DNA from: Cloacibacterium normanense
GTDB taxonomy: Bacteria > Bacteroidota > Bacteroidia > Flavobacteriales > Weeksellaceae
Assembly: GCF_003860565.1 (NCBI RefSeq)
Contig: NZ_CP034157.1
Coordinates: 2,046,001-2,110,000 of the forward strand
Direction of reading: 5' to 3'
Length of the DNA: 64,000 nt
The position numbers were made by a program, and so were the translations under genes. Positions 1-64,000 of the stretch are shown here, piece by piece. The notes under the pieces were generated by a model, which made no database searches, was not told the origin of the DNA, and worked only from the letters and a program-made list of their open reading frames with translations. How positions within the stretch are numbered: the stretch's first letter is position 1; each line of letters starts with the position of its first letter.

Positions 1-507
1 AGGAATACTTGAAAATCTCATACTAATAGTGAGATTAGTATCATTAGTTGCCGTATTTTTCAATACATAAGCTACTCTAGCTTTCACAGAACCGCTTTTT
101 ACAATTTGGTCTAAAATTTTAGAAGTATCTGGATCTAAATTGAGCGTATTCCCAATATTAGAGCCAATATCTGTTCTTTGAGCCACTAAAATTTCACCAG
201 TGTTGTTTCCAGAAAGATAAACTTTGATGGATTTAAAAATTCCCAATTCGCCATTCGTACTCAAGTTGGTAGCAGTTGCTTTAGCACTAGAAATTCTAAT
301 ATCTTGAACCATGCTGGTTCCTGCTCCTACATATTGAGCGAAACTTGTAGCAGAAGACGTTACAGAAATTTCTTGATTTCCTGGCACTCCAGAAGAAACC
401 AAAACATTAGTGGTATAAGGAACGGTATTCTGCACGATGCTTTGCACTGTACCACAACTCACTGTGGTAGCTGCAATTACAAAAGCTGATAAAATTAAAT
501 TTTTCAT
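1..507 (-). CDS. Lipoprotein of unknown function (C-terminus beyond window)
   Basis: The reading frame is open from the ATG at 507 to the left edge of the window, so the C-terminus is missing. The first 18 residues are a short hydrophobic signal (MKNLILSAFVIAATTVSC) ending in a lipobox cysteine, which predicts a lipid-anchored envelope protein. The visible mature part (about 150 residues) is rich in Ser, Thr, Asn and beta-forming residues, with no motif I recognise. It lies just downstream of the next lipoprotein gene (start 17 nt past that stop), so the two are probably co-transcribed. No function can be assigned. Confidence 0.75.
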   Translation of the reverse strand, partial: MKNLILSAFVIAATTVSCGTVQSIVQNTVPYTTNVLVSSGVPGNQEISVTSSATSFAQYVGAGTSMVQDIRISSAKATATNLSTNGELGIFKSIKVYLSGNNTGEILVAQRTDIGSNIGNTLNLDPDTSKILDQIVKSGSVKARVAYVLKNTATNDTNLTISMRFSSIP

Positions 508-524
508 ATTTACATTTTTTTATT

Positions 525-1013
525 TTATTCTACTGTCACGGAGATATTTCCCTTCAATTTTCCTTCTGCCATGAGATTTTTGCCAAAAACAATCTTATAG
601 GTTCCGCTTTGTTTTTTAGCATATTTCATTTCTCTCGAAAAAGGACCATCCGCAGAACCATCTGGTAAAATAATTTGATTGATTCTGAGATTTCTACCTT
701 TTTCTACAGTATTGATTTTAGCAGAAAGAGTGGGCTTATTAAAATTTTTAATCACCAGAATAAACTGTTGGTTCTCATCTGTAAACTCTTCACCAATGGT
801 AAATGGAAGTTGAGAAGCATCTACAGTTCTGATGATTTTATTACCTTCTACCTTTCTCATTGCACCTCGTCTTCCTTGTGATGGTTGAGAAGAATTATTT
901 TCCATGATTTCTGTTTTAGTGGTAGTTGTATTTGCATTTTGAGAAATTCCGTTGTTTGTACAACAACTCACTCCCAAAATAGAACTCCACAAAACATTAA
1001 TTAAAATTTTCAT
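525..1013 (-). CDS. Small putative lipoprotein, function unknown
   Basis: A 162-residue protein with a short N-terminal hydrophobic stretch followed by GVSCC, a plausible lipobox with the acylated Cys near residue 17. A Ser/Asn/Thr-rich linker of about 40 residues follows. The C-terminal ~90 residues are beta-rich and end in GNISVTVE, suggesting a small all-beta domain exposed in the periplasm or at the surface. A Bacteroidota -7 box (TAACTTTG) lies about 40 nt upstream of the ATG, and the partial lipoprotein gene follows 17 nt downstream, so this is probably the first gene of a two-gene unit. I do not recognise the family. Confidence 0.72.
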   Translation of the reverse strand: MKILINVLWSSILGVSCCTNNGISQNANTTTTKTEIMENNSSQPSQGRRGAMRKVEGNKIIRTVDASQLPFTIGEEFTDENQQFILVIKNFNKPTLSAKINTVEKGRNLRINQIILPDGSADGPFSREMKYAKKQSGTYKIVFGKNLMAEGKLKGNISVTVE

Positions 1014-1049
1014 ATCATCTGGTTTATCATTAGCGAGCTAATATTATAC

Positions 1050-1057
1050 CAAAGTTA
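1050..1057 (-). promoter_or_regulatory. -7 promoter box for the lipoprotein pair
   Basis: On the minus strand this reads TAACTTTG, a full match to the Bacteroidota -7 consensus TAnnTTTG, about 40 nt before the ATG at 1013. I see no clear TTTG -33 box. The leader contains the small palindrome TTAGCGAGCTAA (1030-1041). Confidence 0.5.
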
Positions 1058-1115
1058 CTTAATAAATTGTAGAATATTCAGCTTGATGTAAATGTTGTAA
1101 CAATTCGTTAGAATT

Positions 1116-2477
1116 CTAAAAATCTAATGTTTCGTAGTACAGAATTTTTGATAAAAACGGCTTTTTATCATTCAACTCTTTTTCATAATTCGATCTTTCA
1201 CTCATTTCTTTCGGGAATTTTTCTTGAAGAATTTTATCATTGTAATTCAAAGAATACAGAAATTTAAAATCTGCTTTTTCGTTATTAATATTGTAAACTG
1301 TGGCAAGATTTCCCCAATTGATAAAACTACACACTAAAATCGTTCCGTAGAAATACCAAACCATTTGGTTAAAAAGATAAGCATTGGTTTTTTGCTGATG
1401 ATTTTTAATGAAAGTGAAAATCAATCCAATAATGGCTAAAATTAAAAACGCATAAACACCTAATCTTTTGTAGGTTAAACCTAAATTGAATACGTATTCA
1501 GAATTTTTCGCAAAAGCTGAAATCACTAAAACGGTATTCAGAAATACCCAAATTTTAGCTAAAATTTTCAAAGATTTCGCTTGATTATCAAAATTGAAAC
1601 TGCCTTTAAAATAGAACATAATCACACCGATTGCCATCACAATACTCGCAATTACCGCTCCTACTCTTTCGTGCGTTTCTTCGGCAAGTTGATTAGCCGT
1701 AGCTTTTGGTAATTCTACAAACTGCTCATAATTAAACGTAATGATGAAGAATAATAATAAAATATTCAATGCTACAAAGGAAACTACACCGCTTAATCTT
1801 TCAAAAGGAAGGTCTAGAAAATCGTAAGTAGGTTTCAATTTCTTGTCTTCATTCAAAAAATCGTTTTTCAAATAATGATTGTTCTTGATAAAAAATTCAT
1901 AAATCGAAAAGTTGAAATAATTAAAAGCCAAGAAAAACCCTAAAATACTTAATGCAATCACTTGCCAAAGATAAATATCTAATTCATAATCAGAAAAAAG
2001 CGAAGCAAAATGTGAACTTCCGTGTGTATAAATCGCAAAGAAAATCAACAGAAGAAAAGCTGGGATTAAGACCACCGCTAAAATTTTTTGCCAAAAACTT
2101 TCGGTTTTTCTCTGTGGCAACCATTGTTCGAACTGAAAAACACGGTAAATAAAAGTCACAAAATTAATTGCAAAAACTGGAATCACAAGAATGGATTTAA
2201 GTTCTTTGTTTTTGGAAGTGAAACCCAATAAAAAAAGCGAAGTGAAAATGGCAAAAAAAGAGGCAAAATCACCATACCAAGCAAAAGCAATACTGCTTAA
2301 AATGCTGGTCGCCAAAACTGAATAAAAAGTTCGGGTTTTGAATCTTTTTTCGGTATTAAAATAAGTAAGAACCGCAACCAAAATTCCTAAAATACCGATA
2401 TTTAATCCAGGTTCTTGGTCATAAAACAATACAACAAACATTGCTGTAAGTAAAAAGATTAAGTGATGTGTTTTCAT
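1116..2477 (-). CDS. Multi-pass membrane protein (DUF4153/DUF4173-like)
   Basis: A 453-residue integral inner-membrane protein with roughly a dozen hydrophobic segments spread along the whole length and a hydrophilic Lys/Glu-rich tail of about 60 residues. The overall look matches the DUF4153/DUF4173 membrane proteins common in Flavobacteriia, whose function is unknown. The frame can be extended upstream to a TTG at 2507, but that would overlap the preceding gene. The ATG at 2477, just after that gene's stop and directly before a hydrophobic helix, is the better start. It is the second gene of an operon whose promoter carries the palindrome at 2813-2829, so its expression probably follows the winged-helix regulator at 2938. 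Confidence 0.8.
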   Translation of the reverse strand: MKTHHLIFLLTAMFVVLFYDQEPGLNIGILGILVAVLTYFNTEKRFKTRTFYSVLATSILSSIAFAWYGDFASFFAIFTSLFLLGFTSKNKELKSILVIPVFAINFVTFIYRVFQFEQWLPQRKTESFWQKILAVVLIPAFLLLIFFAIYTHGSSHFASLFSDYELDIYLWQVIALSILGFFLAFNYFNFSIYEFFIKNNHYLKNDFLNEDKKLKPTYDFLDLPFERLSGVVSFVALNILLLFFIITFNYEQFVELPKATANQLAEETHERVGAVIASIVMAIGVIMFYFKGSFNFDNQAKSLKILAKIWVFLNTVLVISAFAKNSEYVFNLGLTYKRLGVYAFLILAIIGLIFTFIKNHQQKTNAYLFNQMVWYFYGTILVCSFINWGNLATVYNINNEKADFKFLYSLNYNDKILQEKFPKEMSERSNYEKELNDKKPFLSKILYYETLDF

Positions 2478-2493
2478 AATTTTTTTTATAAAA

Positions 2494-2805
2494 TTAACTT
2501 CCCGCAACTGGACTTCCGAAAATTCCTACCGCTAATTCTGCCCAAATAAGAAATAATGCTAACAGAATTAAGACGATGTAAAACATTCTTCTCGCATTCT
2601 TTTTCTCCATTTTCAAAACCATATCTACGCAAAATGCGGTTCCAAAAAGAAAAATTCCAGCGATTAAAAAGTCAAAACCAGACCAATTAATTTCTTTGGT
2701 AAACTGCATTCCAATAAACGGAATAACTAATAGTAAAGCTGCCAATCCATAGATGACGAAGCTTCTTTGTTTGTTTGTTATCATAATTTTTAATTTAAAT
2801 TTCAT
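2494..2805 (-). CDS. Small four-helix membrane protein
   Basis: A 103-residue protein with about three hydrophobic helices (near residues 15-37, 43-62 and 74-98), so most of it sits in the membrane. A second ATG at 2784 (MITNKQRSF) would remove seven Lys-rich residues. I kept the ATG at 2805 because its distance from the operator (8 nt) mirrors the arrangement at the sister promoter at 3879, but the later start is possible. It is the first gene of the pair with the 453-residue membrane protein, 16 nt upstream of it. The family has no assigned role that I recognise; co-regulation with two other membrane proteins suggests one membrane-associated function. Confidence 0.78.
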   Translation of the reverse strand: MKFKLKIMITNKQRSFVIYGLAALLLVIPFIGMQFTKEINWSGFDFLIAGIFLFGTAFCVDMVLKMEKKNARRMFYIVLILLALFLIWAELAVGIFGSPVAGS

Positions 2806-2812
2806 TTAAAGT

Positions 2813-2829
2813 ACTTTGAATTACAAAGT
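2813..2829 (-). promoter_or_regulatory. Palindromic operator over the -7 box (site A)
   Basis: ACTTTGAATTACAAAGT is an inverted repeat with perfect 6-bp arms around a 5-nt centre. Its edge overlaps the minus-strand -7 box TAACTTTG (2824-2831) of the operon starting at 2805. A copy differing by one base lies at 3889-3905 in front of the operon that encodes the winged-helix regulator. The position over the promoter suggests repression; the link to that regulator is inferred. Confidence 0.65.
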
Positions 2830-2937
2830 TAATTCTTAAAAAATTAAAGGATTGCTCCTTTTTGATTTTTGACTAATTGTTGTCAGTTGATTGTTTTAAA
2901 TTTTCAATTCTCCACTTTTAATTTTCAATTTAAAAAA

Positions 2938-3228
2938 TTACTTTCCTAATAATTTTTCTAAAGCTGACAGATGTTCTTCGAAAGCTTTTCTTCCTGCTTG
3001 TGTAACTCGATAAGATGTTTTTGGTTTTTTGCCTACAAATTCCTTCTTGATTTCTATGTAATTAGATTTTTCTAATGCAGAACTGTGACTTGCTAAATTT
3101 CCGTCAGTTACTTCTAAAAGTTGCTTCATTTCATTAAAATCAACCCAATCGTTAACCATCAGAACGGACATAATACCCAATCTGACACGGCTTTCAAATT
3201 CTTTGTTGAGTTGAGAAATCTTTAACAT
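2938..3228 (-). CDS. Winged-helix transcriptional regulator (HTH_34-like)
   Basis: A 96-residue protein made of one winged helix-turn-helix domain: a helical N-terminus with the pattern FESRVRLGIMSVLM, a recognition-helix region (MKQLLEVTDGNLASHSSALE) and a basic wing (EFVGKKPKTSYRVTQAGR) before a final helix. This matches the short MarR/ArsR-related regulators of the HTH_34 type, which usually act as dimers. It is the second gene of the operon starting at 3879 and is followed by the second membrane-protein operon. Both promoters carry the same 17-bp palindrome, so it is the obvious candidate to bind them and to autoregulate. The ligand or signal is unknown. Confidence 0.88.
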   Translation of the reverse strand: MLKISQLNKEFESRVRLGIMSVLMVNDWVDFNEMKQLLEVTDGNLASHSSALEKSNYIEIKKEFVGKKPKTSYRVTQAGRKAFEEHLSALEKLLGK

Positions 3229-3261
3229 TTAATCAATTCTTTTACTAATTTATTTTTGATT

Positions 3262-3879
3262 TTACTTATACTTCGTATGCATTATCAAACCATAAACAAT
3301 ATGCAAAACTCCAAAACCAATAGCCCAGAAAAATAAACCATACCCTAAAAAGAACAGTGATACAATTCCTAATGCCATTTCGCACAATCCTAAATATTTA
3401 ATGTCAGAAAAAGTGTAATTTCCTGCATTAAACAGTGCTAATCCATAGAAAATTAAAGTGGCTGGAGAAAGTAAACCATGTAAACCGTGATACAATAATC
3501 CTGCGCAAAATAAACCTCCAATTCCTAATGGAATGGCAAAGTTATACAACAATTTTTTGGTGGTAACATCCCAAATTTGGAGATGATGGGCTTTGCTTTT
3601 TTTAATGGTAAAATAAGCTCCCGAAGAAATCGCTAAAACCATAATAATAATCGCTACGATAACCAAATGAGTAATGATATCTTTTTCATAGTATTTTACA
3701 GTTCCCTCGAAATAATCTACACCATTTTTTTTGAAAAAGAAATAAACATAAATAGCACCAGCTAAAGCAAATAATCCTGCAAAAACGCCAGAAATTCCGC
3801 TCAAAGAAATAAATCGAGAGCTTTTTTCCATCATTTTTCTGATGTGCTGCAAGTCTTCTTGGTAGTTTTGATTTTCCAT
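3262..3879 (-). CDS. Six-helix membrane protein co-transcribed with the regulator
   Basis: A 205-residue protein starting MENQNYQEDL, with a soluble helical N-terminus of about 25 residues and about six transmembrane helices. The frame is open further upstream to 4029, but that extension is AT-biased and includes the promoter. The -7 box TAACTTTG (minus strand, 3900-3907), a -33 TTTG 19 nt before it, and the operator all lie inside the extension, so translation must begin at the ATG at 3879. The stop is 33 nt before the regulator's start, so the two form an operon. The fold resembles uncharacterised flavobacterial membrane proteins that accompany HTH_34 regulators. No enzymatic motif is visible. 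Confidence 0.8.
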   Translation of the reverse strand: MENQNYQEDLQHIRKMMEKSSRFISLSGISGVFAGLFALAGAIYVYFFFKKNGVDYFEGTVKYYEKDIITHLVIVAIIIMVLAISSGAYFTIKKSKAHHLQIWDVTTKKLLYNFAIPLGIGGLFCAGLLYHGLHGLLSPATLIFYGLALFNAGNYTFSDIKYLGLCEMALGIVSLFFLGYGLFFWAIGFGVLHIVYGLIMHTKYK

Positions 3880-3888
3880 AAATAAAGC

Positions 3889-3934
3889 ACTTTGAAATAC
3901 AAAGTTATAAATTTTATTCAACCAACCAAACATT
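3889..3934 (-). promoter_or_regulatory. Promoter and palindromic operator (site B)
   Basis: On the minus strand TTTG is followed after 19 nt by TAACTTTG, a near-ideal Bacteroidota promoter. Overlapping the -7 box is ACTTTGAAATACAAAGT (3889-3905), an inverted repeat with perfect 6-bp arms that differs from site A (2813-2829) at a single central base. The operator ends 10 nt before the ATG at 3879, so a bound repressor would block both polymerase and the start of the message. Confidence 0.68.
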
Positions 3935-4082
3935 TTTAAAAAAATTATCAAAAAAACATTCATAGAATTAAAACTCACAAAAACCTCCACAAAATCATTA
4001 AAAATTACCATCAAAAACATTATTTTCACTTACTTTGTATTGAAATTGATTAAAAATTCAATTTTTCTAATAAAATTTTAAA

Positions 4083-5231
4083 ATGAAAATCGAAACACTT
4101 CTTGCCAATCTTGCCCTCAATTCAGATTTCAAAGATCCTTATGGAGCTTCGCACTTCCCTATTTACAACACGGCAACTTTTGATCTTAAAAAACAGGAAG
4201 GAAATGAAAGAATCTATGATTATTCTAGATCTGATAATCCTACCAGAAATGCGCTAGAAAATATTTTTGCAAAAGCAGAAAATGGTTTTGGTTGTGTTTG
4301 TACCAATACAGGAATTGCAGCAATTTCGGTACTTTTTGAAACAGTTCTCAAAAACGGAGACACTGTTTTGGTAGAAAACGACAGTTATGGCGGAACGTAC
4401 AGATTGCTAAAAGTGCTTACCGAAAAAAACAATATTAAAACCATTTATACTGATTTTACCAATCTCAATTTGGTAGAAGAAGAACTCAAAAACAACGAAA
4501 TCTCTTTAATCTTATGCGAATCACCTACCAATCCAAGTCTTAAAATTATAGATTTAGAAGAAATTGGTAAACTCAGCAAAAAATACAACACGCTTTTTGC
4601 GGTAGACAATAGTATGGCGACTTTCGTTTCTCAGAAACCTCTAGATTTGGGCGCAGATTTTTCGGTGTTTTCTACCACCAAATTCATTTCTGGTCACGGC
4701 AGTGTAACCGCAGGAGCGGTGGTTTCTAAAACCAAAGAACTTCACCAAAAAGTAAGATTTTACGCCAATGCTTATGGAAATGCTCAAAGTCCTATGGATG
4801 TTTATTTAACTTCTCTTGGTCTGCCAACTTTGGTTTACCGAATGAAGGCACAAGAAGAAAGCGCTCTAATAATTGCCAAATTTTTGAAAAATTTCCCTCA
4901 AATTAAATCGGTAAAATTCCCTGCTTTAGAAGATTTTGAACAATATGGCTTGGCAAAAAAACAGATGAGCATTATTCCGGCAGTACTTACTATTCAATTT
5001 CAAGACGAAGAAACTGCCAACCAACTCATAAATAACACAAAACTTTTCGAGAAAAAAGTGTCTTACGGAACTTCAGATTCTAGGTTAGAAATTCCCGCAA
5101 AAATGAGTCACGCTACCAATTCAAAAGACAGTTTAGCGTCTAAAGGAATAGACAATGCTACCGTCAGAATTTCCGTCGGTTTAGAAAATACTGAAGATTT
5201 AATCGAAGATTTATCACAAGCTTTACAATAA
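4083..5231 (+). CDS. Cys/Met-metabolism PLP enzyme (cystathionine gamma-synthase-like)
   Basis: A 382-residue fold-type I PLP enzyme of the Cys/Met metabolism family, which makes or cleaves gamma-substituted amino acids (cystathionine gamma-synthase, O-acyl-homoserine sulfhydrylase, gamma-lyase). Visible family features are YSRSDNPTRNALE near residue 47, the PLP-aromatic region ENDSYGGTYRLL, VDNSMAT before the active site, and the Schiff-base lysine in STTKFISGHGSV near residue 200. The length fits single-domain family members. It is followed 1 nt later by a second, divergent member, so the two are translationally coupled and may act as a pair. Family-level identity is firm; choosing between synthase and sulfhydrylase is not possible here. 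A homocysteine-forming role is inferred. Confidence 0.9.
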   Translation: MKIETLLANLALNSDFKDPYGASHFPIYNTATFDLKKQEGNERIYDYSRSDNPTRNALENIFAKAENGFGCVCTNTGIAAISVLFETVLKNGDTVLVENDSYGGTYRLLKVLTEKNNIKTIYTDFTNLNLVEEELKNNEISLILCESPTNPSLKIIDLEEIGKLSKKYNTLFAVDNSMATFVSQKPLDLGADFSVFSTTKFISGHGSVTAGAVVSKTKELHQKVRFYANAYGNAQSPMDVYLTSLGLPTLVYRMKAQEESALIIAKFLKNFPQIKSVKFPALEDFEQYGLAKKQMSIIPAVLTIQFQDEETANQLINNTKLFEKKVSYGTSDSRLEIPAKMSHATNSKDSLASKGIDNATVRISVGLENTEDLIEDLSQALQ

Positions 5232-5232
5232 A

Positions 5233-6729
5233 ATGACATACAAAATTCAACATATTCCACTAGGAAACTCACTTCCAATCAATAATCCGCATTCTGTTTC
5301 GGTAAGTTTACCTTCATTACAAAATGTAATTGATTATGAAGAAAATAAACCAGAATTACTAAACCAACTCACCAGCGGTTATCCCAGATTTTTTAAAAAT
5401 AAACTGGTTCAGAAATTAGAAGAATATGTAAAAAACCTTCATCAAATCGATGATGAAAAGGTTCTATTTCCTATTACTTCACCACAAGCAAAAACCATAA
5501 TAGAATATATCTTTAACGAACAATTTGAATGCGTAACATTAGAAAATGTTTGCTTTTTAGTTTTACCAAAAAACCACGAAAAACTAATTCCTATCAAGAA
5601 AATTATTCAAAACATCGGGGCAATCATCAGCTCTAGAAATGCCGAAAAAATTCTTTTTGACAAAGGTATTATTCATCATCTCTTCCAAGAAGAAAGATTA
5701 GAAATAGAAAATCCACAATCAGAAATCATCCAAATTCTTTCCGAAGCTTATTCTGCAAAAAAAGAAAATATATTTTTGACCAATTCTGGTACCAATGCTG
5801 TTTTTTCTGCCATAGAAACTTTGACTAAAATCAAGAAAAATGAAGGAAAAACCCTGAATGTGCAACTCGGTTGGTTGTACTTAGATTCAATCGACATCAT
5901 CAAAAAAAGAAGTGACGAAAGTTTTCTTTACATCAATATTCATCAAAAAGAACAATTTGAAAATTGGTTGGTAGAAAACCATCAAAAAGTCGCCAACATC
6001 ATTTCTGAAACCGTAAGCAATCCTATTTTACAATGTTTAGATTTGCCTTGGCTGTCTTCACTTTGTAAAAAATACGAAATTGGTTTGATTTTAGACCACA
6101 CTATGGCAAGTCCGTTTTGTGCAGAAGCTTTGCCTTATTGCGATATTGCGGTAGAAAGTCTTACAAAATTTGCCTGTGGAAACGCAAATATTTTAATGGG
6201 AGCTATTATGGTGAACGAAAATTCGCCTTATCAAGACCTGATAAAATCAGAAATTGAAAAATATACCCTGATACCATATCTGTTAGATTGTCAAAGATTG
6301 GCTTTTGAAATGCAGGAATATGAAGTGAGAATGCAGAAAATTTCTAAAAATGTTTCTCAAGTTTATGACTATCTAAAAACGCAAGATTTTGTAGAAAAAA
6401 TCTACTCTATTTATGAAGAAAATTCTTGGCAAAATTTCCAAAAAATTAGAAAAAACAACAATCATATTGGTCTCATTACGGTAATTTTCAAAAAACCATT
6501 GGCACAATGTTATGACGCACTCAATTTCTCGAAAGGTCCAAGTTTAGGAACAGAATTTACCTTAGCAATGCCATATACTTACTTGGCTCATTATGATTTA
6601 TTACAAACCGAAGAAGGCAAAAAATTCTTAGAAGAAGCCAGATTAGATGCTAAAATTATCAGAATTTCTGTAGGCATAGAACCTATAGAAGATATTATTA
6701 ATGAATTTGAAAAAATAAAACGATTGTAG
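5233..6729 (+). CDS. Divergent Cys/Met PLP-dependent enzyme, partner of the preceding gene
   Basis: A 498-residue protein, about 100 residues longer than typical Cys/Met PLP enzymes because of an N-terminal extension of about 150 residues before the PLP core. Core motifs are recognisable: NSGTNAVFSAIETL, LDHTMASPFC and the active-site lysine in ESLTKFACGNANILMG, followed by the family ending RISVGIEPIEDIINEFEKI. The start is 1 nt after the preceding stop, so expression is coupled. The extension and the altered Schiff-base neighbourhood (TKFACGN rather than TKFISGH) suggest a different substrate or a non-identical subunit role. It probably also works on homoserine-derived substrates, but I cannot name the reaction. 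Confidence 0.82.
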   Translation: MTYKIQHIPLGNSLPINNPHSVSVSLPSLQNVIDYEENKPELLNQLTSGYPRFFKNKLVQKLEEYVKNLHQIDDEKVLFPITSPQAKTIIEYIFNEQFECVTLENVCFLVLPKNHEKLIPIKKIIQNIGAIISSRNAEKILFDKGIIHHLFQEERLEIENPQSEIIQILSEAYSAKKENIFLTNSGTNAVFSAIETLTKIKKNEGKTLNVQLGWLYLDSIDIIKKRSDESFLYINIHQKEQFENWLVENHQKVANIISETVSNPILQCLDLPWLSSLCKKYEIGLILDHTMASPFCAEALPYCDIAVESLTKFACGNANILMGAIMVNENSPYQDLIKSEIEKYTLIPYLLDCQRLAFEMQEYEVRMQKISKNVSQVYDYLKTQDFVEKIYSIYEENSWQNFQKIRKNNNHIGLITVIFKKPLAQCYDALNFSKGPSLGTEFTLAMPYTYLAHYDLLQTEEGKKFLEEARLDAKIIRISVGIEPIEDIINEFEKIKRL

Positions 6730-6770
6730 ATTTTAGATTTACGATTTGGGATTTTTGCAAAAATTTCAAA

Positions 6771-7538
6771 TTAATTTGTCTTCCTTAAATTCTGTTTTAT
6801 TTTTTCAATATTGGCTTTGGTAGAATCTTCTAAAAGCAAGGAAGCGCTCATTAGAATTCTTTCTGGCATTAGCTTTTCGAAATGTTCTGTTCCTTCCCAA
6901 GAAACTTTTTTGATTAAAGCTAAGGCATCTGAACTTCTACTTGCTAATTTTTCTAAAAATTGTGTAATCTCAGTATCCATTTCTGCAATCGTTGGAGAAA
7001 CCGAATGGTAAATATTATGCTGTACTGCCCAATTTGCGCTTCGGAAATCTGCATCTATTGCCATAGCAGTAAATTGTGATTTACCGATTTTTCTTTCTAC
7101 GTAAGGTCCAATCACAAATGGACCGATTCCTAAATTAATTTCGGTAAGTGCCAAGCTTGCATTCTCTGTCGCAAAACAATAATCTGCAGCACAAGCAATT
7201 CCTACTCCACCTCCAGTCGTTTTTCCCTGAACTCTTACCACTACAATTTTTCGGCAAGTTCTCATGGCATTAAGCACTTTAGCAAAACCTCCAAAGAAAA
7301 CTTTTGACGTTTCTAAATCGTTGATTGCTAACAATTCATCAAAACTTGCTCCTGCACAAAACGCTTTTTCGCCTTCAGATTTTAGTAAAATGGCTTTCAC
7401 TTCTTCTTTAGCCGCTTCGTCTAATATAGTTTGTGCTAATTTTTCTAAAATTTCGCTGGGTAATGAGTTGCTTTTTGGCGTCCCGAAAGTGATTTCGGAG
7501 ATATTATTTTTAATTTCTGATGTTACAAATTGTAGCAT
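6771..7538 (-). CDS. paaF: Enoyl-CoA hydratase/isomerase, last gene of the paa cluster (PaaF candidate)
   Basis: A 255-residue crotonase-fold protein. The oxyanion-hole regions are visible as EKAFCAGASFDELL (near residues 57-70) and GKTTGGGVGIACAADYCFA (near residues 104-122). Members hydrate or isomerise enoyl-CoA esters. It starts 10 nt after the paaZ stop on the same strand, and the other crotonase of the cluster (15374) fits PaaG better. This one is therefore the best candidate for the 2,3-dehydroadipyl-CoA hydratase (PaaF) in phenylacetate beta-oxidation. The catalytic Glu pair typical of hydratases is not obvious from the sequence, so an isomerase role is possible. The gene symbol rests on context. 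Confidence 0.72.
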   Translation of the reverse strand: MLQFVTSEIKNNISEITFGTPKSNSLPSEILEKLAQTILDEAAKEEVKAILLKSEGEKAFCAGASFDELLAINDLETSKVFFGGFAKVLNAMRTCRKIVVVRVQGKTTGGGVGIACAADYCFATENASLALTEINLGIGPFVIGPYVERKIGKSQFTAMAIDADFRSANWAVQHNIYHSVSPTIAEMDTEITQFLEKLASRSSDALALIKKVSWEGTEHFEKLMPERILMSASLLLEDSTKANIEKIKQNLRKTN

Positions 7539-7548
7539 AACTAGTTTT

Positions 7549-10041
7549 TTAAATTAGATTAAATTGTTCAAAATGATGTGTAAAATGTTTTCTGTGCATT
7601 AATTCCATCATTTCTTTATTGAGTTTTCCAAAGACAAAATGCATATGCTCCACTTCTGGATTTTCTCTATAATAAATCTGATATTTCTGAAGATTTTCTA
7701 AAAATTTCTCTTTGGCTTGCTCCAGATTTTTATACTTCAGCTCTGGTAAAGTTCCATCTTCTGGAAGGAACGGCGCAGGAAAATCTTTTGGCATTTTTCG
7801 GTGATTGTATAGAGAATCTTGATACTTTTCTAAATGCTCTTCTGTTGTAAAGCATTTCTCGGCTTCTGGTTCACCTATGCTATATAGCAAAGTTGTCTCT
7901 AGATGTTCCAGCATTTGCTGAGCAGTCATTTTTCCCCAATTCGGCTTCGTATTTTCAGTTAAACCATTCAATAATTTTTGAATATTTCTTCTATTTAGTT
8001 CAATGAAAGGAGATTTTTTTGCCACCAAAGTCAAAATGGTAGCGACACAAACCACCTCTTCTCTTTGATTCACTACCTCAACCAACCATTTTACTACTCC
8101 ACTTGGAATATTTCTACCTTTTACACCTCTGTTGATTTTCTCTTTCGCTGTCAAATAAACGGTAATGGTATCTCCAGCATAAACTGGCTTAAAGAAACTT
8201 GCATTTTCCAGTCCATAATTGGCAATAACTGGCCCTTTTTTCCCTGAAACGAATAAACCTGCCGCTGCAGAAAGAATGAAATATCCGTGTGCAACAGTTT
8301 TGTCAAAAATAGTTCCGTTTAAGCTGGTTGAGTCTGTATGTGCATAAAAATGATCCCAAGAAACATTAGAAAAATTCACAATATCTGCTTCTGTAACCGT
8401 TCTTCCTGCGGTTTCTAGAGAATCTCCAACTTCCACTTCTTCAAAATATTTTTGGAAAGGATGCTTATCACTGAATTTCTTTTCTGCTCCTTGCGTATAA
8501 ACTTTTGTAATCGCCGTCAAAACATCTGGCGAACCCTGAATCGCAGTTTTTTGAAGGAAAAAGTGAAGTCCATTTAAACCTCCCATTTCTTCGCCACCTC
8601 CTGCTCTTCCAGGACCACCATGCATTAACGTTGGCAACGGAGAACCGTGACCTGTGCTTTCTTTGGCATTATCTCTATTCAAAACAAAGATTCTTCCATG
8701 AGAACTCGCCATTTTCCAAGAAGTTTCTGCAACAAATTTTTCATCGTGGGAAACTATAGAACCTACCAAACTTCCTTTTCCTCGTTTTGCTAAAGCAGCA
8801 GCTTCTTCCGCATCTTTGTAAGGCATAATGGTAGAAACTGGGCCAAAAGCTTCGAGTTCGTGAGATATATTTTTTTCAAAAGGTTTATCATTATAGAAAA
8901 CTTTCGGAGTAAAGAAAGCTCCATTTTCGTAATTTGCTTCTACCAAATCATGCTTTCCATCGTAGATGAGTTCTGTTTCTGCTTTTAAAAGATTTACTTT
9001 TTCTTCTAAAATCTGCATTTGTTCTTTGCCGACGATGGAACCCATTTTGGTCTCTCTGCTTAATGGATTACCAATTTTAGTAGCATCTAAAGCTTTTGAT
9101 AAAGCATTTTGAACATCACCAACTAAATTTTCAGGAACAATAATTCTACGAATTGCCGTACATTTTTGTCCAGCTTTTGTAGTCATTTCATTTTTAACTT
9201 CTTTGATAAACAAATCAAATTCAGGAGTTCCCGGTTTGGCATCTAACCCAAGAATGGAACAGTTCAAAGAATCGGCTTCCATATTGAAACGAACTGCATT
9301 TCCCGAAATTGATGGAAGCGCTTTCAGTTTTCTACCAGTATTTGCGGAACCTGTGAAAACTACAGAATCTCCATCTTTTACGAAATCCAAAATATTGCCA
9401 GGTTCGCCACAAATCAATTGAATTGCACCTTCTGGAAGATAACCGCTTTCTATCATATCTTTGAAAACTTCATTCGTAAGATAAGAACTATACGGCGATG
9501 GTTTCACAATTGCCGGAACTCCTGCTAAAAGCGATGTAGACAATTTTTCTAACATTCCCCAAACTGGAAAATTATACGCATTGATTTGTACAGAAACACC
9601 TTCACTTGGTGTCAAAATATGCGTTCCGAGATGCGTTCCGTTGGCAGAAATTTTCTGAGTTTCTCCATCTACCCAAAATGGTGTATTGGGAAGCATTCTT
9701 TTCGCCAAACCTGAATAGGTGAAAAAAGTACCAAAACCGCCTTCAATATCTACCCAAGAATCAATATGAGTGGCGCCTGTTTTGTAAGAAAGTTCGTAGT
9801 ATTTTTTCTTTCTTTCTAAAAGGTACAATGCAATTTTTTTGAGCATTTCACCGCGGTCGTAAAAAGTCATAGAAGACAAGTTTTTATAACCTATGGTTCT
9901 TCCGAAATGCAATGCTTCTTCAAAATCTAGTCCCGAAGTATCTGAAATGGCAACCAATTCTCCGTTTACAGCATTGTAAAGCGGAATTTCGTGACCGTTT
10001 CCTTCAAGCCATTGTCCTGATATGTAGTTTTTTAGTTTCAT
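7549..10041 (-). CDS. paaZ: Bifunctional ring-opening enzyme PaaZ with a C-terminal DUF1569-like domain
   Basis: PaaZ hydrolyses the oxepin-CoA ring (hotdog/MaoC hydratase domain) and oxidises the resulting aldehyde (ALDH domain). The ALDH domain covers about residues 1-520, with the catalytic cysteine in KAGQKCTAIRR and the glutamate in FNMEADSLN. The MaoC-like domain covers about 530-680, with the hydratase motif SWDHFYAHTD. E. coli PaaZ is 681 residues; this protein is 830. The extra ~150 residues (WGKMTAQQMLEHLE ... HRKHFTHHFEQF) look like a DinB/DUF1569 four-helix domain rich in His. Such long PaaZ proteins exist in Bacteroidota, but the tail's role is unknown. It sits between paaY and the hydratase gene, with the WG-repeat gene inserted upstream. 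Confidence 0.95.
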   Translation of the reverse strand: MKLKNYISGQWLEGNGHEIPLYNAVNGELVAISDTSGLDFEEALHFGRTIGYKNLSSMTFYDRGEMLKKIALYLLERKKKYYELSYKTGATHIDSWVDIEGGFGTFFTYSGLAKRMLPNTPFWVDGETQKISANGTHLGTHILTPSEGVSVQINAYNFPVWGMLEKLSTSLLAGVPAIVKPSPYSSYLTNEVFKDMIESGYLPEGAIQLICGEPGNILDFVKDGDSVVFTGSANTGRKLKALPSISGNAVRFNMEADSLNCSILGLDAKPGTPEFDLFIKEVKNEMTTKAGQKCTAIRRIIVPENLVGDVQNALSKALDATKIGNPLSRETKMGSIVGKEQMQILEEKVNLLKAETELIYDGKHDLVEANYENGAFFTPKVFYNDKPFEKNISHELEAFGPVSTIMPYKDAEEAAALAKRGKGSLVGSIVSHDEKFVAETSWKMASSHGRIFVLNRDNAKESTGHGSPLPTLMHGGPGRAGGGEEMGGLNGLHFFLQKTAIQGSPDVLTAITKVYTQGAEKKFSDKHPFQKYFEEVEVGDSLETAGRTVTEADIVNFSNVSWDHFYAHTDSTSLNGTIFDKTVAHGYFILSAAAGLFVSGKKGPVIANYGLENASFFKPVYAGDTITVYLTAKEKINRGVKGRNIPSGVVKWLVEVVNQREEVVCVATILTLVAKKSPFIELNRRNIQKLLNGLTENTKPNWGKMTAQQMLEHLETTLLYSIGEPEAEKCFTTEEHLEKYQDSLYNHRKMPKDFPAPFLPEDGTLPELKYKNLEQAKEKFLENLQKYQIYYRENPEVEHMHFVFGKLNKEMMELMHRKHFTHHFEQFNLI

Positions 10042-10079
10042 TTTATTCGGGATTTGAAATTTGAGGTTTGAGTTTGAAA

Positions 10080-10973
10080 TTAATTTTTACGATTCATAAA
10101 TCTAAAATCATCAAACATTATTTGTAATTGTTGAGATTCTAAATAATTTTTCATTTCTTCATATGAAAGTGATTCCGTTAATGGATTAGCATTTTTATCG
10201 ATAATTACAAATTTAAAATTTTGACTAACGATAGCCTTATCTTTATAAAAAGGATAACAAGCAGAATAAGAAACTGGAATAATTATTTTACCTTCTTTAT
10301 TGATATAACCACATTGACTATTAATCCTTACATCTGAAATACCATCATAAAACAAATTAATTGAATTAAATTTTTCATTTGTTAACTTATTTCCTCTATT
10401 ATCAAATAAAATTTCCATATTATTTTTTTGATCAGTCATAACAATTCTATCAAAATCTACTGATTTTGAGTAATCATAAACTACTGGAATTAATGTTTTT
10501 CCATTCATATCTAAAACTCCATATTTAGTTTCTTCTTCTTTCATTCCAGAAAGAGGACCATCTAAAATTTCTTTATCATTTTTGATTGTAACAAAATATT
10601 TATTATCTCGAAAATTGATATTGTAATATAAAGGAGGAGTAAGTTTATTTCCATTTAAATCAATTATTCCAATGCTAAATTCTCCGAAATATTTACTTTG
10701 GTATCCATATAAATAAGTTGTAGGATTTAAATATTGAAGCATGTTAAATTTAAATGGTAAAATAACTTTGTTCTCTTTATTTATAATACCTAAACTATCA
10801 TTTTTTCCCACAATTGCATAATCATTAATAAATTTTTTTGCTAAATAATATTCTGGCTTAATTACAACCTTAGAATTTTCATTTTTATATCCCCATAATG
10901 AATTTTCTTTGAATGGAAATAAATTTTGTGAATAGATGCTAATTGATAACAATAAAAAAAATATTTTTTTCAT
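10080..10973 (-). CDS. Secreted WG-repeat protein inserted in the paa cluster
   Basis: A 297-residue protein with an N-terminal signal peptide (about 16 residues ending before QNLFPF). It contains several WG (KWG-type) repeats, visible as LWGYKNENSKVVIKPEY near residue 26, GIINKENKVILPFKF, KYGVLDMNGKTLIPVVYD and CGYINKEGKIIIPVSYS. These repeats form a beta-rich binding surface; their ligands are generally unknown. The gene is co-oriented between paaY and paaZ but has no evident link to phenylacetate. Its coding sequence is clearly more AT-rich than the neighbouring enzymes, suggesting later insertion. The stop lies 39 nt before the paaZ start. Confidence 0.85.
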   Translation of the reverse strand: MKKIFFLLLSISIYSQNLFPFKENSLWGYKNENSKVVIKPEYYLAKKFINDYAIVGKNDSLGIINKENKVILPFKFNMLQYLNPTTYLYGYQSKYFGEFSIGIIDLNGNKLTPPLYYNINFRDNKYFVTIKNDKEILDGPLSGMKEEETKYGVLDMNGKTLIPVVYDYSKSVDFDRIVMTDQKNNMEILFDNRGNKLTNEKFNSINLFYDGISDVRINSQCGYINKEGKIIIPVSYSACYPFYKDKAIVSQNFKFVIIDKNANPLTESLSYEEMKNYLESQQLQIMFDDFRFMNRKN

Positions 10974-11017
10974 ATTTAAATTTTGGCTAAAGCCTATTGC
11001 TTTTTTTATTTTTTTTA

Positions 11018-11037
11018 AAACGGGCTAAAGCCCGTTT
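11018..11037. repeat. GGGCTAAAGCCC-type palindrome
   Basis: AAACGGGC TAAA GCCCGTTT is an 8-bp perfect inverted repeat with a 4-nt loop, in the gap between the WG-repeat gene and paaY. A shorter related word, GGCTAAAGCC, occurs 33 nt to the left (10985-10994). The form resembles a REP-like dispersed palindrome rather than a terminator, since no T-run follows. Confidence 0.6.
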
Positions 11038-11104
11038 CTATTTAATCTATTTTTCGTGGTTAAGATACTCAAATTTTAAATTTTGGAAAAATGGTGAAAT
11101 TGCA

Positions 11105-11224
11105 ACGAAATTGCGCCCCAGATTGCAACGGAAATCCTTTTATTTTTCTTTGTCTTCGACTCCGCTCAGACTGACAGAAGTGGAAAAATAAAAGATTGTA
11201 GTGGAAAGCTGGAAATTTGGCGCC
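11105..11224 (+). repeat. Modular intergenic element, copy A
   Basis: An about 120-bp element beginning CGAAATTGCGCCCC and ending GGAAATTTGGCGCC. Inside are two direct copies of a GATTGyArYGGAAA unit (11121-11134 and 11194-11207). Between them is a perfect 12-bp inverted repeat, CTTTTATTTTTC (11137-11148) with GAAAAATAAAAG (11183-11194), whose loop carries the phrase TTCGACTCCGCTCAGACTGA. The same outer termini occur in inverted orientation at 59444-59538, and the GATTGCAACGGAAA units recur at 55180-55300. Confidence 0.65.
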
Positions 11225-11225
11225 A

Positions 11226-11816
11226 TTATTTCGTCCAAACGGAGTAATCTACAATTTTGGTGGGCGTTTGTTCTACAAATTCTGTGTATGGTTCGCACGG
11301 TTGAATGGCAATGTGACCTTCACGAGCCAATTCTTGATAAATAGCGGTTCCTTTGGTTTTCCATGCTATCATTTCGTCTGAAACTTCGCGAATAACTTTC
11401 GCAGGACTGCCCACAATCAATTTTCTATTTTCCGAAATAAAACCAGTAGGAACGAAACTCAAAGCCCCGATAATGCATTCGTCTCCAATTTTGGCATTGT
11501 CCATTACGACGGCATTCATCCCAACCAAACAATTTTTGCCAATGTGCGCCGAATGAATAATCGCTCCGTGACCAATATGCGCTGATTCTTCTAAAATAGT
11601 CGGAATTCCCGGAAAAACGTGAAGTGTACAGTTTTCTTGAACGTTTGCGCCGTCTTTGATAATGATTTTGCCCCAATCTCCGCGCAAAACAGCATTGGGA
11701 CCGATGTATACTTCTTCGCCAATTTCTACATTCCCAATAATTACCGCTTGAGGATGAATGTATGCAGACTTTTTGATGATGGGTTTTATACCGTGGTATG
11801 AATAAATATTTGCCAT
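11226..11816 (-). CDS. paaY: PaaY-type hexapeptide-repeat thioesterase
   Basis: A 196-residue left-handed beta-helix protein of the gamma-carbonic-anhydrase superfamily. Hexapeptide repeats run from about residue 18 to 140 (for example VIIGNVEIGEEVYIGPNAVL and AHIGHGAIIHSAHIGKNC), with the metal-binding His positions in CTLHVF, AHIGHG and IIHSAH. The length equals that of E. coli PaaY. PaaY hydrolyses the dead-end 2-hydroxycyclohepta-1,4,6-triene-1-formyl-CoA adduct, protecting the pathway. Position between paaJ and paaZ on the same strand fits. The alternative reading, a plain gamma-carbonic anhydrase, is made unlikely by context. Confidence 0.9.
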   Translation of the reverse strand: MANIYSYHGIKPIIKKSAYIHPQAVIIGNVEIGEEVYIGPNAVLRGDWGKIIIKDGANVQENCTLHVFPGIPTILEESAHIGHGAIIHSAHIGKNCLVGMNAVVMDNAKIGDECIIGALSFVPTGFISENRKLIVGSPAKVIREVSDEMIAWKTKGTAIYQELAREGHIAIQPCEPYTEFVEQTPTKIVDYSVWTK

Positions 11817-11830
11817 ATATTTTTATTTAT

Positions 11831-11852
11831 GTTCTTTTGTCTTGAAACAAAA
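11831..11852. repeat. Hairpin GTTCTTTTGT...ACAAAAGAAC in the paaJ-paaY gap
   Basis: A perfect 10-bp inverted repeat with a short loop lies just upstream of paaY in a 194-nt gap. The rest of the gap is AT-rich, with the phrases AACCAAAAGTTCAAGAC and CTGAAACTCGCTTCGCTC and two copies of TTTTTTAACG (11943-11952 and 11966-11975). It looks like the patchwork repeats seen in other gaps of this cluster. I see no promoter with good matches. Confidence 0.5.
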
Positions 11853-12010
11853 GAACCAAAAGTTCAAGACTGTGAATTCTCGGCTAAAATTTTTCATTAA
11901 TTCTAAAATCCCTGAAACTCGCTTCGCTCAAACAGCAGGAATTTTTTAACGAATCAATTTCAAAATTTTTTAACGCCTCCAATTCAATGTCAAATAAAAG
12001 AAAAAAGCTT

Positions 12011-13219
12011 TTAAATTTTTTCAATGATCATTGCGTATCCTTGTCCTACTCCGATACAGAGGGTACAAAGTGCATATTTTTTATTTTTTTTCTGTAATTC
12101 TAATGCGGCAGTTCCTACAATTCTGGTTCCTGACATTCCGAGAGGATGACCTAAGGCAATCGCGCCACCATTAGGATTTAATCGTTCGTCGTTTGCATCG
12201 ATTCCTAATTCCTGTAGAACTGATAATGCTTGAGCTGCAAAAGCTTCGTTGAGTTCAATAATATCCATATCTTCCAACGAAAGATTGGCTCTAGAAAGTG
12301 CTTTTTTGGTCGCTTCTACTGGTCCGATTCCCATAATTCTAGGTTCTACACCAACCACTGCGCTTGAAATAATTTTTGCCAATGGCTTCAAATTATATTT
12401 TTTCACTGCATCTTCACTTGCTAAAATCATGGCAGCAGCTCCGTCATTTAAGCCAGAAGAATTTCCTGCAGTTACACTTCCGCCTTCTTTTTTGAAAGCA
12501 GGTCTTAGCTTCGCTAATTTATCTAAAGTAGTATCTGGTTTTACAAATTCGTCTTGTGAAAAGATTTTTGGTTCTCCTTTTTTTTGTGGAATTTCTACGT
12601 TTACAATTTCTTGAGCTAATCTTCCTGAATTTTGAGCAGAAGTAGCTTTTTGTTGGGAATGTAAAGCGAATTCATCTTGCGCTTCTCTAGAAATTTTATA
12701 GATTTCAACTAGATTTTCAGCGGTTTCTCCCATTCCGTCAACTCCGTAGAGTTCTTTCATTTTAGGATTAATAAACCTCCACCCGAAACTGCTATCAAAC
12801 AACTGTACATCTCTGCCAAAAGGTTGAGCTGATTTACTCAAAACATAAGGCGCTCTAGTCATCTGTTCAACTCCACCTACAATGTAAAAATCGCCTTCTC
12901 CAATTGCAATCGCTCTGTACGCATTGGCAATCGCTGCCATTCCAGAAGCGCATAATCTGTTCACGGTTTCTCCGCCAATTTTTATAGGAAGTTCTGCCAA
13001 AAGTGAAGCCATTCTTGCTACATTTCGATTGTCTTCGCCAGCTTGATTGGCACAACCTAAAATCACGTCTTCTATTTCTTCGGCGGGAATTAGTGGATTT
13101 CTCTTTACAATTTCCTTCAAAACGACGGCTGCTAAATCATCTGCTCTTACTTCTGACAAGCCTCCTTGAAATTTAGCAATTGGTGTTCTGATGTAATCTA
13201 TGATGTATACTTGTTTCAT
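12011..13219 (-). CDS. paaJ: 3-oxoadipyl-CoA / 3-oxo-5,6-dehydrosuberyl-CoA thiolase
   Basis: A 402-residue thiolase that cleaves beta-ketoacyl-CoA with CoA and acts twice in the phenylacetate route, ending in acetyl-CoA and succinyl-CoA. The nucleophilic cysteine is in NRLCASGMAAI near residue 88, the active-site histidine in GGAIALGHPLGMSGTR near residue 357, and the second cysteine in CTLCIGVGQG near residue 387. Length is typical for PcaF/PaaJ. The gene lies between paaI and paaY on the same strand. A general acetyl-CoA acetyltransferase would look similar, and the assignment to PaaJ depends on context. Confidence 0.92.
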   Translation of the reverse strand: MKQVYIIDYIRTPIAKFQGGLSEVRADDLAAVVLKEIVKRNPLIPAEEIEDVILGCANQAGEDNRNVARMASLLAELPIKIGGETVNRLCASGMAAIANAYRAIAIGEGDFYIVGGVEQMTRAPYVLSKSAQPFGRDVQLFDSSFGWRFINPKMKELYGVDGMGETAENLVEIYKISREAQDEFALHSQQKATSAQNSGRLAQEIVNVEIPQKKGEPKIFSQDEFVKPDTTLDKLAKLRPAFKKEGGSVTAGNSSGLNDGAAAMILASEDAVKKYNLKPLAKIISSAVVGVEPRIMGIGPVEATKKALSRANLSLEDMDIIELNEAFAAQALSVLQELGIDANDERLNPNGGAIALGHPLGMSGTRIVGTAALELQKKNKKYALCTLCIGVGQGYAMIIEKI

Positions 13220-13225
13220 ATTTTT

Positions 13226-13292
13226 AATGAGATAATTAGATGATGTGGTAATGTGATAATTAAAAAATCAGCACATTTTCACACTAACACAT
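13226..13292. repeat. Word-patchwork intergenic repeat (paaI-paaJ gap)
   Basis: This gap contains AATGAGATAATTAG (13226-13239) and GGTAATGTGATAAT (13247-13260). The first recurs in inverted orientation at 16246-16259 and 52335-52348; the second recurs exactly at 16199-16212. Short complementary words (GATGTG, CACATC) allow partial folding. It probably belongs to the same dispersed patchwork class as 15301-15373. Confidence 0.6.
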
Positions 13293-13706
13293 CTATAAAT
13301 CAATTACTTTTTTATCAATTTTATAAACAGTTCCTCTGAAACTTGCGACCACCACTTTATGCTGATTGGTAATCGTAATATCATAAACTGCCGTTTTTCT
13401 GGTATCTGCCATGAGAATACTCTCGGCAAAAAGGGTGTCTCCTAAACGCACTGCTTTGGTAAAATTGATCATGCAATTGAGCGCAACTGCTGCATCTCCC
13501 ATATTGTTAGAAGAAAATGCCAATGCAGAATCCGCAAAAGCAAAAGTTACTCCGCCATGAACCGTTTTTAAGCCATTAATCATCTCTTTTTTGATGGGCA
13601 TTTCAATCAAACAGTAGTGTTCACGAACCTCAACCAAAGAAATTCCCATCCATTGTGAGAAATAGTCTTGATTGAGCATATATTGTGCGGTTTCTAGAGG
13701 AGTCAT
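13293..13706 (-). CDS. paaI: Hydroxyphenylacetyl-CoA-type hotdog thioesterase PaaI
   Basis: A 137-residue hotdog-fold acyl-CoA thioesterase, the usual length for PaaI. The family signature is GLKTVHGGVTFAFADSALAF near residue 46, containing the HGG turn and the catalytic Asp on the hot-dog helix. PaaI removes CoA from ring-hydroxylated phenylacetyl-CoA by-products so that CoA is not trapped. Its place between paaH and paaJ in the same transcription direction supports the name. The stop lies about 70 nt before paaJ, with a repeat patchwork between. Confidence 0.9.
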   Translation of the reverse strand: MTPLETAQYMLNQDYFSQWMGISLVEVREHYCLIEMPIKKEMINGLKTVHGGVTFAFADSALAFSSNNMGDAAVALNCMINFTKAVRLGDTLFAESILMADTRKTAVYDITITNQHKVVVASFRGTVYKIDKKVIDL

Positions 13707-13723
13707 TCTAATAAATTCAATGT

Positions 13724-13963
13724 TTAAAGTTCATTTTTTCTTTTAAAAATATCTTTCCATGTGATTTCTCCATTTTTTGAAATTTTATTTACAAAAAAGA
13801 ATATTACAAACCATAATAAAAACGTTACAGTCATTTTTGTTTTTTGTGAAAACACATATTCGTAAAAAGACATTTGCATTTTATTAAAAAAATATCCTAA
13901 AGTAGTGTTAATTAATACAAATAAGATAGATTGAACTAACGTTGTGATTATTATTTTTTTCAT
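13724..13963 (-). CDS. Small two-helix membrane protein (tandem paralogue 2)
   Basis: A 79-residue protein with two hydrophobic helices (about residues 5-25 and 44-62) and a basic tail. It aligns with the preceding 67-residue protein: both share LVQ-S/T-I near the start, LGYF or LGYY at the end of helix 1, an S-x-x-EYI/V motif in the loop and a hydrophobic helix ending in N-K/F. They look like tandem duplicates. Neither shows a known family motif. The gene lies 5 nt after its paralogue and 17 nt before paaI, so it is transcribed within the paa operon without an evident role in it. Confidence 0.72.
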   Translation of the reverse strand: MKKIIITTLVQSILFVLINTTLGYFFNKMQMSFYEYVFSQKTKMTVTFLLWFVIFFFVNKISKNGEITWKDIFKRKNEL

Positions 13964-13968
13964 AACTT

Positions 13969-14172
13969 TTATTTTTTCAATTCTGATTTATTCCAGAAAA
14001 AATTTGTGATTAAAAGTCCGATAAAAGCTGCAACTCCATAAAACCAATAGTTTAAAATGTATTCAGAAATCGTATAATTATTTTTTCTAACGAATACTTC
14101 TAATAAATAGTAACCAAGTGATAAAATTATTACTTGAGTTATTGTTTGTACTAATGCAATTTTGAAATTCAT
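13969..14172 (-). CDS. Small two-helix membrane protein (tandem paralogue 1)
   Basis: A 67-residue protein with two predicted transmembrane helices (about residues 3-26 and 42-60), ending in a short charged tail. The start is 3 nt after the paaH stop, so it is translationally coupled to that gene. Its pattern (ALVQTI, LGYYLLE, ISEYIL, hydrophobic helix, NFFWNK) repeats in the next gene, which marks a local duplication. Both genes are more AT-rich than the flanking enzymes. Function unknown; a link to substrate uptake is conceivable but unsupported. Confidence 0.7.
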   Translation of the reverse strand: MNFKIALVQTITQVIILSLGYYLLEVFVRKNNYTISEYILNYWFYGVAAFIGLLITNFFWNKSELKK

Positions 14173-14175
14173 AAT

Positions 14176-15309
14176 TTATAGTTTTTTTAAAAGTGGACTT
14201 TGTCTGTATCGCTCTTCCTGATATTCCTCGTATAAATTTTGTAAGGTTTCTGAAATCTTTTGATAGCCAATTTCTTTTCCCCAATTTAATAATCCTTTCG
14301 GATAATTTACGCCTTTTTGCATCGCTGTTTCTATGTCTTCATCATTGGCAATTCCTAATCTTTTTGCTTCTACCGCTTCATTAATCAACATAGAAATAAT
14401 TCTCATAAAAATCATTTCATACAGACTTTCATCTTTTTGAGGAACTTGTTTTTCACTTCCTTCAGAATAATCATAGAAACCTTTTCCTGTTTTTCTTCCG
14501 AGTAATTTGGCTTCATTCATTCTTTGTTGAAGCAAGGAAGGTTTATATTTGGGATCGAAAAAATAATCCTGATAAACCGTTTTCGTTACCGAAAAATTAA
14601 CATCAATTCCGATTAAATCCATCAATTCAAATGGTCCCATTTTGAAATTCCCAAGAGATTTCATCGCATCATCTACTTGTTCTGGTGTTGCCAAATTTTC
14701 TTCTACAATTCTCAAAGCTTCACCATAAAAAGGTCTTGCAATTCTGTTGACAATAAAACCGGGAACATCTTTAGCAATGATAGGAGATTTGCCCCAAGAT
14801 TTCATTAAATTTACAATTTCTTGAGCCAAATTATTTTCAGTCAACAACCCTGGAATTACCTCAACCAAAGGCATTAATGGCGCTGGATTGAAAAAATGAA
14901 TTCCGATAAAACGTTCAGGATTTTTAAGCTCTGACTGAAGCGAAGTAATGGAAATAGACGAAGTATTAGAACCCAAAACACATTTTTCTGAAATATAGGT
15001 TTCTAACTCGGCGAAAACTTTTTGCTTGATTTCTTTATTTTCGATAATGGCTTCTATGACCAAATCACAATCTTTCAATTCCTTGATTTCTTGACAAGGC
15101 TTAATTTGATTGAAAATTTCTAAGGATTTTTCAGTAGAAATTTTTCCTTTTTCCGCTAATTTATCTAATGTGGTTTTTAAATTTTTTAGAGATTTTTCGG
15201 TTTGTGAGAAGTTGGCATCGTATAAAAAAACCTCGCAATGTGCAGTAGCTGCTACTTGCGCAATGCCAATTCCCATAGTTCCTGAGCCGATGATTCCTAC
15301 TTTCTTCAT
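14176..15309 (-). CDS. paaH: 3-hydroxyadipyl-CoA dehydrogenase PaaH
   Basis: A 377-residue NAD-dependent 3-hydroxyacyl-CoA dehydrogenase. The Rossmann motif is GSGTMGIGIAQVAA near residue 8; the catalytic His lies in FIGIHFFNPAPLMPLVEV near residue 137; the linker NRIARPFYGEALRI follows near residue 190. The length is between the short 280-residue enzymes and the 475-residue E. coli PaaH, consistent with one complete plus one partial C-terminal helical domain. It oxidises 3-hydroxyadipyl-CoA in the phenylacetate route. It follows paaG, with a repeat-filled gap between, and precedes two small membrane-protein genes. Confidence 0.92.
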   Translation of the reverse strand: MKKVGIIGSGTMGIGIAQVAATAHCEVFLYDANFSQTEKSLKNLKTTLDKLAEKGKISTEKSLEIFNQIKPCQEIKELKDCDLVIEAIIENKEIKQKVFAELETYISEKCVLGSNTSSISITSLQSELKNPERFIGIHFFNPAPLMPLVEVIPGLLTENNLAQEIVNLMKSWGKSPIIAKDVPGFIVNRIARPFYGEALRIVEENLATPEQVDDAMKSLGNFKMGPFELMDLIGIDVNFSVTKTVYQDYFFDPKYKPSLLQQRMNEAKLLGRKTGKGFYDYSEGSEKQVPQKDESLYEMIFMRIISMLINEAVEAKRLGIANDEDIETAMQKGVNYPKGLLNWGKEIGYQKISETLQNLYEEYQEERYRQSPLLKKL

Positions 15310-15373
15310 AATATGATGATGTGATGATGTGACGATGTGATAATCTGCAAATCAACACATCATCACATCATTA
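15301..15373. repeat. GATGTG/CACATC word hairpin (paaG-paaH gap)
   Basis: The gap holds tandem words GATGATGTG on the left (three near-copies) and their complement CACATCATCACATCAT on the right, so a hairpin of at least 14 bp can form around an AT-rich loop. The arms are built from imperfect tandem repeats, not a single palindrome, which allows several alternative foldings. It lies inside the operon and has no T-run, so a role as a simple terminator is unlikely. Confidence 0.62.
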
Positions 15374-16171
15374 TTATTTTCCTGTATAATTGGGTTTTCT
15401 TTTTTCTAAAAATGCAGCAACTCCTTCTTTGAAGTCTTCTGTTTCTGCTGCGTCTTGTTGATAAATTCCTTCTACATCTAGCTGCTCTTTTAAATCGTTT
15501 TCATAAGAATGATTGAATGCTTTTTTGGTTAACGCAATCGCTTTTGTAGGTAAATTAGAAAGCGTTTCCAGCACTTCCATTGATTTTGCAGAAAATTCTG
15601 CATCAGCGAAAACATCTGCAATTAATCCCAGCTTCAAAGCATCATTTGCCGAGAGTTTTTTTCCTGTAAAAGCAAGATAATTCGCCTGTTGACGTCCTAC
15701 TAACTTTGGCAACCAGTACGTTCCGCCAGTATCTGGAATTAAACCAATATTTACAAAAGCTTGAGAAAAATAGGAATTTTCTGTAGCCAAACAAATATCA
15801 CAAATCAGCGCCAACATTGCTCCAGCTCCAACTGCAGGACCATTCACCAAAGAAACGACTGGCTTTCTGCAATGTGCTATTTCTTCTACTAAAGGATTGT
15901 AATAGTCTACCACCATTTTCTGAATCACTCTTTCTTCTTCTACATTTCCGAGTGAAAGTGCTTCTTTCAAATTTTGCCCCGAACAAAAAGCTTTTCCTCT
16001 GCCAGAAAGTGCTACACAACGCACGTTTTCATCTTCATTGCATGCTACAATGAAATTTTTCAACTCTTGGAGTAAAACTTTATTGAGTGAATTGTAGGTT
16101 TCGGGCTGATTGAGATAAGCGATTTTCAACTTACCCTCGAAATGGTTTTCTATTTCTATCTGAGTGTACAT
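15374..16171 (-). CDS. paaG: Ring-1,2-epoxyphenylacetyl-CoA isomerase PaaG
   Basis: A 265-residue crotonase-fold isomerase. The oxyanion-hole segments are ALSGRGKAFCSGQNLKEA near residue 53 and NGPAVGAGAMLALICDICLA near residue 109, followed by PDTGGTYWLPKLVGRQ. PaaG converts ring-1,2-epoxyphenylacetyl-CoA to the oxepin and also shifts double bonds later in the route. Length and the QNLKE motif fit PaaG better than the shorter paralogue at 6771. It sits between paaD and paaH on the same strand, in the usual paa order. Confidence 0.9.
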   Translation of the reverse strand: MYTQIEIENHFEGKLKIAYLNQPETYNSLNKVLLQELKNFIVACNEDENVRCVALSGRGKAFCSGQNLKEALSLGNVEEERVIQKMVVDYYNPLVEEIAHCRKPVVSLVNGPAVGAGAMLALICDICLATENSYFSQAFVNIGLIPDTGGTYWLPKLVGRQQANYLAFTGKKLSANDALKLGLIADVFADAEFSAKSMEVLETLSNLPTKAIALTKKAFNHSYENDLKEQLDVEGIYQQDAAETEDFKEGVAAFLEKRKPNYTGK

Positions 16172-16262
16172 TTTTTTAATGTGATAATTTGTTAATATGG
16201 TAATGTGATAATGATTTTAACAAAGATACATTTTCTGAAAATTATCTAATTATCTCATTCTC
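16172..16262. repeat. Word-patchwork intergenic repeat (paaD-paaG gap)
   Basis: The gap contains AATGTGATAATTTG, then GGTAATGTGATAAT (16199-16212, identical to 13247-13260) and CTAATTATCTCATT (16246-16259, the exact reverse complement of 13226-13239). Words in both orientations let it pair with itself and with related gaps. No TAnnTTTG promoter is evident. Confidence 0.6.
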
Positions 16263-16274
16263 AAATTACCGAAT

Positions 16275-16739
16275 TTAATGACATTTAAAATAATCAAAAG
16301 GTTCTAAACAATCTTGGCACTGATAACTGGCTTTGCAAAGTGTGGAACCAAATCTGCTGATTTGCGTAGTGTTTTCACTGCCACATCTCGGACATTTTTT
16401 GGGAATGTGAAGATGATTTTCATCTGCGCCTTTTTCTGGTGGAACAATTCCGTAAGCTCTCAGTTTTTCTCTGGCTTCATCAGTCATCCAATCGGTAGTC
16501 CAAATTGGAAACATTTTGGTAACTACTTTTGCAGAAATTCCTTTCTCTTTAAATAGTTTGATAATATCTTCTTCGATATTAAACATGGCAGGACACGCAG
16601 AATAAGTAGGCGTAATGATGATTTCTACTTCTGTTTCAGAAATCATTTTTGCATCACGAACAATCCCGAGTTCCACGATGTTAATTACTGGAATTTCGGG
16701 GTCTGGAATCTGAGTGAGTATTTTTAAAAGATTATTCAA
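16275..16739 (-). CDS. paaD: Phenylacetyl-CoA epoxidase subunit PaaD
   Basis: A 154-residue protein with an N-terminal MIP18/DUF59 domain (IPDPEIPVINIVELGIV near residue 11; TPTYSACPAMF near residue 48) and a C-terminal zinc-ribbon-like part with four cysteines (CPRCGSENTT ... YQCQDCLEPFDYFKCH). PaaD is needed for activity of the multicomponent epoxidase, probably through Fe-S or diiron centre maturation. The length is close to E. coli PaaD. Its start overlaps the stop of the upstream lipoprotein gene by 8 nt, so that inserted gene is translationally coupled to paaD. Confidence 0.95.
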   Translation of the reverse strand: MNNLLKILTQIPDPEIPVINIVELGIVRDAKMISETEVEIIITPTYSACPAMFNIEEDIIKLFKEKGISAKVVTKMFPIWTTDWMTDEAREKLRAYGIVPPEKGADENHLHIPKKCPRCGSENTTQISRFGSTLCKASYQCQDCLEPFDYFKCH

Positions 16740-17415
16740 CTTTTTTATAAAAATAAATTGTGTTATTAGCTAAATAAACTGAGTCCTCTTTTTTGACGCT
16801 TTTGCTGATATATTCAGAAAAATATCCAATAATTTCATCACCTTTTTTATATTCCAAAGGAATTTTTATTTCATATTTCCCGTTATTATTTTCCATCAAA
16901 GACTTCTTAATTTTCTTACCATTATTGGAAATGAAGTAATTTAAATCAGCTCTCATAAATTTTTCTTCTTTGTTTCTTGGAGAATAAAAATTCAATTTCA
17001 TAATTTTAACTCCATTTTCTACTTTCCATTCTATATGATAAAATTTACTTTTGAGTGTATCAATTATCCCTTTATCTGAAAAGATTACTTGATTTCTGTG
17101 AACATTATTTTTCTCAAAAACTAAATAATCAATTTCAATTTTTTTCGAGTCATTCTTATTGGTTAAAGTCCAAAAACCTGTTTTTTCAGAAAGTTTAGTA
17201 TTAAAATTACCTTCTAGAAAAAAAGCTCCATTTGTTCCTGAAATATGTAAAATAGAATCGTTAATTTTTTGTTTTCTCTGTGTCTTATAATTTTTTAAAC
17301 TAAAAAGTTCTTCAAGACTTATATTATCTGGAATTTCATAAACATTATTTAATTCTTTCTTTTGGCAAGAAAAAATTGACAATAAGGCAATCAAAAATAA
17401 AAATAGATTCTTCAT
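16732..17415 (-). CDS. Lipoprotein inserted between paaC and paaD
   Basis: A 227-residue protein with an N-terminal signal peptide MKNLFLFLIALLSIFSC ending in a lipobox cysteine. The mature part is beta-rich and Lys/Asn-rich, with repeated hydrophobic-hydrophilic patterning and no recognised motif. It overlaps the paaD start by 8 nt and follows paaC by about 70 nt, so it is embedded in the operon. The coding sequence is more AT-rich than the paa enzymes. Function unknown. Confidence 0.75.
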   Translation of the reverse strand: MKNLFLFLIALLSIFSCQKKELNNVYEIPDNISLEELFSLKNYKTQRKQKINDSILHISGTNGAFFLEGNFNTKLSEKTGFWTLTNKNDSKKIEIDYLVFEKNNVHRNQVIFSDKGIIDTLKSKFYHIEWKVENGVKIMKLNFYSPRNKEEKFMRADLNYFISNNGKKIKKSLMENNNGKYEIKIPLEYKKGDEIIGYFSEYISKSVKKEDSVYLANNTIYFYKKVE

Positions 17416-17486
17416 TTCACTTCATTTCATTCAGAATGACAGTATGTTAAAAAACTTCCAACTTCTGACTTCAGACTTCCAACTTT

Positions 17487-18227
17487 CTACCAAACACAAT
17501 TAGGATACGTTCTTTGCATATACTGTAATTCACACAAAATATATCCAAAATATTCGGTGTGAATTCCTTTTCTGCTGCCTTTTTGCATAAATTCTGAAGT
17601 TGGAACTTCTAAACCAAATTTAGCAAAATCTTCTGCGATTTTAGCTTTCCATTCTTCATAAAGTTGCTTGGAAGCAGGAATTAAATTCAGTACCACCAAA
17701 TTTTCCTCTTCTACTACTTCATCAAAAAGTCCACCTGTGTATTCCCAAAGATTTTCGAGAGCCGCTTCTATTCTTTTTTGGCTTTCTTCAGTTCCTTGAG
17801 CAAAAATACGCATCCAAGTTTCGGTATGAGTATAGTGATATTTTACTTCTTTCAGAGATTTTTGAGCAATGGCTCTCAGTTCTTCATCTGCAGAATTGCT
17901 TAAATTTTCGTACAATAATTTTTGATAAACGGCAAAGAAATAGGCCTTCATAATGGTATTGGCATAATCGCCATTGGGTAATTCTAGCAATTGTGCATTG
18001 AGATATTCTTTTTCTACACGAAGCATGGCAAAATCATCTGCAGTTCTGCTATCATTGAATAAATTTGCCGCTAAATTGTAGAAATTATTGGCTTGACCTA
18101 ATTGATCAAGAGCGATGTTAATGACCGCAATATCTTCTTCCAAGTACGGACCTTTTCCGCACCATTCTGCCAATCTTTGCCCCATAATCAGGGAATCATC
18201 TGCGAGTTTTAGGATATAATTCTTCAT
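17487..18227 (-). CDS. paaC: Phenylacetyl-CoA epoxidase subunit PaaC
   Basis: A 246-residue all-helical ferritin-like protein, the structural partner of the PaaA catalytic subunit. Family patterns include LADDSLIMGQRLAEWCGKGP near the N-terminus, ALDQLGQANNFYN near residue 40, the helix with EVKYHYTHTETWM near residue 130, and the C-terminal HTEYFGYILCELQYMQRTYP. Length is typical (E. coli PaaC 248). The order paaA, paaB, paaC, paaD on the minus strand is the usual one apart from insertions. Gaps on both sides are short word repeats. Confidence 0.95.
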   Translation of the reverse strand: MKNYILKLADDSLIMGQRLAEWCGKGPYLEEDIAVINIALDQLGQANNFYNLAANLFNDSRTADDFAMLRVEKEYLNAQLLELPNGDYANTIMKAYFFAVYQKLLYENLSNSADEELRAIAQKSLKEVKYHYTHTETWMRIFAQGTEESQKRIEAALENLWEYTGGLFDEVVEEENLVVLNLIPASKQLYEEWKAKIAEDFAKFGLEVPTSEFMQKGSRKGIHTEYFGYILCELQYMQRTYPNCVW

Positions 18228-18303
18228 AACTTTTGGTAGTTGGTATTTTGGTAGTTGGTAATTAGTACCAAATACTAATTACCAAAAGTCTAATTACCAA
18301 TTT
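18228..18303. repeat. TTGGTAATTAGT word hairpin (paaB-paaC gap)
   Basis: The gap reads as repeated words: GGTAGTTGGTA twice, then TTGGTAATTAGT, a 7-nt loop, ACTAATTACCAA, and finally CTAATTACCAA once more. The central pair gives a perfect 12-bp stem, and the extra copies offer alternative pairing. It lies inside the operon and has no T-run. Same class as 15301-15373. Confidence 0.65.
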
Positions 18304-18585
18304 TTACATGTTTTTCACATCATTAGGAATTTGGTAAAAAGTAGGATGACGATAGAGTTTATCATCTGCAGGATCAAAGAATGCTTCTTTGTCTATTCCT
18401 TCACTTGTTACCACATATTTGCTGGGAACTACCCAAATAGAAGTTCCTTCTCCGCGTCTTGTATAAACGTCTCTAGCGTTTTGAAGTGCCAGTTCTGCAG
18501 TTGGCGCTTGAACCGTTCCTGCGTGTTTGTGAGAAAGCCCTGGTTTGGTTTGGATAAAAACTTCCCACATATCTAAATTGCTCAT
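18304..18585 (-). CDS. paaB: Phenylacetyl-CoA epoxidase subunit PaaB
   Basis: A 93-residue protein, the typical PaaB length. Recognisable family segments are MWEVFIQTKPGLSHKHAGTV near the N-terminus, ALQNARDVYTRRGEGTSIWV near residue 34 and the C-terminal DKLYRHPTFYQIP. PaaB holds the PaaAC complex in the right assembly for epoxidation. Its ATG overlaps the stop of the inserted 142-residue membrane protein gene in an ATGA arrangement, which implies translational coupling. Confidence 0.95.
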   Translation of the reverse strand: MSNLDMWEVFIQTKPGLSHKHAGTVQAPTAELALQNARDVYTRRGEGTSIWVVPSKYVVTSEGIDKEAFFDPADDKLYRHPTFYQIPNDVKNM

Positions 18586-19010
18586 ATATTTTGTTTGTCT
18601 GTTGTTAGTTGATGTTTGTCAGAATTTTTAAAATAAAAAAATCCTAAAATTAATATTGCAGAATATGAAATTGAAAAAACAATAGAATAATCATCAGTTC
18701 TGCCAAAAAAAATAATATATGTTAATGACGTTGTTAATAACGAAATTAGAATTGTATAATAAAAAACATTATTATCATTTAAATCTTTTTTAGAAATTGT
18801 TTTATAAAAAATTTCGGAAATTACCAATGATGGTAAACATAAAAAAATTCCAAATACAATTTGTATAAATATAAATACAAATAATTCTTCATTTAATTTC
18901 TCTCCTTTATTAAAAAAAAAAGAGAGAAAAGTTGATAAAATTGGCCCTACAAAAACTGTCAAAGCCCAAACTTTTAGCAAATAAAAATCTCCAAATCTTC
19001 CTTTAAACAT
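18582..19010 (-). CDS. Four-helix membrane protein inserted between paaA and paaB
   Basis: A 142-residue protein with four hydrophobic helices (about residues 10-30, 42-65, 80-100 and 108-128) and short charged loops. The stop overlaps the paaB start by 4 nt (ATGA), and the gene begins 17 nt after paaA, so it is fully integrated in the operon. No family motif is recognised. The sequence is strongly AT-biased compared with paaA and paaB. Its presence inside the epoxidase genes is unusual; a transport or sensing role is a guess only. Confidence 0.75.
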   Translation of the reverse strand: MFKGRFGDFYLLKVWALTVFVGPILSTFLSFFFNKGEKLNEELFVFIFIQIVFGIFLCLPSLVISEIFYKTISKKDLNDNNVFYYTILISLLTTSLTYIIFFGRTDDYSIVFSISYSAILILGFFYFKNSDKHQLTTDKQNI

Positions 19011-19026
19011 TTTATAAATTATCTAA

Positions 19027-19968
19027 TTAACTCATTTGCAAATTTTCCTGTTTTGCAGCATACGCAATCGCAGCTTCTTTTACCCAAGCGTTTTCTGCTT
19101 GTGCTTTTCTTTTGGTTTCGAGGCGTTTTTTATTGCACGGTCCGTTTCCTTTTAAGATTTCCATAAATTCATCCCAAGGTAAATCACCAAAATCATAATG
19201 TCCCGTTTCTTCATTCCATTTTAAATTTTTATCTGGAACTTTCAGTCCTAAAAATTCTGCTTGAGGAACGGTAACATCTACAAATCTTTGGCGAAGAGAA
19301 TCATTACTTTCTCTTTTCACTCGGTAATTCATTGATTTTTGAGAATTCGGAGAAGCGTCATCATTCGGACCAAACATCATCAAAGCTGACCACCAAAATC
19401 TATCTAATGCATCTTGAGCCAATTGTTTCTGTTCTTTGGTTCCACGGCAAAGCGTCATCAGGATTTCGTAGCCTTGTCTTTGGTGAAAAGATTCTTCTTT
19501 ACAAATTCTGAGCATAGCTCTAGAATAAGGGCCATAAGAATTTCCCATTAACATTACTTGGTTCATAATGGCAGCTCCGTCTACCAACCAGCCAATCGCT
19601 CCAATATCTGCCCAACTTAACGCGGGATAATTAAAAATACTAGAATATTTAGCTTTTCCAGAAAGCATGTCATTATAGGTAGAATCTCTGTCTGCTGCTA
19701 TTTCTCCGTTGTTCAGCGTTTCTGTAGCGGCATATAAATACAAACCATGACCTGCCTCGTCCTGAATTTTTGCCAAAAGTGCCATTTTTCTTCTTAAACT
19801 TGGCGCTCTGGTAATCCAATTGGCTTCTGGCAACATTCCCACTACTTCAGAATGGGCATGTTGAGAAATCTGTCTTACCAGAAGTTTTCTGTAATCTTCT
19901 GGCATCATATCTTTGGGTTCTACCTTATTTTCGGCTTGAACGTATTGTAAAAATTTTTCTGTATCCAT
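19027..19968 (-). CDS. paaA: Phenylacetyl-CoA epoxidase catalytic subunit PaaA
   Basis: A 313-residue diiron mono-oxygenase subunit that inserts oxygen into the ring of phenylacetyl-CoA. Diiron ligand motifs are the ExxH patterns in [14 protein letters not shown] and [13 protein letters not shown]. Other conserved family parts are [17 protein letters not shown] near residue 29 and [17 protein letters not shown] near the C-terminus. I start it at the ATG at 19968 ([11 protein letters not shown]); an in-frame ATG at 19992 would add eight residues that belong to repeat-like sequence. E. coli PaaA has 309 residues, which agrees with this start. Confidence 0.96.
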
Positions 19969-19992
19969 ATTTTTGCTTTCAGCTTTCGGCAA

Positions 19993-20087
19993 TCTGCTTT
20001 CAGCATTTTTTAAATTTTTTAATACAATATTTTTTGATTATGAGCTCTTTTCAGCTCATTGCAGAAAGCAGACAGCGATAAGCCAAA
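19993..20087. repeat. GCTTTCNGC word patchwork (paaA upstream gap)
   Basis: The gap carries the words GCTTTCAGC, GCTTTCGGC and TGCTTTCAGCA, and on the other side TGCAGAAAGCAGACAGC, the inverted form. This allows an 8-bp or longer stem with alternatives. A palindrome GAGCTctttTCAGCTC-like segment lies between. It belongs with the other word hairpins of this operon. Confidence 0.5.
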
Positions 20088-20345
20088 TCATAATTTTCCG
20101 TCGCTTAAATCGTCTTTTATATAAATCCCTACTTTAGAATTTACAAATTCTCCTGCCACGAAGTTTATTTTTTGGTCTCCGTTAGTAATTTCATACTCTT
20201 TGAAAAAGTAAACTTGCCCTTCATAAGGTCCTTTTACTTCTACTTTTTTGTTGACACAATGCCAATAATGGTTCCAAATGTTTGTGCCATTTATTTTAAA
20301 CTCTTCGTTTTCATCGATGGCTTTTGCGAATTTCCAATTGACCAT
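20088..20345 (-). CDS. Small soluble protein between paaE and paaA
   Basis: An 85-residue protein without signal peptide or membrane helix, predicted mostly beta with aromatic residues (NGTNIWNHYWHCVNKK). No motif is recognised. It lies 23 nt after the paaE stop on the same strand and about 120 nt before paaA, so it is transcribed with the epoxidase genes. The reading frame is intact and has flavobacterial codon use. It could be an accessory protein of the epoxidase or an unrelated insertion. Confidence 0.6.
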   Translation of the reverse strand: MVNWKFAKAIDENEEFKINGTNIWNHYWHCVNKKVEVKGPYEGQVYFFKEYEITNGDQKINFVAGEFVNSKVGIYIKDDLSDGKL

Positions 20346-20368
20346 TTTTTTAAATTTTTTAGAATGAA

Positions 20369-21454
20369 TTATACATCATAATTCAGCATCACAATATTGG
20401 TAGTAGGGTGACACTGACAAGTTAATACAAAACCTCTTGCGACTTCGTCTTCGGTAAGCGCAAAGTTTTTTTCCATAAAAACCTCACCTTCCATCACTTG
20501 AGCCTTGCAGGTGCAACAAACACCGCCTTTACAAGCAAACGGAACTGGTAAGTTTTCTTTCAATGCTTTATCTAAAATGCTTTCTTTTTTAGAATTGAGA
20601 TGAATAGAATACTCATCATCATCTATAATTAACGTTACAAAACTTTCTAAATTAGGGATTTTCTTGAATTCCTCGCTCATTTCTGCATTATCTTCATCAT
20701 CTGGAGCAGAGAAATATTCATATAAAACCTGCAATGCAGGAACTTTTCTTTCTTTTTTCAAAAAATCCGAAGTGGACTTAATCATTTCGGTTGGTCCACA
20801 AATAAAAAACGTAGAATCTTCTGGTTTTATTTCGGAATTTTTATCTAAAAGTTGGCCTAACTTTTCAGTCGTGATTCTTCCTTCAAAAAGAGTATCTTCT
20901 TGTGGCTCTCTACTCAAAACATGCGTAACTTGAAATCTCTCTGGAAATTGCTCTTTCAAAGCATCTAATTCTTCTTTGAGCAAAATATTTTGAGAGTTTT
21001 TATTGCCAAAAAACAATAAAACTTTAGCATTTGGTTCTTGAAACAATGCTTCTTTGAGATTAGACAAAACCGGAGAAATACCGCTTCCTGCTGCTATTCC
21101 TATATAATTTTTTTGATTAGAAGCGTGGTAATTGGTACAGAAATTTCCCATAGGTTGTTGCACTTCTACCTCGTCATTTTCTTTAAGATTTTGATTAAGA
21201 TAGGTAGAAATAGTACCATTTTCCATCTGTTTAACTAAAATGGAAAGCGTTTGAGAATTTTCGGAAGGTGCATCTATGATAGAATACGAACGGCGAAACT
21301 CTTCTTCACCGAAATTAAACTTGAGGTTAAGATATTGCCCTTGTTTAAATTTAAATTTATCTTGTATAGAAGAAGGTATTTCGAAGGTAACTCTCACTGC
21401 TCCATCTGTAACCTTCTGAATTTTAGCTACTTTTAATGTATAAAAATGGTTCAT
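20369..21454 (-). CDS. paaE: Phenylacetyl-CoA epoxidase reductase PaaE
   Basis: A 361-residue electron-transfer subunit that passes electrons from NAD(P)H to the PaaA diiron centre. The flavin-binding motif is RRSYSIIDAPSE near residue 54, the nucleotide-binding region GIAAGSGISPVLSN near residue 118 with CGPTEMI near residue 221, and a C-terminal plant-type 2Fe-2S domain with the cysteine pattern CKGGVCCTC and a last Cys in VLTCQCHP. The length fits E. coli PaaE (356). It is the first enzyme gene of the cluster and lies 72 nt downstream of the TetR regulator gene, with its own promoter in the gap. Confidence 0.95.
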   Translation of the reverse strand: MNHFYTLKVAKIQKVTDGAVRVTFEIPSSIQDKFKFKQGQYLNLKFNFGEEEFRRSYSIIDAPSENSQTLSILVKQMENGTISTYLNQNLKENDEVEVQQPMGNFCTNYHASNQKNYIGIAAGSGISPVLSNLKEALFQEPNAKVLLFFGNKNSQNILLKEELDALKEQFPERFQVTHVLSREPQEDTLFEGRITTEKLGQLLDKNSEIKPEDSTFFICGPTEMIKSTSDFLKKERKVPALQVLYEYFSAPDDEDNAEMSEEFKKIPNLESFVTLIIDDDEYSIHLNSKKESILDKALKENLPVPFACKGGVCCTCKAQVMEGEVFMEKNFALTEDEVARGFVLTCQCHPTTNIVMLNYDV

Positions 21455-21468
21455 ATCAATTCATTTCT

Positions 21469-21497
21469 TCGGGAGTAACCCGATGTCAACAAATATA
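21469..21497 (-). promoter_or_regulatory. Promoter of the paa operon (upstream of paaE)
   Basis: On the minus strand TATATTTG (21490-21497) matches the TAnnTTTG -7 consensus in the paaR-paaE gap. Between it and the ATG is a small inverted repeat TCGGG-N5-CCCGA (21469-21483) in the leader. The paaR promoter has the same TATATTTGTT core. This makes a separate start for the catabolic genes likely. Confidence 0.5.
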
Positions 21498-21526
21498 ATA
21501 TTTTATGCGAAAAATAAAAGATAAAT

Positions 21527-22114
21527 TTATTTTTTACCAATCACGCCATAGAGTAAAACATTTTGAAGAAAACGAATATGCTTTTCTAAATCAAAATTTT
21601 CTTCGGGAATGTATCGGTAAACGTTATTCAGGACATTGAGGGAAAACTTGGTGGTCAACATTAAATTTTCGTCATCTGCTAAACCCAAAGTAAGCAAATA
21701 TTCTCTAATCACTTTTTCTGCAAGATCTTTGTAAGCATTAATTCTTTCTAAATATTTATGTTGTTCTTTAAAATCTACTTTTAATCTATAAATATTGGTA
21801 AAAAAAACATCGAACATCTTTACATTATTATACATTTCGGTAAGATGATTGATGACTAAGATTCTAACTTTTTCAAAAGCAGATAGGCTAGGATTTTTAA
21901 GGTCGTTATATCTCTTCAGAAATCTGTTAGAAACATCCTCGCTAATCCATTCCATAATTTCTTCTTTAGATTTAATGTGTGCATAAAGTGAGGCAGCTTT
22001 TACATTCATCACTTCTGCTATGTCTCTCATAGAGGTATCTGCAAAACCTCTTTTATAGAACAATTCAAGAGCTACATTAAGTATTTCTTGTTGTCTCGGA
22101 GTGAGATTTTTCAT
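21527..22114 (-). CDS. paaR: TetR-family regulator of the paa cluster
   Basis: A 195-residue TetR-type repressor. The N-terminal helix-turn-helix is ALELFYKRGFADTSMRDIAE followed by MNVKAASLYAHIKSKEEIM; the rest is the variable helical ligand domain. I start it at the ATG at 22114 (MKNLTPRQQEIL); an ATG at 22135 would place seven residues upstream, inside the inverted repeat that covers the promoter. As the first gene of the paa series it resembles the PaaR regulators, which respond to phenylacetyl-CoA. The symbol is given from context. Confidence 0.85.
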   Translation of the reverse strand: MKNLTPRQQEILNVALELFYKRGFADTSMRDIAEVMNVKAASLYAHIKSKEEIMEWISEDVSNRFLKRYNDLKNPSLSAFEKVRILVINHLTEMYNNVKMFDVFFTNIYRLKVDFKEQHKYLERINAYKDLAEKVIREYLLTLGLADDENLMLTTKFSLNVLNNVYRYIPEENFDLEKHIRFLQNVLLYGVIGKK

Positions 22115-22117
22115 TAG

Positions 22118-22140
22118 TATTTGTGTTTTTAACAAATATA
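22118..22140 (-). promoter_or_regulatory. paaR promoter with candidate operator
   Basis: TATATTTG on the minus strand (22133-22140) is a -7 box for paaR. It overlaps an inverted repeat TATTTGT-N7-ACAAATA (22118-22138) of the size bound by TetR-family proteins. Autoregulation is inferred from the overlap. The rest of the gap to clpB is AT-rich, without further clear elements apart from the clpB promoter. Confidence 0.5.
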
Positions 22141-22317
22141 CAATATAAATTTTATAAAAAAATTAACATTATATAATAAAACAAATAAAAATTATGACTT
22201 ATATTTATCAAACACCTAACCAGAAACCAGAAACAATGTCAACATCCAAACTCAATAATATATAAAATTCAGAAATTTTGTCATTAAAATTTTAAGAAAT
22301 TACAGAAATCAGGAAAT

Positions 22318-22350
22318 TTTGACCTAAAAATAACTTTAGAATACATTTTG
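22318..22350 (+). promoter_or_regulatory. Candidate clpB promoter
   Basis: TTTG (22318-22321) is followed after 20 nt by TACATTTTG, close to the TAnnTTTG -7 box, and clpB begins 26 nt further on. The motif has one extra T compared with the consensus. No CIRCE-type inverted repeat is visible. Confidence 0.45.
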
Positions 22351-22375
22351 ATGCATACCAATCAAAACCATTAAT

Positions 22376-24982
22376 ATGAACTTAAACCAATATACCACAA
22401 AATCACAAGAAGCCATTCAAAAAGCACAACAAATTGCGCTTGATTTTGGCCATCAAAGCATTGAACCTCAACATTTATTAGAAGGAATTCTTCAAGTAGA
22501 TGAAAACATCTCTGCATTCTTAATGAAAAAATCAGAAGCAGACCTTAATCTTATTAGAGAAAAAAACCGTGAAGCCTTAGAAAAACTACCTAGAGTAGAA
22601 GGTGGAAACATTTACCTTTCTCAAAACGCCAATAAAATTCTTTTAGACGCACCGAATGTTGCCAAAAAAATGGGCGATGAATATGTAACCATTGAGCATC
22701 TTTGGCTTTCACTTTTAGAGGTAAATTCTGAAGTTTCTAAAATTTTAAAAGATTTTGGAGTGACTAAAAATTCATTAGAAGCCGCTATCAAAGAATTGAG
22801 AAAAGGAAGCAAAGCAACTTCGGCAAGTTCAGAAGAAACTTATCAAAGTTTAAATAAATATGCTAAAAACTTCAACGAACTCGCAGCAGAAGGAAAACTA
22901 GACCCTGTAATTGGTAGAGACGAAGAAATAAGAAGAGTTTTACAAATTTTATCAAGAAGAACCAAAAACAACCCGATTCTTATCGGTGAACCTGGTGTTG
23001 GTAAAACCGCAATTGCAGAAGGAATTGCCCATAGAATTATTTCAGGTGACGTTCCAGAAAATTTAATGGACAAAACCATTTATTCTCTAGATATGGGTGC
23101 ATTAATTGCTGGCGCAAAATACAAAGGTGAATTCGAGGAGCGTTTGAAATCTGTAGTGAATGAAGTCATTAAAAGCGATGGACAAATCATTCTCTTCATC
23201 GATGAAATTCACACTTTAGTAGGAGCTGGTGGTGGAGAAGGCGCAATGGACGCCGCTAATATTTTGAAACCTGCATTAGCAAGAGGGGAACTTAGAGCAG
23301 TTGGAGCAACTACGTTGAACGAATATCAAAAATATTTTGAAAAAGATAAAGCTTTAGAAAGACGTTTCCAAAAAGTAATGGTAGAAGAACCAGACACAGA
23401 ATCTGCGATTTCTATCTTGAGAGGAATTAAAGACAAGTACGAAGCACACCACAAAGTAAGAATAAAAGACGAAGCCATTATTGCTGCCGTAGAAATGTCT
23501 CAAAGATATATTTCAGACAGATTTTTACCAGATAAAGCCATCGACTTGATTGATGAAGCTTCAGCAAAACTAAGAATGGAAATCAATTCTAAGCCTGAAG
23601 AACTCGATATTCTTGACAGAAAACTAATGCAGTTAGAAATAGAACTTGCAGCAATTTCTAGAGAGAAAAATGAATTGAAAATCAATCACTTAAAAGAAGA
23701 CATTGCGAAAATTCAGGAACAAAGAAACGAAATTCATGCAAAATGGCTTGGCGAAAAACAAAAATCTGAAGATTTAACTGCCATTAAAAAAGAAATAGAA
23801 TCTCTGAAATTAGAAGCAGAAAGAGCGTCTAGAGTTGGTGATTACGCAAAAGTTGCCGAAATACAATACGGTAAACTTAGAGAAAAAGAGGAAGATTTGA
23901 AAAAATTAGAACTCGAAATGCAAAATCATCAAAACGAGCTCATCAAAGAAGAAGTAACCGCTGAAAACATTTCAGAAGTGATTGCAAAATGGACTGGAAT
24001 CCCAGTTACCAAACTCCTTCAATCTGAAAGAGAAAAATTATTAAATCTAGAAACCGAACTCCACCATAGAGTGGTAGGTCAGGAAGAAGCGATTTCCGCA
24101 GTTGCAAACGCCATTAGAAGAAATAGAGCTGGATTAAATGACGAGAAAAAACCTATCGGAAGCTTCCTTTTCTTAGGAACCACTGGTGTTGGAAAAACAG
24201 AATTGGCAAAAGCTTTGGCAGAATTCTTATTTGACGATGAGAACAACATGACCAGAATTGACATGAGTGAATATCAAGAAAGACACTCTGTTTCTAGATT
24301 AGTTGGTGCGCCTCCAGGTTACGTAGGTTATGATGAAGGCGGACAATTAACCGAAGCCGTAAGAAGAAGACCTTATTCTGTAGTGCTTTTGGACGAGATA
24401 GAAAAGGCGCATCCAGATGTTTTCAACACGCTTTTACAAGTTTTAGACGATGGAAGATTAACCGATAACAAAGGAAGAGTAGTGAATTTTAAAAATTCTA
24501 TCATTATTATGACTTCCAACCTTGGTTCGCATATTATTCAGGAACGTTTTGACGCTGCACAGCGTGACAAAGATGACAATATCGATTCTGAAACTTTAGA
24601 AGCAACCAAAGAAGAAGTTTTCGGATTATTGAAACAATCTCTTCGTCCGGAATTTTTAAACAGAATAGATGAAGTGGTACTTTTCCAACCATTAAGCAAA
24701 TCAGAAATTGGTAAAATCGTTAATTTCCAATTAAGAGGCTTTAATCAAATGCTAGAAAAGAGAAACATCATCTTAACTGCGACTGAAGACGCTTTAAAAT
24801 ATCTAACCAACAAAGGTTACGACCCAATTTTTGGAGCAAGACCATTAAAAAGAGTTCTTCAACAAGAAGTTCTGAACAGATTATCTAAAGAAATTCTCGC
24901 AGGAAAGATAAATGATGGAGACAGAATCACTTTAGATTATTTCGAAGAAAGCGGACTGGTTTTTCGACCAGTTGAAAAATAA
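22376..24982 (+). CDS. clpB: ATP-dependent disaggregase ClpB
   Basis: An 868-residue Hsp100 AAA+ chaperone that forms hexamers and, with DnaK, pulls proteins out of aggregates. Domains in order: N-terminal Clp_N repeats (1-150), first ATPase with Walker [14 protein letters not shown] near residue 205 and Walker [11 protein letters not shown], a coiled-coil middle domain (about 405-530) that separates ClpB from ClpA or ClpC, and a second ATPase with Walker [14 protein letters not shown] near residue 603 and Walker [14 protein letters not shown]. The C-terminal D2-small domain ends at [10 protein letters not shown]. Length is standard. It has its own promoter and terminator. Confidence 0.98.
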
Positions 24983-25031
24983 CATTCATATTTTTCATAT
25001 ATAACTTACCATTTAAGTTTTTCATAGGAGG

Positions 25032-25061
25032 TCCGTCTGGAATTTTTTCAGGCGGATTTTT
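25032..25061 (+). terminator. Rho-independent terminator of clpB
   Basis: TCCGTCTG pairs with CAGGCGGA (one G-T wobble) around an AT-rich loop, followed directly by TTTTTCT, about 50 nt after the clpB stop. The rest of the 363-nt gap to the metalloprotease gene is AT-rich and holds only the promoter at 25270-25301. Confidence 0.8.
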
Positions 25062-25269
25062 CTATTTTGAGAACTTTTCAAAGAAATTATCTGAAAAATA
25101 AAAAATTTCTCTCATTTCACACCAAAATTACAAAATCAGCAATAAAAAAAAACCTAATAAAATTAATAAATTCATAAAGAATTAAGTTAATTTAATACTC
25201 AATCATCAAAGAAAAAACCTATCTATCAAATAAAAATCAACACTTTTTTAAAAAAATTTAAAAAAAAAT

Positions 25270-25301
25270 ATTGCACACTAAATTTCAACTCTATATATTC
25301 G
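25270..25301 (+). promoter_or_regulatory. Promoter of the metalloprotease gene
   Basis: ATTG, 20 nt, TATATTCG: each box differs by one base from TTTG and TAnnTTTG. The leader of about 40 nt is A-rich (AATTAAAAAAACAATTTT), as seen before highly translated Bacteroidota genes. Strong expression is suggested but not shown. Confidence 0.45.
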
Positions 25302-25345
25302 CAGCTGTGAATTAAAAAAACAATTTTATTAAAAATTAATTTGAT

Positions 25346-26332
25346 ATGAAGAAATTACTATTCGGAGTTATAGCGCTAGGTATGTTAGCAGCATGTAACA
25401 CAACAGAGGAAACTGCAAACTTAACAGAAGACACAAACGCTAGAACAGCAACTGCATCTAGAAAATCTTGTCCATCTGAAGAAATCAGAGCAGAATTACT
25501 TAAAAATGACGCAAAAGCAAGAGCAAGATATGCTGCAATTGAAGCGGGAACTGAAAAATTCATTCAAGCTAAAAAATTAGGAAGAGTATTAGCTGATGGA
25601 ACAGTTGAAATCCCTGTAGTTGTAAATTTATTATACAGAACTACAGCAGAAAATCTTTCTGATGCTAGAATCGCAGAACAAATCAACGTTCTTAACAAAG
25701 ACTTCGGAGCAACTAACTCTGATGTTAATAAAATCCCTGCTGAATTTGCTTCAGTAGCTGCTGGTGATACTAAAGTAAGATTTAGATTGGTAAAAACAGT
25801 AAGAAAATCTACTAAAACAAGATCTTGGAGAACTAATGACGCTATGAAAAAAGCTTCATCAGGAGGAATTGACGCTACAGACCCAACACAATACTTCAAC
25901 ATTTGGGTAGTAGGAGATATGTCTTCAATATTAGGATATGCTACATTCCCAGAATCTGCTGGTCAATGGAATGATGGTGTAGTATTAGCTGCTCCATTCG
26001 TAGGTGTAACTGGCGCTTCTGCTCCTTATAACTTAGGTAGAACTGCAACTCACGAAGTAGGTCACTACTTAAATCTTCGTCACATTTGGGGAGATGCTAC
26101 TTGTGGAAACGATTTCGTAGCTGACACTCCTACTCAAACTGGTTCTAACGGCGGTTCACCAACTTATCCACTATACAACACTTGTGGTGGTGTACAAAGA
26201 TCTGTAATGTTCATGAACTACATGGATTATGTATATGATTCTGCAATGTATATGTTCTCTGCTGGTCAAAGAGACAGAATGCAAGCTGTAGTAGCTGCAG
26301 GTGGAGCAAGAGCAGGTTTAAGAAACTTATAA
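25346..26332 (+). CDS. Secreted M43-type (pappalysin/cytophagalysin) zinc metalloprotease
   Basis: A 328-residue secreted protease. The N-terminus MKKLLFGVIALGMLAAC is a lipoprotein signal with the acylated Cys at residue 17. The zinc motif is HEVGHYLNLRH near residue 231: the three His and the catalytic Glu of the metzincin pattern HExxHxxGxxH are present, but the Gly is Asn. The Met-turn is in FMNYMDYVYD near residue 291. Cysteines near the active site (TCGNDF, NTCGGV) could form a disulfide. M43 enzymes cleave proteins outside the cell. Codon use is rich in GCT, AAC, GGT and looks optimised. It lies alone between clpB and a convergent gene. Confidence 0.93.
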   Translation: MKKLLFGVIALGMLAACNTTEETANLTEDTNARTATASRKSCPSEEIRAELLKNDAKARARYAAIEAGTEKFIQAKKLGRVLADGTVEIPVVVNLLYRTTAENLSDARIAEQINVLNKDFGATNSDVNKIPAEFASVAAGDTKVRFRLVKTVRKSTKTRSWRTNDAMKKASSGGIDATDPTQYFNIWVVGDMSSILGYATFPESAGQWNDGVVLAAPFVGVTGASAPYNLGRTATHEVGHYLNLRHIWGDATCGNDFVADTPTQTGSNGGSPTYPLYNTCGGVQRSVMFMNYMDYVYDSAMYMFSAGQRDRMQAVVAAGGARAGLRNL

Positions 26333-26352
26333 AATCCTATACATTAATGAGA

Positions 26353-26377
26353 AAAGCCGAATCGTTGATTCGGCTTT
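26353..26377. terminator. Bidirectional terminator between convergent genes
   Basis: AAAGCCGAATC GTT GATTCGGCTTT is a perfect 11-bp stem with a 3-nt loop. A-rich sequence on the left and T-rich on the right serve both directions: the metalloprotease gene (plus) and the type IX-secreted protein (minus). Confidence 0.88.
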
Positions 26378-26383
26378 CTTATT

Positions 26384-28504
26384 TTATCTATTTTTAAGAA
26401 GAATCCACCCCGTTCTGGTATAATGTCCATCAATTTCCATAACATACCAATAAGTTCCCGAAGGCAATAATCTACCATTATATAATCCATTCCAATTGAA
26501 TTTTAAAACATCTTCCGCCATAAAAACTTGATTGCCGAATTTATCAAATATTTTAAGTTTCACTTTAGAGAAAAACTCAATATTAGAAACGCGCCATACA
26601 TCATTATAACCATCATGATTAGGTGTAAAAGCATTTGGAATAAAAAGTACCGCCGAAGTAGCAACCGCTGTACAACTATTGCTTTGAGATTTTACATAAA
26701 TCTGATAAATCCCAGCATCCAAATTTTTAAAAATATTAGAAGTTTGCCAATTTACATTATCTAAAGAATATAAATATGGTGGATTACCATTTTCTGCTAA
26801 AATTTCTAGAAAATCCTCGCCACTTTTCACTTGAGTAATTATCGGAGTAATTCCAGGAGTTATATCAACTGTTTGAATAGCTACACAACCTTTACTATCA
26901 GTAAGTTTTACCGAATATTTTCCTGGACTTGAAACCTGTAGCGTCTGACTCACAACTGGTGGAATTGTTTGCCATTCTGCAATAAAACCAGTTCCGACAT
27001 CTAAAACAATATTTTCTCCATCACAAATAGAAGTATCTTTTAAAACAGTGGAAAATGGAGCTTGTAGAATTTTAACTTTTACTTCTGCCCTTTCACTTTC
27101 ACAACCATTTACCGTCTGTGTAACCCAAAAAGAAAAATCTCCAGCAATTGAAGTATTAGGAATTGGAGCGATTGTATTTCCAATACCTCCTGTTGAACTA
27201 GTATACCATTTCAAATCAGTTCCGACTGCTGACAAAGATGAGGCAGTGGAATTTTGACAAAATTCATAACTTGAAACGACAGGAGCCGAAGGATTATCAA
27301 GAATATTAACTGTAATTTTCGCTCTTGCGCTTTCACATCCATTAACCGTTTGAGTAATCCAAAAATCTTTAATTCCAACCACAGAAGTATCAATAATAGG
27401 AGTATTTATACTTCCGATTCCACCAGTTGCAGAAGTATACCAAAGTATATTATTTTCTGGAATCGTGAGAGTTGCGGTAGAATTTTTACAAAAACTAAAA
27501 CTTCTATTGCTTGGTGCGTTAGGATATCCATTGATTTTAACCGTAGAAACACCAGACATTACCCTACAAGAAGTCAGGTTTATATTAGTAGATTCACCTA
27601 CAATAAATCTAAATTGGTCATTATTCTGATAACTCCCTGCCGGAATGGTAATATTTGGATTACTTGTTGCACCAGTTAAATTTACCCAAGTGTTCCCTCC
27701 ATCTGTACTTTTTTGCCAAATGAAATTTACATTTTGAAAAGTATTAGAACTCATTTGCGCAGTTAGAATAAAACTCTGTGAATTATCACAAACTCCAGTA
27801 GTGAAAAGATTTCCTAAAGTAGCAGTGATAAATGTAGATGGACCACAGGGTGAAAAACTAATATCATCTATCGCCAAGTCATTTCCTATTCCACCCGCTG
27901 CATTATTAATTAAAACCACATCTACTTCGGAAGAAGCAGGATCTGATCTAAAATCTAAATAAAAATTTTTCCAAACTTCTCCATTTTCTTCAGCTAAGAT
28001 ACCTGTAGAAATAGAACCTAAAATAGCTCCAGTAGTACTTCTGATTTGAAAAGTAACATTAGGCTTTATCATATTACTCCCCGCTCTATGGATGTTTAAA
28101 ATCCATGCAGAAAATCTATAAATTTGATTGGAGCACAAATTAGAAACTCGTCTTCTGTAAAATTCTCCCGGCGTATAATCTGCATTTACTACCAACATAT
28201 TTCCGTAAGTTCCAGACGGATCATTGGTATGATCTAATGATTTTTGCCAACCCCAAGGTAAATATTCCGTAGTATTTGAAATCGTATAATAACCATCACT
28301 TGGTGGCATTACTGATGAATAAATATAATTGGTAAATGCTGGAGAAACCAACGCTGGAGAAACCGTCTGATAAGAATTATTTACCCTCCCAAAATCTTCT
28401 ACGAAAATTGGAGCTCCGAAAGAACCTCCGCATGTTTGAGAAATTACCCTTACTGAAAAACAAAGAATTAGAAATAAAAGGAATTTAAAGTATTTTTTTT
28501 TCAC
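26384..28504 (-). CDS. Large secreted protein with gliding-motility C-terminal (type IX, type B) sorting domain
   Basis: A 706-residue protein with a signal peptide (about 22 residues, ends before QTCGGSFG). The N-terminal part to about 215 looks like a carbohydrate-binding or jelly-roll domain (FSAWILNIHRAG, DLAIDDISFSPCG). A region with Ig-like character follows, then two near-identical tandem modules of about 85 residues, each with FCKNSTA or FCQNSTA, WYTS(A/S)TGGIG and TQTVNGCES. The C-terminal ~85 residues (NAFTPNHDGYNDVWRV ... GTYWYVMEIDG) form the gliding-motility-associated domain used by type IX secretion as a type B signal. The protein is likely surface-exposed or released; its ligand is unknown. 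Confidence 0.9.
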   Translation of the reverse strand: MKKKYFKFLLFLILCFSVRVISQTCGGSFGAPIFVEDFGRVNNSYQTVSPALVSPAFTNYIYSSVMPPSDGYYTISNTTEYLPWGWQKSLDHTNDPSGTYGNMLVVNADYTPGEFYRRRVSNLCSNQIYRFSAWILNIHRAGSNMIKPNVTFQIRSTTGAILGSISTGILAEENGEVWKNFYLDFRSDPASSEVDVVLINNAAGGIGNDLAIDDISFSPCGPSTFITATLGNLFTTGVCDNSQSFILTAQMSSNTFQNVNFIWQKSTDGGNTWVNLTGATSNPNITIPAGSYQNNDQFRFIVGESTNINLTSCRVMSGVSTVKINGYPNAPSNRSFSFCKNSTATLTIPENNILWYTSATGGIGSINTPIIDTSVVGIKDFWITQTVNGCESARAKITVNILDNPSAPVVSSYEFCQNSTASSLSAVGTDLKWYTSSTGGIGNTIAPIPNTSIAGDFSFWVTQTVNGCESERAEVKVKILQAPFSTVLKDTSICDGENIVLDVGTGFIAEWQTIPPVVSQTLQVSSPGKYSVKLTDSKGCVAIQTVDITPGITPIITQVKSGEDFLEILAENGNPPYLYSLDNVNWQTSNIFKNLDAGIYQIYVKSQSNSCTAVATSAVLFIPNAFTPNHDGYNDVWRVSNIEFFSKVKLKIFDKFGNQVFMAEDVLKFNWNGLYNGRLLPSGTYWYVMEIDGHYTRTGWILLKNR

Positions 28505-28551
28505 AAAACCTCAATTTTTTGGAAGGATAAAATTAGGGATTTAAAATTAAA

Positions 28552-28574
28552 AATCCCGAAATTATTTCGGGATT
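28552..28574 (-). terminator. Terminator after the SDR gene
   Basis: AATCCCGAAA TTA TTTCGGGATT is a perfect 10-bp stem with a 3-nt loop, 15 nt after the SDR stop on the minus strand, with T-rich sequence beyond it in that direction. Confidence 0.8.
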
Positions 28575-28588
28575 AAAAAGTATGATTT

Positions 28589-29470
28589 TTATGATTTCTT
28601 TTTTGCTTTTATCATCATTTCCAGCATATCCCACATTTCTTGCGGAATTTGTTCTAGCATATTAAATTCTCCAGCACCTTGCAACCATTCTCCACCATCG
28701 ATGGTTACTACTTCTCCGTTAATGTACGCAGAATAATCAGAAACCAAATACGCCGCTAAGTTTGCCAATTCTTGATGTTCTCCTACTCTTCTCAATGGTA
28801 CTTTTTTTCTCATGTCAAATTTTTCGGCTAAATCTCCCGGCAATAATCTTTCCCAAGCTCCTTTTGTAGGGAATGGACCCGGTGCAATTGCATTAAAACG
28901 GATATTATATTTCGCCCACTCTACAGCCAAACTTCTGGTCATCGCTAAAACTCCTGCTTTTGCACAAGCTGAAGGAACTACATAAGCAGAACCCGTCCAT
29001 GAATAAGTGGTGACAATATTAAGTACAGTTCCCGGAATTTTATTATCAATCCAATATTTTCCTACAGAAAGTGTACAGTTTTTGGTTCCTTTCAAAACGA
29101 TATCTAAAATAGAATCAAAAGCAGAATGCGTCAATCTTTCGGTGGGTGAAATAAAATTTCCAGCAGCATTATTGAGCAAAATATCTATTCTACCAAATTC
29201 TTTTATCGCAGCTTCTTTCATAACTTCTACTTCGTCCCAATTTCTTACATCGCAAGAAACACAAAGTACTTTTCCGCCAGTTTCTGCTTCTAATTCTGCG
29301 GCAGTTCCTTGTAATTTTTCTAAATTTCTAGAAGTAATCACTACTTTGGCTCCTAGTTGTAGAAAATATTTAGTCATGGCTTTTCCCAAACCACTTCCAC
29401 CACCAGTAACGATGGCTACTTTATCTTTTAATGCATTCTCTTGAAGCATAGGTTGTGTATACATATTCAT
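28589..29470 (-). CDS. SDR oxidoreductase, 2,4-dienoyl-CoA reductase-like
   Basis: A 293-residue short-chain dehydrogenase/reductase. The cofactor motif GGGSGLGKAMTKYF is near residue 23, the structural NNAAGNF near residue 103, the usual catalytic Tyr region appears as YVVPSACAKAGVLAMTRSLA near residue 168, and the C-terminal end has YINGEVVTIDGGEWL. The order of motifs and the length fit the SDR-type 2,4-dienoyl-CoA reductases (DECR/PDCR), used in degrading unsaturated fatty acids. In the catalytic region YxxxK reads SACAK, so the usual Tyr is replaced, as in DECR members. A palindromic element (29491-29510) lies in its promoter. Confidence 0.82.
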   Translation of the reverse strand: MNMYTQPMLQENALKDKVAIVTGGGSGLGKAMTKYFLQLGAKVVITSRNLEKLQGTAAELEAETGGKVLCVSCDVRNWDEVEVMKEAAIKEFGRIDILLNNAAGNFISPTERLTHSAFDSILDIVLKGTKNCTLSVGKYWIDNKIPGTVLNIVTTYSWTGSAYVVPSACAKAGVLAMTRSLAVEWAKYNIRFNAIAPGPFPTKGAWERLLPGDLAEKFDMRKKVPLRRVGEHQELANLAAYLVSDYSAYINGEVVTIDGGEWLQGAGEFNMLEQIPQEMWDMLEMMIKAKKKS

Positions 29471-29490
29471 GACAAGTCTTGTTTAAAATT

Positions 29491-29510
29491 AATGCTTAAA
29501 AGTAAGCATT
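29491..29510. promoter_or_regulatory. Palindromic element upstream of the SDR gene
   Basis: AATGCTTA AAAG TAAGCATT is an 8-bp perfect inverted repeat, 21 nt before the SDR start. The size suits a TetR-type operator. No regulator gene adjoins, so the binding protein is unknown. Confidence 0.45.
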
Positions 29511-29560
29511 TATAAAATTCCGTGAAAAAAATCTGTTATGTAAAGAAGATAATTCACAAA

Positions 29561-29586
29561 AAAAGACCGCAAAATTGCGGTCTTTT
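29561..29586 (-). terminator. Terminator after the M16 peptidase gene
   Basis: AAAAGACCGC and GCGGTCTTTT form a perfect 10-bp stem around AAAATT, 22 nt after the M16 stop on the minus strand, followed in that direction by a T-run. Confidence 0.85.
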
Positions 29587-29607
29587 CTGTAAATATTTTG
29601 AAAATTT

Positions 29608-32535
29608 CTAGTATCCGAAAATTTCTTCTAAAGAAAGTTTTTTCACTTCTCCTAGTTTTTTCATATCGTCCATAGAAACTCTTTTTTCTGAAGCTACAAT
29701 AGCATACGTGTAAGGTTTTCCTGAGAAATAATTCTGGTGGAATTTCTTAACATCTGCCATCGTAATTTTATCTACTGTTTCGTACATTTTCTTTCTAATG
29801 TCATCATTTAAACCTAAATTTTTAGCGTTTAAATAGTTGTAAATGATACCATCTTGAGTAATTCTCTCTGTCTGAATATCTTTTTTCACTTGATTTTTAG
29901 CCAATTCTAAATTTTTAGGCAATTCTGGCATTTTGGTTAGCAATTCGTTCATGGCAACCGTAGCATCATTAAATTTATCTGCTTGAGAACCTACATAACC
30001 TAATAAATAGTAATCTTGGTCTTTTTTCTGTGGTTGCACATAATATCCGTAAGTACTGTAAGCCAAAGCTTTACTTTCTCTAATCGTTTGGAATACTAAA
30101 CTTCCCATACCTCCACCGAAATAGTTATTGAACACATTAACCATCGTCGTTTTTTCTGGGTTGTAAGTTTCTGTATTTCTAATCCATCTGGTTTCTGCCT
30201 GAACCATATCATAATCTGCAAAAAGCACTTGATTTTTAGCAGGAACTTCTTGTTTGAAAGTTTTTGCTGGAGCTGCTACTGCAAAATTTGCAGGAACTTG
30301 GTGCAATGTTTTCAACTGAGAAACAACGTTATAAACAGGAGTTGGTCCGTAATAAATTACCGTTTGCTCATAATTATTTAGGTTTTTAATTCTGTCTACT
30401 AATTCTTGAGTAGTTACAGCATTCAGTTCTTCATTGGTCAAAACATTGTTGAATTTATTTTCTGAACCATAAAGCGCATAACTTGTTAAACCTTGTAAAA
30501 TAGCACCTTTATTTGCTTTAGCATCTTTTCTAGCTTTATTTAGTCTTGCTTTAAGTGCAGCTAAAGCTTTGTCATCTGCTTTTACATTATTTACCACTTC
30601 TTCATACAATTTCACTGCATTTTCGAAGTTTTCTTGTAAACCTTCAATACTTACAGTAGTGTATTCTTCTCCTGTAGAAACATTAAAACCACATGCAATT
30701 TTATAGAATGCTTTAGAAATTTCTTCGGCAGTCATTTTATCAGTTCCTAAAAACTGAATGTATTGAGAAGCTAAACCTTGTTTTTTATCATTCAAAGAAC
30801 CGATTTTGTAACGGTAGCTTAATCTGAAAATATCATTGTCTTTGTTCGGAACGTAAAGTACTTCTGCTTTTCCTAATTTAGATTTCTGAATATCTTTTTT
30901 GTAATCTAAGAAAACTGGTTTCGCAGCAGTTGCAGGCATTTCATTTATTGTTTTCACAAATGCCGATTGCTTATCTGGATTGGTTTCTACTGGTGTAATT
31001 GATGGTTTTTCAATTTTTACAGTCGCTGGAGATTCTCCTTTTCTTTTCAAAACAGCTACATAATTGTCACCAAAATATTTATTGGCAAAAGCTACGATGT
31101 CTTCTTTTTTAATTTTAGACAAATCATTTACATACGCAACTTGGTCTCTCCAATCTAGTTCTGAAGTGAAAGCATCCATCAAAACACTAGCTCTATCACC
31201 ATATTTTTCGGTTTCGTAGATTTTGTTTTTCTTGATGTTATTGATGATAGAAGTGATAAGTTGGTCATCAAAATTTCCTTTTTTAAGGTTTTCGATTTCA
31301 TTTAATACTAAAGCTTTTACATCTTCTAAACTTTGACCAGAGGTTGGCGCTGCCGAAAGATATAAAATTCCGTAATCAATCAATGAATAAGTGAAAGCTG
31401 AAGCTCTCAATAATTTTTGTTTTTTAACTAAGTTCAAGTCTAATAAACCTGCTCTTCCGTTGGTTAAAATTTGACCAACTAAATCTGCCAATAAAGCATC
31501 TTTATCTTTATTTCCTGGCAATCTGTAACCGATGGTTAAATTTTCTGCATCTGGACCTACAATTTCTTTTACAATTGGTGCTTTAATCGCATCTTCTGGT
31601 TGGAAAGTGTATTTATCAAATGGTTTTGGTTGCATGTAAGAAAACGCTTTGTCCACTTTTGCAATTACCTCATCTGGATTAAAGTCACCAGAAAGGATAA
31701 TTCCCATATTATTAGGAACGTAATATTTATTAAAATACTTTCTGATTTCTATTAACGAAGGATTTTTAAGATGTTCTACTGTACCAATGGTGGTTTGTAA
31801 ACCGTAGTTATGCTTTTGGAAAAGATTAGAGAATAAAGTTTCAGAAACTTTTCTTCCGTCATTATCTAGCGTTCTATTTTTTTCTTCGTAAACCGCTTCT
31901 AATTCAGTGTGGAAAATTCTCAAAACTGGATTTCTGAATCTTTCTGACTGTACTGCTAAATATTTATCTAAAGAAGCACTAGGAACGTCATCTGTATAAA
32001 CCGTTTGTTCAAAACTTGTAAAAGCATTGGTTCCTTGAGCGCCCATTGCAGACATCATTTTGTCGTACTCGTTTGCAATAGCATATTTTGCAGCAACTCC
32101 AGAAACTGAGTCTATTTTTTTATAGATGGCTTTTCTTTGAACTTCGTCTTTAGTAGAGTTATACTGTTCGTATAATGCGTCAATTTTTTCTAATTCTACT
32201 TTTTCTTTAGACCAATCTAGTGAACCGTATTTATCAGTTCCTTTGAATAACATGTGCTCTAAATAATGCGCCAAACCAGTATTGGTTGCAGGGTCTGTTT
32301 TACTTCCTGCTTTGATGGCAACATACGCTTGGATTCTAGGATCCTTATTCGTAGGACTTAAAATAACTGTTAAACCATTCTTCAAAGTGTAAAAGCGCGC
32401 TTTCGCAGGGTCATTGGTTACATATTTATACGTGTAACCGCCACTCGAAGCTTCTTTCCACTGAAACTGGTTTTGGGCAAAAGCAACTACAGAAACTAAT
32501 ACTGCAGCAAATGCCAACGTAAGCTTTCTAATCAT
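29608..32535 (-). CDS. Secreted M16 family zinc peptidase
   Basis: A 975-residue insulinase/pitrilysin-type protein with a signal peptide (MIRKLTLAFAAVLVSVVAFA). The inverted zinc motif HxxEH is GLAHYLEHMLFKG near residue 87, and the downstream Glu ligand lies in EAVYEEKNRTLD near residue 210. The second half (from about 500) repeats the M16 fold without a zinc motif, giving the usual two-part clamshell. M16 enzymes degrade peptides held in the cavity; periplasmic localisation suggests peptide turnover in the envelope. It has its own terminator. A small AT-rich gap separates it from dihydroorotase. Confidence 0.94.
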   Translation of the reverse strand: MIRKLTLAFAAVLVSVVAFAQNQFQWKEASSGGYTYKYVTNDPAKARFYTLKNGLTVILSPTNKDPRIQAYVAIKAGSKTDPATNTGLAHYLEHMLFKGTDKYGSLDWSKEKVELEKIDALYEQYNSTKDEVQRKAIYKKIDSVSGVAAKYAIANEYDKMMSAMGAQGTNAFTSFEQTVYTDDVPSASLDKYLAVQSERFRNPVLRIFHTELEAVYEEKNRTLDNDGRKVSETLFSNLFQKHNYGLQTTIGTVEHLKNPSLIEIRKYFNKYYVPNNMGIILSGDFNPDEVIAKVDKAFSYMQPKPFDKYTFQPEDAIKAPIVKEIVGPDAENLTIGYRLPGNKDKDALLADLVGQILTNGRAGLLDLNLVKKQKLLRASAFTYSLIDYGILYLSAAPTSGQSLEDVKALVLNEIENLKKGNFDDQLITSIINNIKKNKIYETEKYGDRASVLMDAFTSELDWRDQVAYVNDLSKIKKEDIVAFANKYFGDNYVAVLKRKGESPATVKIEKPSITPVETNPDKQSAFVKTINEMPATAAKPVFLDYKKDIQKSKLGKAEVLYVPNKDNDIFRLSYRYKIGSLNDKKQGLASQYIQFLGTDKMTAEEISKAFYKIACGFNVSTGEEYTTVSIEGLQENFENAVKLYEEVVNNVKADDKALAALKARLNKARKDAKANKGAILQGLTSYALYGSENKFNNVLTNEELNAVTTQELVDRIKNLNNYEQTVIYYGPTPVYNVVSQLKTLHQVPANFAVAAPAKTFKQEVPAKNQVLFADYDMVQAETRWIRNTETYNPEKTTMVNVFNNYFGGGMGSLVFQTIRESKALAYSTYGYYVQPQKKDQDYYLLGYVGSQADKFNDATVAMNELLTKMPELPKNLELAKNQVKKDIQTERITQDGIIYNYLNAKNLGLNDDIRKKMYETVDKITMADVKKFHQNYFSGKPYTYAIVASEKRVSMDDMKKLGEVKKLSLEEIFGY

Positions 32536-32617
32536 ATTGAATTAATTTTTTTTCTATTAGACGCAAAAAATGTAAAAATGTTTCTTAAACATTCATATTT
32601 TTTGAAAAGGGGGGATT

Positions 32618-33952
32618 TTATCTTTCAAAAAGCAATCTTTCTCCGTGTTTTTCAGGAGAAACTTTACCATTTTCAAAAGCAAGAAAACCATTGACGAAAG
32701 TATGTGTAATTTCTGAATGAAAAGTCTCGTTTTCTAGTGGACTCCAACCACATTTTGATTGTATATTTTCTTTAGAAACTGTAATTTCTGCATTAGGATT
32801 AATGATTACCAAATCTGCTTTGTAACCTTCTTTTACATAACCCCTTTTTTCAATTTCGAATAAAATAGCAGGATTGTGACACATTTTTTCAACTACTTTT
32901 TCTAAAGAAATCTTGCCTTTTTTGAAATATTCAAACATTACTGGCAAAGAATATTGAACCAAAGGCGCACCAGAAGGACAGTTCAAATATTTGTTAGATT
33001 TTTCTTCCAAAGTATGCGGAGCGTGATCAGTTGCAATCACATCTATTCTATCATCTAAAAGTGCTTCCCAAAGTCCGTTTTTATCCGTTTCTGTTTTTAC
33101 AGCAGGATTCCATTTGATAAGAGAACCTTTGGTTTCATAATCTTCGTTGGTGAAATGAAGGTGATGCACACAAACTTCAGCGGTGATTTTTTTGTCTTTT
33201 AACGGAATATCATTTCGGAAAAGCTCCATTTCTTTTGCGGTAGAAAGATGATAAATATGCAATCTCGCTCCAGTTTTTTTGGCGAGTTCTATTGCTTTTG
33301 AACTTGATAGATAACACGCTTCTTCGCTTCTGATTAAGTGATGAAATTTCACGGGAATATCTTCTCCGTATTGTTCTTTATAGATTTCTGTATTTTTTCT
33401 GATGGTTGTTTCGTCTTCACAATGCACACAAATCGGCATTTTTACTTGAGAGAAGATTTCTTCCAAAATTTCGGGATTATCTACCAACATATTCCCTGTA
33501 GAAGAACCTAAAAAAAGTTTGATGGCCGCTACATTTCTTGGATTGGTTTTCAGAACTTCTTCTAAATTATCATTGGTTCCACCCATTGAAAAGGAATAAT
33601 TGGCGTAAGATTTCTCCGAAGCAATTTTGTATTTTTCTTCTAAAAGTTCTTGCGTTACCGCATTCGGAACGGTGTTCGGTTGTTCTATAAAACTGGTTAC
33701 TCCGCCTGCAATTGCGGCTTTTGATTCGCTTTCTATATCGCCTTTGTGCGTTAATCCCGGTTCACGAAAATGCACTTGATCATCAATTACTCCAGGAATT
33801 AGGAATTTTCCTTCAGCGTTAATGATTGTATCTGCATTTTCTTCGGAAATAGTTGATGAAATTTTCGCAATCAAATCATTTTCAATCAATACATCAGATT
33901 TAAAAATCTTTCCTTCATTTACAATTTGTGCGTTTTTGATTAAGGTTTTCAT
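32618..33952 (-). CDS. pyrC: Dihydroorotase (amidohydrolase)
   Basis: A 444-residue class I dihydroorotase-like amidohydrolase that closes carbamoyl-aspartate to dihydroorotate in pyrimidine synthesis. Metal ligands are visible as DDQVHFREPG (HxR) near residue 57, the carboxylated Lys in AAIKLFLGSSTGN near residue 142, His in ICVHCEDE and LHIYHLSTAKE, and the catalytic Asp in VIATDHAPHTLEEK near residue 310. Length and motif spacing fit the dihydroorotase/allantoinase branch; an allantoinase is less likely without purine-degradation neighbours. Confidence 0.9.
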   Translation of the reverse strand: MKTLIKNAQIVNEGKIFKSDVLIENDLIAKISSTISEENADTIINAEGKFLIPGVIDDQVHFREPGLTHKGDIESESKAAIAGGVTSFIEQPNTVPNAVTQELLEEKYKIASEKSYANYSFSMGGTNDNLEEVLKTNPRNVAAIKLFLGSSTGNMLVDNPEILEEIFSQVKMPICVHCEDETTIRKNTEIYKEQYGEDIPVKFHHLIRSEEACYLSSSKAIELAKKTGARLHIYHLSTAKEMELFRNDIPLKDKKITAEVCVHHLHFTNEDYETKGSLIKWNPAVKTETDKNGLWEALLDDRIDVIATDHAPHTLEEKSNKYLNCPSGAPLVQYSLPVMFEYFKKGKISLEKVVEKMCHNPAILFEIEKRGYVKEGYKADLVIINPNAEITVSKENIQSKCGWSPLENETFHSEITHTFVNGFLAFENGKVSPEKHGERLLFER

Positions 33953-34094
33953 TTTACTTTTAGATTTTTACAAATTTAATTTAACTTTTGAGGAAAGCCA
34001 AAGAAATTTAGGTTTTTGTGAAAGTGTAAAAGTTCAATTCTAAGGTTTATGAAAAATTCGTAAATCTAAAATCCTAAATCCCAAATCTTATAGT

Positions 34095-34102
34095 TATTTT
34101 TG
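34095..34102 (+). promoter_or_regulatory. -7 box in front of the flippase gene
   Basis: TATTTTTG matches TAnnTTTG. It lies so close to the open frame that transcription would start after a TTG at 34100; the next TTG (34124) is then the likely start codon. No good TTTG -33 box is seen. Confidence 0.5.
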
Positions 34103-34123
34103 CATTCTAAAAACGCTAAAAAA

Positions 34124-35575
34124 TTGTATAAAAAACTATTCGGACAAACCGCCATTTATGGTTTAAGTTCAGTATTAGTAAGGATTTTTCCTTTTCTTAT
34201 CGCTCCTATCGTTACACGAGCATTTGGGCCAGCTGCATCTTCACCATTTGTAGATTGGTACTCTATTGCTGGAGTTATTACGGTTTTTTTAACACACGGA
34301 ATGGAAACTTCATTCTTTCGTTTTGCGCAAGAAGATGATATTGACAAAAAAACCTTAATCTCTACTACTGCGCTTAGTATTCTTTCTGTAGGATTTATTT
34401 ATTTGATTTTAGGTTATGTTTTCAGGCAAGAATTAGCGAATGTTTTCGAAACGCCAGACCAAGTGAATTTTTTGGTCATTTTCTTATTTATTTTATCTTT
34501 TGATGCGTTTTCTACTATTCCTTCAGCAGTTTTAAGATTAGAAGGAAGACCTATTCAATATATGCTTTCTAAAGTAATCGGTTCATTGGTTTACTTTTTT
34601 TTAGTGGTATTTTTCATCAAATGGTTGCCTAAATTTCCAGAGGGAATTCTTGGGTTAAAATACAATCCAGAAATTGGGGTAGGTTACGTTTTTATTGCCA
34701 ATTTGGTACAAAGTATTGTGACTTTAGCGATTGTAGGCAAAGAATTTGTGAATTTCAGCATCAAAAAATTTGATTTTCAACTTTGGAAAAGAATTATGAA
34801 TTATTCTTGGCCAGTAATGATTGCAGGTTTGGCTGGAATTGTAAATCAAACGCTTGACAGACAATTCCTTAAATATTTACTTCCTGATAAAGAAGCACGC
34901 CATCAGATTGGAGTTTATGGCGCTGTTTACAAAATCGCCACTTTTATTACGGTTTTCAGACAAGCTTATCAATTAGGAATTGAACCATATTTTTTCAGCA
35001 GTTTCAAAGATAAAAACAATCACAAAACCTATGCAGTTTTAATGGACGTTTTTGTAATTTGTAATTGTTTAATTTACATTGGATTGATGGTAAATCTTCA
35101 ATGGATTTCAGAAAAATATTTGAGAAATCCGCTTTATTATGAAGGAATAGAAATCATTCCGATGGTGATGTTAGGTGCTTTATTTTTAGGCATTTACCTT
35201 AACCTTTCTATTTGGTACAAACTTTCAGACCAAACCAGAGTCGGTTTATATATTTCTATCATCGGAGCAGCAATTACAGTGCTCATTAATTTTCTTTTTA
35301 TTCCAGAATATGGATATTGGGCAAGTGCAACTGCTGCATTAGTAACGTTTACGAGTATGATGGTAATTTCTTACATTTGGGGAAGAATAAAATATCCTAT
35401 TCCTTATAACACGGGAAAAGTAATCCTATATCTCGTCATTTCGGTTTCCCTTTCTATGATTTCGTTTTACTATTTTAGAACCAATTATTTTGTAGGAAAC
35501 TTATTTTTAGCATTATTCATCGGTTTTGTAGCCTTTAAGGAACAAGCCATTTTCAAAAGAATTTTAAAAAGATGA
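34124..35575 (+). CDS. Polysaccharide flippase (Wzx/MATE-like)
   Basis: A 483-residue integral membrane protein with about fourteen hydrophobic helices, of the MOP polysaccharide exporter class that moves lipid-linked sugars across the inner membrane. It begins [16 protein letters not shown], with helix 1 near residue 5. No ATG is available; the frame opens with TTG at 34100 or 34124. I use 34124 because 34100 lies inside the promoter box. The stop overlaps the dut start by 4 nt, so the two are coupled. The specific cargo is unknown. Confidence 0.87.
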
Positions 35576-36012
35576 CCATAAAAGTAATCAACAAATCAAA
35601 ACACGCTTTACCAAAATACCAAACTGCACTTTCTGCGGGGATGGATTTATATGCTAATATTTCTGAACCCATCACGCTGAAATCTTTAGAGAGAAGATTA
35701 ATCAGCACAGGCTTATTAATTTCACTTCCAGAAGGTTACGAAGCTCAAGTAAGACCTAGAAGTGGTCTTGCTCTAAAAAACGGAATTACCGTTCTCAATA
35801 CTCCAGGAACAATAGACGCTGATTATCGTGGAGAGATTGGAGTAATTTTAGTAAATTTATCGGCCGAAGATTTCACCATCAATGATGGCGATAGAATCGC
35901 TCAAATGGTTATTGCTAAATACGAAACCGCAACTTGGGAAGAAGTAAACACTTTAGAAGAAACAGAACGCGGAGAAGGTGGTTTTGGCAGTTCTGGAGTC
36001 GCTAAAAAATAA
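35572..36012 (+). CDS. dut: Deoxyuridine triphosphatase
   Basis: A 146-residue trimeric dUTPase, which removes dUTP and supplies dUMP. All five motifs are seen in order: [10 protein letters not shown] (motif 1), [12 protein letters not shown] (2), [16 protein letters not shown] (3), [12 protein letters not shown] (4) and [10 protein letters not shown] (5). Length is typical. It overlaps the end of the flippase gene by 4 nt (ATGA) and precedes the nucleotidyltransferase gene by about 40 nt. Confidence 0.97.
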
Positions 36013-36050
36013 CAATTAAAAACACAAATAAATTTAAACCAAATTAAACT

Positions 36051-37076
36051 ATGAAAATAATAGTTCCAATGGCAGGACGTGGTTCTAGATTAAGACCACA
36101 CACACTTACCGTTCCAAAACCATTAATTCCTATTGCAGGAAAACCAATTGTACAAAGATTAGTAGAAGATATCGCAAAAGTAGCTGGCGAAAATATAGAT
36201 GAAATAGCATTTATCATAGGAGATTTCGGGCCAGAAGTAGAACAATCTTTGATAGAAATTGCAGAAAAACTAGGAGCAAAAGGAAGCGTTTATACGCAAG
36301 ACGAACCTCTAGGAACAGCTCACGCTATAAAATGTGCAGAACAATCAATGCAAGGAGACGTAGTCGTAGCATTTGCAGACACACTTTTCCGTGCCGATTT
36401 TAAATTAGACACCAATTCTGATGGGGTAATTTGGGTGAAAAAAGTAGCTGATCCATCTGCTTTTGGTGTTGTAAAATTAGACGATTATGGCTTCATCACT
36501 GACTTTGTAGAAAAACCACAAACTTTCGTTTCTGATTTAGCGATTATTGGAATTTATTATTTCAAGTCTGCAGAAAAATTGATGGAAGAAATTAACTATA
36601 TCATGAGTAATGATATAAAAGTAGGTAGTGAATATCAATTGACTACCGCTCTGGAAAATCTTCGTCAAAAAGGAGCTAAATTCTCTCTAGGAAAAGTAGA
36701 TGATTGGATGGATTGCGGCAATAAAAATGCAACCGTAGAAACCAATGGTAAAATCCTTCAATACGAAAAAGAAGAATTTGCAAATTTCCCAGCATCAGCA
36801 GAAATAGAAAACAGCCTTATCATTCCGCCATGTTTTATCGGGGAAAATGTAAAAATTAAAAATTCTAAAATTGGGCCTTATGTTTCTTTAGGAAATGGAA
36901 CTTGCATAGAAAACTCTAATATAGAAAATTCTTTGATTCAAGAGAAAACAGTCATCAATCATGGTAATTTAAGCAACTCTATGATTGGTAGTAACGCACA
37001 GTACTTTGGCGTTTCTAGAGAAATTTCATTAGGAGATTATTCGGTGCTAGATTTTTTATCAAAAGGAAATGATTAA
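36051..37076 (+). CDS. Sugar-1-phosphate nucleotidyltransferase with left-handed beta-helix tail
   Basis: A 341-residue enzyme of the glucose-1-phosphate thymidylyl/uridylyl-transferase type, activating sugars for cell-surface polymers. The nucleotide-binding motif is MAGRGSRLRPHTLTVPKP at residue 7, with the metal-binding Asp in VVAFADTLFRADF and the sugar site EKPQTFVSDLAIIG. The C-terminal part (about 265-330) has hexapeptide repeats. The substrate cannot be read from the sequence. The preceding flippase suggests surface polysaccharide work. A hairpin at 37101 follows the gene. Confidence 0.88.
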   Translation: MKIIVPMAGRGSRLRPHTLTVPKPLIPIAGKPIVQRLVEDIAKVAGENIDEIAFIIGDFGPEVEQSLIEIAEKLGAKGSVYTQDEPLGTAHAIKCAEQSMQGDVVVAFADTLFRADFKLDTNSDGVIWVKKVADPSAFGVVKLDDYGFITDFVEKPQTFVSDLAIIGIYYFKSAEKLMEEINYIMSNDIKVGSEYQLTTALENLRQKGAKFSLGKVDDWMDCGNKNATVETNGKILQYEKEEFANFPASAEIENSLIIPPCFIGENVKIKNSKIGPYVSLGNGTCIENSNIENSLIQEKTVINHGNLSNSMIGSNAQYFGVSREISLGDYSVLDFLSKGND

Positions 37077-37100
37077 TCTGCTATAAATCAAATAAATAAC

Positions 37101-37130
37101 CAAACCACACAAAACATATTGTGTGGTTTG
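37101..37130 (+). terminator. Terminator-like hairpin after the nucleotidyltransferase gene
   Basis: CAAACCACACAA and TTGTGTGGTTTG form a perfect 12-bp stem with a 6-nt loop, 24 nt after the stop. The following sequence (GCGTTAAAAT) lacks a proper T-run, so termination may be inefficient. Confidence 0.6.
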
Positions 37131-37180
37131 GCGTTAAAATTGTAATGTTCTTCCACAAGTAACATTTACAATCATAGAAT

Positions 37181-37975
37181 ATGAAAAATTATATACTTAT
37201 CCTTATTTCATCATTAGCTTTATTATCTTGTAAAGCTAGAAAAACCGTAGAACAAACTCCAGCTCCTGTAGAAAATGTAAGTTCTAATAAAGCTTTTTTC
37301 GAAAAAATTACTAAAAAAGATGCTTTTGAGAGTTTAAAAATCACTAGCAAAGTCAATGCGGAGACAGACAGATTTATCCCAACTATTGATGGAACATTTT
37401 ATATAGAAAATAACCAAAAAATTTGGGCAAATTTTTCATTCCTTTTTATGTCTCAAGCAAGAGCCAATATTACACCTGCCGGAATCAAAGCCTACGAAAA
37501 GATAAATAAGACGTATATTGATTCTAATTTTGACTACATCAATAATCTTTTGAAAGTTAATTTCATAGATTACAGTGCTTTACAAAATTTACTTCTCGGT
37601 AAAACCTTCATTCCTGTTAATGAAAAAGATTATACTTTTTTGCAAAATGAAAACGGTTATTTGCTAAATTCTGCTAAAAACCAAATTATCACGGTAAATG
37701 GCAAAACCAGCGAATACAAAACTTCACTAGAATATTCTCATGAATTGGCTTTAAAAAAGGTATTTTTACAAGACATAAAGAACAACAATAGCCTAGAAGT
37801 GAGCTATAATGATTATGAAATTTTCGGTTCACAAAAACTCCCAAAAAGTGTTAAAATAATTATAAAAGCACAGAAAACAGACCAAATTTTAATAGAAAAT
37901 ACGAAATTTGAATTTTTGAAGATGGAAACTCCTTTTTCCATTCCTACTAATTATACAAAGACAGAAATTAAATGA
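37181..37975 (+). CDS. DUF4292 lipoprotein
   Basis: A 264-residue lipoprotein with signal MKNYILILISSLALLSC, the acylated Cys at residue 17. The mature part has the pattern of DUF4292 proteins (LolA/LppX-like fold): FESLKITSKVNAETDRFIPT near residue 50, INKTYIDSNFDYINNLLKVN near residue 105, and a beta-rich end. The family is typical of Flavobacteriia and is thought to handle envelope lipids, but no function is proven. The stop overlaps the start of the EnvC-like gene in ATGA form. This pair is conserved in related genomes as far as I recall. Confidence 0.88.
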   Translation: MKNYILILISSLALLSCKARKTVEQTPAPVENVSSNKAFFEKITKKDAFESLKITSKVNAETDRFIPTIDGTFYIENNQKIWANFSFLFMSQARANITPAGIKAYEKINKTYIDSNFDYINNLLKVNFIDYSALQNLLLGKTFIPVNEKDYTFLQNENGYLLNSAKNQIITVNGKTSEYKTSLEYSHELALKKVFLQDIKNNNSLEVSYNDYEIFGSQKLPKSVKIIIKAQKTDQILIENTKFEFLKMETPFSIPTNYTKTEIK

Positions 37976-39513
37976 TGCATAAGAAACTGAGTTTATTATT
38001 AGGATTACTAGCCTTTAGCATTTTCTTTTCTCAACAAGGAAGAAAAGAACAACTGCAAAAACAAAATTCAGAGCTCAAAAAACAAATTGCTGCCATTAAT
38101 GCTACTCTTGCAAAAGCCAGAGGAGAAGCAAAATTATCTCTTGCTTACCTTAATGATGTCAATAAAAAAATTGCGCTCCGAGAAAAAGTTTATAATAACA
38201 CTCAGAAAGAGAAAAGATTCATAGAAGATGACATCTATCTCCGTCAGTTAGAAATCAATAAATTTAACCGTGAACTGAAAGTTCTTCGCAAAGAATATGC
38301 TGATATTCTAGTAAAAGCTTACAAGAACAAAGGCGTTCAGAACAAAGTTACTTTCATTCTTTCTTCTAGAGATTTAGGTGAAGCATTGAGAAGAGTTCAA
38401 TACATCAAGCAATACGGAGAATATCAAGATAAAAAAGCTGCCGAGATTAATCAAAAAGCTACTCAAATCAAAAAATCAATCGGTTTAAAGCAAAAATCTG
38501 TAAAAGAAAAGGAAAACCTTCTTAATAAACAAAAACAAGAACTCGCTGTAATTCAAGTAGAAAGAAAACAAAAAGAAGTACTTTTAGAAGAATTTAAGAA
38601 AAACGAGACAAAACTGGTTGCAGAACTTAGAACCAAGCAAGCAGAAAATAAAAAGGTAGAAAATGCCATCAGAAATCTCATCAATGAAGAGATAAAAGCG
38701 GCCAAAGCTAAAGCTGAAGCAGATAAAAAAGCAGAAGCAGAAAGAATAAGACTAGCAAAAATTGCAGCTGAAAAAGAAAAAGCAAAAATAGACGCTGAGA
38801 ATAAAGCGAAAGCTGATGCTCTTGCTCTTGTGAAGAAAAAAGCGGAAGAAGAGGAAAGAAAAGCTACAAAACTTGCCCGTGAAAAAGCGGAAGCAGAAAG
38901 AGTTGCCAAAGAAAAAAATGATGCCGAAAAAATAGCAAAAGCAGAAAAAGAGAAAAAAGAGTCTGAAGAAAAAGCAAATGCTGCTAAAGCAAAAGCTGAT
39001 GAAGCGAGAAATGCATCAAAAGCATTAGCAGATAAAACAGATAAAGAAAAAGCAGCTGTAGAAGAGAAAAAAATGAAAGACTTCGGAGTGGGAGCAATTA
39101 CCGCAGGAAGTAACTTCGCAGCGAATAAAGGAAAAATGTCTTTCCCTGTTCCTTCTGGTCAGGTTACCGAACGATTTGGCAGACAACCGCACCCAGTTTT
39201 CAAAGGAATTACTATTGAAAATAACGGAATAAAAGTGGTAGTTCCAAACGGAACGAGAGCAAGATGTGTATTCCCAGGTGTTGTGAGCAACATTTTGGTA
39301 AGTGGTGGCGCAAAAACTGTATTGGTTAAACATGGAGACTACTTCAGTATCTATGGAAACTTGGATAATGTAAACGTTGCCAAGAACCAACAAGTCTCTG
39401 CAGGAACGACAATTGGAAGCATCGGAACTGATTTTGACGGGAATTTCGCCCTTGATTTTCAAATTTGGAATGGAGCCAATCCAGTTAATCCATTAGATTG
39501 GGTTTCGTATTAA
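37972..39513 (+). CDS. EnvC-like murein hydrolase activator with degenerate LytM/M23 domain
   Basis: A 513-residue protein with a signal peptide (ends about residue 20, before QQGRKEQ). Residues about 20-250 form a long coiled coil, and about 250-370 are a charged Ala/Lys/Glu stretch of tandem-like KAEAE words. The C-terminal LytM/M23 domain (about 395-513) starts GRQPHPVFKG. Both zinc motifs are absent: the first HxxxD position reads GITIENNGI, and the HxH position reads ALDFQIW. EnvC proteins are such inactive LytM activators of cell-division amidases. The start overlaps the DUF4292 stop; a second ATG at 37975 is an alternative. Confidence 0.9.
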   Translation: MMHKKLSLLLGLLAFSIFFSQQGRKEQLQKQNSELKKQIAAINATLAKARGEAKLSLAYLNDVNKKIALREKVYNNTQKEKRFIEDDIYLRQLEINKFNRELKVLRKEYADILVKAYKNKGVQNKVTFILSSRDLGEALRRVQYIKQYGEYQDKKAAEINQKATQIKKSIGLKQKSVKEKENLLNKQKQELAVIQVERKQKEVLLEEFKKNETKLVAELRTKQAENKKVENAIRNLINEEIKAAKAKAEADKKAEAERIRLAKIAAEKEKAKIDAENKAKADALALVKKKAEEEERKATKLAREKAEAERVAKEKNDAEKIAKAEKEKKESEEKANAAKAKADEARNASKALADKTDKEKAAVEEKKMKDFGVGAITAGSNFAANKGKMSFPVPSGQVTERFGRQPHPVFKGITIENNGIKVVVPNGTRARCVFPGVVSNILVSGGAKTVLVKHGDYFSIYGNLDNVNVAKNQQVSAGTTIGSIGTDFDGNFALDFQIWNGANPVNPLDWVSY

Positions 39514-39529
39514 AAAATCCTTACCTTTG
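39497..39529 (+). promoter_or_regulatory. Promoter of tatA
   Basis: ATTG (39497-39500) and TACCTTTG (39522-39529) are separated by 21 nt; the -7 box fits TAnnTTTG exactly. The ATG of tatA follows 16 nt after the box, so the leader is very short. The -33 lies in the end of the EnvC-like gene. Confidence 0.55.
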
Positions 39530-39544
39530 TAAAAATTTTCAAAA

Positions 39545-39739
39545 ATGATTTCACCAATTATTATACTATCACTTTCTTGGCAGCATATCCTAATTGTTGC
39601 TATCGTACTTTTATTACTTTTCGGAGGTAAAAAAATTCCTGAATTAATGAGAGGAGTTGGTAGCGGAATTAAAGAATTTAAAGACGCTGTAAAAGAAGAC
39701 GAAAAAAAACCAGAAGATAAATCTCAAAATCCTTCTTAA
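39545..39739 (+). CDS. tatA: Twin-arginine translocase subunit TatA
   Basis: A 64-residue protein with one N-terminal transmembrane helix ([18 protein letters not shown]), the conserved turn [14 protein letters not shown], an amphipathic helix ([13 protein letters not shown]) and a charged tail. This is the standard TatA layout; TatA multimers form the path for folded proteins across the inner membrane. tatC is not in this window. It has its own promoter and precedes the DUF4254 gene by 1 nt. Confidence 0.93.
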
Positions 39740-39740
39740 C

Positions 39741-40352
39741 ATGTCTTTTACCGAACACGCATGGAATATCTTCAACAAATCTGTTGAAGATTATCATTTA
39801 CATGATAATGTAGACTTCCCAATCAATAATCCATTCGAAAATGGCAGTTTGGAACACCTTTTGTATACTAAGAATTGGATAGATACCGTACAATGGCATT
39901 TAGAAGATATCATTAGAGACGAAAATATTGATCCGGTAGAAGCACTACAATTGAAAAGAACAATTGATGCTTCTAACCAGAAAAGAACTGATTTGGTGGA
40001 ATACATTGACAGTTATTTTTTCCAAAAATATCAAAATATCACGCCTAAATCAGACGCTAAAATCAATACAGAAACGGTAGCTTGGGCAATTGATAGATTT
40101 TCGATTCTTGTTTTGAAAGTTTATCACATGAACCAAGAAGCTACTAGAGAATCTGCCACAGAAGAACATAGAGCAAAATGTACAGAAAAACTCAATGTAC
40201 TTCTAGAACAGAAAAAAGATTTAAGCCAAGCGATTGATCAATTACTTTTAGATATAGAAAACGGTGATGTTAAGATGAAGGTATACAAACAAATGAAAAT
40301 GTATAATGACGAAAGTCTTAACCCTATCCTTTATCAAAAATCTAATTCATAA
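39741..40352 (+). CDS. DUF4254 protein
   Basis: A 203-residue soluble, mainly helical protein with the DUF4254 pattern: ENGSLEHLLYTKNWIDTVQWHLEDIIRD near residue 33, LKRTIDASNQKRTDLVE, and a C-terminal helix with LLDIENGDVKMKVYKQ. The family is found in Bacteroidota, frequently near ribA or lipopolysaccharide genes, and has no proven function. No signal peptide is present. The start is 1 nt after the tatA stop, so the two are coupled. It is followed 2 nt later by the lipoprotein gene. Confidence 0.88.
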   Translation: MSFTEHAWNIFNKSVEDYHLHDNVDFPINNPFENGSLEHLLYTKNWIDTVQWHLEDIIRDENIDPVEALQLKRTIDASNQKRTDLVEYIDSYFFQKYQNITPKSDAKINTETVAWAIDRFSILVLKVYHMNQEATRESATEEHRAKCTEKLNVLLEQKKDLSQAIDQLLLDIENGDVKMKVYKQMKMYNDESLNPILYQKSNS

Positions 40353-40354
40353 AA

Positions 40355-40807
40355 ATGAGAAATACAATAAATTTACTTTTCGCCTTGCTTCTATTGACTT
40401 CGTGCTCGGTAGAAAAAGTAAATTTATCTCCTTTGTCTAATAGCTTTTCGAGTTATTCTACCCAAACTAGTTTTTCTGAACAGACATATAAATCTATGGA
40501 AAGAGTAAGTTATCTCTCAGAAATAACCAATACACTTACAGAATTTCCAGTTTTTAAAAATCAAAAACTCAATGCAGAAATTTATAAAATGAAACTGCAT
40601 ATTTCTGATTACATTTATTCTATCAAACAGAATAACAAGACGGAACAAACTAAGGCTTATAAAAATTACACCAATTCTTATAAAACGATTCAGACGCTGA
40701 AAACGAGTCTTCCAAAAGACGATTTAGAATTACTGAATAGATATTTGGCTAAAATCAAAACAAACATTAGTCTTATAGATTCTTTCGATAGTACAGAATC
40801 TAAGTAA
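40355..40807 (+). CDS. Small lipoprotein
   Basis: A 150-residue protein with signal MRNTINLLFALLLLTSC and a lipobox cysteine at residue 17. The mature part is helical and polar (Ser/Thr/Lys/Asn-rich) and has no motif I recognise. It lies 2 nt after the DUF4254 gene and 25 nt before ribA, as part of the same plus-strand run, so co-expression is expected. Confidence 0.78.
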   Translation: MRNTINLLFALLLLTSCSVEKVNLSPLSNSFSSYSTQTSFSEQTYKSMERVSYLSEITNTLTEFPVFKNQKLNAEIYKMKLHISDYIYSIKQNNKTEQTKAYKNYTNSYKTIQTLKTSLPKDDLELLNRYLAKIKTNISLIDSFDSTESK

Positions 40808-40832
40808 ATCTTATCTTTACATAAAAAATTAG

Positions 40833-41432
40833 ATGATAACATTACAGGCAGAATCATTAGTTCCTACCGATTTTGGAAACTTTAGAGTAATGGCTTTTTC
40901 GGATAGTGAAAAAGACTGGATGCCTCATATCGCTTTGGTTGCAGAAAACACAGATTTTTCTAAACCTATTAATGTTCGTTTTCACTCAGAATGTATTACT
41001 GGAGAAGTTTTCCATTCTAAAAAATGTGAATGCGGACAGCAGTTAGATGCAGCCATGAAATTTATTCAAGAAAACGGAGGTATCATCGTTTATCTTCGTC
41101 AAGAAGGTAGAAATATTGGTATTATCAATAAGCTTAAAGCTTACGCATTACAAGAAAAAGGATTAGATACCGTTCAAGCGAATCTTCAATTAGGTCTTCC
41201 TGCAGATGATAGAGATTTTAATGTAGCGATTGAAATTTTAAAATTATTAGACGTAAAAGAAATCAATCTTTTAACGAATAATCCTGATAAAATAAAATTT
41301 GTAGAAAACAGTGAAATTCATCTCAACAAAAGAATTCCACTTCAGATGGAAGCCAATGAAAACAGCAAAGAATATCTGAAAACTAAAAAAGAATATTTCG
41401 GGCATCTTCTAGATGACGAAACAGAAAAATAA
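40833..41432 (+). CDS. ribA: GTP cyclohydrolase II (riboflavin synthesis)
   Basis: A 199-residue single-domain RibA, which opens GTP to 2,5-diamino-6-ribosylamino-pyrimidinone phosphate in the first step of riboflavin synthesis. The zinc-binding cysteines are in CITGEVFHSKKCECGQQLD near residue 50, and the substrate motifs are YLRQEGRNIGIINKLKAYAL and GLPADDRDF. E. coli RibA has 196 residues, so there is no fused RibB domain. A strong terminator (41431) follows. A TATCTTTA box lies about 20 nt upstream, one base off the -7 consensus. Confidence 0.96.
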   Translation: MITLQAESLVPTDFGNFRVMAFSDSEKDWMPHIALVAENTDFSKPINVRFHSECITGEVFHSKKCECGQQLDAAMKFIQENGGIIVYLRQEGRNIGIINKLKAYALQEKGLDTVQANLQLGLPADDRDFNVAIEILKLLDVKEINLLTNNPDKIKFVENSEIHLNKRIPLQMEANENSKEYLKTKKEYFGHLLDDETEK

Positions 41433-41463
41433 AAAACGCTTCGAGAATTTCGAAGCGTTTTTT
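41431..41463. terminator. Bidirectional terminator between ribA and deoD
   Basis: AAAACGCTTCG and CGAAGCGTTTT form an 11-bp perfect stem with a 7-nt loop, flanked by A- and T-runs. It serves the convergent ribA (plus) and deoD (minus) genes. Confidence 0.92.
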
Positions 41464-41481
41464 AGTATCTATTTGAACTTT

Positions 41482-42189
41482 TTAAAGTTTAATTCCACTT
41501 TCTAGAGCTAGAGTCATCATGGTTCTAAGAGCAGTTTCTCTTTGATCTGCAGAAATTTCTTCACCTGTTGGAATAATATCTGAAACCGTCAAAATCGATG
41601 CTGCATTTTTCCCTAAATGTTTTGCATTAGCAAAAAGTGCGAAAGCTTCCATTTCTACTGCTGGACAATTATATTTCTCTGCAATGGCAGGAATTTCTGG
41701 TGTTTTTCTATAAAAAACATCACTGGTGTGAATATTAGCTGCTTTAGTTTCAAGAGCTAATTCTTTAGCCGTTTCATTAATTACATCAAAGGCTTTTCCT
41801 TGGTGATACATGATTTCTTCATCCATTTCCCAAGCAAATTTAGCATAAGTAGATTCACTTGCTGCTCCATCTACATTGATCAGGTCAAAAACATTAAGAT
41901 CTGTAGTATAACCACCACAAGTCCCAATTCTGATAATGGTATCTACATCATATTCTGTAAATAATTCGTAAGAATAAATCCCAATACTTGGCACTCCCAT
42001 TCCACTTGCACCAACAGAAATTTCTTTTCCTTTATACAAACCTGTAAAATAAAATATATTTCTGGTCTTGCTTACCAATTTTACATCTTCTAGAAAATTA
42101 TCTGCGATGTATTTAGCTCTTAAAGGATCTCCTGGCTGTAATACCGTTTTTGCAATTTCGCCTTTTTTGGCACTGATGTGAACACTCAT
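41482..42189 (-). CDS. deoD: Purine-nucleoside phosphorylase DeoD
   Basis: A 235-residue hexameric phosphorylase that splits purine nucleosides with phosphate in salvage. Phosphate-binding motifs are QPGDPLRAKYI near residue 18 and IRIGTCGGYT near residue 86; the nucleoside site is VEMEAFALFANA near residue 180; the catalytic Asp is in TVSDIIPTGEE near residue 203. The pattern of strands and length match E. coli DeoD (239) rather than the Udp branch. A -7 box TACCTTTG (minus strand, 42212-42219) lies 22 nt upstream of the start. Confidence 0.92.
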   Translation of the reverse strand: MSVHISAKKGEIAKTVLQPGDPLRAKYIADNFLEDVKLVSKTRNIFYFTGLYKGKEISVGASGMGVPSIGIYSYELFTEYDVDTIIRIGTCGGYTTDLNVFDLINVDGAASESTYAKFAWEMDEEIMYHQGKAFDVINETAKELALETKAANIHTSDVFYRKTPEIPAIAEKYNCPAVEMEAFALFANAKHLGKNAASILTVSDIIPTGEEISADQRETALRTMMTLALESGIKL

Positions 42190-42211
42190 AATTTTAATTT
42201 TAAAAGGACAA

Positions 42212-42219
42212 CAAAGGTA
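42212..42219 (-). promoter_or_regulatory. -7 box of deoD
   Basis: TACCTTTG on the minus strand matches TAnnTTTG, 22 nt before the ATG. I see no clear -33 box in the AT-rich sequence behind it. Confidence 0.5.
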
Positions 42220-42261
42220 AGAACTTTTTATGGGAAAAAAATCTGATTTTTATTAACCAAC

Positions 42262-42296
42262 AAAAAATCCCAGCAATTCATTTTGCTAGGATTTCT
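42262..42296 (-). terminator. Terminator of the sigma-54-like lipoprotein gene
   Basis: AAATCCCAGCAA pairs with TTGCTAGGATTT (one C/A mismatch) around TTCATT. On the minus strand the stem is followed by a T-run, so it terminates the gene at 42343. Confidence 0.75.
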
Positions 42297-42342
42297 TTTT
42301 TGTAAAAAATTAATATATGGATGGTTTTGAATGATTTAGTGA

Positions 42343-42858
42343 TTATTTTGGTTCTTTTAAGTTAAAATATTTCACTACTGCATTATAATCCTCGTAATTT
42401 ACTTGTGAGGCATTTCTATTCGCTCTAGAAGCTGGAACCAGTACAATTCTAAACGTTTGATTGTTGAGATAAGTAGCTCTTTCTGTACTCGTCATGGTAG
42501 ATTGGTCAAAATTAGCTTCTGTTCTTACTTGAACCCTTTTTGTATCAAAAATAAAATTGTAATCTAATTCTCTGTTATCGCTCAAGTAAAAAGTTTTAGG
42601 CAAAAGTTGCCAAATTGCACTTGCTGAGCTGTTAGAATTTATATTTCTATACACCAAAACTACATCAGAAGAAGGAATGTCAATCGCTTGATCTAAGGCA
42701 TAATTATTAGTAGAACTAAAAGTTCCCGTTACATCCTTCATCATAGGATACGTATCATTATCTTGAATATCTCTATCTACTACTTCGTTCATTTCGCAGT
42801 TCATCATCAATAATCCTGCGAAAATCGCAAGAACCATTAAAGTAAAATATTTTTTCAT
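42343..42858 (-). CDS. Lipoprotein behind a sigma-54-like promoter
   Basis: A 171-residue protein with signal peptide MKKYFTLMVLAIFAGLLMMNC and the acylated Cys at residue 21. The mature part is beta-rich, with SSDVVLVYRNI near residue 64 and FDTKRVQVRTEANFDQ near residue 105, and resembles small beta-sandwich envelope proteins of Flavobacteriia. I do not know its function. It stands alone between deoD and the esterase gene, with its own terminator and a clear sigma-54-type promoter motif 38-50 nt upstream. Confidence 0.82.
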   Translation of the reverse strand: MKKYFTLMVLAIFAGLLMMNCEMNEVVDRDIQDNDTYPMMKDVTGTFSSTNNYALDQAIDIPSSDVVLVYRNINSNSSASAIWQLLPKTFYLSDNRELDYNFIFDTKRVQVRTEANFDQSTMTSTERATYLNNQTFRIVLVPASRANRNASQVNYEDYNAVVKYFNLKEPK

Positions 42859-42890
42859 ATCAGTAATTATTTGTTGGTTGATGGTTTTTA

Positions 42891-42910
42891 GATTCCAAGT
42901 TGCGTGCCAA
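42891..42910 (-). promoter_or_regulatory. Sigma-54-like promoter
   Basis: On the minus strand this reads TTGGCACGCAACTTGGAATC. It fits TGGCACRNNNNTTGCW at all fixed positions except the last C, which is G. The GG and TTG parts keep the required spacing. The predicted start lies about 25 nt before the ATG at 42858. It is the only such match I found upstream of a gene in this window; a weaker one occurs at 37129-37144. Confidence 0.6.
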
Positions 42911-43052
42911 AATAAATTTTTAACTTTATTGTTTAATTTTCATCAAAGAATCAAAGCTTTTAAAATGAAACACCCTTGTTATTTTTTTGATAAACAAGAG
43001 CTTGAGTAAGGGTGTTCCATCTGACCAATAAAAAACAAATAATAATAAACAT

Positions 43053-43823
43053 ATGAAAAACACAATCTTCGCTTTCTTATTGATTTTCAGCCTAAAACTA
43101 TTCGCCCAAACTGAAAAATTTTATCAAATTAATGGCGTAGAAAGAAAAGCACTTTTTTTTGAGCCCAAAATAAATTCAGAAAAAATTCCAGTGGTTTTTG
43201 TTTTTCACGGTCATGGTGGAAATGCGAAACACGCCAGTAGAAATCTTAATTTTCATCAAAATTTCCCCGAAGCGTTAGTCATTTATATGCAAGGAATTCC
43301 CGGAGTTACCAATTCTATTGTAGACAAAGAAGGAAAATATAACGGTTGGCAAATGAATCCAGACGAATTACAAAACCGAGATGTAAAGTTTTTTGATGAA
43401 GTTTTTTCTCAAATTTCTAAAAATTACAACCTTGATTTCGATAGAATTTACGCAGTTGGTCATTCTAATGGTTCTAGATTTGTAAATGTTTTATGGAAAA
43501 TGCGACCAGAAAAATTTGCTGCTTTTGTTACTGTTGCTGGTCCCGGTGGAATTTGGCTAAAATATGCACCACAAAAATCCGTTTGGATCAGTTTTGGAAA
43601 AAACGATAAAATTGTACCTTATAAAATTCAAAAATTTTCTTCAAAACAATATTTAAAAGCATTTAAAGCTGACGAAAATTCTGCTCAAACAAATGGCGAA
43701 ATTACTTATTATAAAACTTCTGAAAACAAAGAAATTATCATAGAAGACCGAAATGCAGGACACGAATTTCCACAAAATTCTATTCCCAAAATGGTAGAAT
43801 TTTTGAAAAGAAATCACAGATGA
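43053..43823 (+). CDS. Secreted esterase/depolymerase-like alpha/beta hydrolase
   Basis: A 256-residue protein with a signal peptide (MKNTIFAFLLIFSLKLFA). The alpha/beta-hydrolase core shows the oxyanion region FVFHGHGGNA near residue 50, the nucleophile elbow GHSNGSR near residue 137, an Asp in KNDKIVPY near residue 188 and the His in NAGHEFP near residue 232. The layout fits the LpqC/PHB-depolymerase/feruloyl-esterase-like group. A secreted esterase acting on plant or polyester material is likely; the substrate is unknown. A hairpin region (42969-43016) lies in its leader. Confidence 0.85.
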   Translation: MKNTIFAFLLIFSLKLFAQTEKFYQINGVERKALFFEPKINSEKIPVVFVFHGHGGNAKHASRNLNFHQNFPEALVIYMQGIPGVTNSIVDKEGKYNGWQMNPDELQNRDVKFFDEVFSQISKNYNLDFDRIYAVGHSNGSRFVNVLWKMRPEKFAAFVTVAGPGGIWLKYAPQKSVWISFGKNDKIVPYKIQKFSSKQYLKAFKADENSAQTNGEITYYKTSENKEIIIEDRNAGHEFPQNSIPKMVEFLKRNHR

Positions 43824-43924
43824 TTGGTTCAAAAAAAGGCTTAATTCTAAGCTAATTTTTAACTTTTAATGATTTAAAATTTTAGAAATACATTATTTCT
43901 ATAGCAATCACAAAAATATGTTTG

Positions 43925-43932
43925 TATTTTTG
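43925..43932 (+). promoter_or_regulatory. -7 box before the GH3 gene
   Basis: TATTTTTG fits TAnnTTTG and lies inside the longest possible reading frame (ATG 43918), which supports the ATG at 43951 as the true start. No good -33 box is seen. Confidence 0.45.
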
Positions 43933-43950
43933 TTGAATAACATTGCTTTT

Positions 43951-45636
43951 ATGAAATTCATCAAAAATATATTCACTTATTTATTCATATTAATTTTCGC
44001 TAATCTTTCGGCTCAATATTTCCCCAAAAATGCTCCAAAAAATTTAGAGCAAAAAGCCAAAAAATATGCTGATTCTCTGTATCAACAATTGTCTTTAGAC
44101 GAAAAAATAGGTCAATTATACATTGTAGCTTTGTACAATAATCGTGGAGAAGAAGAAATTCAAAAAATTAGAAATCTCGTAGAAAAAGAAAAAATCGGTG
44201 GATTGATTCTCATGCAAGACAACGCCGAAAAACACATCCAATTGCTGAATGAATTTCAAGGGAAATCTAAAGTAAAAATGATGATTGGCATTGATGGAGA
44301 ATGGGGATTGTTCCAAAGATTTCCTGCCGCACATAAATTTCCTTGGGCTATGACTTTGGGCGCCATTCAAGACAATTCTTTGATTTACGAAATGACTTCT
44401 AAAATTGCTGAAGATTGTAAAAGAATGGGCATTTATTGGGATTTCGCGCCAGTTGTAGATGTGAATACCAACCCTGCAAACCCTATTATTGGCAACAGAA
44501 GTTTTGGGTCAGACATTAATAATGTGATTGCCAAAGGTTTGGCTTATGCACAAGGTTTGCAAGACAATGGCGTTCTCGCTTCTATGAAACATTTCCCTGG
44601 TCATGGCGATACAGATACCGATTCTCATTTAGATTTACCGGTAGTTTCACACAATTTAGAAAGATTAAATGCTGTAGAATTAGCTCCTTTCAAAGCTTTG
44701 CTTGATAAAAAAATTGGTGGAGTTATGGTTGCACATTTATATGTTCCTGCTCTAGAAAAACAATCGGGAATTCCCGCTTCGGTTTCTTATGAAGTCATTA
44801 CCAATTTGCTCAAAAAATCTTATCAATACAATGGTTTAATTATTACTGATGCTTTGAATATGAATGCTGTAGCGAAAAAATTCCCTGCAGGTGAATTAGA
44901 TTTGAGAGCTTTCAAAGCGGGAAATGACATTATGCTTTTTTCACAAGACGTTCCGAACGGAAAAGCATTGATAAAATCTGCTTTAGAAAAAGGTGAAATC
45001 TCCGAAAAACGCCTCGCTGAAAGTGTAAAGAAAATTTTGAGAACCAAATATTTATTAGGACTTCAAAATTTAAAATCCATAAATTCTGAAAATATTAATG
45101 AAGATTTAAACAACGCTTCTCACGCAGAACTTTCAGAAAAATTATATTCCAACGCAATAACTTTATTGAAAGACGAAAAAAATCTTTTGCCTTTAAGTTG
45201 TAGCAAAACCTATTATTATCTTCCTTTGGAAGAAGCGCCGTTTCAGACTTTTGTAGAAAATTTAAATTTAGGAACTACCGCAAAAGTGATTTCAAAAAAT
45301 GAAATTGCTCAAATTCCAGAAAATTCTACGGTGATTGTTGGTTTTCACAAAGACAATTCTACGGCTTACAAATCGTATAAAATTTCACAGGAAAGCAAAG
45401 ATATTTTAGCTGAATTAAGCAAAAAACAAAATATAATTTTAGATGTTTTTGGTTCGCCTTATGCATTGAAAGATGTTGATATTTCTAAAATTTCTACGGT
45501 TTTGGTAAGTTATGAAAACAATGATTTATCGATGAAAGCATCTGCAAAAGCACTTTTAGGAAAAACAAAAATTTCTGGAAAGTTACCAGTGATTGTCAAT
45601 GAAAATTTGAAAGCAGGAAGCGGAATTGAGAAATAA
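43951..45636 (+). CDS. GH3 beta-N-acetylhexosaminidase (NagZ-like), with C-terminal extension
   Basis: A 561-residue enzyme with a signal peptide (MKFIKNIFTYLFILIFANLSA). The catalytic core shows the NagZ-type motif KHFPGHGDTDTDSH near residue 213, carrying the mobile His-Asp dyad, and the nucleophile Asp in GLIITDALNMNAV near residue 293. NagZ proteins alone have about 340 residues; here about 200 more form a C-terminal GH3_C-like domain (SAKALLGKTKISGKLPVIV). It probably trims beta-GlcNAc from peptidoglycan fragments or chitin-like material in the periplasm. An upstream ATG at 43918 lies inside the promoter and was not used. Confidence 0.9.
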   Translation: MKFIKNIFTYLFILIFANLSAQYFPKNAPKNLEQKAKKYADSLYQQLSLDEKIGQLYIVALYNNRGEEEIQKIRNLVEKEKIGGLILMQDNAEKHIQLLNEFQGKSKVKMMIGIDGEWGLFQRFPAAHKFPWAMTLGAIQDNSLIYEMTSKIAEDCKRMGIYWDFAPVVDVNTNPANPIIGNRSFGSDINNVIAKGLAYAQGLQDNGVLASMKHFPGHGDTDTDSHLDLPVVSHNLERLNAVELAPFKALLDKKIGGVMVAHLYVPALEKQSGIPASVSYEVITNLLKKSYQYNGLIITDALNMNAVAKKFPAGELDLRAFKAGNDIMLFSQDVPNGKALIKSALEKGEISEKRLAESVKKILRTKYLLGLQNLKSINSENINEDLNNASHAELSEKLYSNAITLLKDEKNLLPLSCSKTYYYLPLEEAPFQTFVENLNLGTTAKVISKNEIAQIPENSTVIVGFHKDNSTAYKSYKISQESKDILAELSKKQNIILDVFGSPYALKDVDISKISTVLVSYENNDLSMKASAKALLGKTKISGKLPVIVNENLKAGSGIEK

Positions 45637-45642
45637 AAAAAA

Positions 45643-45773
45643 TTTAACCACAAAAGCATCAAAAGAAATGATTGAAAACAAGTATTACAAAAGTAAAAAA
45701 AGAAAAACCGATCCTTTTTTTACTTTTGATTAACTCAAAAATTTATATAGCTTTTGTTCCTTTTGTGGTTAAA
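45643..45773. repeat. Nested inverted repeats between GH3 and bshA
   Basis: TTTAACCACAAAAG (45643-45656) pairs with CTTTTGTGGTTAAA (45760-45773), and inside them CAAAAGTAAAAAAAG (45688-45702) pairs with CTTTTTTTACTTTTG (45714-45728). Both are perfect. The inner stem with its T-run could end transcription of the GH3 gene; the outer pair has no obvious role. It resembles the word-patchwork gaps in the paa operon. Confidence 0.65.
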
Positions 45774-45827
45774 AAAATATAATAAATTTAAAACATAAAC
45801 GGAAAACTTCGTTTCACAAAAAATAAA

Positions 45828-46967
45828 ATGAAAATAGGAATCCTTTGTTATCCAACATATGGTGGTAGCGGAATCGTAGCCACAGAACTCGGAATGTCTC
45901 TTGCCAAAAAAGGTTATGAAGTGCACTTTATTTCATCTGAATTACCTGCAAGATTAGACATGACAGACCCAAACATTTTCTTTCACAAAGTAAATGTACA
46001 AACCTATCCTTTGTTTAAACATCAACCGTTTGACATTGCGCTTTCTTCCACGATTTATCAAGTGGTGAAATTATATAAATTAGATATTTTACATGCGCAT
46101 TACGCCATTCCTTATGCTTATGCTGCTTTTTTCGCCAAGCAAATGCTTAAAGAAGAAAACGCTGATATTCCGTTAGTTACCACACTTCACGGAACGGATA
46201 TTACTTTGGTTGGTCAACACCCAAGTTACAAACATGCGGTAGAATTTTCCATCAACCAATCAGATAAAATCACTACGGTTTCTGAAAGTTTGAAAAGTGA
46301 TACTTTGAAATTTTTTAAAATCACCAAAGAGATTGAAGTCATCACCAATTTCATCGACAATACAGAATTTGAAGATTTAAAAACTTGCCAAAGAAATCAT
46401 TTTGCCAATGAAGATGAAAAAATTCTAATTCACGTTTCCAATCTTCGTCCAGTAAAGAGAATTAAAGATGTTTTAGACATTTTCAACAAAGTTGAGAAAT
46501 CGGTAAAATCTAAATTATTGATTTTGGGAGACGGTCCAGATGTAGAAGTAATCAATGAATTTATCAATGAAAATCCGCACCTCATCAATAAAATTAAACT
46601 GCTCGGAAAAGTAGATAATTTATACCAAATTTTGAAGTTTGCAGATGTATTCTTATTGCCTTCTGAACAAGAAAGTTTCGGTTTGGCAGCATTAGAAGCA
46701 ATGGCAGCAGAAACGCCAGTAATTTCGAGTAATGCAGGTGGAATACCAGAGGTAAACATCCAAGGAGAAACCGGATTTTTAGCAGAAGTAGGAAATGTAG
46801 AAGCCATGGCAAGTTATGCGATAAAATTGCTTTCAGACGATAAACTTCTCGCAGAAATTAAGACAAAAGCCAAAGCAAGAGCATTAGAATTTGACTTGGT
46901 CAATATTCTTCCGATTTATGAAAAAATGTATGAAGAAACACTAGCAGAATTTCATAAAATGGCTTAA
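45828..46967 (+). CDS. bshA: N-acetyl-alpha-D-glucosaminyl L-malate synthase BshA
   Basis: A 379-residue GT4 glycosyltransferase that joins GlcNAc to L-malate in the first step of bacillithiol synthesis. Diagnostic features: the N-terminal CYPTYGGSGIVATELG near residue 6, LHAHYAIPYAYAAFFAKQML near residue 87, the donor site VSNLRPVKRIKDV near residue 204, and the EX7E-type motif EQESFGLAALEAMA near residue 284, followed by SSNAGGIPE. Length is typical. Bacillithiol genes in the Bacteroidota are usually scattered, so the lack of bshB/bshC nearby is expected. Confidence 0.95.
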   Translation: MKIGILCYPTYGGSGIVATELGMSLAKKGYEVHFISSELPARLDMTDPNIFFHKVNVQTYPLFKHQPFDIALSSTIYQVVKLYKLDILHAHYAIPYAYAAFFAKQMLKEENADIPLVTTLHGTDITLVGQHPSYKHAVEFSINQSDKITTVSESLKSDTLKFFKITKEIEVITNFIDNTEFEDLKTCQRNHFANEDEKILIHVSNLRPVKRIKDVLDIFNKVEKSVKSKLLILGDGPDVEVINEFINENPHLINKIKLLGKVDNLYQILKFADVFLLPSEQESFGLAALEAMAAETPVISSNAGGIPEVNIQGETGFLAEVGNVEAMASYAIKLLSDDKLLAEIKTKAKARALEFDLVNILPIYEKMYEETLAEFHKMA

Positions 46968-47033
46968 CAATCATTCTCGCAGATTCTACAAAAAGTAAAT
47001 CTGCGGGAAATAAAACTAAAAAACTAAACCACC

Positions 47034-48293
47034 ATGAACGAAAATTTACTCCAATATCTTTGGAAATATAAGATATTTTCCAAATTAGACTTCAAAGATA
47101 CCGACGGAAACCCAATCGAAATTCTAGATTTTGGAACATTGAACACCAATTCTGGACCAGATTTTTCTTTGGCAAAAATTAAAACGAAAAACATCGTTTT
47201 AGCAGGAAACATAGAAATTCATGTGAAATCTTCGGATTGGTATTTTCACAATCACGACCTCCAAAAAGATTATCAATCGGTTATTCTGCATGTTGTTTAT
47301 TTTAATGACACAGATGTTTCTGAACTCAAAGAAGCCGGAATTCCTACTTTAGAACTGAAAGCGTATATTAATGAGGAAATTCTTGCCAAATATCAAACTT
47401 TAGAAAACCAATATCAGTTCATTCCGTGTGAAAGCATCTTTGATGCTTCTAAAGTTCCATTTCTTTTTTCAGAAGAGACTTTACTCAAAAAACTAGACGA
47501 AAAATCTATAGAAATTGAGCAACTTTTAAATCAATCAAAGAACAATTACGAAGCCGTTTTATTTCAAAAACTAGCCTACAGTTTTGGATTAAAAGTAAAT
47601 GCAGAAATTTATCAAAATATTGCAGAAAACATTGATTTTAAAATCATTCAAAAGATTTCACAAAATCAATTTCAGCTAGAAAGTTTACTTTTCGGAAAAG
47701 GAAATCTATTAGAAAAAGAAACCGAAACAAATCAAAAATGGAATAGAGAATTTGAATTTCTGAAAACTAAATTTAAAATTTCAGGACAAACTTTTCCAGT
47801 AAAATTTATGCGGTTAATGCCACCTTCTTTTCCTACGATTCGGCTTTCTCAGTTGACGATGCTGTATCATCTTCAGCCCAATTTATTTTCTAAAATTTTA
47901 AAAGCTAAAAATATTCAGGAATTAAAATCACTTTTCGAAAAAGTAAAAACTTCAGAATTTTGGGAAAACCATTACACGTTCGAAAAAACTTCCGAAGAAA
48001 AAATAGAGAAAAAATTGTCTGACGATTTTATAGAAATTCTTCTCATCAATGCAGTTTTACCTATTATTTATACGTATTTTAAAAATATAAATCCCGAAAA
48101 AACTGACCAAGTTATAGACTTTTACAAAAATTTGAACCCTGAAAAAAATTCCATCATCTCTTCATGGAAAAAACTGAACGTAAAATTTAGTTCAGCATTA
48201 GAAACCCAAGCGTTTTTGTATCATCATAAACATTTATGCTCATACAAAAACTGCTTGAATTGTAGTATTGGTTTGAAAATTTTAAAAGATTAA
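47034..48293 (+). CDS. DUF2851 protein
   Basis: A 419-residue soluble protein matching DUF2851, with the N-terminal signature LLQYLWKYKIF and DFGTLNTNSGPDFSLAKIK near residue 36, then GNIEIHVKSSDWYFHNHD near residue 60 and the C-terminal cluster of cysteines CSYKNCLNCSIGLKIL. The four cysteines could bind a metal. The family is conserved in Bacteroidota and has no established function; the N-terminal part resembles nuclease-like folds, which I cannot verify. It lies 66 nt after bshA on the same strand. Confidence 0.88.
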   Translation: MNENLLQYLWKYKIFSKLDFKDTDGNPIEILDFGTLNTNSGPDFSLAKIKTKNIVLAGNIEIHVKSSDWYFHNHDLQKDYQSVILHVVYFNDTDVSELKEAGIPTLELKAYINEEILAKYQTLENQYQFIPCESIFDASKVPFLFSEETLLKKLDEKSIEIEQLLNQSKNNYEAVLFQKLAYSFGLKVNAEIYQNIAENIDFKIIQKISQNQFQLESLLFGKGNLLEKETETNQKWNREFEFLKTKFKISGQTFPVKFMRLMPPSFPTIRLSQLTMLYHLQPNLFSKILKAKNIQELKSLFEKVKTSEFWENHYTFEKTSEEKIEKKLSDDFIEILLINAVLPIIYTYFKNINPEKTDQVIDFYKNLNPEKNSIISSWKKLNVKFSSALETQAFLYHHKHLCSYKNCLNCSIGLKILKD

Positions 48294-48339
48294 TTTTTGA
48301 CTTTTTTACTTCAATCTTATAGGAATAAAATCAAAAAAT

Positions 48340-50958
48340 CTAATTTTTCAATCTCGGCTGTAATAATTTGGCAACGGTAGAAGTCCAACCAGTTTGGTGA
48401 GAAGCGCCTACTCCACGACCATTATCTCCATGAAAATATTCATAGAACATCACGTAATTTTTGAAATGTTCGTCATGGTTTAATTTATCAATGTTTCCAT
48501 TAAAAGCACGATTTCCGTCTTTGTCTGGCAAGAAAATATTGCACAATCTTTGACTCAAATGATCTGCTACATAATTTAGATTTTGGAAATTTCCGCTTCC
48601 CGTAGGAAGCTCTACTTTCAAACTTTCGTCGTAATAAAAATAAAATCGCTGAAGGCTTTCTACAATTAAAAAATTAATCGGGAACCAAATCGGACCTCTC
48701 CAATTACTGTTTCCACCAAACATTCGACTATCACTTTCGGCAGGCGTATAATGCACAACGTGATTGATGCCATTAATTTCTAATTGAAACGGATTTTTTT
48801 CATATACTTTTGACATCGAACGAATTCCAAATTCACTTAAAAATTCTTTTTCGTCTAGCATTCTATTCAGAATTTTGGTCAATCTCGTCTTTCTCAAAAT
48901 ACTCATGAGATGTTTTCTGCCTTTTCCTTCTACATCCCAATGCGAAACCAATTTGGCAAGTTCAGGTTTATTTTTTAGAATCCAGTCCATTCTTTCGGTA
49001 AAATTAGGTAGTTTTTGAAGCATTTCGTGTTCTATTACTTCTACCGCAAACATCGGAATGAGACCTACAATACTTCTTAATTTTAGAGAAATTCCAGTTC
49101 CGTCGCTAAGTTGCAATACGTCATAGAAAAATCCGTCTTCTTCGTTCCAAAGTCCATTTTTTCCTTCGCCAAGATTTCCCATAGCTTCTGCAATGTAGAG
49201 ATAATGCTCGAAAAATTTAATCGCCATATCTTCATAAACTGGATTATACAATGCCAATTCCATAGAAATTCTCATCATATTCAGGGCAAACATCGCCATC
49301 CAAGAAGTTCCATCAGCTTGTTCTAGATATTCCCCATTTTTGAACTGCATATTTCGGTCAAAAGCACCAATATTATCCAATCCAAGAAATCCTCCACCGA
49401 AAACATTCTTCCCATTTTTATCTTTTCGGTTTACCCACCACGTAAAATTGAGCAATAATTTCTGAAAAACACTTTCTAAGAAATGAGTATCTGGTTTTCC
49501 ATTGATTTTTTCATCGATTTTAAAAACTCTAAAGGTACTCCATGCGTGAACTGGCGGATTAACATCTGAAAAATCCCATTCATACGCAGGAAGCTGACCG
49601 TTAGGATGCATGTACCATTCTTTGGTCAATAATTGCAATTGATTTTTGGCAAAATTGGGGTCTAAAATACTAAAACTCACACAGTGAAAGGCTAAATCCC
49701 ATGTTGCAAACCACGGATATTCCCATTTATCTGGCATAGAAATAATGTCTTTGCAATTCATGTGTTTCCATTCTACATTTCTTACATGATGTTCCAAATT
49801 CCTTTCCACTGGGAAATTTGGGTCGCCATTTAACCATTTTCCAACTTTATAATGATAAAATTGTTTATTCCAAAGCAATCCTGCAAAAGCTTGTCGCTGA
49901 ACATTTTTTTCATCTTCGCAGTTAAAATCTTTTTGAATTTCGTCATAAAATTCATCCGATTCTTTTTTTCTTACTTCAAAAACTTCATCAAAATCAAAAA
50001 AAGCATTCTCCATTTTATGAGGAGACATTCTGAAATCAAAAGTTTTGGTTTCGCCACCTTCTAATTCTGTATCTATTACAAAAGCAGCTTTAGTTCCAAA
50101 TTTTTTAGGATTCACCGTGTTTTTATGATGAACGATATGATGGTTAATTCCATCTTTAAAGTATTTATTTTCAGATTTTTTTCCGAATAATTTTTCGGTA
50201 TTGGTTTCATTTTCGCAGAAAAGAATTTTCACGGATTTATCACGAGAATAAAGCTTTTTCATTCCCAAACTCTCATGTTCTATTTCTATTTGACCACGAT
50301 GGCGCGTTGTAAAATTAGGTTTATAAGAATTATAACCCCAACTCCAATTATTTCTGTACCAAAGTGTGGGCAAAATCACCAAAGGCGCTTTTTCTGAATT
50401 TCGGTTGGTGACGGTAACTCTGATTAAAATATCATCATGGTGAATTTTGGCATATTCTATAAAAATATCGAAATATTCATTTTGGTCAAAAATTCCCGTA
50501 TCTATAATTTCATATTCTGTTTCCTTATTGCTTCGTTCTGCATTTGTCTTGATTAAATCTTCGTAAGGAAAAGCATTTTGCGGATATTTGTACACCATTT
50601 TCATGTAAGAATGAGTAGGCGTATTGTCTAAATAATAGAAAATTTCTTTAATGTCTTCGCCATGATTTCCTTGATGGTTGCTCAATCCAAAGAAACGTTC
50701 TTTGACCATTTTATCTTTCTTGTTCCAAAAAGAAAAAGCGAAGCACAAACGTTGCTTGTCATCAGAAATTCCCGCGATTCCTTCTTCTGCCCATCGGTAA
50801 GTTCTGCTTTCTGCATCATCATGACCAGTTGCTCCCCAAGTATTTCCATCAAAGGAATAATCTTCTCTTACGTTTCCCCACTGTCTATTGCTTACATAAG
50901 GTCCCCAAGTTCTGTAATTTATATCTTGTAATCGTTGTTTTTCAGCATTCATAACCAT
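48340..50958 (-). CDS. MGH1/GH63-like glycoside hydrolase (annotated glucosidase in related genomes)
   Basis: An 872-residue cytoplasmic-type protein without signal peptide. The N-terminal part is a beta-sandwich domain (to about 330), and the rest is an (alpha/alpha)6-barrel with NLEHHVRNVEWKHMNCKDI near residue 395, WEYPWFATWDLAFHCV near residue 420, GGGFLGLDNIGAFDRN near residue 535 and the GGNSNWRGPIWFPINF region near residue 760. These are characteristic of MGH1/GH63-type enzymes, which release glucose or mannosyl units. Start: the ATG at 50958; an ATG two codons later is equally possible. The substrate is unknown. It runs against bshA/DUF2851 and stands alone. Confidence 0.85.
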   Translation of the reverse strand: MVMNAEKQRLQDINYRTWGPYVSNRQWGNVREDYSFDGNTWGATGHDDAESRTYRWAEEGIAGISDDKQRLCFAFSFWNKKDKMVKERFFGLSNHQGNHGEDIKEIFYYLDNTPTHSYMKMVYKYPQNAFPYEDLIKTNAERSNKETEYEIIDTGIFDQNEYFDIFIEYAKIHHDDILIRVTVTNRNSEKAPLVILPTLWYRNNWSWGYNSYKPNFTTRHRGQIEIEHESLGMKKLYSRDKSVKILFCENETNTEKLFGKKSENKYFKDGINHHIVHHKNTVNPKKFGTKAAFVIDTELEGGETKTFDFRMSPHKMENAFFDFDEVFEVRKKESDEFYDEIQKDFNCEDEKNVQRQAFAGLLWNKQFYHYKVGKWLNGDPNFPVERNLEHHVRNVEWKHMNCKDIISMPDKWEYPWFATWDLAFHCVSFSILDPNFAKNQLQLLTKEWYMHPNGQLPAYEWDFSDVNPPVHAWSTFRVFKIDEKINGKPDTHFLESVFQKLLLNFTWWVNRKDKNGKNVFGGGFLGLDNIGAFDRNMQFKNGEYLEQADGTSWMAMFALNMMRISMELALYNPVYEDMAIKFFEHYLYIAEAMGNLGEGKNGLWNEEDGFFYDVLQLSDGTGISLKLRSIVGLIPMFAVEVIEHEMLQKLPNFTERMDWILKNKPELAKLVSHWDVEGKGRKHLMSILRKTRLTKILNRMLDEKEFLSEFGIRSMSKVYEKNPFQLEINGINHVVHYTPAESDSRMFGGNSNWRGPIWFPINFLIVESLQRFYFYYDESLKVELPTGSGNFQNLNYVADHLSQRLCNIFLPDKDGNRAFNGNIDKLNHDEHFKNYVMFYEYFHGDNGRGVGASHQTGWTSTVAKLLQPRLKN

Positions 50959-51040
50959 TATTTTTTAATATAACATGATGCGAAGGTAGAAAAAAATAAA
51001 AACTATGAAATTTCATTTATATTAATTTTTTCAATGACAA

Positions 51041-51072
51041 TTTCTTATTGTGAAAAAAATGATATAGCTTTG
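51041..51072 (+). promoter_or_regulatory. Promoter of the methionine operon
   Basis: TAGCTTTG (51065-51072) fits TAnnTTTG. About 20 nt upstream is TTTC (51041-51044), a poor -33 box. The SAM riboswitch begins 32 nt after the -7 box. The 314-nt gap between the glycosidase and metH is thus filled by promoter, riboswitch and hairpin. Confidence 0.55.
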
Positions 51073-51103
51073 CAAAAGATTTGTTCTTTCATATAATCGA
51101 AAT

Positions 51104-51210
51104 GTTATCAAGAAAGGTGGAGAGATTAGACTCTGTGAAACCTTGGCAACCTCTCGCGTTTCTGAAACGAGAAAAGGTGCTACATTCTACTCATTTTTGG
51201 GATAGATAAC
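51104..51210 (+). ncRNA. SAM-I (S-box) riboswitch
   Basis: The leader has the S-box layout: P1 made of GTTATC (51104-51109) and GATAAC (51205-51210), the conserved GAAAGGTGGAGAGATTAGA segment, TGTGAAACCTTGGCAACCTC near 51134-51153, and the P3/P4 part with AAAGGTGCTACATTC. Its position in front of metH fits, since it senses S-adenosylmethionine. The variable P3 stem (CTCGCGTTTCTGAAACGAG) is short. Family assignment is firm; whether it works at transcription or translation is open. Confidence 0.93.
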
Positions 51211-51220
51211 ACATAAAAAC

Positions 51221-51245
51221 AGTTGATTCCCTCAACTTTTCTTAT
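51221..51245 (+). promoter_or_regulatory. Expression-platform hairpin after the SAM riboswitch
   Basis: AGTTGA and TCAACT form a 6-bp stem with a 5-nt loop, directly followed by TTTCTTA. It lies 11 nt after the riboswitch P1 and 28 nt before the metH ATG. A weak terminator is one reading. I could not find the matching anti-terminator. Confidence 0.5.
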
Positions 51246-51272
51246 AGCATTTCATTTTTTAATCACATTGAA

Positions 51273-52283
51273 ATGCAAAATAGCGACATACTTTATCAAA
51301 ATTTACAGCAAAGAATCCTTGTTCTAGACGGAGCTATGGGAACTATGCTTCAGCGATATCAGTTTACTGAAGAAGATTATCGTGGCGAAAGATTTAAAAA
51401 CTGGGAATCTCCATTGAAGGGAAATAATGATTTACTTTCTCTTACTCAGCCTAATGCTATAGAAGAAATACATAAAAAATATTTAGAAGCTGGTGCAGAC
51501 ATCATCGAAACCAATACTTTTTCTGCGACTACCATTGCAATGGCAGATTATCACATGGAAGATTTGGTGTATGAACTGAATTATGAATCTGCAAAAATTG
51601 CGAGAAAAGTTTGTGATGAATTCACGGCCTTAACTCCAGAAAAACCAAGATTTGTAGCAGGTTCTATTGGCCCAACTAATAAAACTGCATCTCTTTCCCC
51701 GGATGTAAATGACCCTGGTTATAGAGCCATTACTTTTGATGAGTTAAGAATTGCTTACAAACAACAAGCAGAAGCACTTTTAGATGGCGGTTCTGATATT
51801 CTTTTGGTAGAAACCATTTTTGATACTTTGAATGCAAAAGCTGCACTTTTTGCCATTGACCAAATTCAGGAAGAAAGAAAAATTCAGATTCCAATTATGG
51901 TTTCAGGCACTATTACAGACGCGTCTGGAAGAACGCTTAGCGGACAAACTGCTGAAGCATTTTTGGTTTCTATTTCTCATCTTAATTTATTGAGTGTTGG
52001 GTTTAACTGTGCTCTAGGAGCGAAACAACTGACGCCTTATTTAGAAACCATTTCTAATAATTCTGAATTTTACATTTCTGCTTATCCAAATGCTGGTTTA
52101 CCGAATGCTTTTGGGCAATACGATGAATCTCCAGAATTTATGGCAGAACAAATCCGTGAATATGCAGAAAAAGGATTGGTAAATATCGTTGGTGGTTGTT
52201 GCGGAACAACTCCTGACCACATTGCTGCAATCGCAAAAATCGTGAAAAATTATCAACCAAGAAAAGTTGATGTGATGATTTGA
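51273..52283 (+). CDS. metH: Methionine synthase, homocysteine-binding part (split MetH)
   Basis: A 336-residue protein that equals the N-terminal homocysteine S-methyltransferase module of MetH. It starts with [14 protein letters not shown] near residue 15; zinc ligands are the Cys in GFNCALG near residue 246 and the pair in [10 protein letters not shown] near residue 307. It binds and activates homocysteine. The remaining modules are encoded by the next gene, 71 nt downstream, so MetH is split here as in other flavobacteria. Start: ATG at 51273, after the riboswitch hairpin. Regulated by SAM through the riboswitch. Confidence 0.95.
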
Positions 52284-52354
52284 TGATGAGTTAATGTGAT
52301 GCTTTTCACAAGCATTATCTTATTTTCAAATTAACTAATTATCTCATTTATAAT
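52284..52354. repeat. Word-patchwork repeat between the metH halves
   Basis: GTTAAT/ATTAAC and GATGCT/AGCATTATC can pair, and the gap includes CTAATTATCTCATT (52335-52348), identical to 16246-16259 and inverted relative to 13226-13239. The segment can fold as a hairpin between two halves of one enzyme. No promoter is visible, so both parts are probably on one transcript. Confidence 0.6.
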
Positions 52355-55009
52355 ATGAAATATTTAAAACTTTCGGGTCTAGAACCTTTAATTATAACTC
52401 CAGAATCCAATTTTATCAATATTGGAGAAAGAACCAATGTAGCAGGTTCTAAGAAATTTCTCAGATTGATTAAAGAAGAAAAATTTTCTGAAGCTTTAGA
52501 TATTGCTCGTCATCAAGTGGAAGGTGGCGCACAGATTTTAGACATTTGTTTTGATGATGGACTTTTAGACGGAAAATATTGCATGGTTAAATTCTTAAAT
52601 TTAATCGCCTCAGAACCTGATATTGCCAGAATTCCAATGATGATAGATTCATCTAAATGGGAAATTTTAGAAGCTGGTTTGCAAGTGGTTCAAGGGAAAT
52701 GCGTAGTGAATTCCATAAGTTTAAAAGGTGGCGAAGAAGAGTTTATTCGTCAAGCCAAAGCCATCAAAAGATATGGTGCTGCGGTAGTTGTAATGGCTTT
52801 TGATGAAAATGGACAAGCCGATAATTACGAACGCAGAATAGAAATTTGTAAAAGAAGTTATAAACTGTTGACGGACACAGTCCGTTTTCCTGCAGAAGAC
52901 ATCATTTTCGACTTAAATATTTTCCCAGTTGCAACTGGAATGGAAGAACATCGCAGAAATGCTTTAGATTTCATTAATGCTACAAAATGGGTTCGTGAAA
53001 ACTTACCTTACGTTTCGGTTTCTGGTGGTGTTTCTAACGTTTCGTTTTCGTTTAGGGGAAATGATACGGTAAGAGAAGCGATGCACTCGGTTTTTCTCTA
53101 TCACGCCATCAAAGCGGGAATGAATATGGGAATTGTAAACCCTGCAATGTTAGAAATTTACGACGAAATTCCTAAAGATTTGTTGGAGCTGGTAGAAGAT
53201 GTAATGCTCGACAGAAGAGATGATGCTACCGAAAGATTATTGGATTATTCTGAAAAACATAAATCTGTAAAAAAAGAAAAAGTAGAAGATTTAGCATGGA
53301 GAAATCAGCCTTTGCAAGACAGAATTACGCATTCTTTGGTAAAAGGAATCGACCGTTTTATTGAGGAAGATGTAGAAGAAGCCCGAAAAATTTCGGCAAA
53401 ACCTTTGGATGTAATCGAAGGTAATCTAATGACGGGAATGTCTGTAGTGGGAGATTTATTCGGAAGCGGAAAAATGTTTCTTCCTCAAGTTGTAAAATCT
53501 GCGAGAGTGATGAAAAAAGCAGTGGCTTATCTTCAACCGTTTATTGAGGCTGAGAAAGATTCTGCTCAAAAAGCCAATGGTAAAGTATTAATGGCAACCG
53601 TAAAAGGCGATGTTCACGACATTGGTAAAAATATTGTGAGTGTGGTTTTGGGCTGTAACAATTACGAAATTGTAGATTTAGGAGTGATGGTTCCTGCCGA
53701 AAAAATTATTCAGGCTGCTATTGATAATCAAGTGGATGTCATTGGTTTAAGTGGACTGATTACGCCAAGTTTAGACGAAATGGTACATATTGCCAATGAA
53801 CTGGAGCGTCAAAACCTCAATTTTCCATTGATGATTGGTGGTGCTACAACTTCTAAAGCGCATACTGCTGTAAAAATCGATCCGAAATATAAAAATGCTG
53901 TGGTTCATGTAAATGACGCTTCCAGAGCAGTTGGCGTAGTAAGTTCTTTATTGAGCAATAGAAATGCAGAATTTGTTTCGGAATTGAAAACCGATTATGC
54001 AGATTTCCGTGAGAAATTTTTAAACAGACAGGTTGACAAAGAATACATTTCGATAGAAGAAGCTAGAAATCAAAAATTCAAAATCGATTGGGAAAATGAG
54101 ACCATCTCTGAACCTAAAAATTTAGGTATTCAATTGATTGAAAATCAAAACTTAGAAGAATTAATATCTTTTATTGATTGGAGTCCGTTTTTCAGAAGTT
54201 GGGATTTGTTTGGAAAGTATCCTCAGATTTTAGAAGACGAAATTGTAGGAGAACACGCAAAAGAACTTTTTGCAGATGCTCAAAAAATGTTGAAGAAAAT
54301 CGTGGAGGAAAAATTATTAACCGCAAAAGCAATTTTCGGAATTTTCCCTGCCAATTCTAATGAAAAAGACGATATTGAATTGAAAAATGGTGAGGAAACA
54401 TTCACATTCAGAACGCTTCGTCAACAACATAAAAAATCTGATGGCAAAGAATATTTGGCTTTGAGTGATTTTATCGCTCCAAAAACATCAGGGAAACAAG
54501 ACTACATCGGTGCTTTTGCGGTGACTACTGGTTTTGGAACCGATGAATTGGCACAAAAATATGAAGCAGAGCATGATGATTACAATGCCATTATGGTAAA
54601 AGCATTGGCAGACCGATTGGCAGAAGCTTTTGCAGAATTTTTACACAAAAAAGTAAGAACTGAAATTTGGGGTTATTCTAGTGATGAACATCTAGAAAAT
54701 GAAGATTTAATTTCTGAAAAATATGTAGGAATTCGTCCTGCTCCTGGTTATCCTGCTTGTCCAGACCATTTAGAAAAAACCATGATTTGGGAAGTATTGA
54801 AAGTGAAGGAAAACATTGGATTAGAATTGACAGAAAGTTTAGCAATGTTCCCTACAGCTTCTGTTTCTGGATATTATTTTGCCAATCCTAAAGCAAAATA
54901 TTTCGGAGTAGGAAAAATTACAGAAGACCAACTGAAAGATTACGCCGAAAGAAAAAATGTGGAATTGGAGTTTGCTAAAAAATGGTTATCTCCTAATTTG
55001 GTGGATTAG
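52355..55009 (+). CDS. metH: Methionine synthase, folate/cobalamin/activation part (split MetH)
   Basis: An 884-residue protein carrying the other MetH modules. The pterin-binding domain starts [15 protein letters not shown] near residue 22. The cobalamin cap and Rossmann domain contain [13 protein letters not shown] near residue 423, with the His of the DxHxxG motif that replaces the lower ligand of B12. The reactivation domain has [15 protein letters not shown] near residue 805, binding AdoMet. Together with the preceding gene it forms a complete cobalamin-dependent methionine synthase that transfers the methyl group of methyl-tetrahydrofolate to homocysteine. B12 dependence follows from the motif. 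Confidence 0.96.
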
Positions 55010-55067
55010 TTTCTCACAGATTTGACTACGCCGAAACTTCGTTTTCGCAGATTTTCACAGATAAAAA

Positions 55068-55133
55068 ATGTTCCGTAGGAACATAATATGTGTAAAAAAA
55101 TATAGACAGTAAAGAGGCGCTCCGTAGGAGCGC
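55068..55133. repeat. Two CCGTAGG-core palindromes after metH
   Basis: ATGTTCC GTA GGAACAT (55068-55084) and GCGCTCC GTA GGAGCGC (55117-55133) are perfect 7-bp inverted repeats with identical GTA loops and a shared YTCCGTAGGAR core. They look like two members of a REP-like palindrome family. They lie in the 357-nt gap between metH and metF. Confidence 0.65.
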
Positions 55134-55179
55134 TATGTTAAAAAAATAAAGATTGTTATGTGCGCATATTTGCGTGAGC

Positions 55180-55300
55180 GATTACAGTGAAAATCCTTTT
55201 TTTGCTAGGAAAAAGCTTTGGCAAAAAAAGATTGCAACGGAAAGCGCAGTCTTTTTAAAAAATTGCAGGGAATGCGCTTCGGATTTTTAAAAAGACACGC
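55180..55300 (+). repeat. Modular intergenic element, copy C
   Basis: Three spaced units, GATTACAGTGAAAATCC (55180-55196), GATTGCAACGGAAAGCGC (55230-55247) and AATTGCAGGGAATGCGC (55261-55277), alternate with perfect inverted repeats. These are CTTTTTTTGC/GCAAAAAAAG (55196-55205 and 55221-55230) and GTCTTTTTAAAAA/TTTTTAAAAAGAC (55249-55261 and 55284-55296). It follows the same plan as copy A at 11105-11224. Confidence 0.65.
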
Positions 55301-55366
55301 CCAAAATAGAAAAAATTAAAATATTTAAAAAATAGGAACAGCTTGCTTCGTTCCTCGGAAAGACAA

Positions 55367-56329
55367 ATGAAAGTAACAGAACACATACAAAACGCCAACG
55401 GAAAAACACTTTTTTCTTTTGAGATTTTACCACCATTAAAAGGTCAAAATATACAGTCAATATTTGATGCGATTGATCCATTGATGGAATTTAATCCTGC
55501 ATTTATAGATGTTACGTACCATCGTGAAGAATATGAATATGTAGAACGTGAAGATGGACTTCTGGAAAAACGAGTGGTAAAAAAAAGACCGGGAACTGTG
55601 GGAATTTGTGCTGCCATTCAGAATAAATATGGTGTAGATGCAGTTCCGCATATTTTGTGCGGTGGATTTTCTAAGGAAGACACCGAAAATTTCTTAATTG
55701 ACATCGATTTTTTGGGAATTCATAATGTAGTGGCTTTAAGAGGAGATGCGGTGAAAACGGAAACCTATTTTAAACCCGAGAAAAACGGACATGCTTTTGC
55801 CAAAGATTTGGTAGAACAAATCGTGAAAATGAATCACGGAACTTACCTAGACGAAAGTTTAGAAAATTCTGCTTGTACAGATTTTAACATCGGTGTTGCA
55901 GGTTATCCTGAAAAACACATGGAAGCAGCAAGTCTGGAACAGGACATTTACCACCTCAAGAAAAAAGTAGAAGCAGGTGCAGATTATATCGTGACGCAAA
56001 TGTTTTTCGACAATCAAAAATATTACGATTTTATAGAAAAATGCAGAACTTCTGGTATTAATGTTCCTATTATTCCTGGATTAAAACCAATTACTACCAA
56101 GTCTCAACTGAGTATGATTCCGCATCGTTTTAAGGTAGATTTGCCTAACGATTTGGTGATTGCAATTGCTAAAGCAAAAGACAACAAAGAAGTAAAAGAA
56201 ATTGGCATCAACTGGTGTATTCAGCAGAGCAAAGATTTAATGAAAAACGGCGCCCCTGTTCTGCATTATTATTCCATGGGAAAAAGCGAAGTGGTAAAAA
56301 GAATTGCTTCTGAAGTGTTTAAAGACTAA
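55367..56329 (+). CDS. metF: Methylenetetrahydrofolate reductase
   Basis: A 320-residue FAD enzyme that makes the methyl-tetrahydrofolate used by MetH. Family motifs: FSFEILPPLKG near residue 17 (catalytic Glu), ALRGDAVKTETYF near residue 130, GVAGYPEKHMEAAS near residue 177, QMFFDNQKYYDF near residue 216 and PIIPGLKPITTKSQL near residue 242. The frame is open to 55343, but the ATG at 55367 (MKVTEHIQNANGK) gives the usual N-terminus. It follows metH by 357 nt of repeat-rich DNA, so it may not share the riboswitch transcript. Confidence 0.95.
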   Translation: MKVTEHIQNANGKTLFSFEILPPLKGQNIQSIFDAIDPLMEFNPAFIDVTYHREEYEYVEREDGLLEKRVVKKRPGTVGICAAIQNKYGVDAVPHILCGGFSKEDTENFLIDIDFLGIHNVVALRGDAVKTETYFKPEKNGHAFAKDLVEQIVKMNHGTYLDESLENSACTDFNIGVAGYPEKHMEAASLEQDIYHLKKKVEAGADYIVTQMFFDNQKYYDFIEKCRTSGINVPIIPGLKPITTKSQLSMIPHRFKVDLPNDLVIAIAKAKDNKEVKEIGINWCIQQSKDLMKNGAPVLHYYSMGKSEVVKRIASEVFKD

Positions 56330-57480
56330 AGCATTTTATGTCTTTCAAACGGAAGATTTCGGTCAAAAATATAACGATAAGTCGCGAGTTTTCTCGTGAC
56401 TTTCGTTTCTAAATTTTCGGCAATTTTAATCATCCTTGGATTAAAATCTCCAATCCATTGCATTTCGTAATCGGTATAATTTCTGGTTTTTCTGAAATGT
56501 TTTGTGCCTTCCCAAATCATAAATCCATCGATGCCTTTTCTTTGCCATTCTGGAACAATCCCGAAAACTAAGCCAACCATTTTCTTATTTTTTATAAAAA
56601 ATTTAGCCATTAAAAACTTCAATTTTTCAATCCAACCGAATTTTCCATTCAGGTATTTAAACCATTGATTCAAATCTGGAATGTTAATCCACATCGCAAT
56701 GGGTTTTTCGTTTTCGTAAATGAACCAAGAGATATGTTCGTCTAGAATAGGTTCCATGGTTTGAAACATTTTCAGCACTTTTTTAGCTTCTATTTGCTTT
56801 CCTTCACCATGATTTGCCCAAGCTTTGTTGTAAATTTCTGCAAAATCATGCGCAAATTTTTCCAATTGATTTTTTTTCCAATGAACTGCTTTCAAATTTG
56901 GATTTTTAGCATTCATTCTATGTCCATTCATAAAAACTTGTGAAACCTCATCGTAGACTTTTCTTCCGTAACACAATTGATTAAAATAAATCTGAAAACC
57001 ATAATTTTCAAACAATTTCTGATAATACGGCGCATGAAAATTCATCCCGTACAACGGTTCATGAAAACCTTCAATGAGCAAACCCCAAAACTTGTCTCGC
57101 TCCCCGAAATTTATCGGCCCGTCCATTGCTTCCATTCCGCGTTCCTGCAACCAATTTTTACAAAAATCAAAGATGAAATTTGCCGTTTCTTGGTCATCGA
57201 TACAATCAAAAAAACCAATTCCACCAGTTTTTAACTTTTGTTCATATTTTGGATTGACAAAAACCGCAACTTTCCCTACTGTTTGATTTTCTGCATTTTT
57301 AAAAAGAAATCTTTCGCACGTTCCATTTCTGAAAAATTTATTTTTGTTGGGATTAAAAATTTCTTCAATATCTTTATCTAAAGGGCGAATGTAATTTTTC
57401 TCGTTTCTAAACAAACGAGCTGGAAATTCTAAAAATTCTTTTTGCGTTTCTGGCGAATTAACAAGAATAGATTTCAGCAT
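56326..57480 (-). CDS. GNAT-like protein of unknown substrate
   Basis: A 384-residue soluble protein. The C-terminal half carries an acetyltransferase-like pattern: VFGIVPEWQRKGIDGFMIWE near residue 310, with a Q/R-x-x-G-x-G/D acetyl-CoA loop of reduced form, and preceding strands HISWFIYENEKPIAMWINIP. The N-terminal half also has a GNAT-like arrangement. Related proteins are annotated GNAT family or hypothetical. It overlaps the end of metF by 4 nt in convergent orientation. A perfect hairpin touches its start codon. Confidence 0.75.
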   Translation of the reverse strand: MLKSILVNSPETQKEFLEFPARLFRNEKNYIRPLDKDIEEIFNPNKNKFFRNGTCERFLFKNAENQTVGKVAVFVNPKYEQKLKTGGIGFFDCIDDQETANFIFDFCKNWLQERGMEAMDGPINFGERDKFWGLLIEGFHEPLYGMNFHAPYYQKLFENYGFQIYFNQLCYGRKVYDEVSQVFMNGHRMNAKNPNLKAVHWKKNQLEKFAHDFAEIYNKAWANHGEGKQIEAKKVLKMFQTMEPILDEHISWFIYENEKPIAMWINIPDLNQWFKYLNGKFGWIEKLKFLMAKFFIKNKKMVGLVFGIVPEWQRKGIDGFMIWEGTKHFRKTRNYTDYEMQWIGDFNPRMIKIAENLETKVTRKLATYRYIFDRNLPFERHKML

Positions 57481-57520
57481 ACATTTAAAATCCGATTGAA
57501 TGAATCGGATTTTAAATGTA
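57480..57520. terminator. Long perfect hairpin abutting a start codon
   Basis: ACATTTAAAATCCGATT (57481-57497) and AATCGGATTTTAAATGT (57503-57519) form a perfect 17-bp stem around GAATG; one more pair joins 57480 and 57520. On the minus strand it lies 19 nt after the amylase stop and ends at the A of the next gene's ATG. It may end the amylase transcript and also hide the next ribosome-binding site. Confidence 0.7.
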
Positions 57521-57538
57521 GTAATTATTTTTTATTTG

Positions 57539-58909
57539 TTAATCTTTCACCAAAACTTTGTAATCCCAAGGTTTCAAAGAAACAGTGTAGCTTTCTTTTA
57601 CTTGAATTTTTTCTTTACTAAAAAGTTCTGTATAATTTCCTTGGAAATATTTAGAATCTAACGTCACTAATAATTCTTCATTAGAGAAATTAAAAATTGG
57701 CAAAACAGCGTCATTATTCTTTTCACGATGGAAAGAGATTACTTTGTCCATTTTATTATTGGTAATTCTTACCATTTCGCCACCGTATTTTCCGTTCCAG
57801 AGCGCTTGATTTTTGTGTTTCAAGTGAAATAAAGTACTAAATAACGCTGCATGAGGATGGTCTTTCCATTCGATTGGGTCTTTGTCAAAAAATTTCAAAC
57901 TTCTGTCAAGTCCAGCTTCTTGTCCGCTATACATAAGAGGCATTCCGTTTACCACACCACAAAAAACGATAGAAGTTTCTAATCCTTTCCCGAAATTTCT
58001 TTGCGGCGTTCCGTTCCATGAATTCATATCGTGATTGTCAGTAAAAACCATTCTGTAAGCATTTCTAGGAACCGAACCTACATCGTGAGCTAAATATTCT
58101 ACCAATCCGCCAATTCCTTTATTTTGTGTAGTGGCATCTTTTAATTTTTCAAAAAGCGTCCATGAATAAGTCATGTCAAAAGATTTTTTGTACAAATCTC
58201 TACTTTCCCACTCCGCCAACATGAAAACAGGTTTTATTTGGTCTAACTCTTTTCTGGCATTTTCCCAAAAATCTACAGGAATAAAACCTGCTACATCTGC
58301 TCTATAACCATCAATATTAGCCTCTTTAACCCAAAATTTAAGAGATTCTGTCATGTATTGTCTAAATTCTGGATTTTCATAATCAAAATCAATCACATCA
58401 TCCCAATCATACCAAGGTGTTGGTTGAAAATTTCCGTCTCTATTCTTAGTGTACCAATCTGGATGAGTAGTTGCCAAAGAATTATCCCAAGCAGAATGAT
58501 TACCCACCCAATCGATGATGACGTACATTCCCATTTCATGGATTTTTTTGACCAGATTTTTAAAATCTTGCATATTTCCAAATTCTGGATTCACCCCACG
58601 AAAATCTTTTACAGAATAATAACTTCCTAAACCTCCTTTTTTGTTTTTTTCGCCAATGGGATGAATCGGCATGAGCCAAATAATATCTACACCCATACTT
58701 TTCAGTCTAGGCAAATGTTTTTCAAAGGCTTTGAAAGTTCCTTCTGGAGTATATTGACGAAGATTTACTTCATAAATCGTAGCATTTTTGCTCCATTCAG
58801 GATGGGTAATTTCTACATATTCTTTAGGAAAATATTTTTGGTCAATTTTTTGAGAAAAAAAGCTTTGAGAAAAAACAACAAGGAAAAAAACTAGAATTTT
58901 TGTTTTCAT
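57539..58909 (-). CDS. Secreted GH13 alpha-amylase
   Basis: A 456-residue enzyme with a signal peptide (MKTKILVFFLVVFSQSFFS). The (beta/alpha)8 barrel shows the four GH13 regions: DWVGNHSAWD near residue 135, GYRADVAGFIP with the nucleophile Asp near residue 205, the acid/base Glu in MLAEWESRD near residue 235 and FTDNHDMNSWNG near residue 290. The region VNLRQYTPEGTF near residue 48 is typical of the alpha-amylase/maltogenic group. Start at 58909, as the upstream ATG at 58927 adds six residues before the signal. Substrate: starch or other alpha-glucans, presumably periplasmic. Confidence 0.92.
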   Translation of the reverse strand: MKTKILVFFLVVFSQSFFSQKIDQKYFPKEYVEITHPEWSKNATIYEVNLRQYTPEGTFKAFEKHLPRLKSMGVDIIWLMPIHPIGEKNKKGGLGSYYSVKDFRGVNPEFGNMQDFKNLVKKIHEMGMYVIIDWVGNHSAWDNSLATTHPDWYTKNRDGNFQPTPWYDWDDVIDFDYENPEFRQYMTESLKFWVKEANIDGYRADVAGFIPVDFWENARKELDQIKPVFMLAEWESRDLYKKSFDMTYSWTLFEKLKDATTQNKGIGGLVEYLAHDVGSVPRNAYRMVFTDNHDMNSWNGTPQRNFGKGLETSIVFCGVVNGMPLMYSGQEAGLDRSLKFFDKDPIEWKDHPHAALFSTLFHLKHKNQALWNGKYGGEMVRITNNKMDKVISFHREKNNDAVLPIFNFSNEELLVTLDSKYFQGNYTELFSKEKIQVKESYTVSLKPWDYKVLVKD

Positions 58910-58940
58910 TTTCAGTAATTTCCTCAAAGTTAAGAAATAA

Positions 58941-58972
58941 AAAAACGCTACAAATGATTTTGTAGCGTTTTA
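58941..58972 (-). terminator. Terminator of tmRNA
   Basis: CGCTACAAA and TTTGTAGCG form a perfect 9-bp stem with a 4-nt loop, 8 nt beyond the tmRNA 3' end on the minus strand. It is followed by a run of seven T in that direction. Confidence 0.85.
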
Positions 58973-58979
58973 ATTTTTG

Positions 58980-59376
58980 TGGAGTTGGAGGGATTCGAAC
59001 CCTCGTCCAAACAAGCAATACGCAAGCTTTCTACATGCTTATTTTGCTATTGGTTTTCGTCGTAAAGCAGACAGCAAACAGCCAACTTTACGCTTATCTT
59101 CTAAAATTTTCGTTCCCGAACCGAAGTTTTTCGGGACTTATTTCCGCATTTTCTATGCCTCGGAATCGAACGTCGCAGAACAGAACTTTCGGGAGACATC
59201 TTGTTTCCTTACTATACTTCGGGAAAAACGCCAATCCTACTAAGCTTCGGATTAAGCAGCAAGAGCAAACTCTTCGTTGCCAGTTAAATTCTGTAGCAAG
59301 GGATTAAAGAGATCGCGCTACGGTTCTCTGCATGCTTACTTACCCATTGGTCTTGCTGTCGAAACCAGTCAACCCC
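58980..59376 (-). ncRNA. ssrA: Transfer-messenger RNA
   Basis: A 397-nt tmRNA. The 5' end is GGGGTTGACTGGTTTCGACA and the 3' end has the T-arm GGTTCGAATCCC and acceptor strand CAACTCCA, pairing with GGGGTTG (one G-T). CCA is not encoded in full (the next bases read CA). The tag reading frame GGC AAC GAA GAG TTT GCT CTT GCT GCT TAA gives GNEEFALAA, ending in the usual ALAA degradation signal. It rescues stalled ribosomes with SmpB. ORFs drawn through this region are spurious. Confidence 0.97.
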
Positions 59377-59390
59377 AATTTTTAAGTATG

Positions 59391-59398
59391 CAAATATA
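59391..59398 (-). promoter_or_regulatory. -7 box of tmRNA
   Basis: TATATTTG on the minus strand matches TAnnTTTG and is 15 nt from the tmRNA 5' end, a little further than the usual spacing. A -33 TTTG is not clear. Confidence 0.55.
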
Positions 59399-59443
59399 AG
59401 CAAAAAATGTACCTAAATTTTAATTCTGCATTTCTTTTATTGT

Positions 59444-59538
59444 GGCGCCAAATTTCCGCCTTCCGTTCCCGCTTTTTTTGAGCGGCGGCAAAGCCGCCGC
59501 ACAAAAAAGAGCTCCACTAAAGTCGGGGCGCAATTCCG
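59444..59538 (-). repeat. Modular intergenic element, copy B
   Basis: Read on the minus strand, GGAATTGCGCCCC (59537-59525) opens and GGAAATTTGGCGCC (59457-59444) closes the element, as in copy A. The core is a G+C-rich hairpin, GCGGCGGC/GCCGCCGC with an AAA loop (59482-59500), flanked by CTTTTTTTG and CAAAAAAGAG, so here a different hairpin occupies the same position as in copies A and C. Confidence 0.7.
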
Positions 59539-59667
59539 TCATCATTAGAACTTTTTAACCAAATTTTGAAAATTTCTCTCTTAAAAACTCATAAAAAAGT
59601 TAATCTCGGTTAAAGTTGTTTCAGCAATCAAATTTCAAAATAATTTTGAGGCTGCTAATCATAACCC

Positions 59668-60396
59668 ATGAAGAAAACTCTACTCCTATTTTTATTCCTT
59701 ATCTCCCATTCTTTTTATACTCAAGAATACATTTTCGGCAAAATTACCTCAGAACAAAACATAGAATTATCGGGTGTTTTAATTCTCAACACCAGAACCG
59801 ACGAAAAAACCTATTCAGACAGCGATGGCAATTTTATGATTTCTGCAAAAAACAATGATGCACTGCGATTCGTAAAACAAAAATTTGATAGAATTACCTA
59901 TTCTGTAAAACCAGAAGATTTTAAAAATTCTATAAAAATCACATTGATAAAATCCGTAGTAGAAATAGAAGAGGTAGAAATTAAAACCAAACTCACAGGC
60001 AATTTAAGAGAAGATGCAAGAAGAGTAGAATCTGTGAGAAAAGTAAAACTCAATAAAGAAATTGCTAAATATATTGCTGAAAAATCTGACCCAGAAATTA
60101 TAAAACCAAGAGGTGGCGAATTTGTACAACCAGTTGGACAAGGTTTTTCTGTAGGAAAAGTTTCTAATCAAGCAGACCAAATAGATCTAGCCGAAGAATT
60201 TCTAGAAATTCTTGGCGAAGATTATTTTACAGATTTAGGACTTAAAAAAAGTGAAATTTCGAGCTTTATTTTTCATGTAATGAGTGGATTAGATTTAAAA
60301 AACGCTTATAAATATGGTTATCTAAAAGGAAACGATATTGCTCAGTTCAGAAAACAAGCAGAAATAAAAATCAATGATTTTAGAAAATTAAAGTAG
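59668..60396 (+). CDS. Secreted protein with carboxypeptidase-D-like regulatory domain
   Basis: A 242-residue protein with a signal peptide (MKKTLLLFLFLISHSFYT). Residues 20-100 fit the CarboxypepD_reg-like beta-sandwich (IELSGVLILNTRTDEKTYSD, GNFMISAKNNDALRFVK), which often precedes TonB-dependent receptors. Here it is followed by a helical, charged part to the end (REDARRVESVRKVKL ... QFRKQAEIKINDF) and no barrel. It probably acts as a small envelope protein. It lies alone after the tmRNA region. Confidence 0.82.
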   Translation: MKKTLLLFLFLISHSFYTQEYIFGKITSEQNIELSGVLILNTRTDEKTYSDSDGNFMISAKNNDALRFVKQKFDRITYSVKPEDFKNSIKITLIKSVVEIEEVEIKTKLTGNLREDARRVESVRKVKLNKEIAKYIAEKSDPEIIKPRGGEFVQPVGQGFSVGKVSNQADQIDLAEEFLEILGEDYFTDLGLKKSEISSFIFHVMSGLDLKNAYKYGYLKGNDIAQFRKQAEIKINDFRKLK

Positions 60397-60469
60397 TATG
60401 GAATTGAATTTGATGTATAATTTTTCGTAAATTTAAAGTTATCAAATCACCACCTAAAATCACAATTTT

Positions 60470-61201
60470 ATGAACAAAAACATTATCGCCATTGCTGTTG
60501 CTTCATTAGGCTTCATCATTGGGCTTGGCTTATTAGGAAGCGCCATCAAAAACCGAAACAAATCAGAAAACACCATCTCTGTTACCGGTCTCGGAACCAA
60601 AAAATTCACTTCGGACCTCATCACTTGGAGCGGAAACTTCTCCAGAAATAGTTTTGAACTGAAACAAGCGTATGATGCACTTTCAAACGACCGAAAAATC
60701 ATCGAAAACTATTTGATTTCTAAAGGAATTCCTAAAAACGAAATCGTTTTTTCGGCGGTAGATATTCAGAAGCAATATAATTATGTTTCAGACGCTAATG
60801 GAAGCAGTCATCAAACTTTTGCAGGTTACCAGTTAACTCAATCGGTTTCATTAGAAAGTAAAGATGTGGCAAAAATTGAAAACTTATCTAGAAATATCAC
60901 CGAAATTATCAATCTTGGAATAGAATTTACTTCTTCCAGACCGAATTATTTTTACACCAAACTGGCAGAAGTAAAACAAGAAATGATTGCAAATGCGACT
61001 AAAGATGCTAAAGAACGTGCCGAAAAAATTGCAGAAAATGCAGGCTCTGATTTAGGAAATCTTAAAAAAGCAACAATGGGTGTTATTCAAATTACCGCGC
61101 CAAATTCAAACGAAGATTTTTCTTACGGCGGAACTTATAATACTCAATCAAAAGAAAAAGAAGCGAGCATTACCATTAAATTAGAATATGAAGTGAATTA
61201 G
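60470..61201 (+). CDS. SIMPL-domain (DUF541) protein
   Basis: A 243-residue protein with an N-terminal transmembrane or signal helix (IIAIAVASLGFIIGLGLLG) and a SIMPL/DUF541 domain from about residue 35: ISVTGLGTKKFTSDLITW, then YQLTQSVSLESKDVAK near residue 124 and the C-terminal SITIKLEYEV. SIMPL proteins are periplasmic or membrane-anchored; their role is linked to oxidative stress and kinase signalling in other organisms. No neighbouring gene clarifies it. Confidence 0.88.
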   Translation: MNKNIIAIAVASLGFIIGLGLLGSAIKNRNKSENTISVTGLGTKKFTSDLITWSGNFSRNSFELKQAYDALSNDRKIIENYLISKGIPKNEIVFSAVDIQKQYNYVSDANGSSHQTFAGYQLTQSVSLESKDVAKIENLSRNITEIINLGIEFTSSRPNYFYTKLAEVKQEMIANATKDAKERAEKIAENAGSDLGNLKKATMGVIQITAPNSNEDFSYGGTYNTQSKEKEASITIKLEYEVN

Positions 61202-61262
61202 GTAAAGATTGAGGCAAAGGTTGAGAAAAGTGGTGTCAAAATCTTTGATTTTTAAAAGGGTG

Positions 61263-61769
61263 TTAATAAACCGTACTATAAATTTCTTGAACTAAAGTTT
61301 CTAAATTTTCAGGCTCGAAATTAGCCATTAAAAATAAATTAACAGCATATTTACCTTCGCCATAACTTGGTTGAAGGTAATTTTTTTCTATGACGCTAAA
61401 ACCATTTCTTTCGTAAAAGCGCAACCTTCTTTCAGCAATTTCTGAAAGTGAATCGGGCTCAGTTTCTAAAATCAATTTTTCAAATTTTTCTTGTAAACTT
61501 TCTAGAATTTTTTCTCCAAATTTTTGATTTCGGAATTCTTCAAAAACTTCAAAATGTTCTAAAAAATAAAATTCTTGAAGCTCCCAAATTACACAATATC
61601 CTATATTTTCATCTTCGTGATTAATGGAATAAACAAAGGCGTCTGGATTTTCGGCCAAATCTAGAAATTGGTCTTTACTACGTCTTTCTTCTTCGGGAAA
61701 AGTCTTTTCGTAGCGGTAGAAAATTTTAGAAATTTTCTTGCGGTTTTGTAATTCTTCGAACCAAACCAT
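61263..61769 (-). CDS. GNAT-family N-acetyltransferase
   Basis: A 168-residue acetyltransferase. The fold is visible as GYCVIWELQEFYFLEHFEVFEEFRNQKFGEKILE near residue 60, with the acetyl-CoA loop FRNQKFGEKIL of R-x-x-x-x-G type, then a helix LQEKFEKLILE and the strand FYERNGFSVIEKN. Substrate unknown. It lies 53 nt before a PspC gene on the same strand and could be its operon partner. Confidence 0.85.
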   Translation of the reverse strand: MVWFEELQNRKKISKIFYRYEKTFPEEERRSKDQFLDLAENPDAFVYSINHEDENIGYCVIWELQEFYFLEHFEVFEEFRNQKFGEKILESLQEKFEKLILETEPDSLSEIAERRLRFYERNGFSVIEKNYLQPSYGEGKYAVNLFLMANFEPENLETLVQEIYSTVY

Positions 61770-61821
61770 TTTTATTTACAATTTACGATTTTTGATTTTT
61801 GATTTTAATGAAAACCATTAT

Positions 61822-62058
61822 TTATAGGTCAAAAACATTAGGTCTTCTGGTGACGAAAATATCTTTTACCCAAAGTGTAAATGCCATCATGAGATAAACC
61901 AAGAAGAAAAAACCAGCAGTCGCAAAAGTGGAATAAATGAAAAACACACGCAATTTAGAAACAGGAATTCCTAATCTGCTCCCAAATCTGGTGAGCGTTC
62001 CGAACCATTCGTGTTCTACTTTGTGTCTTAAATCCGTAATAAATTTTGGCTCTCTCAT
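61822..62058 (-). CDS. PspC-domain membrane protein
   Basis: A 78-residue protein with the PspC layout: basic N-terminus, GTLTRFGSRLGIPVSKLRVFF near residue 21, and a long hydrophobic helix (YSTFATAGFFFLVYLMMAFTLWV). PspC proteins sense or answer membrane stress in other bacteria. Its start overlaps the MazG stop by 1 nt, so the two are translationally coupled. Confidence 0.88.
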   Translation of the reverse strand: MREPKFITDLRHKVEHEWFGTLTRFGSRLGIPVSKLRVFFIYSTFATAGFFFLVYLMMAFTLWVKDIFVTRRPNVFDL

Positions 62059-62384
62059 TATTTCAGTTTTTCATTATTTTGATGACGGTCAAAATCTCTT
62101 TCAGTTTTTACTTTCATCTTTTTATCAAAAGCGGCTTGTAAATCTACACCAGTTTGATTAGCAAGACACAAAGTTACAAACAAAACGTCTGCTAATTCCT
62201 CGCCTAAATCTTTAGATTTATCAGATTCTTTTTCGCTTTGTTCACCATATCTTCTGGCAATAATTCTGGCTACTTCTCCTACTTCTTCGGTTAACATTGC
62301 CATATTCGTCAATTCATTAAAATAACGAACACCAATGGTTTTTATCCAATCATCAACTTGATTTTGTAGAATTTTTATTTCCAT
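62058..62384 (-). CDS. MazG-like nucleotide pyrophosphohydrolase
   Basis: A 108-residue all-alpha NTP pyrophosphohydrolase. The metal-binding motif EExxE...ExxD is visible as LTEEVGEVARIIARRYG and LGEELADVLFVTLCLAN. Such enzymes remove unusual or damaged nucleotides. It is coupled to the PspC gene. The upstream gap (62385-62458) contains a CGAGAT/ATCTCG palindrome and repeated GTGTTGCG words. Confidence 0.88.
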   Translation of the reverse strand: MEIKILQNQVDDWIKTIGVRYFNELTNMAMLTEEVGEVARIIARRYGEQSEKESDKSKDLGEELADVLFVTLCLANQTGVDLQAAFDKKMKVKTERDFDRHQNNEKLK

Positions 62385-62458
62385 AATTTCTTTGTTACGA
62401 GGTACGTGTTGCGTGTTGCGAGATAATCTCGTATCTCGAAACCCACAACTCGAAACTT

Positions 62459-63859
62459 TTATTGATACGCTCCAATAGTTGGATTGCTAGTTCTGTTCAC
62501 TTTTACAATATCTAGAGGAACCAAAGCTGCTGTAGAAACTTTTCCTTTGGTTTTTGCGGGAGAAGTTGCTTTCACTCTCAAATTCATTTTTTGGGTGAAA
62601 TAATTCTCAAATTTTGGATCTTCATTTTTGATAGAATTCACAATTTTAGCATTTCCTTCCCAAGTAAAACCTGCATTTGCTGCGTCAAATTTCACCAAAC
62701 AATTCTCGATGAAATAATTAAATGTTTGTCCAGAAGTTGGCTTGAACTGTATCGCATTATTTCTTTCGGTGTAAACAATAGAATTTTGAAGATTCAATGT
62801 TAAAGCACCTTGTTCTGTAGAAGTTCCGTTGTTATATTCGTTAGTTGCATAGATTCCAAAACTCGGCAAAGTGCTGTTTAAGTTCCAATAATTGGCAAAA
62901 GTAGCATGTAAAAATGTATAATTTCCGCCTTTAAAAATTCCTAAATTCGCTTGACCACAATTGTTGACCACCAAATTTTCTGCATTTACAATTGCATTAA
63001 TTCCTAAAATTCCAAAATCTTGAAAAGTGTGAACAATCGTATTTTTAAGTGTAGCAGAAGCGTGATTGAGTTCTAAACCAGTGGTTCCACCAAAAATTTT
63101 AGCATATTTTAAATTGGCAATTGCACCTTGTTCAAGCTGAATTCCGCCCCAGTTAAGAGGAAGCGTGTCATATCTCGCATCATTTCTATCTCCGCGGAAA
63201 ATTACTTCTTTGCCTAAATCTCCATTGGCAATCAATTGAGAATTTTTCCCGATTTTCAAATTGGCATTTTTATGAAAATACACTTTTGTTCCTTCAGAAA
63301 TAGTCAGTGATTTTCCATCAGCTAATTTCAAATCGCCATAAATAATTTTAGCTTTCGTATTGTTCCAAGAAGTATTGTCTGTTAAAATTTTAGGATTGTT
63401 TTCGGTAGAAATATAAAATTCCACATCTTGAACTACTGAAAGCAAAGTAACATGTTGATTTGCAACTGGCGATTCTATCTGAATTCTTTCTTCGGCAATC
63501 GCTTCTGGAGCATTGGCAATAGGAGCAATTTCTACAAAAATATAAAGGCTGTCTTTTTTACGAAGGGGAACATTGGTAAATTCCGTTCCTGCTTTTCCGT
63601 CTACATTAATTCTGTAAAGTGAAGAATTTCCTGATTCCAGATAAATTTTCGGAATAGAAATATCTTTATTTTCGTCGTTATAAATTTTTACAGCATAAGT
63701 TTCGCTTCTCACCTGATTATAAACCGTGTCTAGAACCAAAGTGTCTACCGAAAATCTGAGTTTTTTGCTTGGTGCATCAAATTCTATATCATCTCTATTA
63801 CAAGAAATAACAAAAAGAGCCAACCAAAACCCGAAAAAAAGAAAATATTTTGTCTTCAT
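62459..63859 (-). CDS. Lipoprotein with right-handed beta-helix region
   Basis: A 466-residue lipoprotein with signal MKTKYFLFFGFWLALFVISC, the acylated Cys at residue 20. The first ~150 residues include a beta-sandwich (LRFSVDTLVLDTVYNQVRS). The region about 180-390 shows repeated short strands (LTISEGTKVYFHKNANLKIG, KEVIFRGDRND, LKYAKIFGGTTGLEL), typical of a right-handed parallel beta-helix of the pectate-lyase-like or Pel15 type. No catalytic motif is seen. It belongs to a lipoprotein family seen in many Flavobacteriia. A TAACTTTA box lies about 25 nt upstream. Confidence 0.82.
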   Translation of the reverse strand: MKTKYFLFFGFWLALFVISCNRDDIEFDAPSKKLRFSVDTLVLDTVYNQVRSETYAVKIYNDENKDISIPKIYLESGNSSLYRINVDGKAGTEFTNVPLRKKDSLYIFVEIAPIANAPEAIAEERIQIESPVANQHVTLLSVVQDVEFYISTENNPKILTDNTSWNNTKAKIIYGDLKLADGKSLTISEGTKVYFHKNANLKIGKNSQLIANGDLGKEVIFRGDRNDARYDTLPLNWGGIQLEQGAIANLKYAKIFGGTTGLELNHASATLKNTIVHTFQDFGILGINAIVNAENLVVNNCGQANLGIFKGGNYTFLHATFANYWNLNSTLPSFGIYATNEYNNGTSTEQGALTLNLQNSIVYTERNNAIQFKPTSGQTFNYFIENCLVKFDAANAGFTWEGNAKIVNSIKNEDPKFENYFTQKMNLRVKATSPAKTKGKVSTAALVPLDIVKVNRTSNPTIGAYQ

Positions 63860-63957
63860 GGAAGTTTAAAAATAAGCGTAAAGTTAATGAAAAAAGCTGA
63901 ACTGTTTCTAAAAACGCAAAAACTGTAAAATTTCTTTCACAAAAACTTAAAACGCTA

Positions 63958-63988
63958 TTTGTCAATTCAAAAAATATTTTTATTTTTG
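63958..63988 (+). promoter_or_regulatory. Consensus promoter reading out of the window
   Basis: TTTG (63958-63961), exactly 19 nt, then TATTTTTG (63981-63988): both boxes fit the Bacteroidota consensus with ideal spacing. It drives a gene beyond the right edge. Confidence 0.75.
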
Positions 63989-64000
63989 CAGTCTAAAATT

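Follow-up and report, generated by a model that had tools for sequence, protein, structure and literature searches.

Copies A, B and C of an intergenic repeat in the window (the whole 64,000-nucleotide stretch of Cloacibacterium normanense DNA analysed here) belong to Flavo-1 (RF01705), a known Bacteroidetes "RNA" family without an explained function, and their membership is secure. On balance, we think it probable that they are dispersed intergenic quasi-palindromes in which recombination or template switching between copies rewrites the inner modules in place. Flavo-1 dates from 2010, when computational inference put it forward as a candidate structured RNA (Weinberg et al., PMC2864571), and it has been listed as a structured RNA ever since. 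The family was already known, and the earlier note, which described a modular repeat with an exchangeable hairpin core, did not recognise it. In the literature that we searched we found no description of core exchange, loop inversion or G-U depletion, nor of the outer pairing layers, the three-way-junction class and the absence polymorphism of Flavo-1.

Flavo-1 copies in the window and in relatives

The RF01705 covariance model (full model, positions 1-76) scores copy A at 63.8, copy C at 53.1 and copy B at 43.8 bits (E-values 1.3e-11, 1.1e-8 and 4e-6, respectively), against a gathering score of 42, so that all three lie above the curated score in sequence and structure; the taxonomic range is also that of the family. 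The features are as follows.

11105..11224, + strand: copy A, Flavo-1 element with GCGCC-type outer ends and A-type inner arms (Rfam match 11111-11219)
11108..11119, + strand: 5' outer end of copy A, AAATTGCGCCCC, common to copy B and retained at the orthologous site in G003 and G004
11121..11136, + strand: 5' unit of copy A, GATTGCAACGGAAATC, unit matched exactly
11137..11193, + strand: T/A inner stem of copy A; its loop contains CTTCGACTCCGCTCAG, a dispersed repeat (from the genome count of TGAGCGNAGNCGAA)
11194..11209, + strand: 3' unit of copy A, GATTGTAGTGGAAAGC, unit matched exactly
11211..11224, + strand: 3' outer end of copy A, GGAAATTTGGCGCC, common to copy B; its last bases remain in G002 and G006
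55172..55304, + strand: copy C, Flavo-1 element in the metH-metF gap (Rfam match 55167-55255)
55249..55297, + strand: second hairpin of copy C, both stem arms replaced relative to G003 and G004
59440..59541, - strand: copy B, Flavo-1 element with GCGCC-type ends and a B-type core (RF01705, 43.8 bits)

Copies A and B have GAAATTGCGCCCC / GGAATTGCGCCCC in common at the 5' end and GGAAATTTGGCGCC at the 3' end, and their cores differ, so the constant outer ends and different hairpin cores described in the earlier note are confirmed from the sequences. Its description of copy C also holds, as C carries the GATTGCAACGGAAA units together with two other hairpins. The ends of C (GCGTGAG ... ACGCCC) are of a different class, and the outer ends of A and B are therefore not shared by C. 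Copy B lies between the 5' side of the tmRNA gene and the gene at 59668-60396.

Inside the window alone, with two mismatches allowed, the short unit occurs barely more often than expected by chance, and the weight consequently rests on the genome-wide and Rfam evidence. Across the genome, the unit GATTGYARYGGAAA has 37 near matches, compared with 4 for the reversed control pattern. At least 29 Flavo-1 matches at E <= 0.001 were obtained from the 150 of 870 candidates that were scored, and copy B, which was outside those scored, comes in addition. The genome has about 30 copies in all. Flavo-1 matches were present in 23 of 40 relatives, at 1 to at least 89 copies each with the number of scored candidates capped, and in 15 of 118 genomes of a phylum-wide sample, all 15 in the same class; there were none in 14 control genomes. 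A weak model match inside metF (window 55768-55847, 28.5 bits) was put down to chance.

Between the window and C. normanense IMET F, the MetF proteins are 99% identical and the DNA is 94-97% identical. In IMET F, synteny is lost within the 3' end of the tmRNA gene (window 58977-59376; L060:13629 onward); the DNA beyond is unrelated, a pattern that would fit integration of an element at ssrA.

Core replacement at orthologous sites

For 29 copies, the orthologous regions were drawn from four sister genomes (G002, G003, G004 and G006), which together with the genome of the window (G000) are 92.7-94.5% identical pairwise. At 12 of the 29 sites (element present in at least two genomes) the core is replaced and the flanks and outer arms are kept, with outer arms 0.75-1.0 and cores 0.23-0.64 identical. 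At site 58, for example, identity is 0.97 in the flank, 0.96 in the outer arms and 0.32 in the core; the corresponding values at site 32 are 0.97, 1.0 and 0.40. Sites A and B are additional to these 12. Site A holds a B-type core (GACTTGAGTGGAGCTC ... AGCGGGAACGGAAGGCGG) in G004, between the same GAAATTGCGCCCC and GGAAATTTGGCGCC ends; in G003 the core is that of the window and the ends are retained, and in G002 and G006 just the last bases of the 3' end remain, the rest of the element being absent. Conversely, site B carries the B-type core in the window, G002 and G003, an A-type core in G004 and a deletion in G006. The second hairpin of copy C differs from those of G003 and G004 on both arms of its stem, with nearly identical ends. 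All core alleles at the exchanging sites keep pairs that link both halves (5 to 36 pairs). These alignments show that cores are exchanged between constant ends, as the earlier note had inferred.

The cores belong to a stock that recurs at different sites. An 88% match over 59 nt links the core of site 40 in G006 to that of site 46, which is not orthologous to it, and the cores of sites 37 and 38 are 93% alike. A dispersed repeat in its own right, TGAGCGNAGNCGAA, forms the apical part of copy A; the genome has 32 copies of it and none of the reversed pattern, and five of the 32 sit in Flavo-1 loops. We found no recent donor-recipient pair with an identical core, the best full-length match being 88% and the best partial matches 93-97%, so the copying step has not been caught in the act.

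The distribution of cores among genomes differs from site to site. Cores at sites 32, 41 and 58 group {G000,G002} against {G003,G004,G006}, and those at sites 47 and 55 group {G000,G004} against the others. At sites 32 and 58, moreover, the nearest relative by core similarity is not the nearest by flank similarity (within 50 nt). The groupings thus conflict both between loci and with the immediate flanks, in a comparison of the kind that the earlier note had proposed. The five genomes are almost equidistant, so that exchange events are not countable on a tree, and allelic recombination from strain to strain could spread a core without a fresh exchange, which counts against our explanation.

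Flavo-1 is missing from many sites in one or more sister genomes, indicating frequent loss between sister species, and the empty sites about which the earlier note had asked do exist. Their boundaries are ragged or hold remnants, and the remnants at A and B indicate deletion. No clean target-site duplication was found at the element-less sister sites, and we take them as probably not being clean insertion sites.

Layered fold and Watson-Crick covariation

Each Flavo-1 copy is a nested quasi-palindrome. Its outer pairing block encloses the 5' and 3' units, and these in turn enclose a T/A stem topped by an apical hairpin. The classes of outer pairing block include TAGCCC/GGGA, GCGCC/GGCGC and GCGTtAG ... 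ACGCCC; blocks of the last class close a three-way junction that includes a second hairpin, copy C being an example. Although the 5' and 3' units repeat GATTGnAnYGGAAA in direct orientation, they pair together through G-A-rich 3x3 internal loops. The nested fold is predicted for A, B and C under both RNA and DNA parameters: copy A as one long nested hairpin closed by GCGCC/GGCGC, and copy C as a three-way junction (GCGT/ACGC) with two hairpins. In all three copies, the Rfam strand is predicted to fold more stably than its complement.

In an alignment of 99 copies, paired columns change freely among T-A, A-T, G-C and C-G, and most G and A positions of the outer internal loops are 84-98% constant, a few columns being weaker. 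Watson-Crick pairs dominate the paired columns. G-U makes up 1.9% of covarying pairs in Flavo-1, compared with 13.3% in SAM riboswitches of the same relatives, in a comparison in which the Flavo-1 alignment is model-fitted, the control consists of just one family aligned by sequence, and a column pair that had aligned badly is excluded. tRNAs were discarded as a control since they vary too little.

Apical loops are inverted between sister species, with AAA/TTT at B and site 39 and TTCG/CGAA at site 53. Replication template switching is described as leaving multiple compensatory changes and inverted loops behind (PMC8794818, PMC8604942), and Flavo-1 shows the marks of a template-switched quasi-palindrome in the loop inversions at B, 39 and 53 and in the both-arm stem replacement at C. 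Hairpins remodelled by template switching resemble Flavo-1 in these multi-base compensatory changes and inverted loops. The changes reported in those papers, however, lie within one hairpin or inverted repeat, and the whole-core replacement and recurring core types of Flavo-1 go further.

A proposed model of in-place overwriting and its implications

We propose a model in which the inner layers of a copy would be overwritten in place while the outer layers stay. The new core would derive from another Flavo-1 copy or from another palindromic repeat. The likeliest route is ectopic gene conversion or replication template switching, with both end points of the copied tract inside the shared paired layers; copying bounded in this way would change both arms together, so that the stem stays paired. 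Template switching within a single copy would homogenise the arms and flip the loops, and copy loss would be ordinary deletion. We found no dedicated enzyme for core exchange. The exchange route and its DNA level are what we infer from these patterns, which point less to an ordinary RNA gene than to a DNA palindrome under rapid remodelling. A bolder version, which we put forward tentatively and think may well be wrong, is that Flavo-1 is a Bacteroidetes DNA-hairpin repeat and not an RNA gene, with recurrent and perhaps enzyme-assisted swapping of inner hairpin modules from copy to copy; the swap would pass through single-stranded or cruciform DNA, with its arms held in Watson-Crick and sheared G-A pairs.

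If the covariation stems largely from DNA-level copying, strong covariation with almost no G-U would be a warning of a DNA palindrome posing as an RNA family. G-U frequency would then, if this is true, offer a simple screen for other predicted RNA family entries. With about 30 copies per genome and sister species at hand, Flavo-1 also provides a natural system for watching the exchange of hairpin modules.

Orientation and the case for a functional RNA

It is unlikely, in our judgement, that Flavo-1 is instead a functional RNA whose fold is selected in transcripts, with core changes tolerated as only the fold matters. Such an RNA would account for the very strong covariation, for the conserved G-A internal loops on one strand and for the greater folding stability of that strand in all three copies; the G-U pairs, about seven times rarer than in the riboswitch control, and the frequent loss among sister species argue against it. 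Gene orientation points both ways. In this genome, copies between co-directional genes are antisense in 21 cases and sense in 4, a bias that would suit an RNA, but outside this genome we counted 26 sense and 26 antisense copies, without strand preference. We therefore rejected a strand-specific RNA role deduced from gene orientation, for which the outer-end classes give no rescue. In the transcriptome of F. psychrophilum, Flavo-1 matches are likewise indistinctly sense or antisense and many are untranscribed, for which reason that study assigned Flavo-1 no function (PMC9723704).

The metH-metF gap also speaks for a functional RNA. Flavo-1 occupies it in the same orientation in ten species of several genera (L061, L062, L069, L075, L077, L078, L111, L127, L132 and L136), mostly as the three-way-junction class, and at thirteen loci it lies upstream of metH in the opposite orientation. 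Conservation of site and orientation would fit a local function too, which counts against our explanation. The copies in the gap differ in outer and core types across genera, suggesting long persistence with parts turned over, and the conservation could reflect either descent with in-place turnover or a local role. The split metH genes in the metH-metF cluster have a SAM riboswitch upstream of them (window 51102-51212).

Mobile elements, hot spots and terminators

REPs and BIMEs are, like Flavo-1, dispersed intergenic imperfect palindromes of mosaic make-up. That Flavo-1 is such an element, moved by a Y1 transposase (RAYT or IS200-type) that works on single-stranded hairpins, seems improbable to us. 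Flavo-1 copies are short, Y1 transposase genes occur in this genome and in five of six Cloacibacterium relatives, and the Y1-less relative (G002) has the fewest copies (9). Yet the Flavo-1-rich G014 has just a single IS200-length Y1 gene, G025 has 14 copies and zero Y1 genes, and no clean target-site duplication was seen at the element-less sites. Unlike REPs mobilised by RAYTs, Flavo-1 does not lie beside the RAYT genes of this genome, and RAYT mobilisation was rejected on finding that the resident loci have no Flavo-1 match and are flanked by different repeats of their own. These loci comprise a tandem pair of RAYT-like Y1 transposase genes (G000:C1:824000-828600, L306), whose flanks bear inverted repeats of 30-36 nt, CCCGCTGCGCAAAGTCTCCCGACTTTGAGC, that have no relation to Flavo-1. 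Around the third Y1 transposase match (G000:C1:1451300-1453600, L307) there are many tandem repeats of 15 nt, AAGTTCTCTTTGCCG, and palindromes of 33 nt, AACTTCGGCAAAGTTT.

Separate insertions at hot spots, or recombination of whole intergenic regions between strains, could produce different cores at one site without any exchange within the element, and the fast turnover of intergenic regions and the many sites that are element-less in at least one genome would agree with this. We consider it quite improbable, as flanks within 40-50 nt and outer ends remain 0.9-1.0 identical despite the change of core (e.g., sites 32, 41, 55 and 58) and flank and core name different relatives at 32 and 58. The terminator-carrying repeat of the earlier note, which the strong hairpins near gene ends, with their T and A runs, could evoke, is very improbable: the T-run precedes (and the A-run follows) the hairpin on either strand, opposite in polarity to an intrinsic terminator, the terminator scan called none at copy A, and copy C lies between metH and metF, both on the same strand.

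Two further comparisons of the earlier note, with integrons and retrons, also found no support. Integron attC sites have constant paired ends around a variable hairpin core, a layout that Flavo-1 shares. Flavo-1 differs in that no integron integrase matches at the curated cut-off (the best TIGR02249 match reaches 122 bits against a cut-off of 265, and such sub-threshold matches occur in all 14 control genomes) and in the absence of cassette arrays with attC sites, its copies standing singly between ordinary chromosomal genes. For retrons and diversity-generating retroelements, reverse transcriptase went undetected in seven of eight Flavo-1-bearing genomes, this one included, PF00078 being found in the remaining one.

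Intergenic gaps of the window hold other repeats. A short palindrome, GTTCCGTAGGAAC / GCTCCGTAGGAGC with a similar tail after it, is repeated in intergenic positions (window 55067-55146, and in the flank of L033), and degenerate tandem repeats of the type GATGATGTGATAAT occupy several gaps (window 13217-13260, 15301-15374 and 16169-16212).
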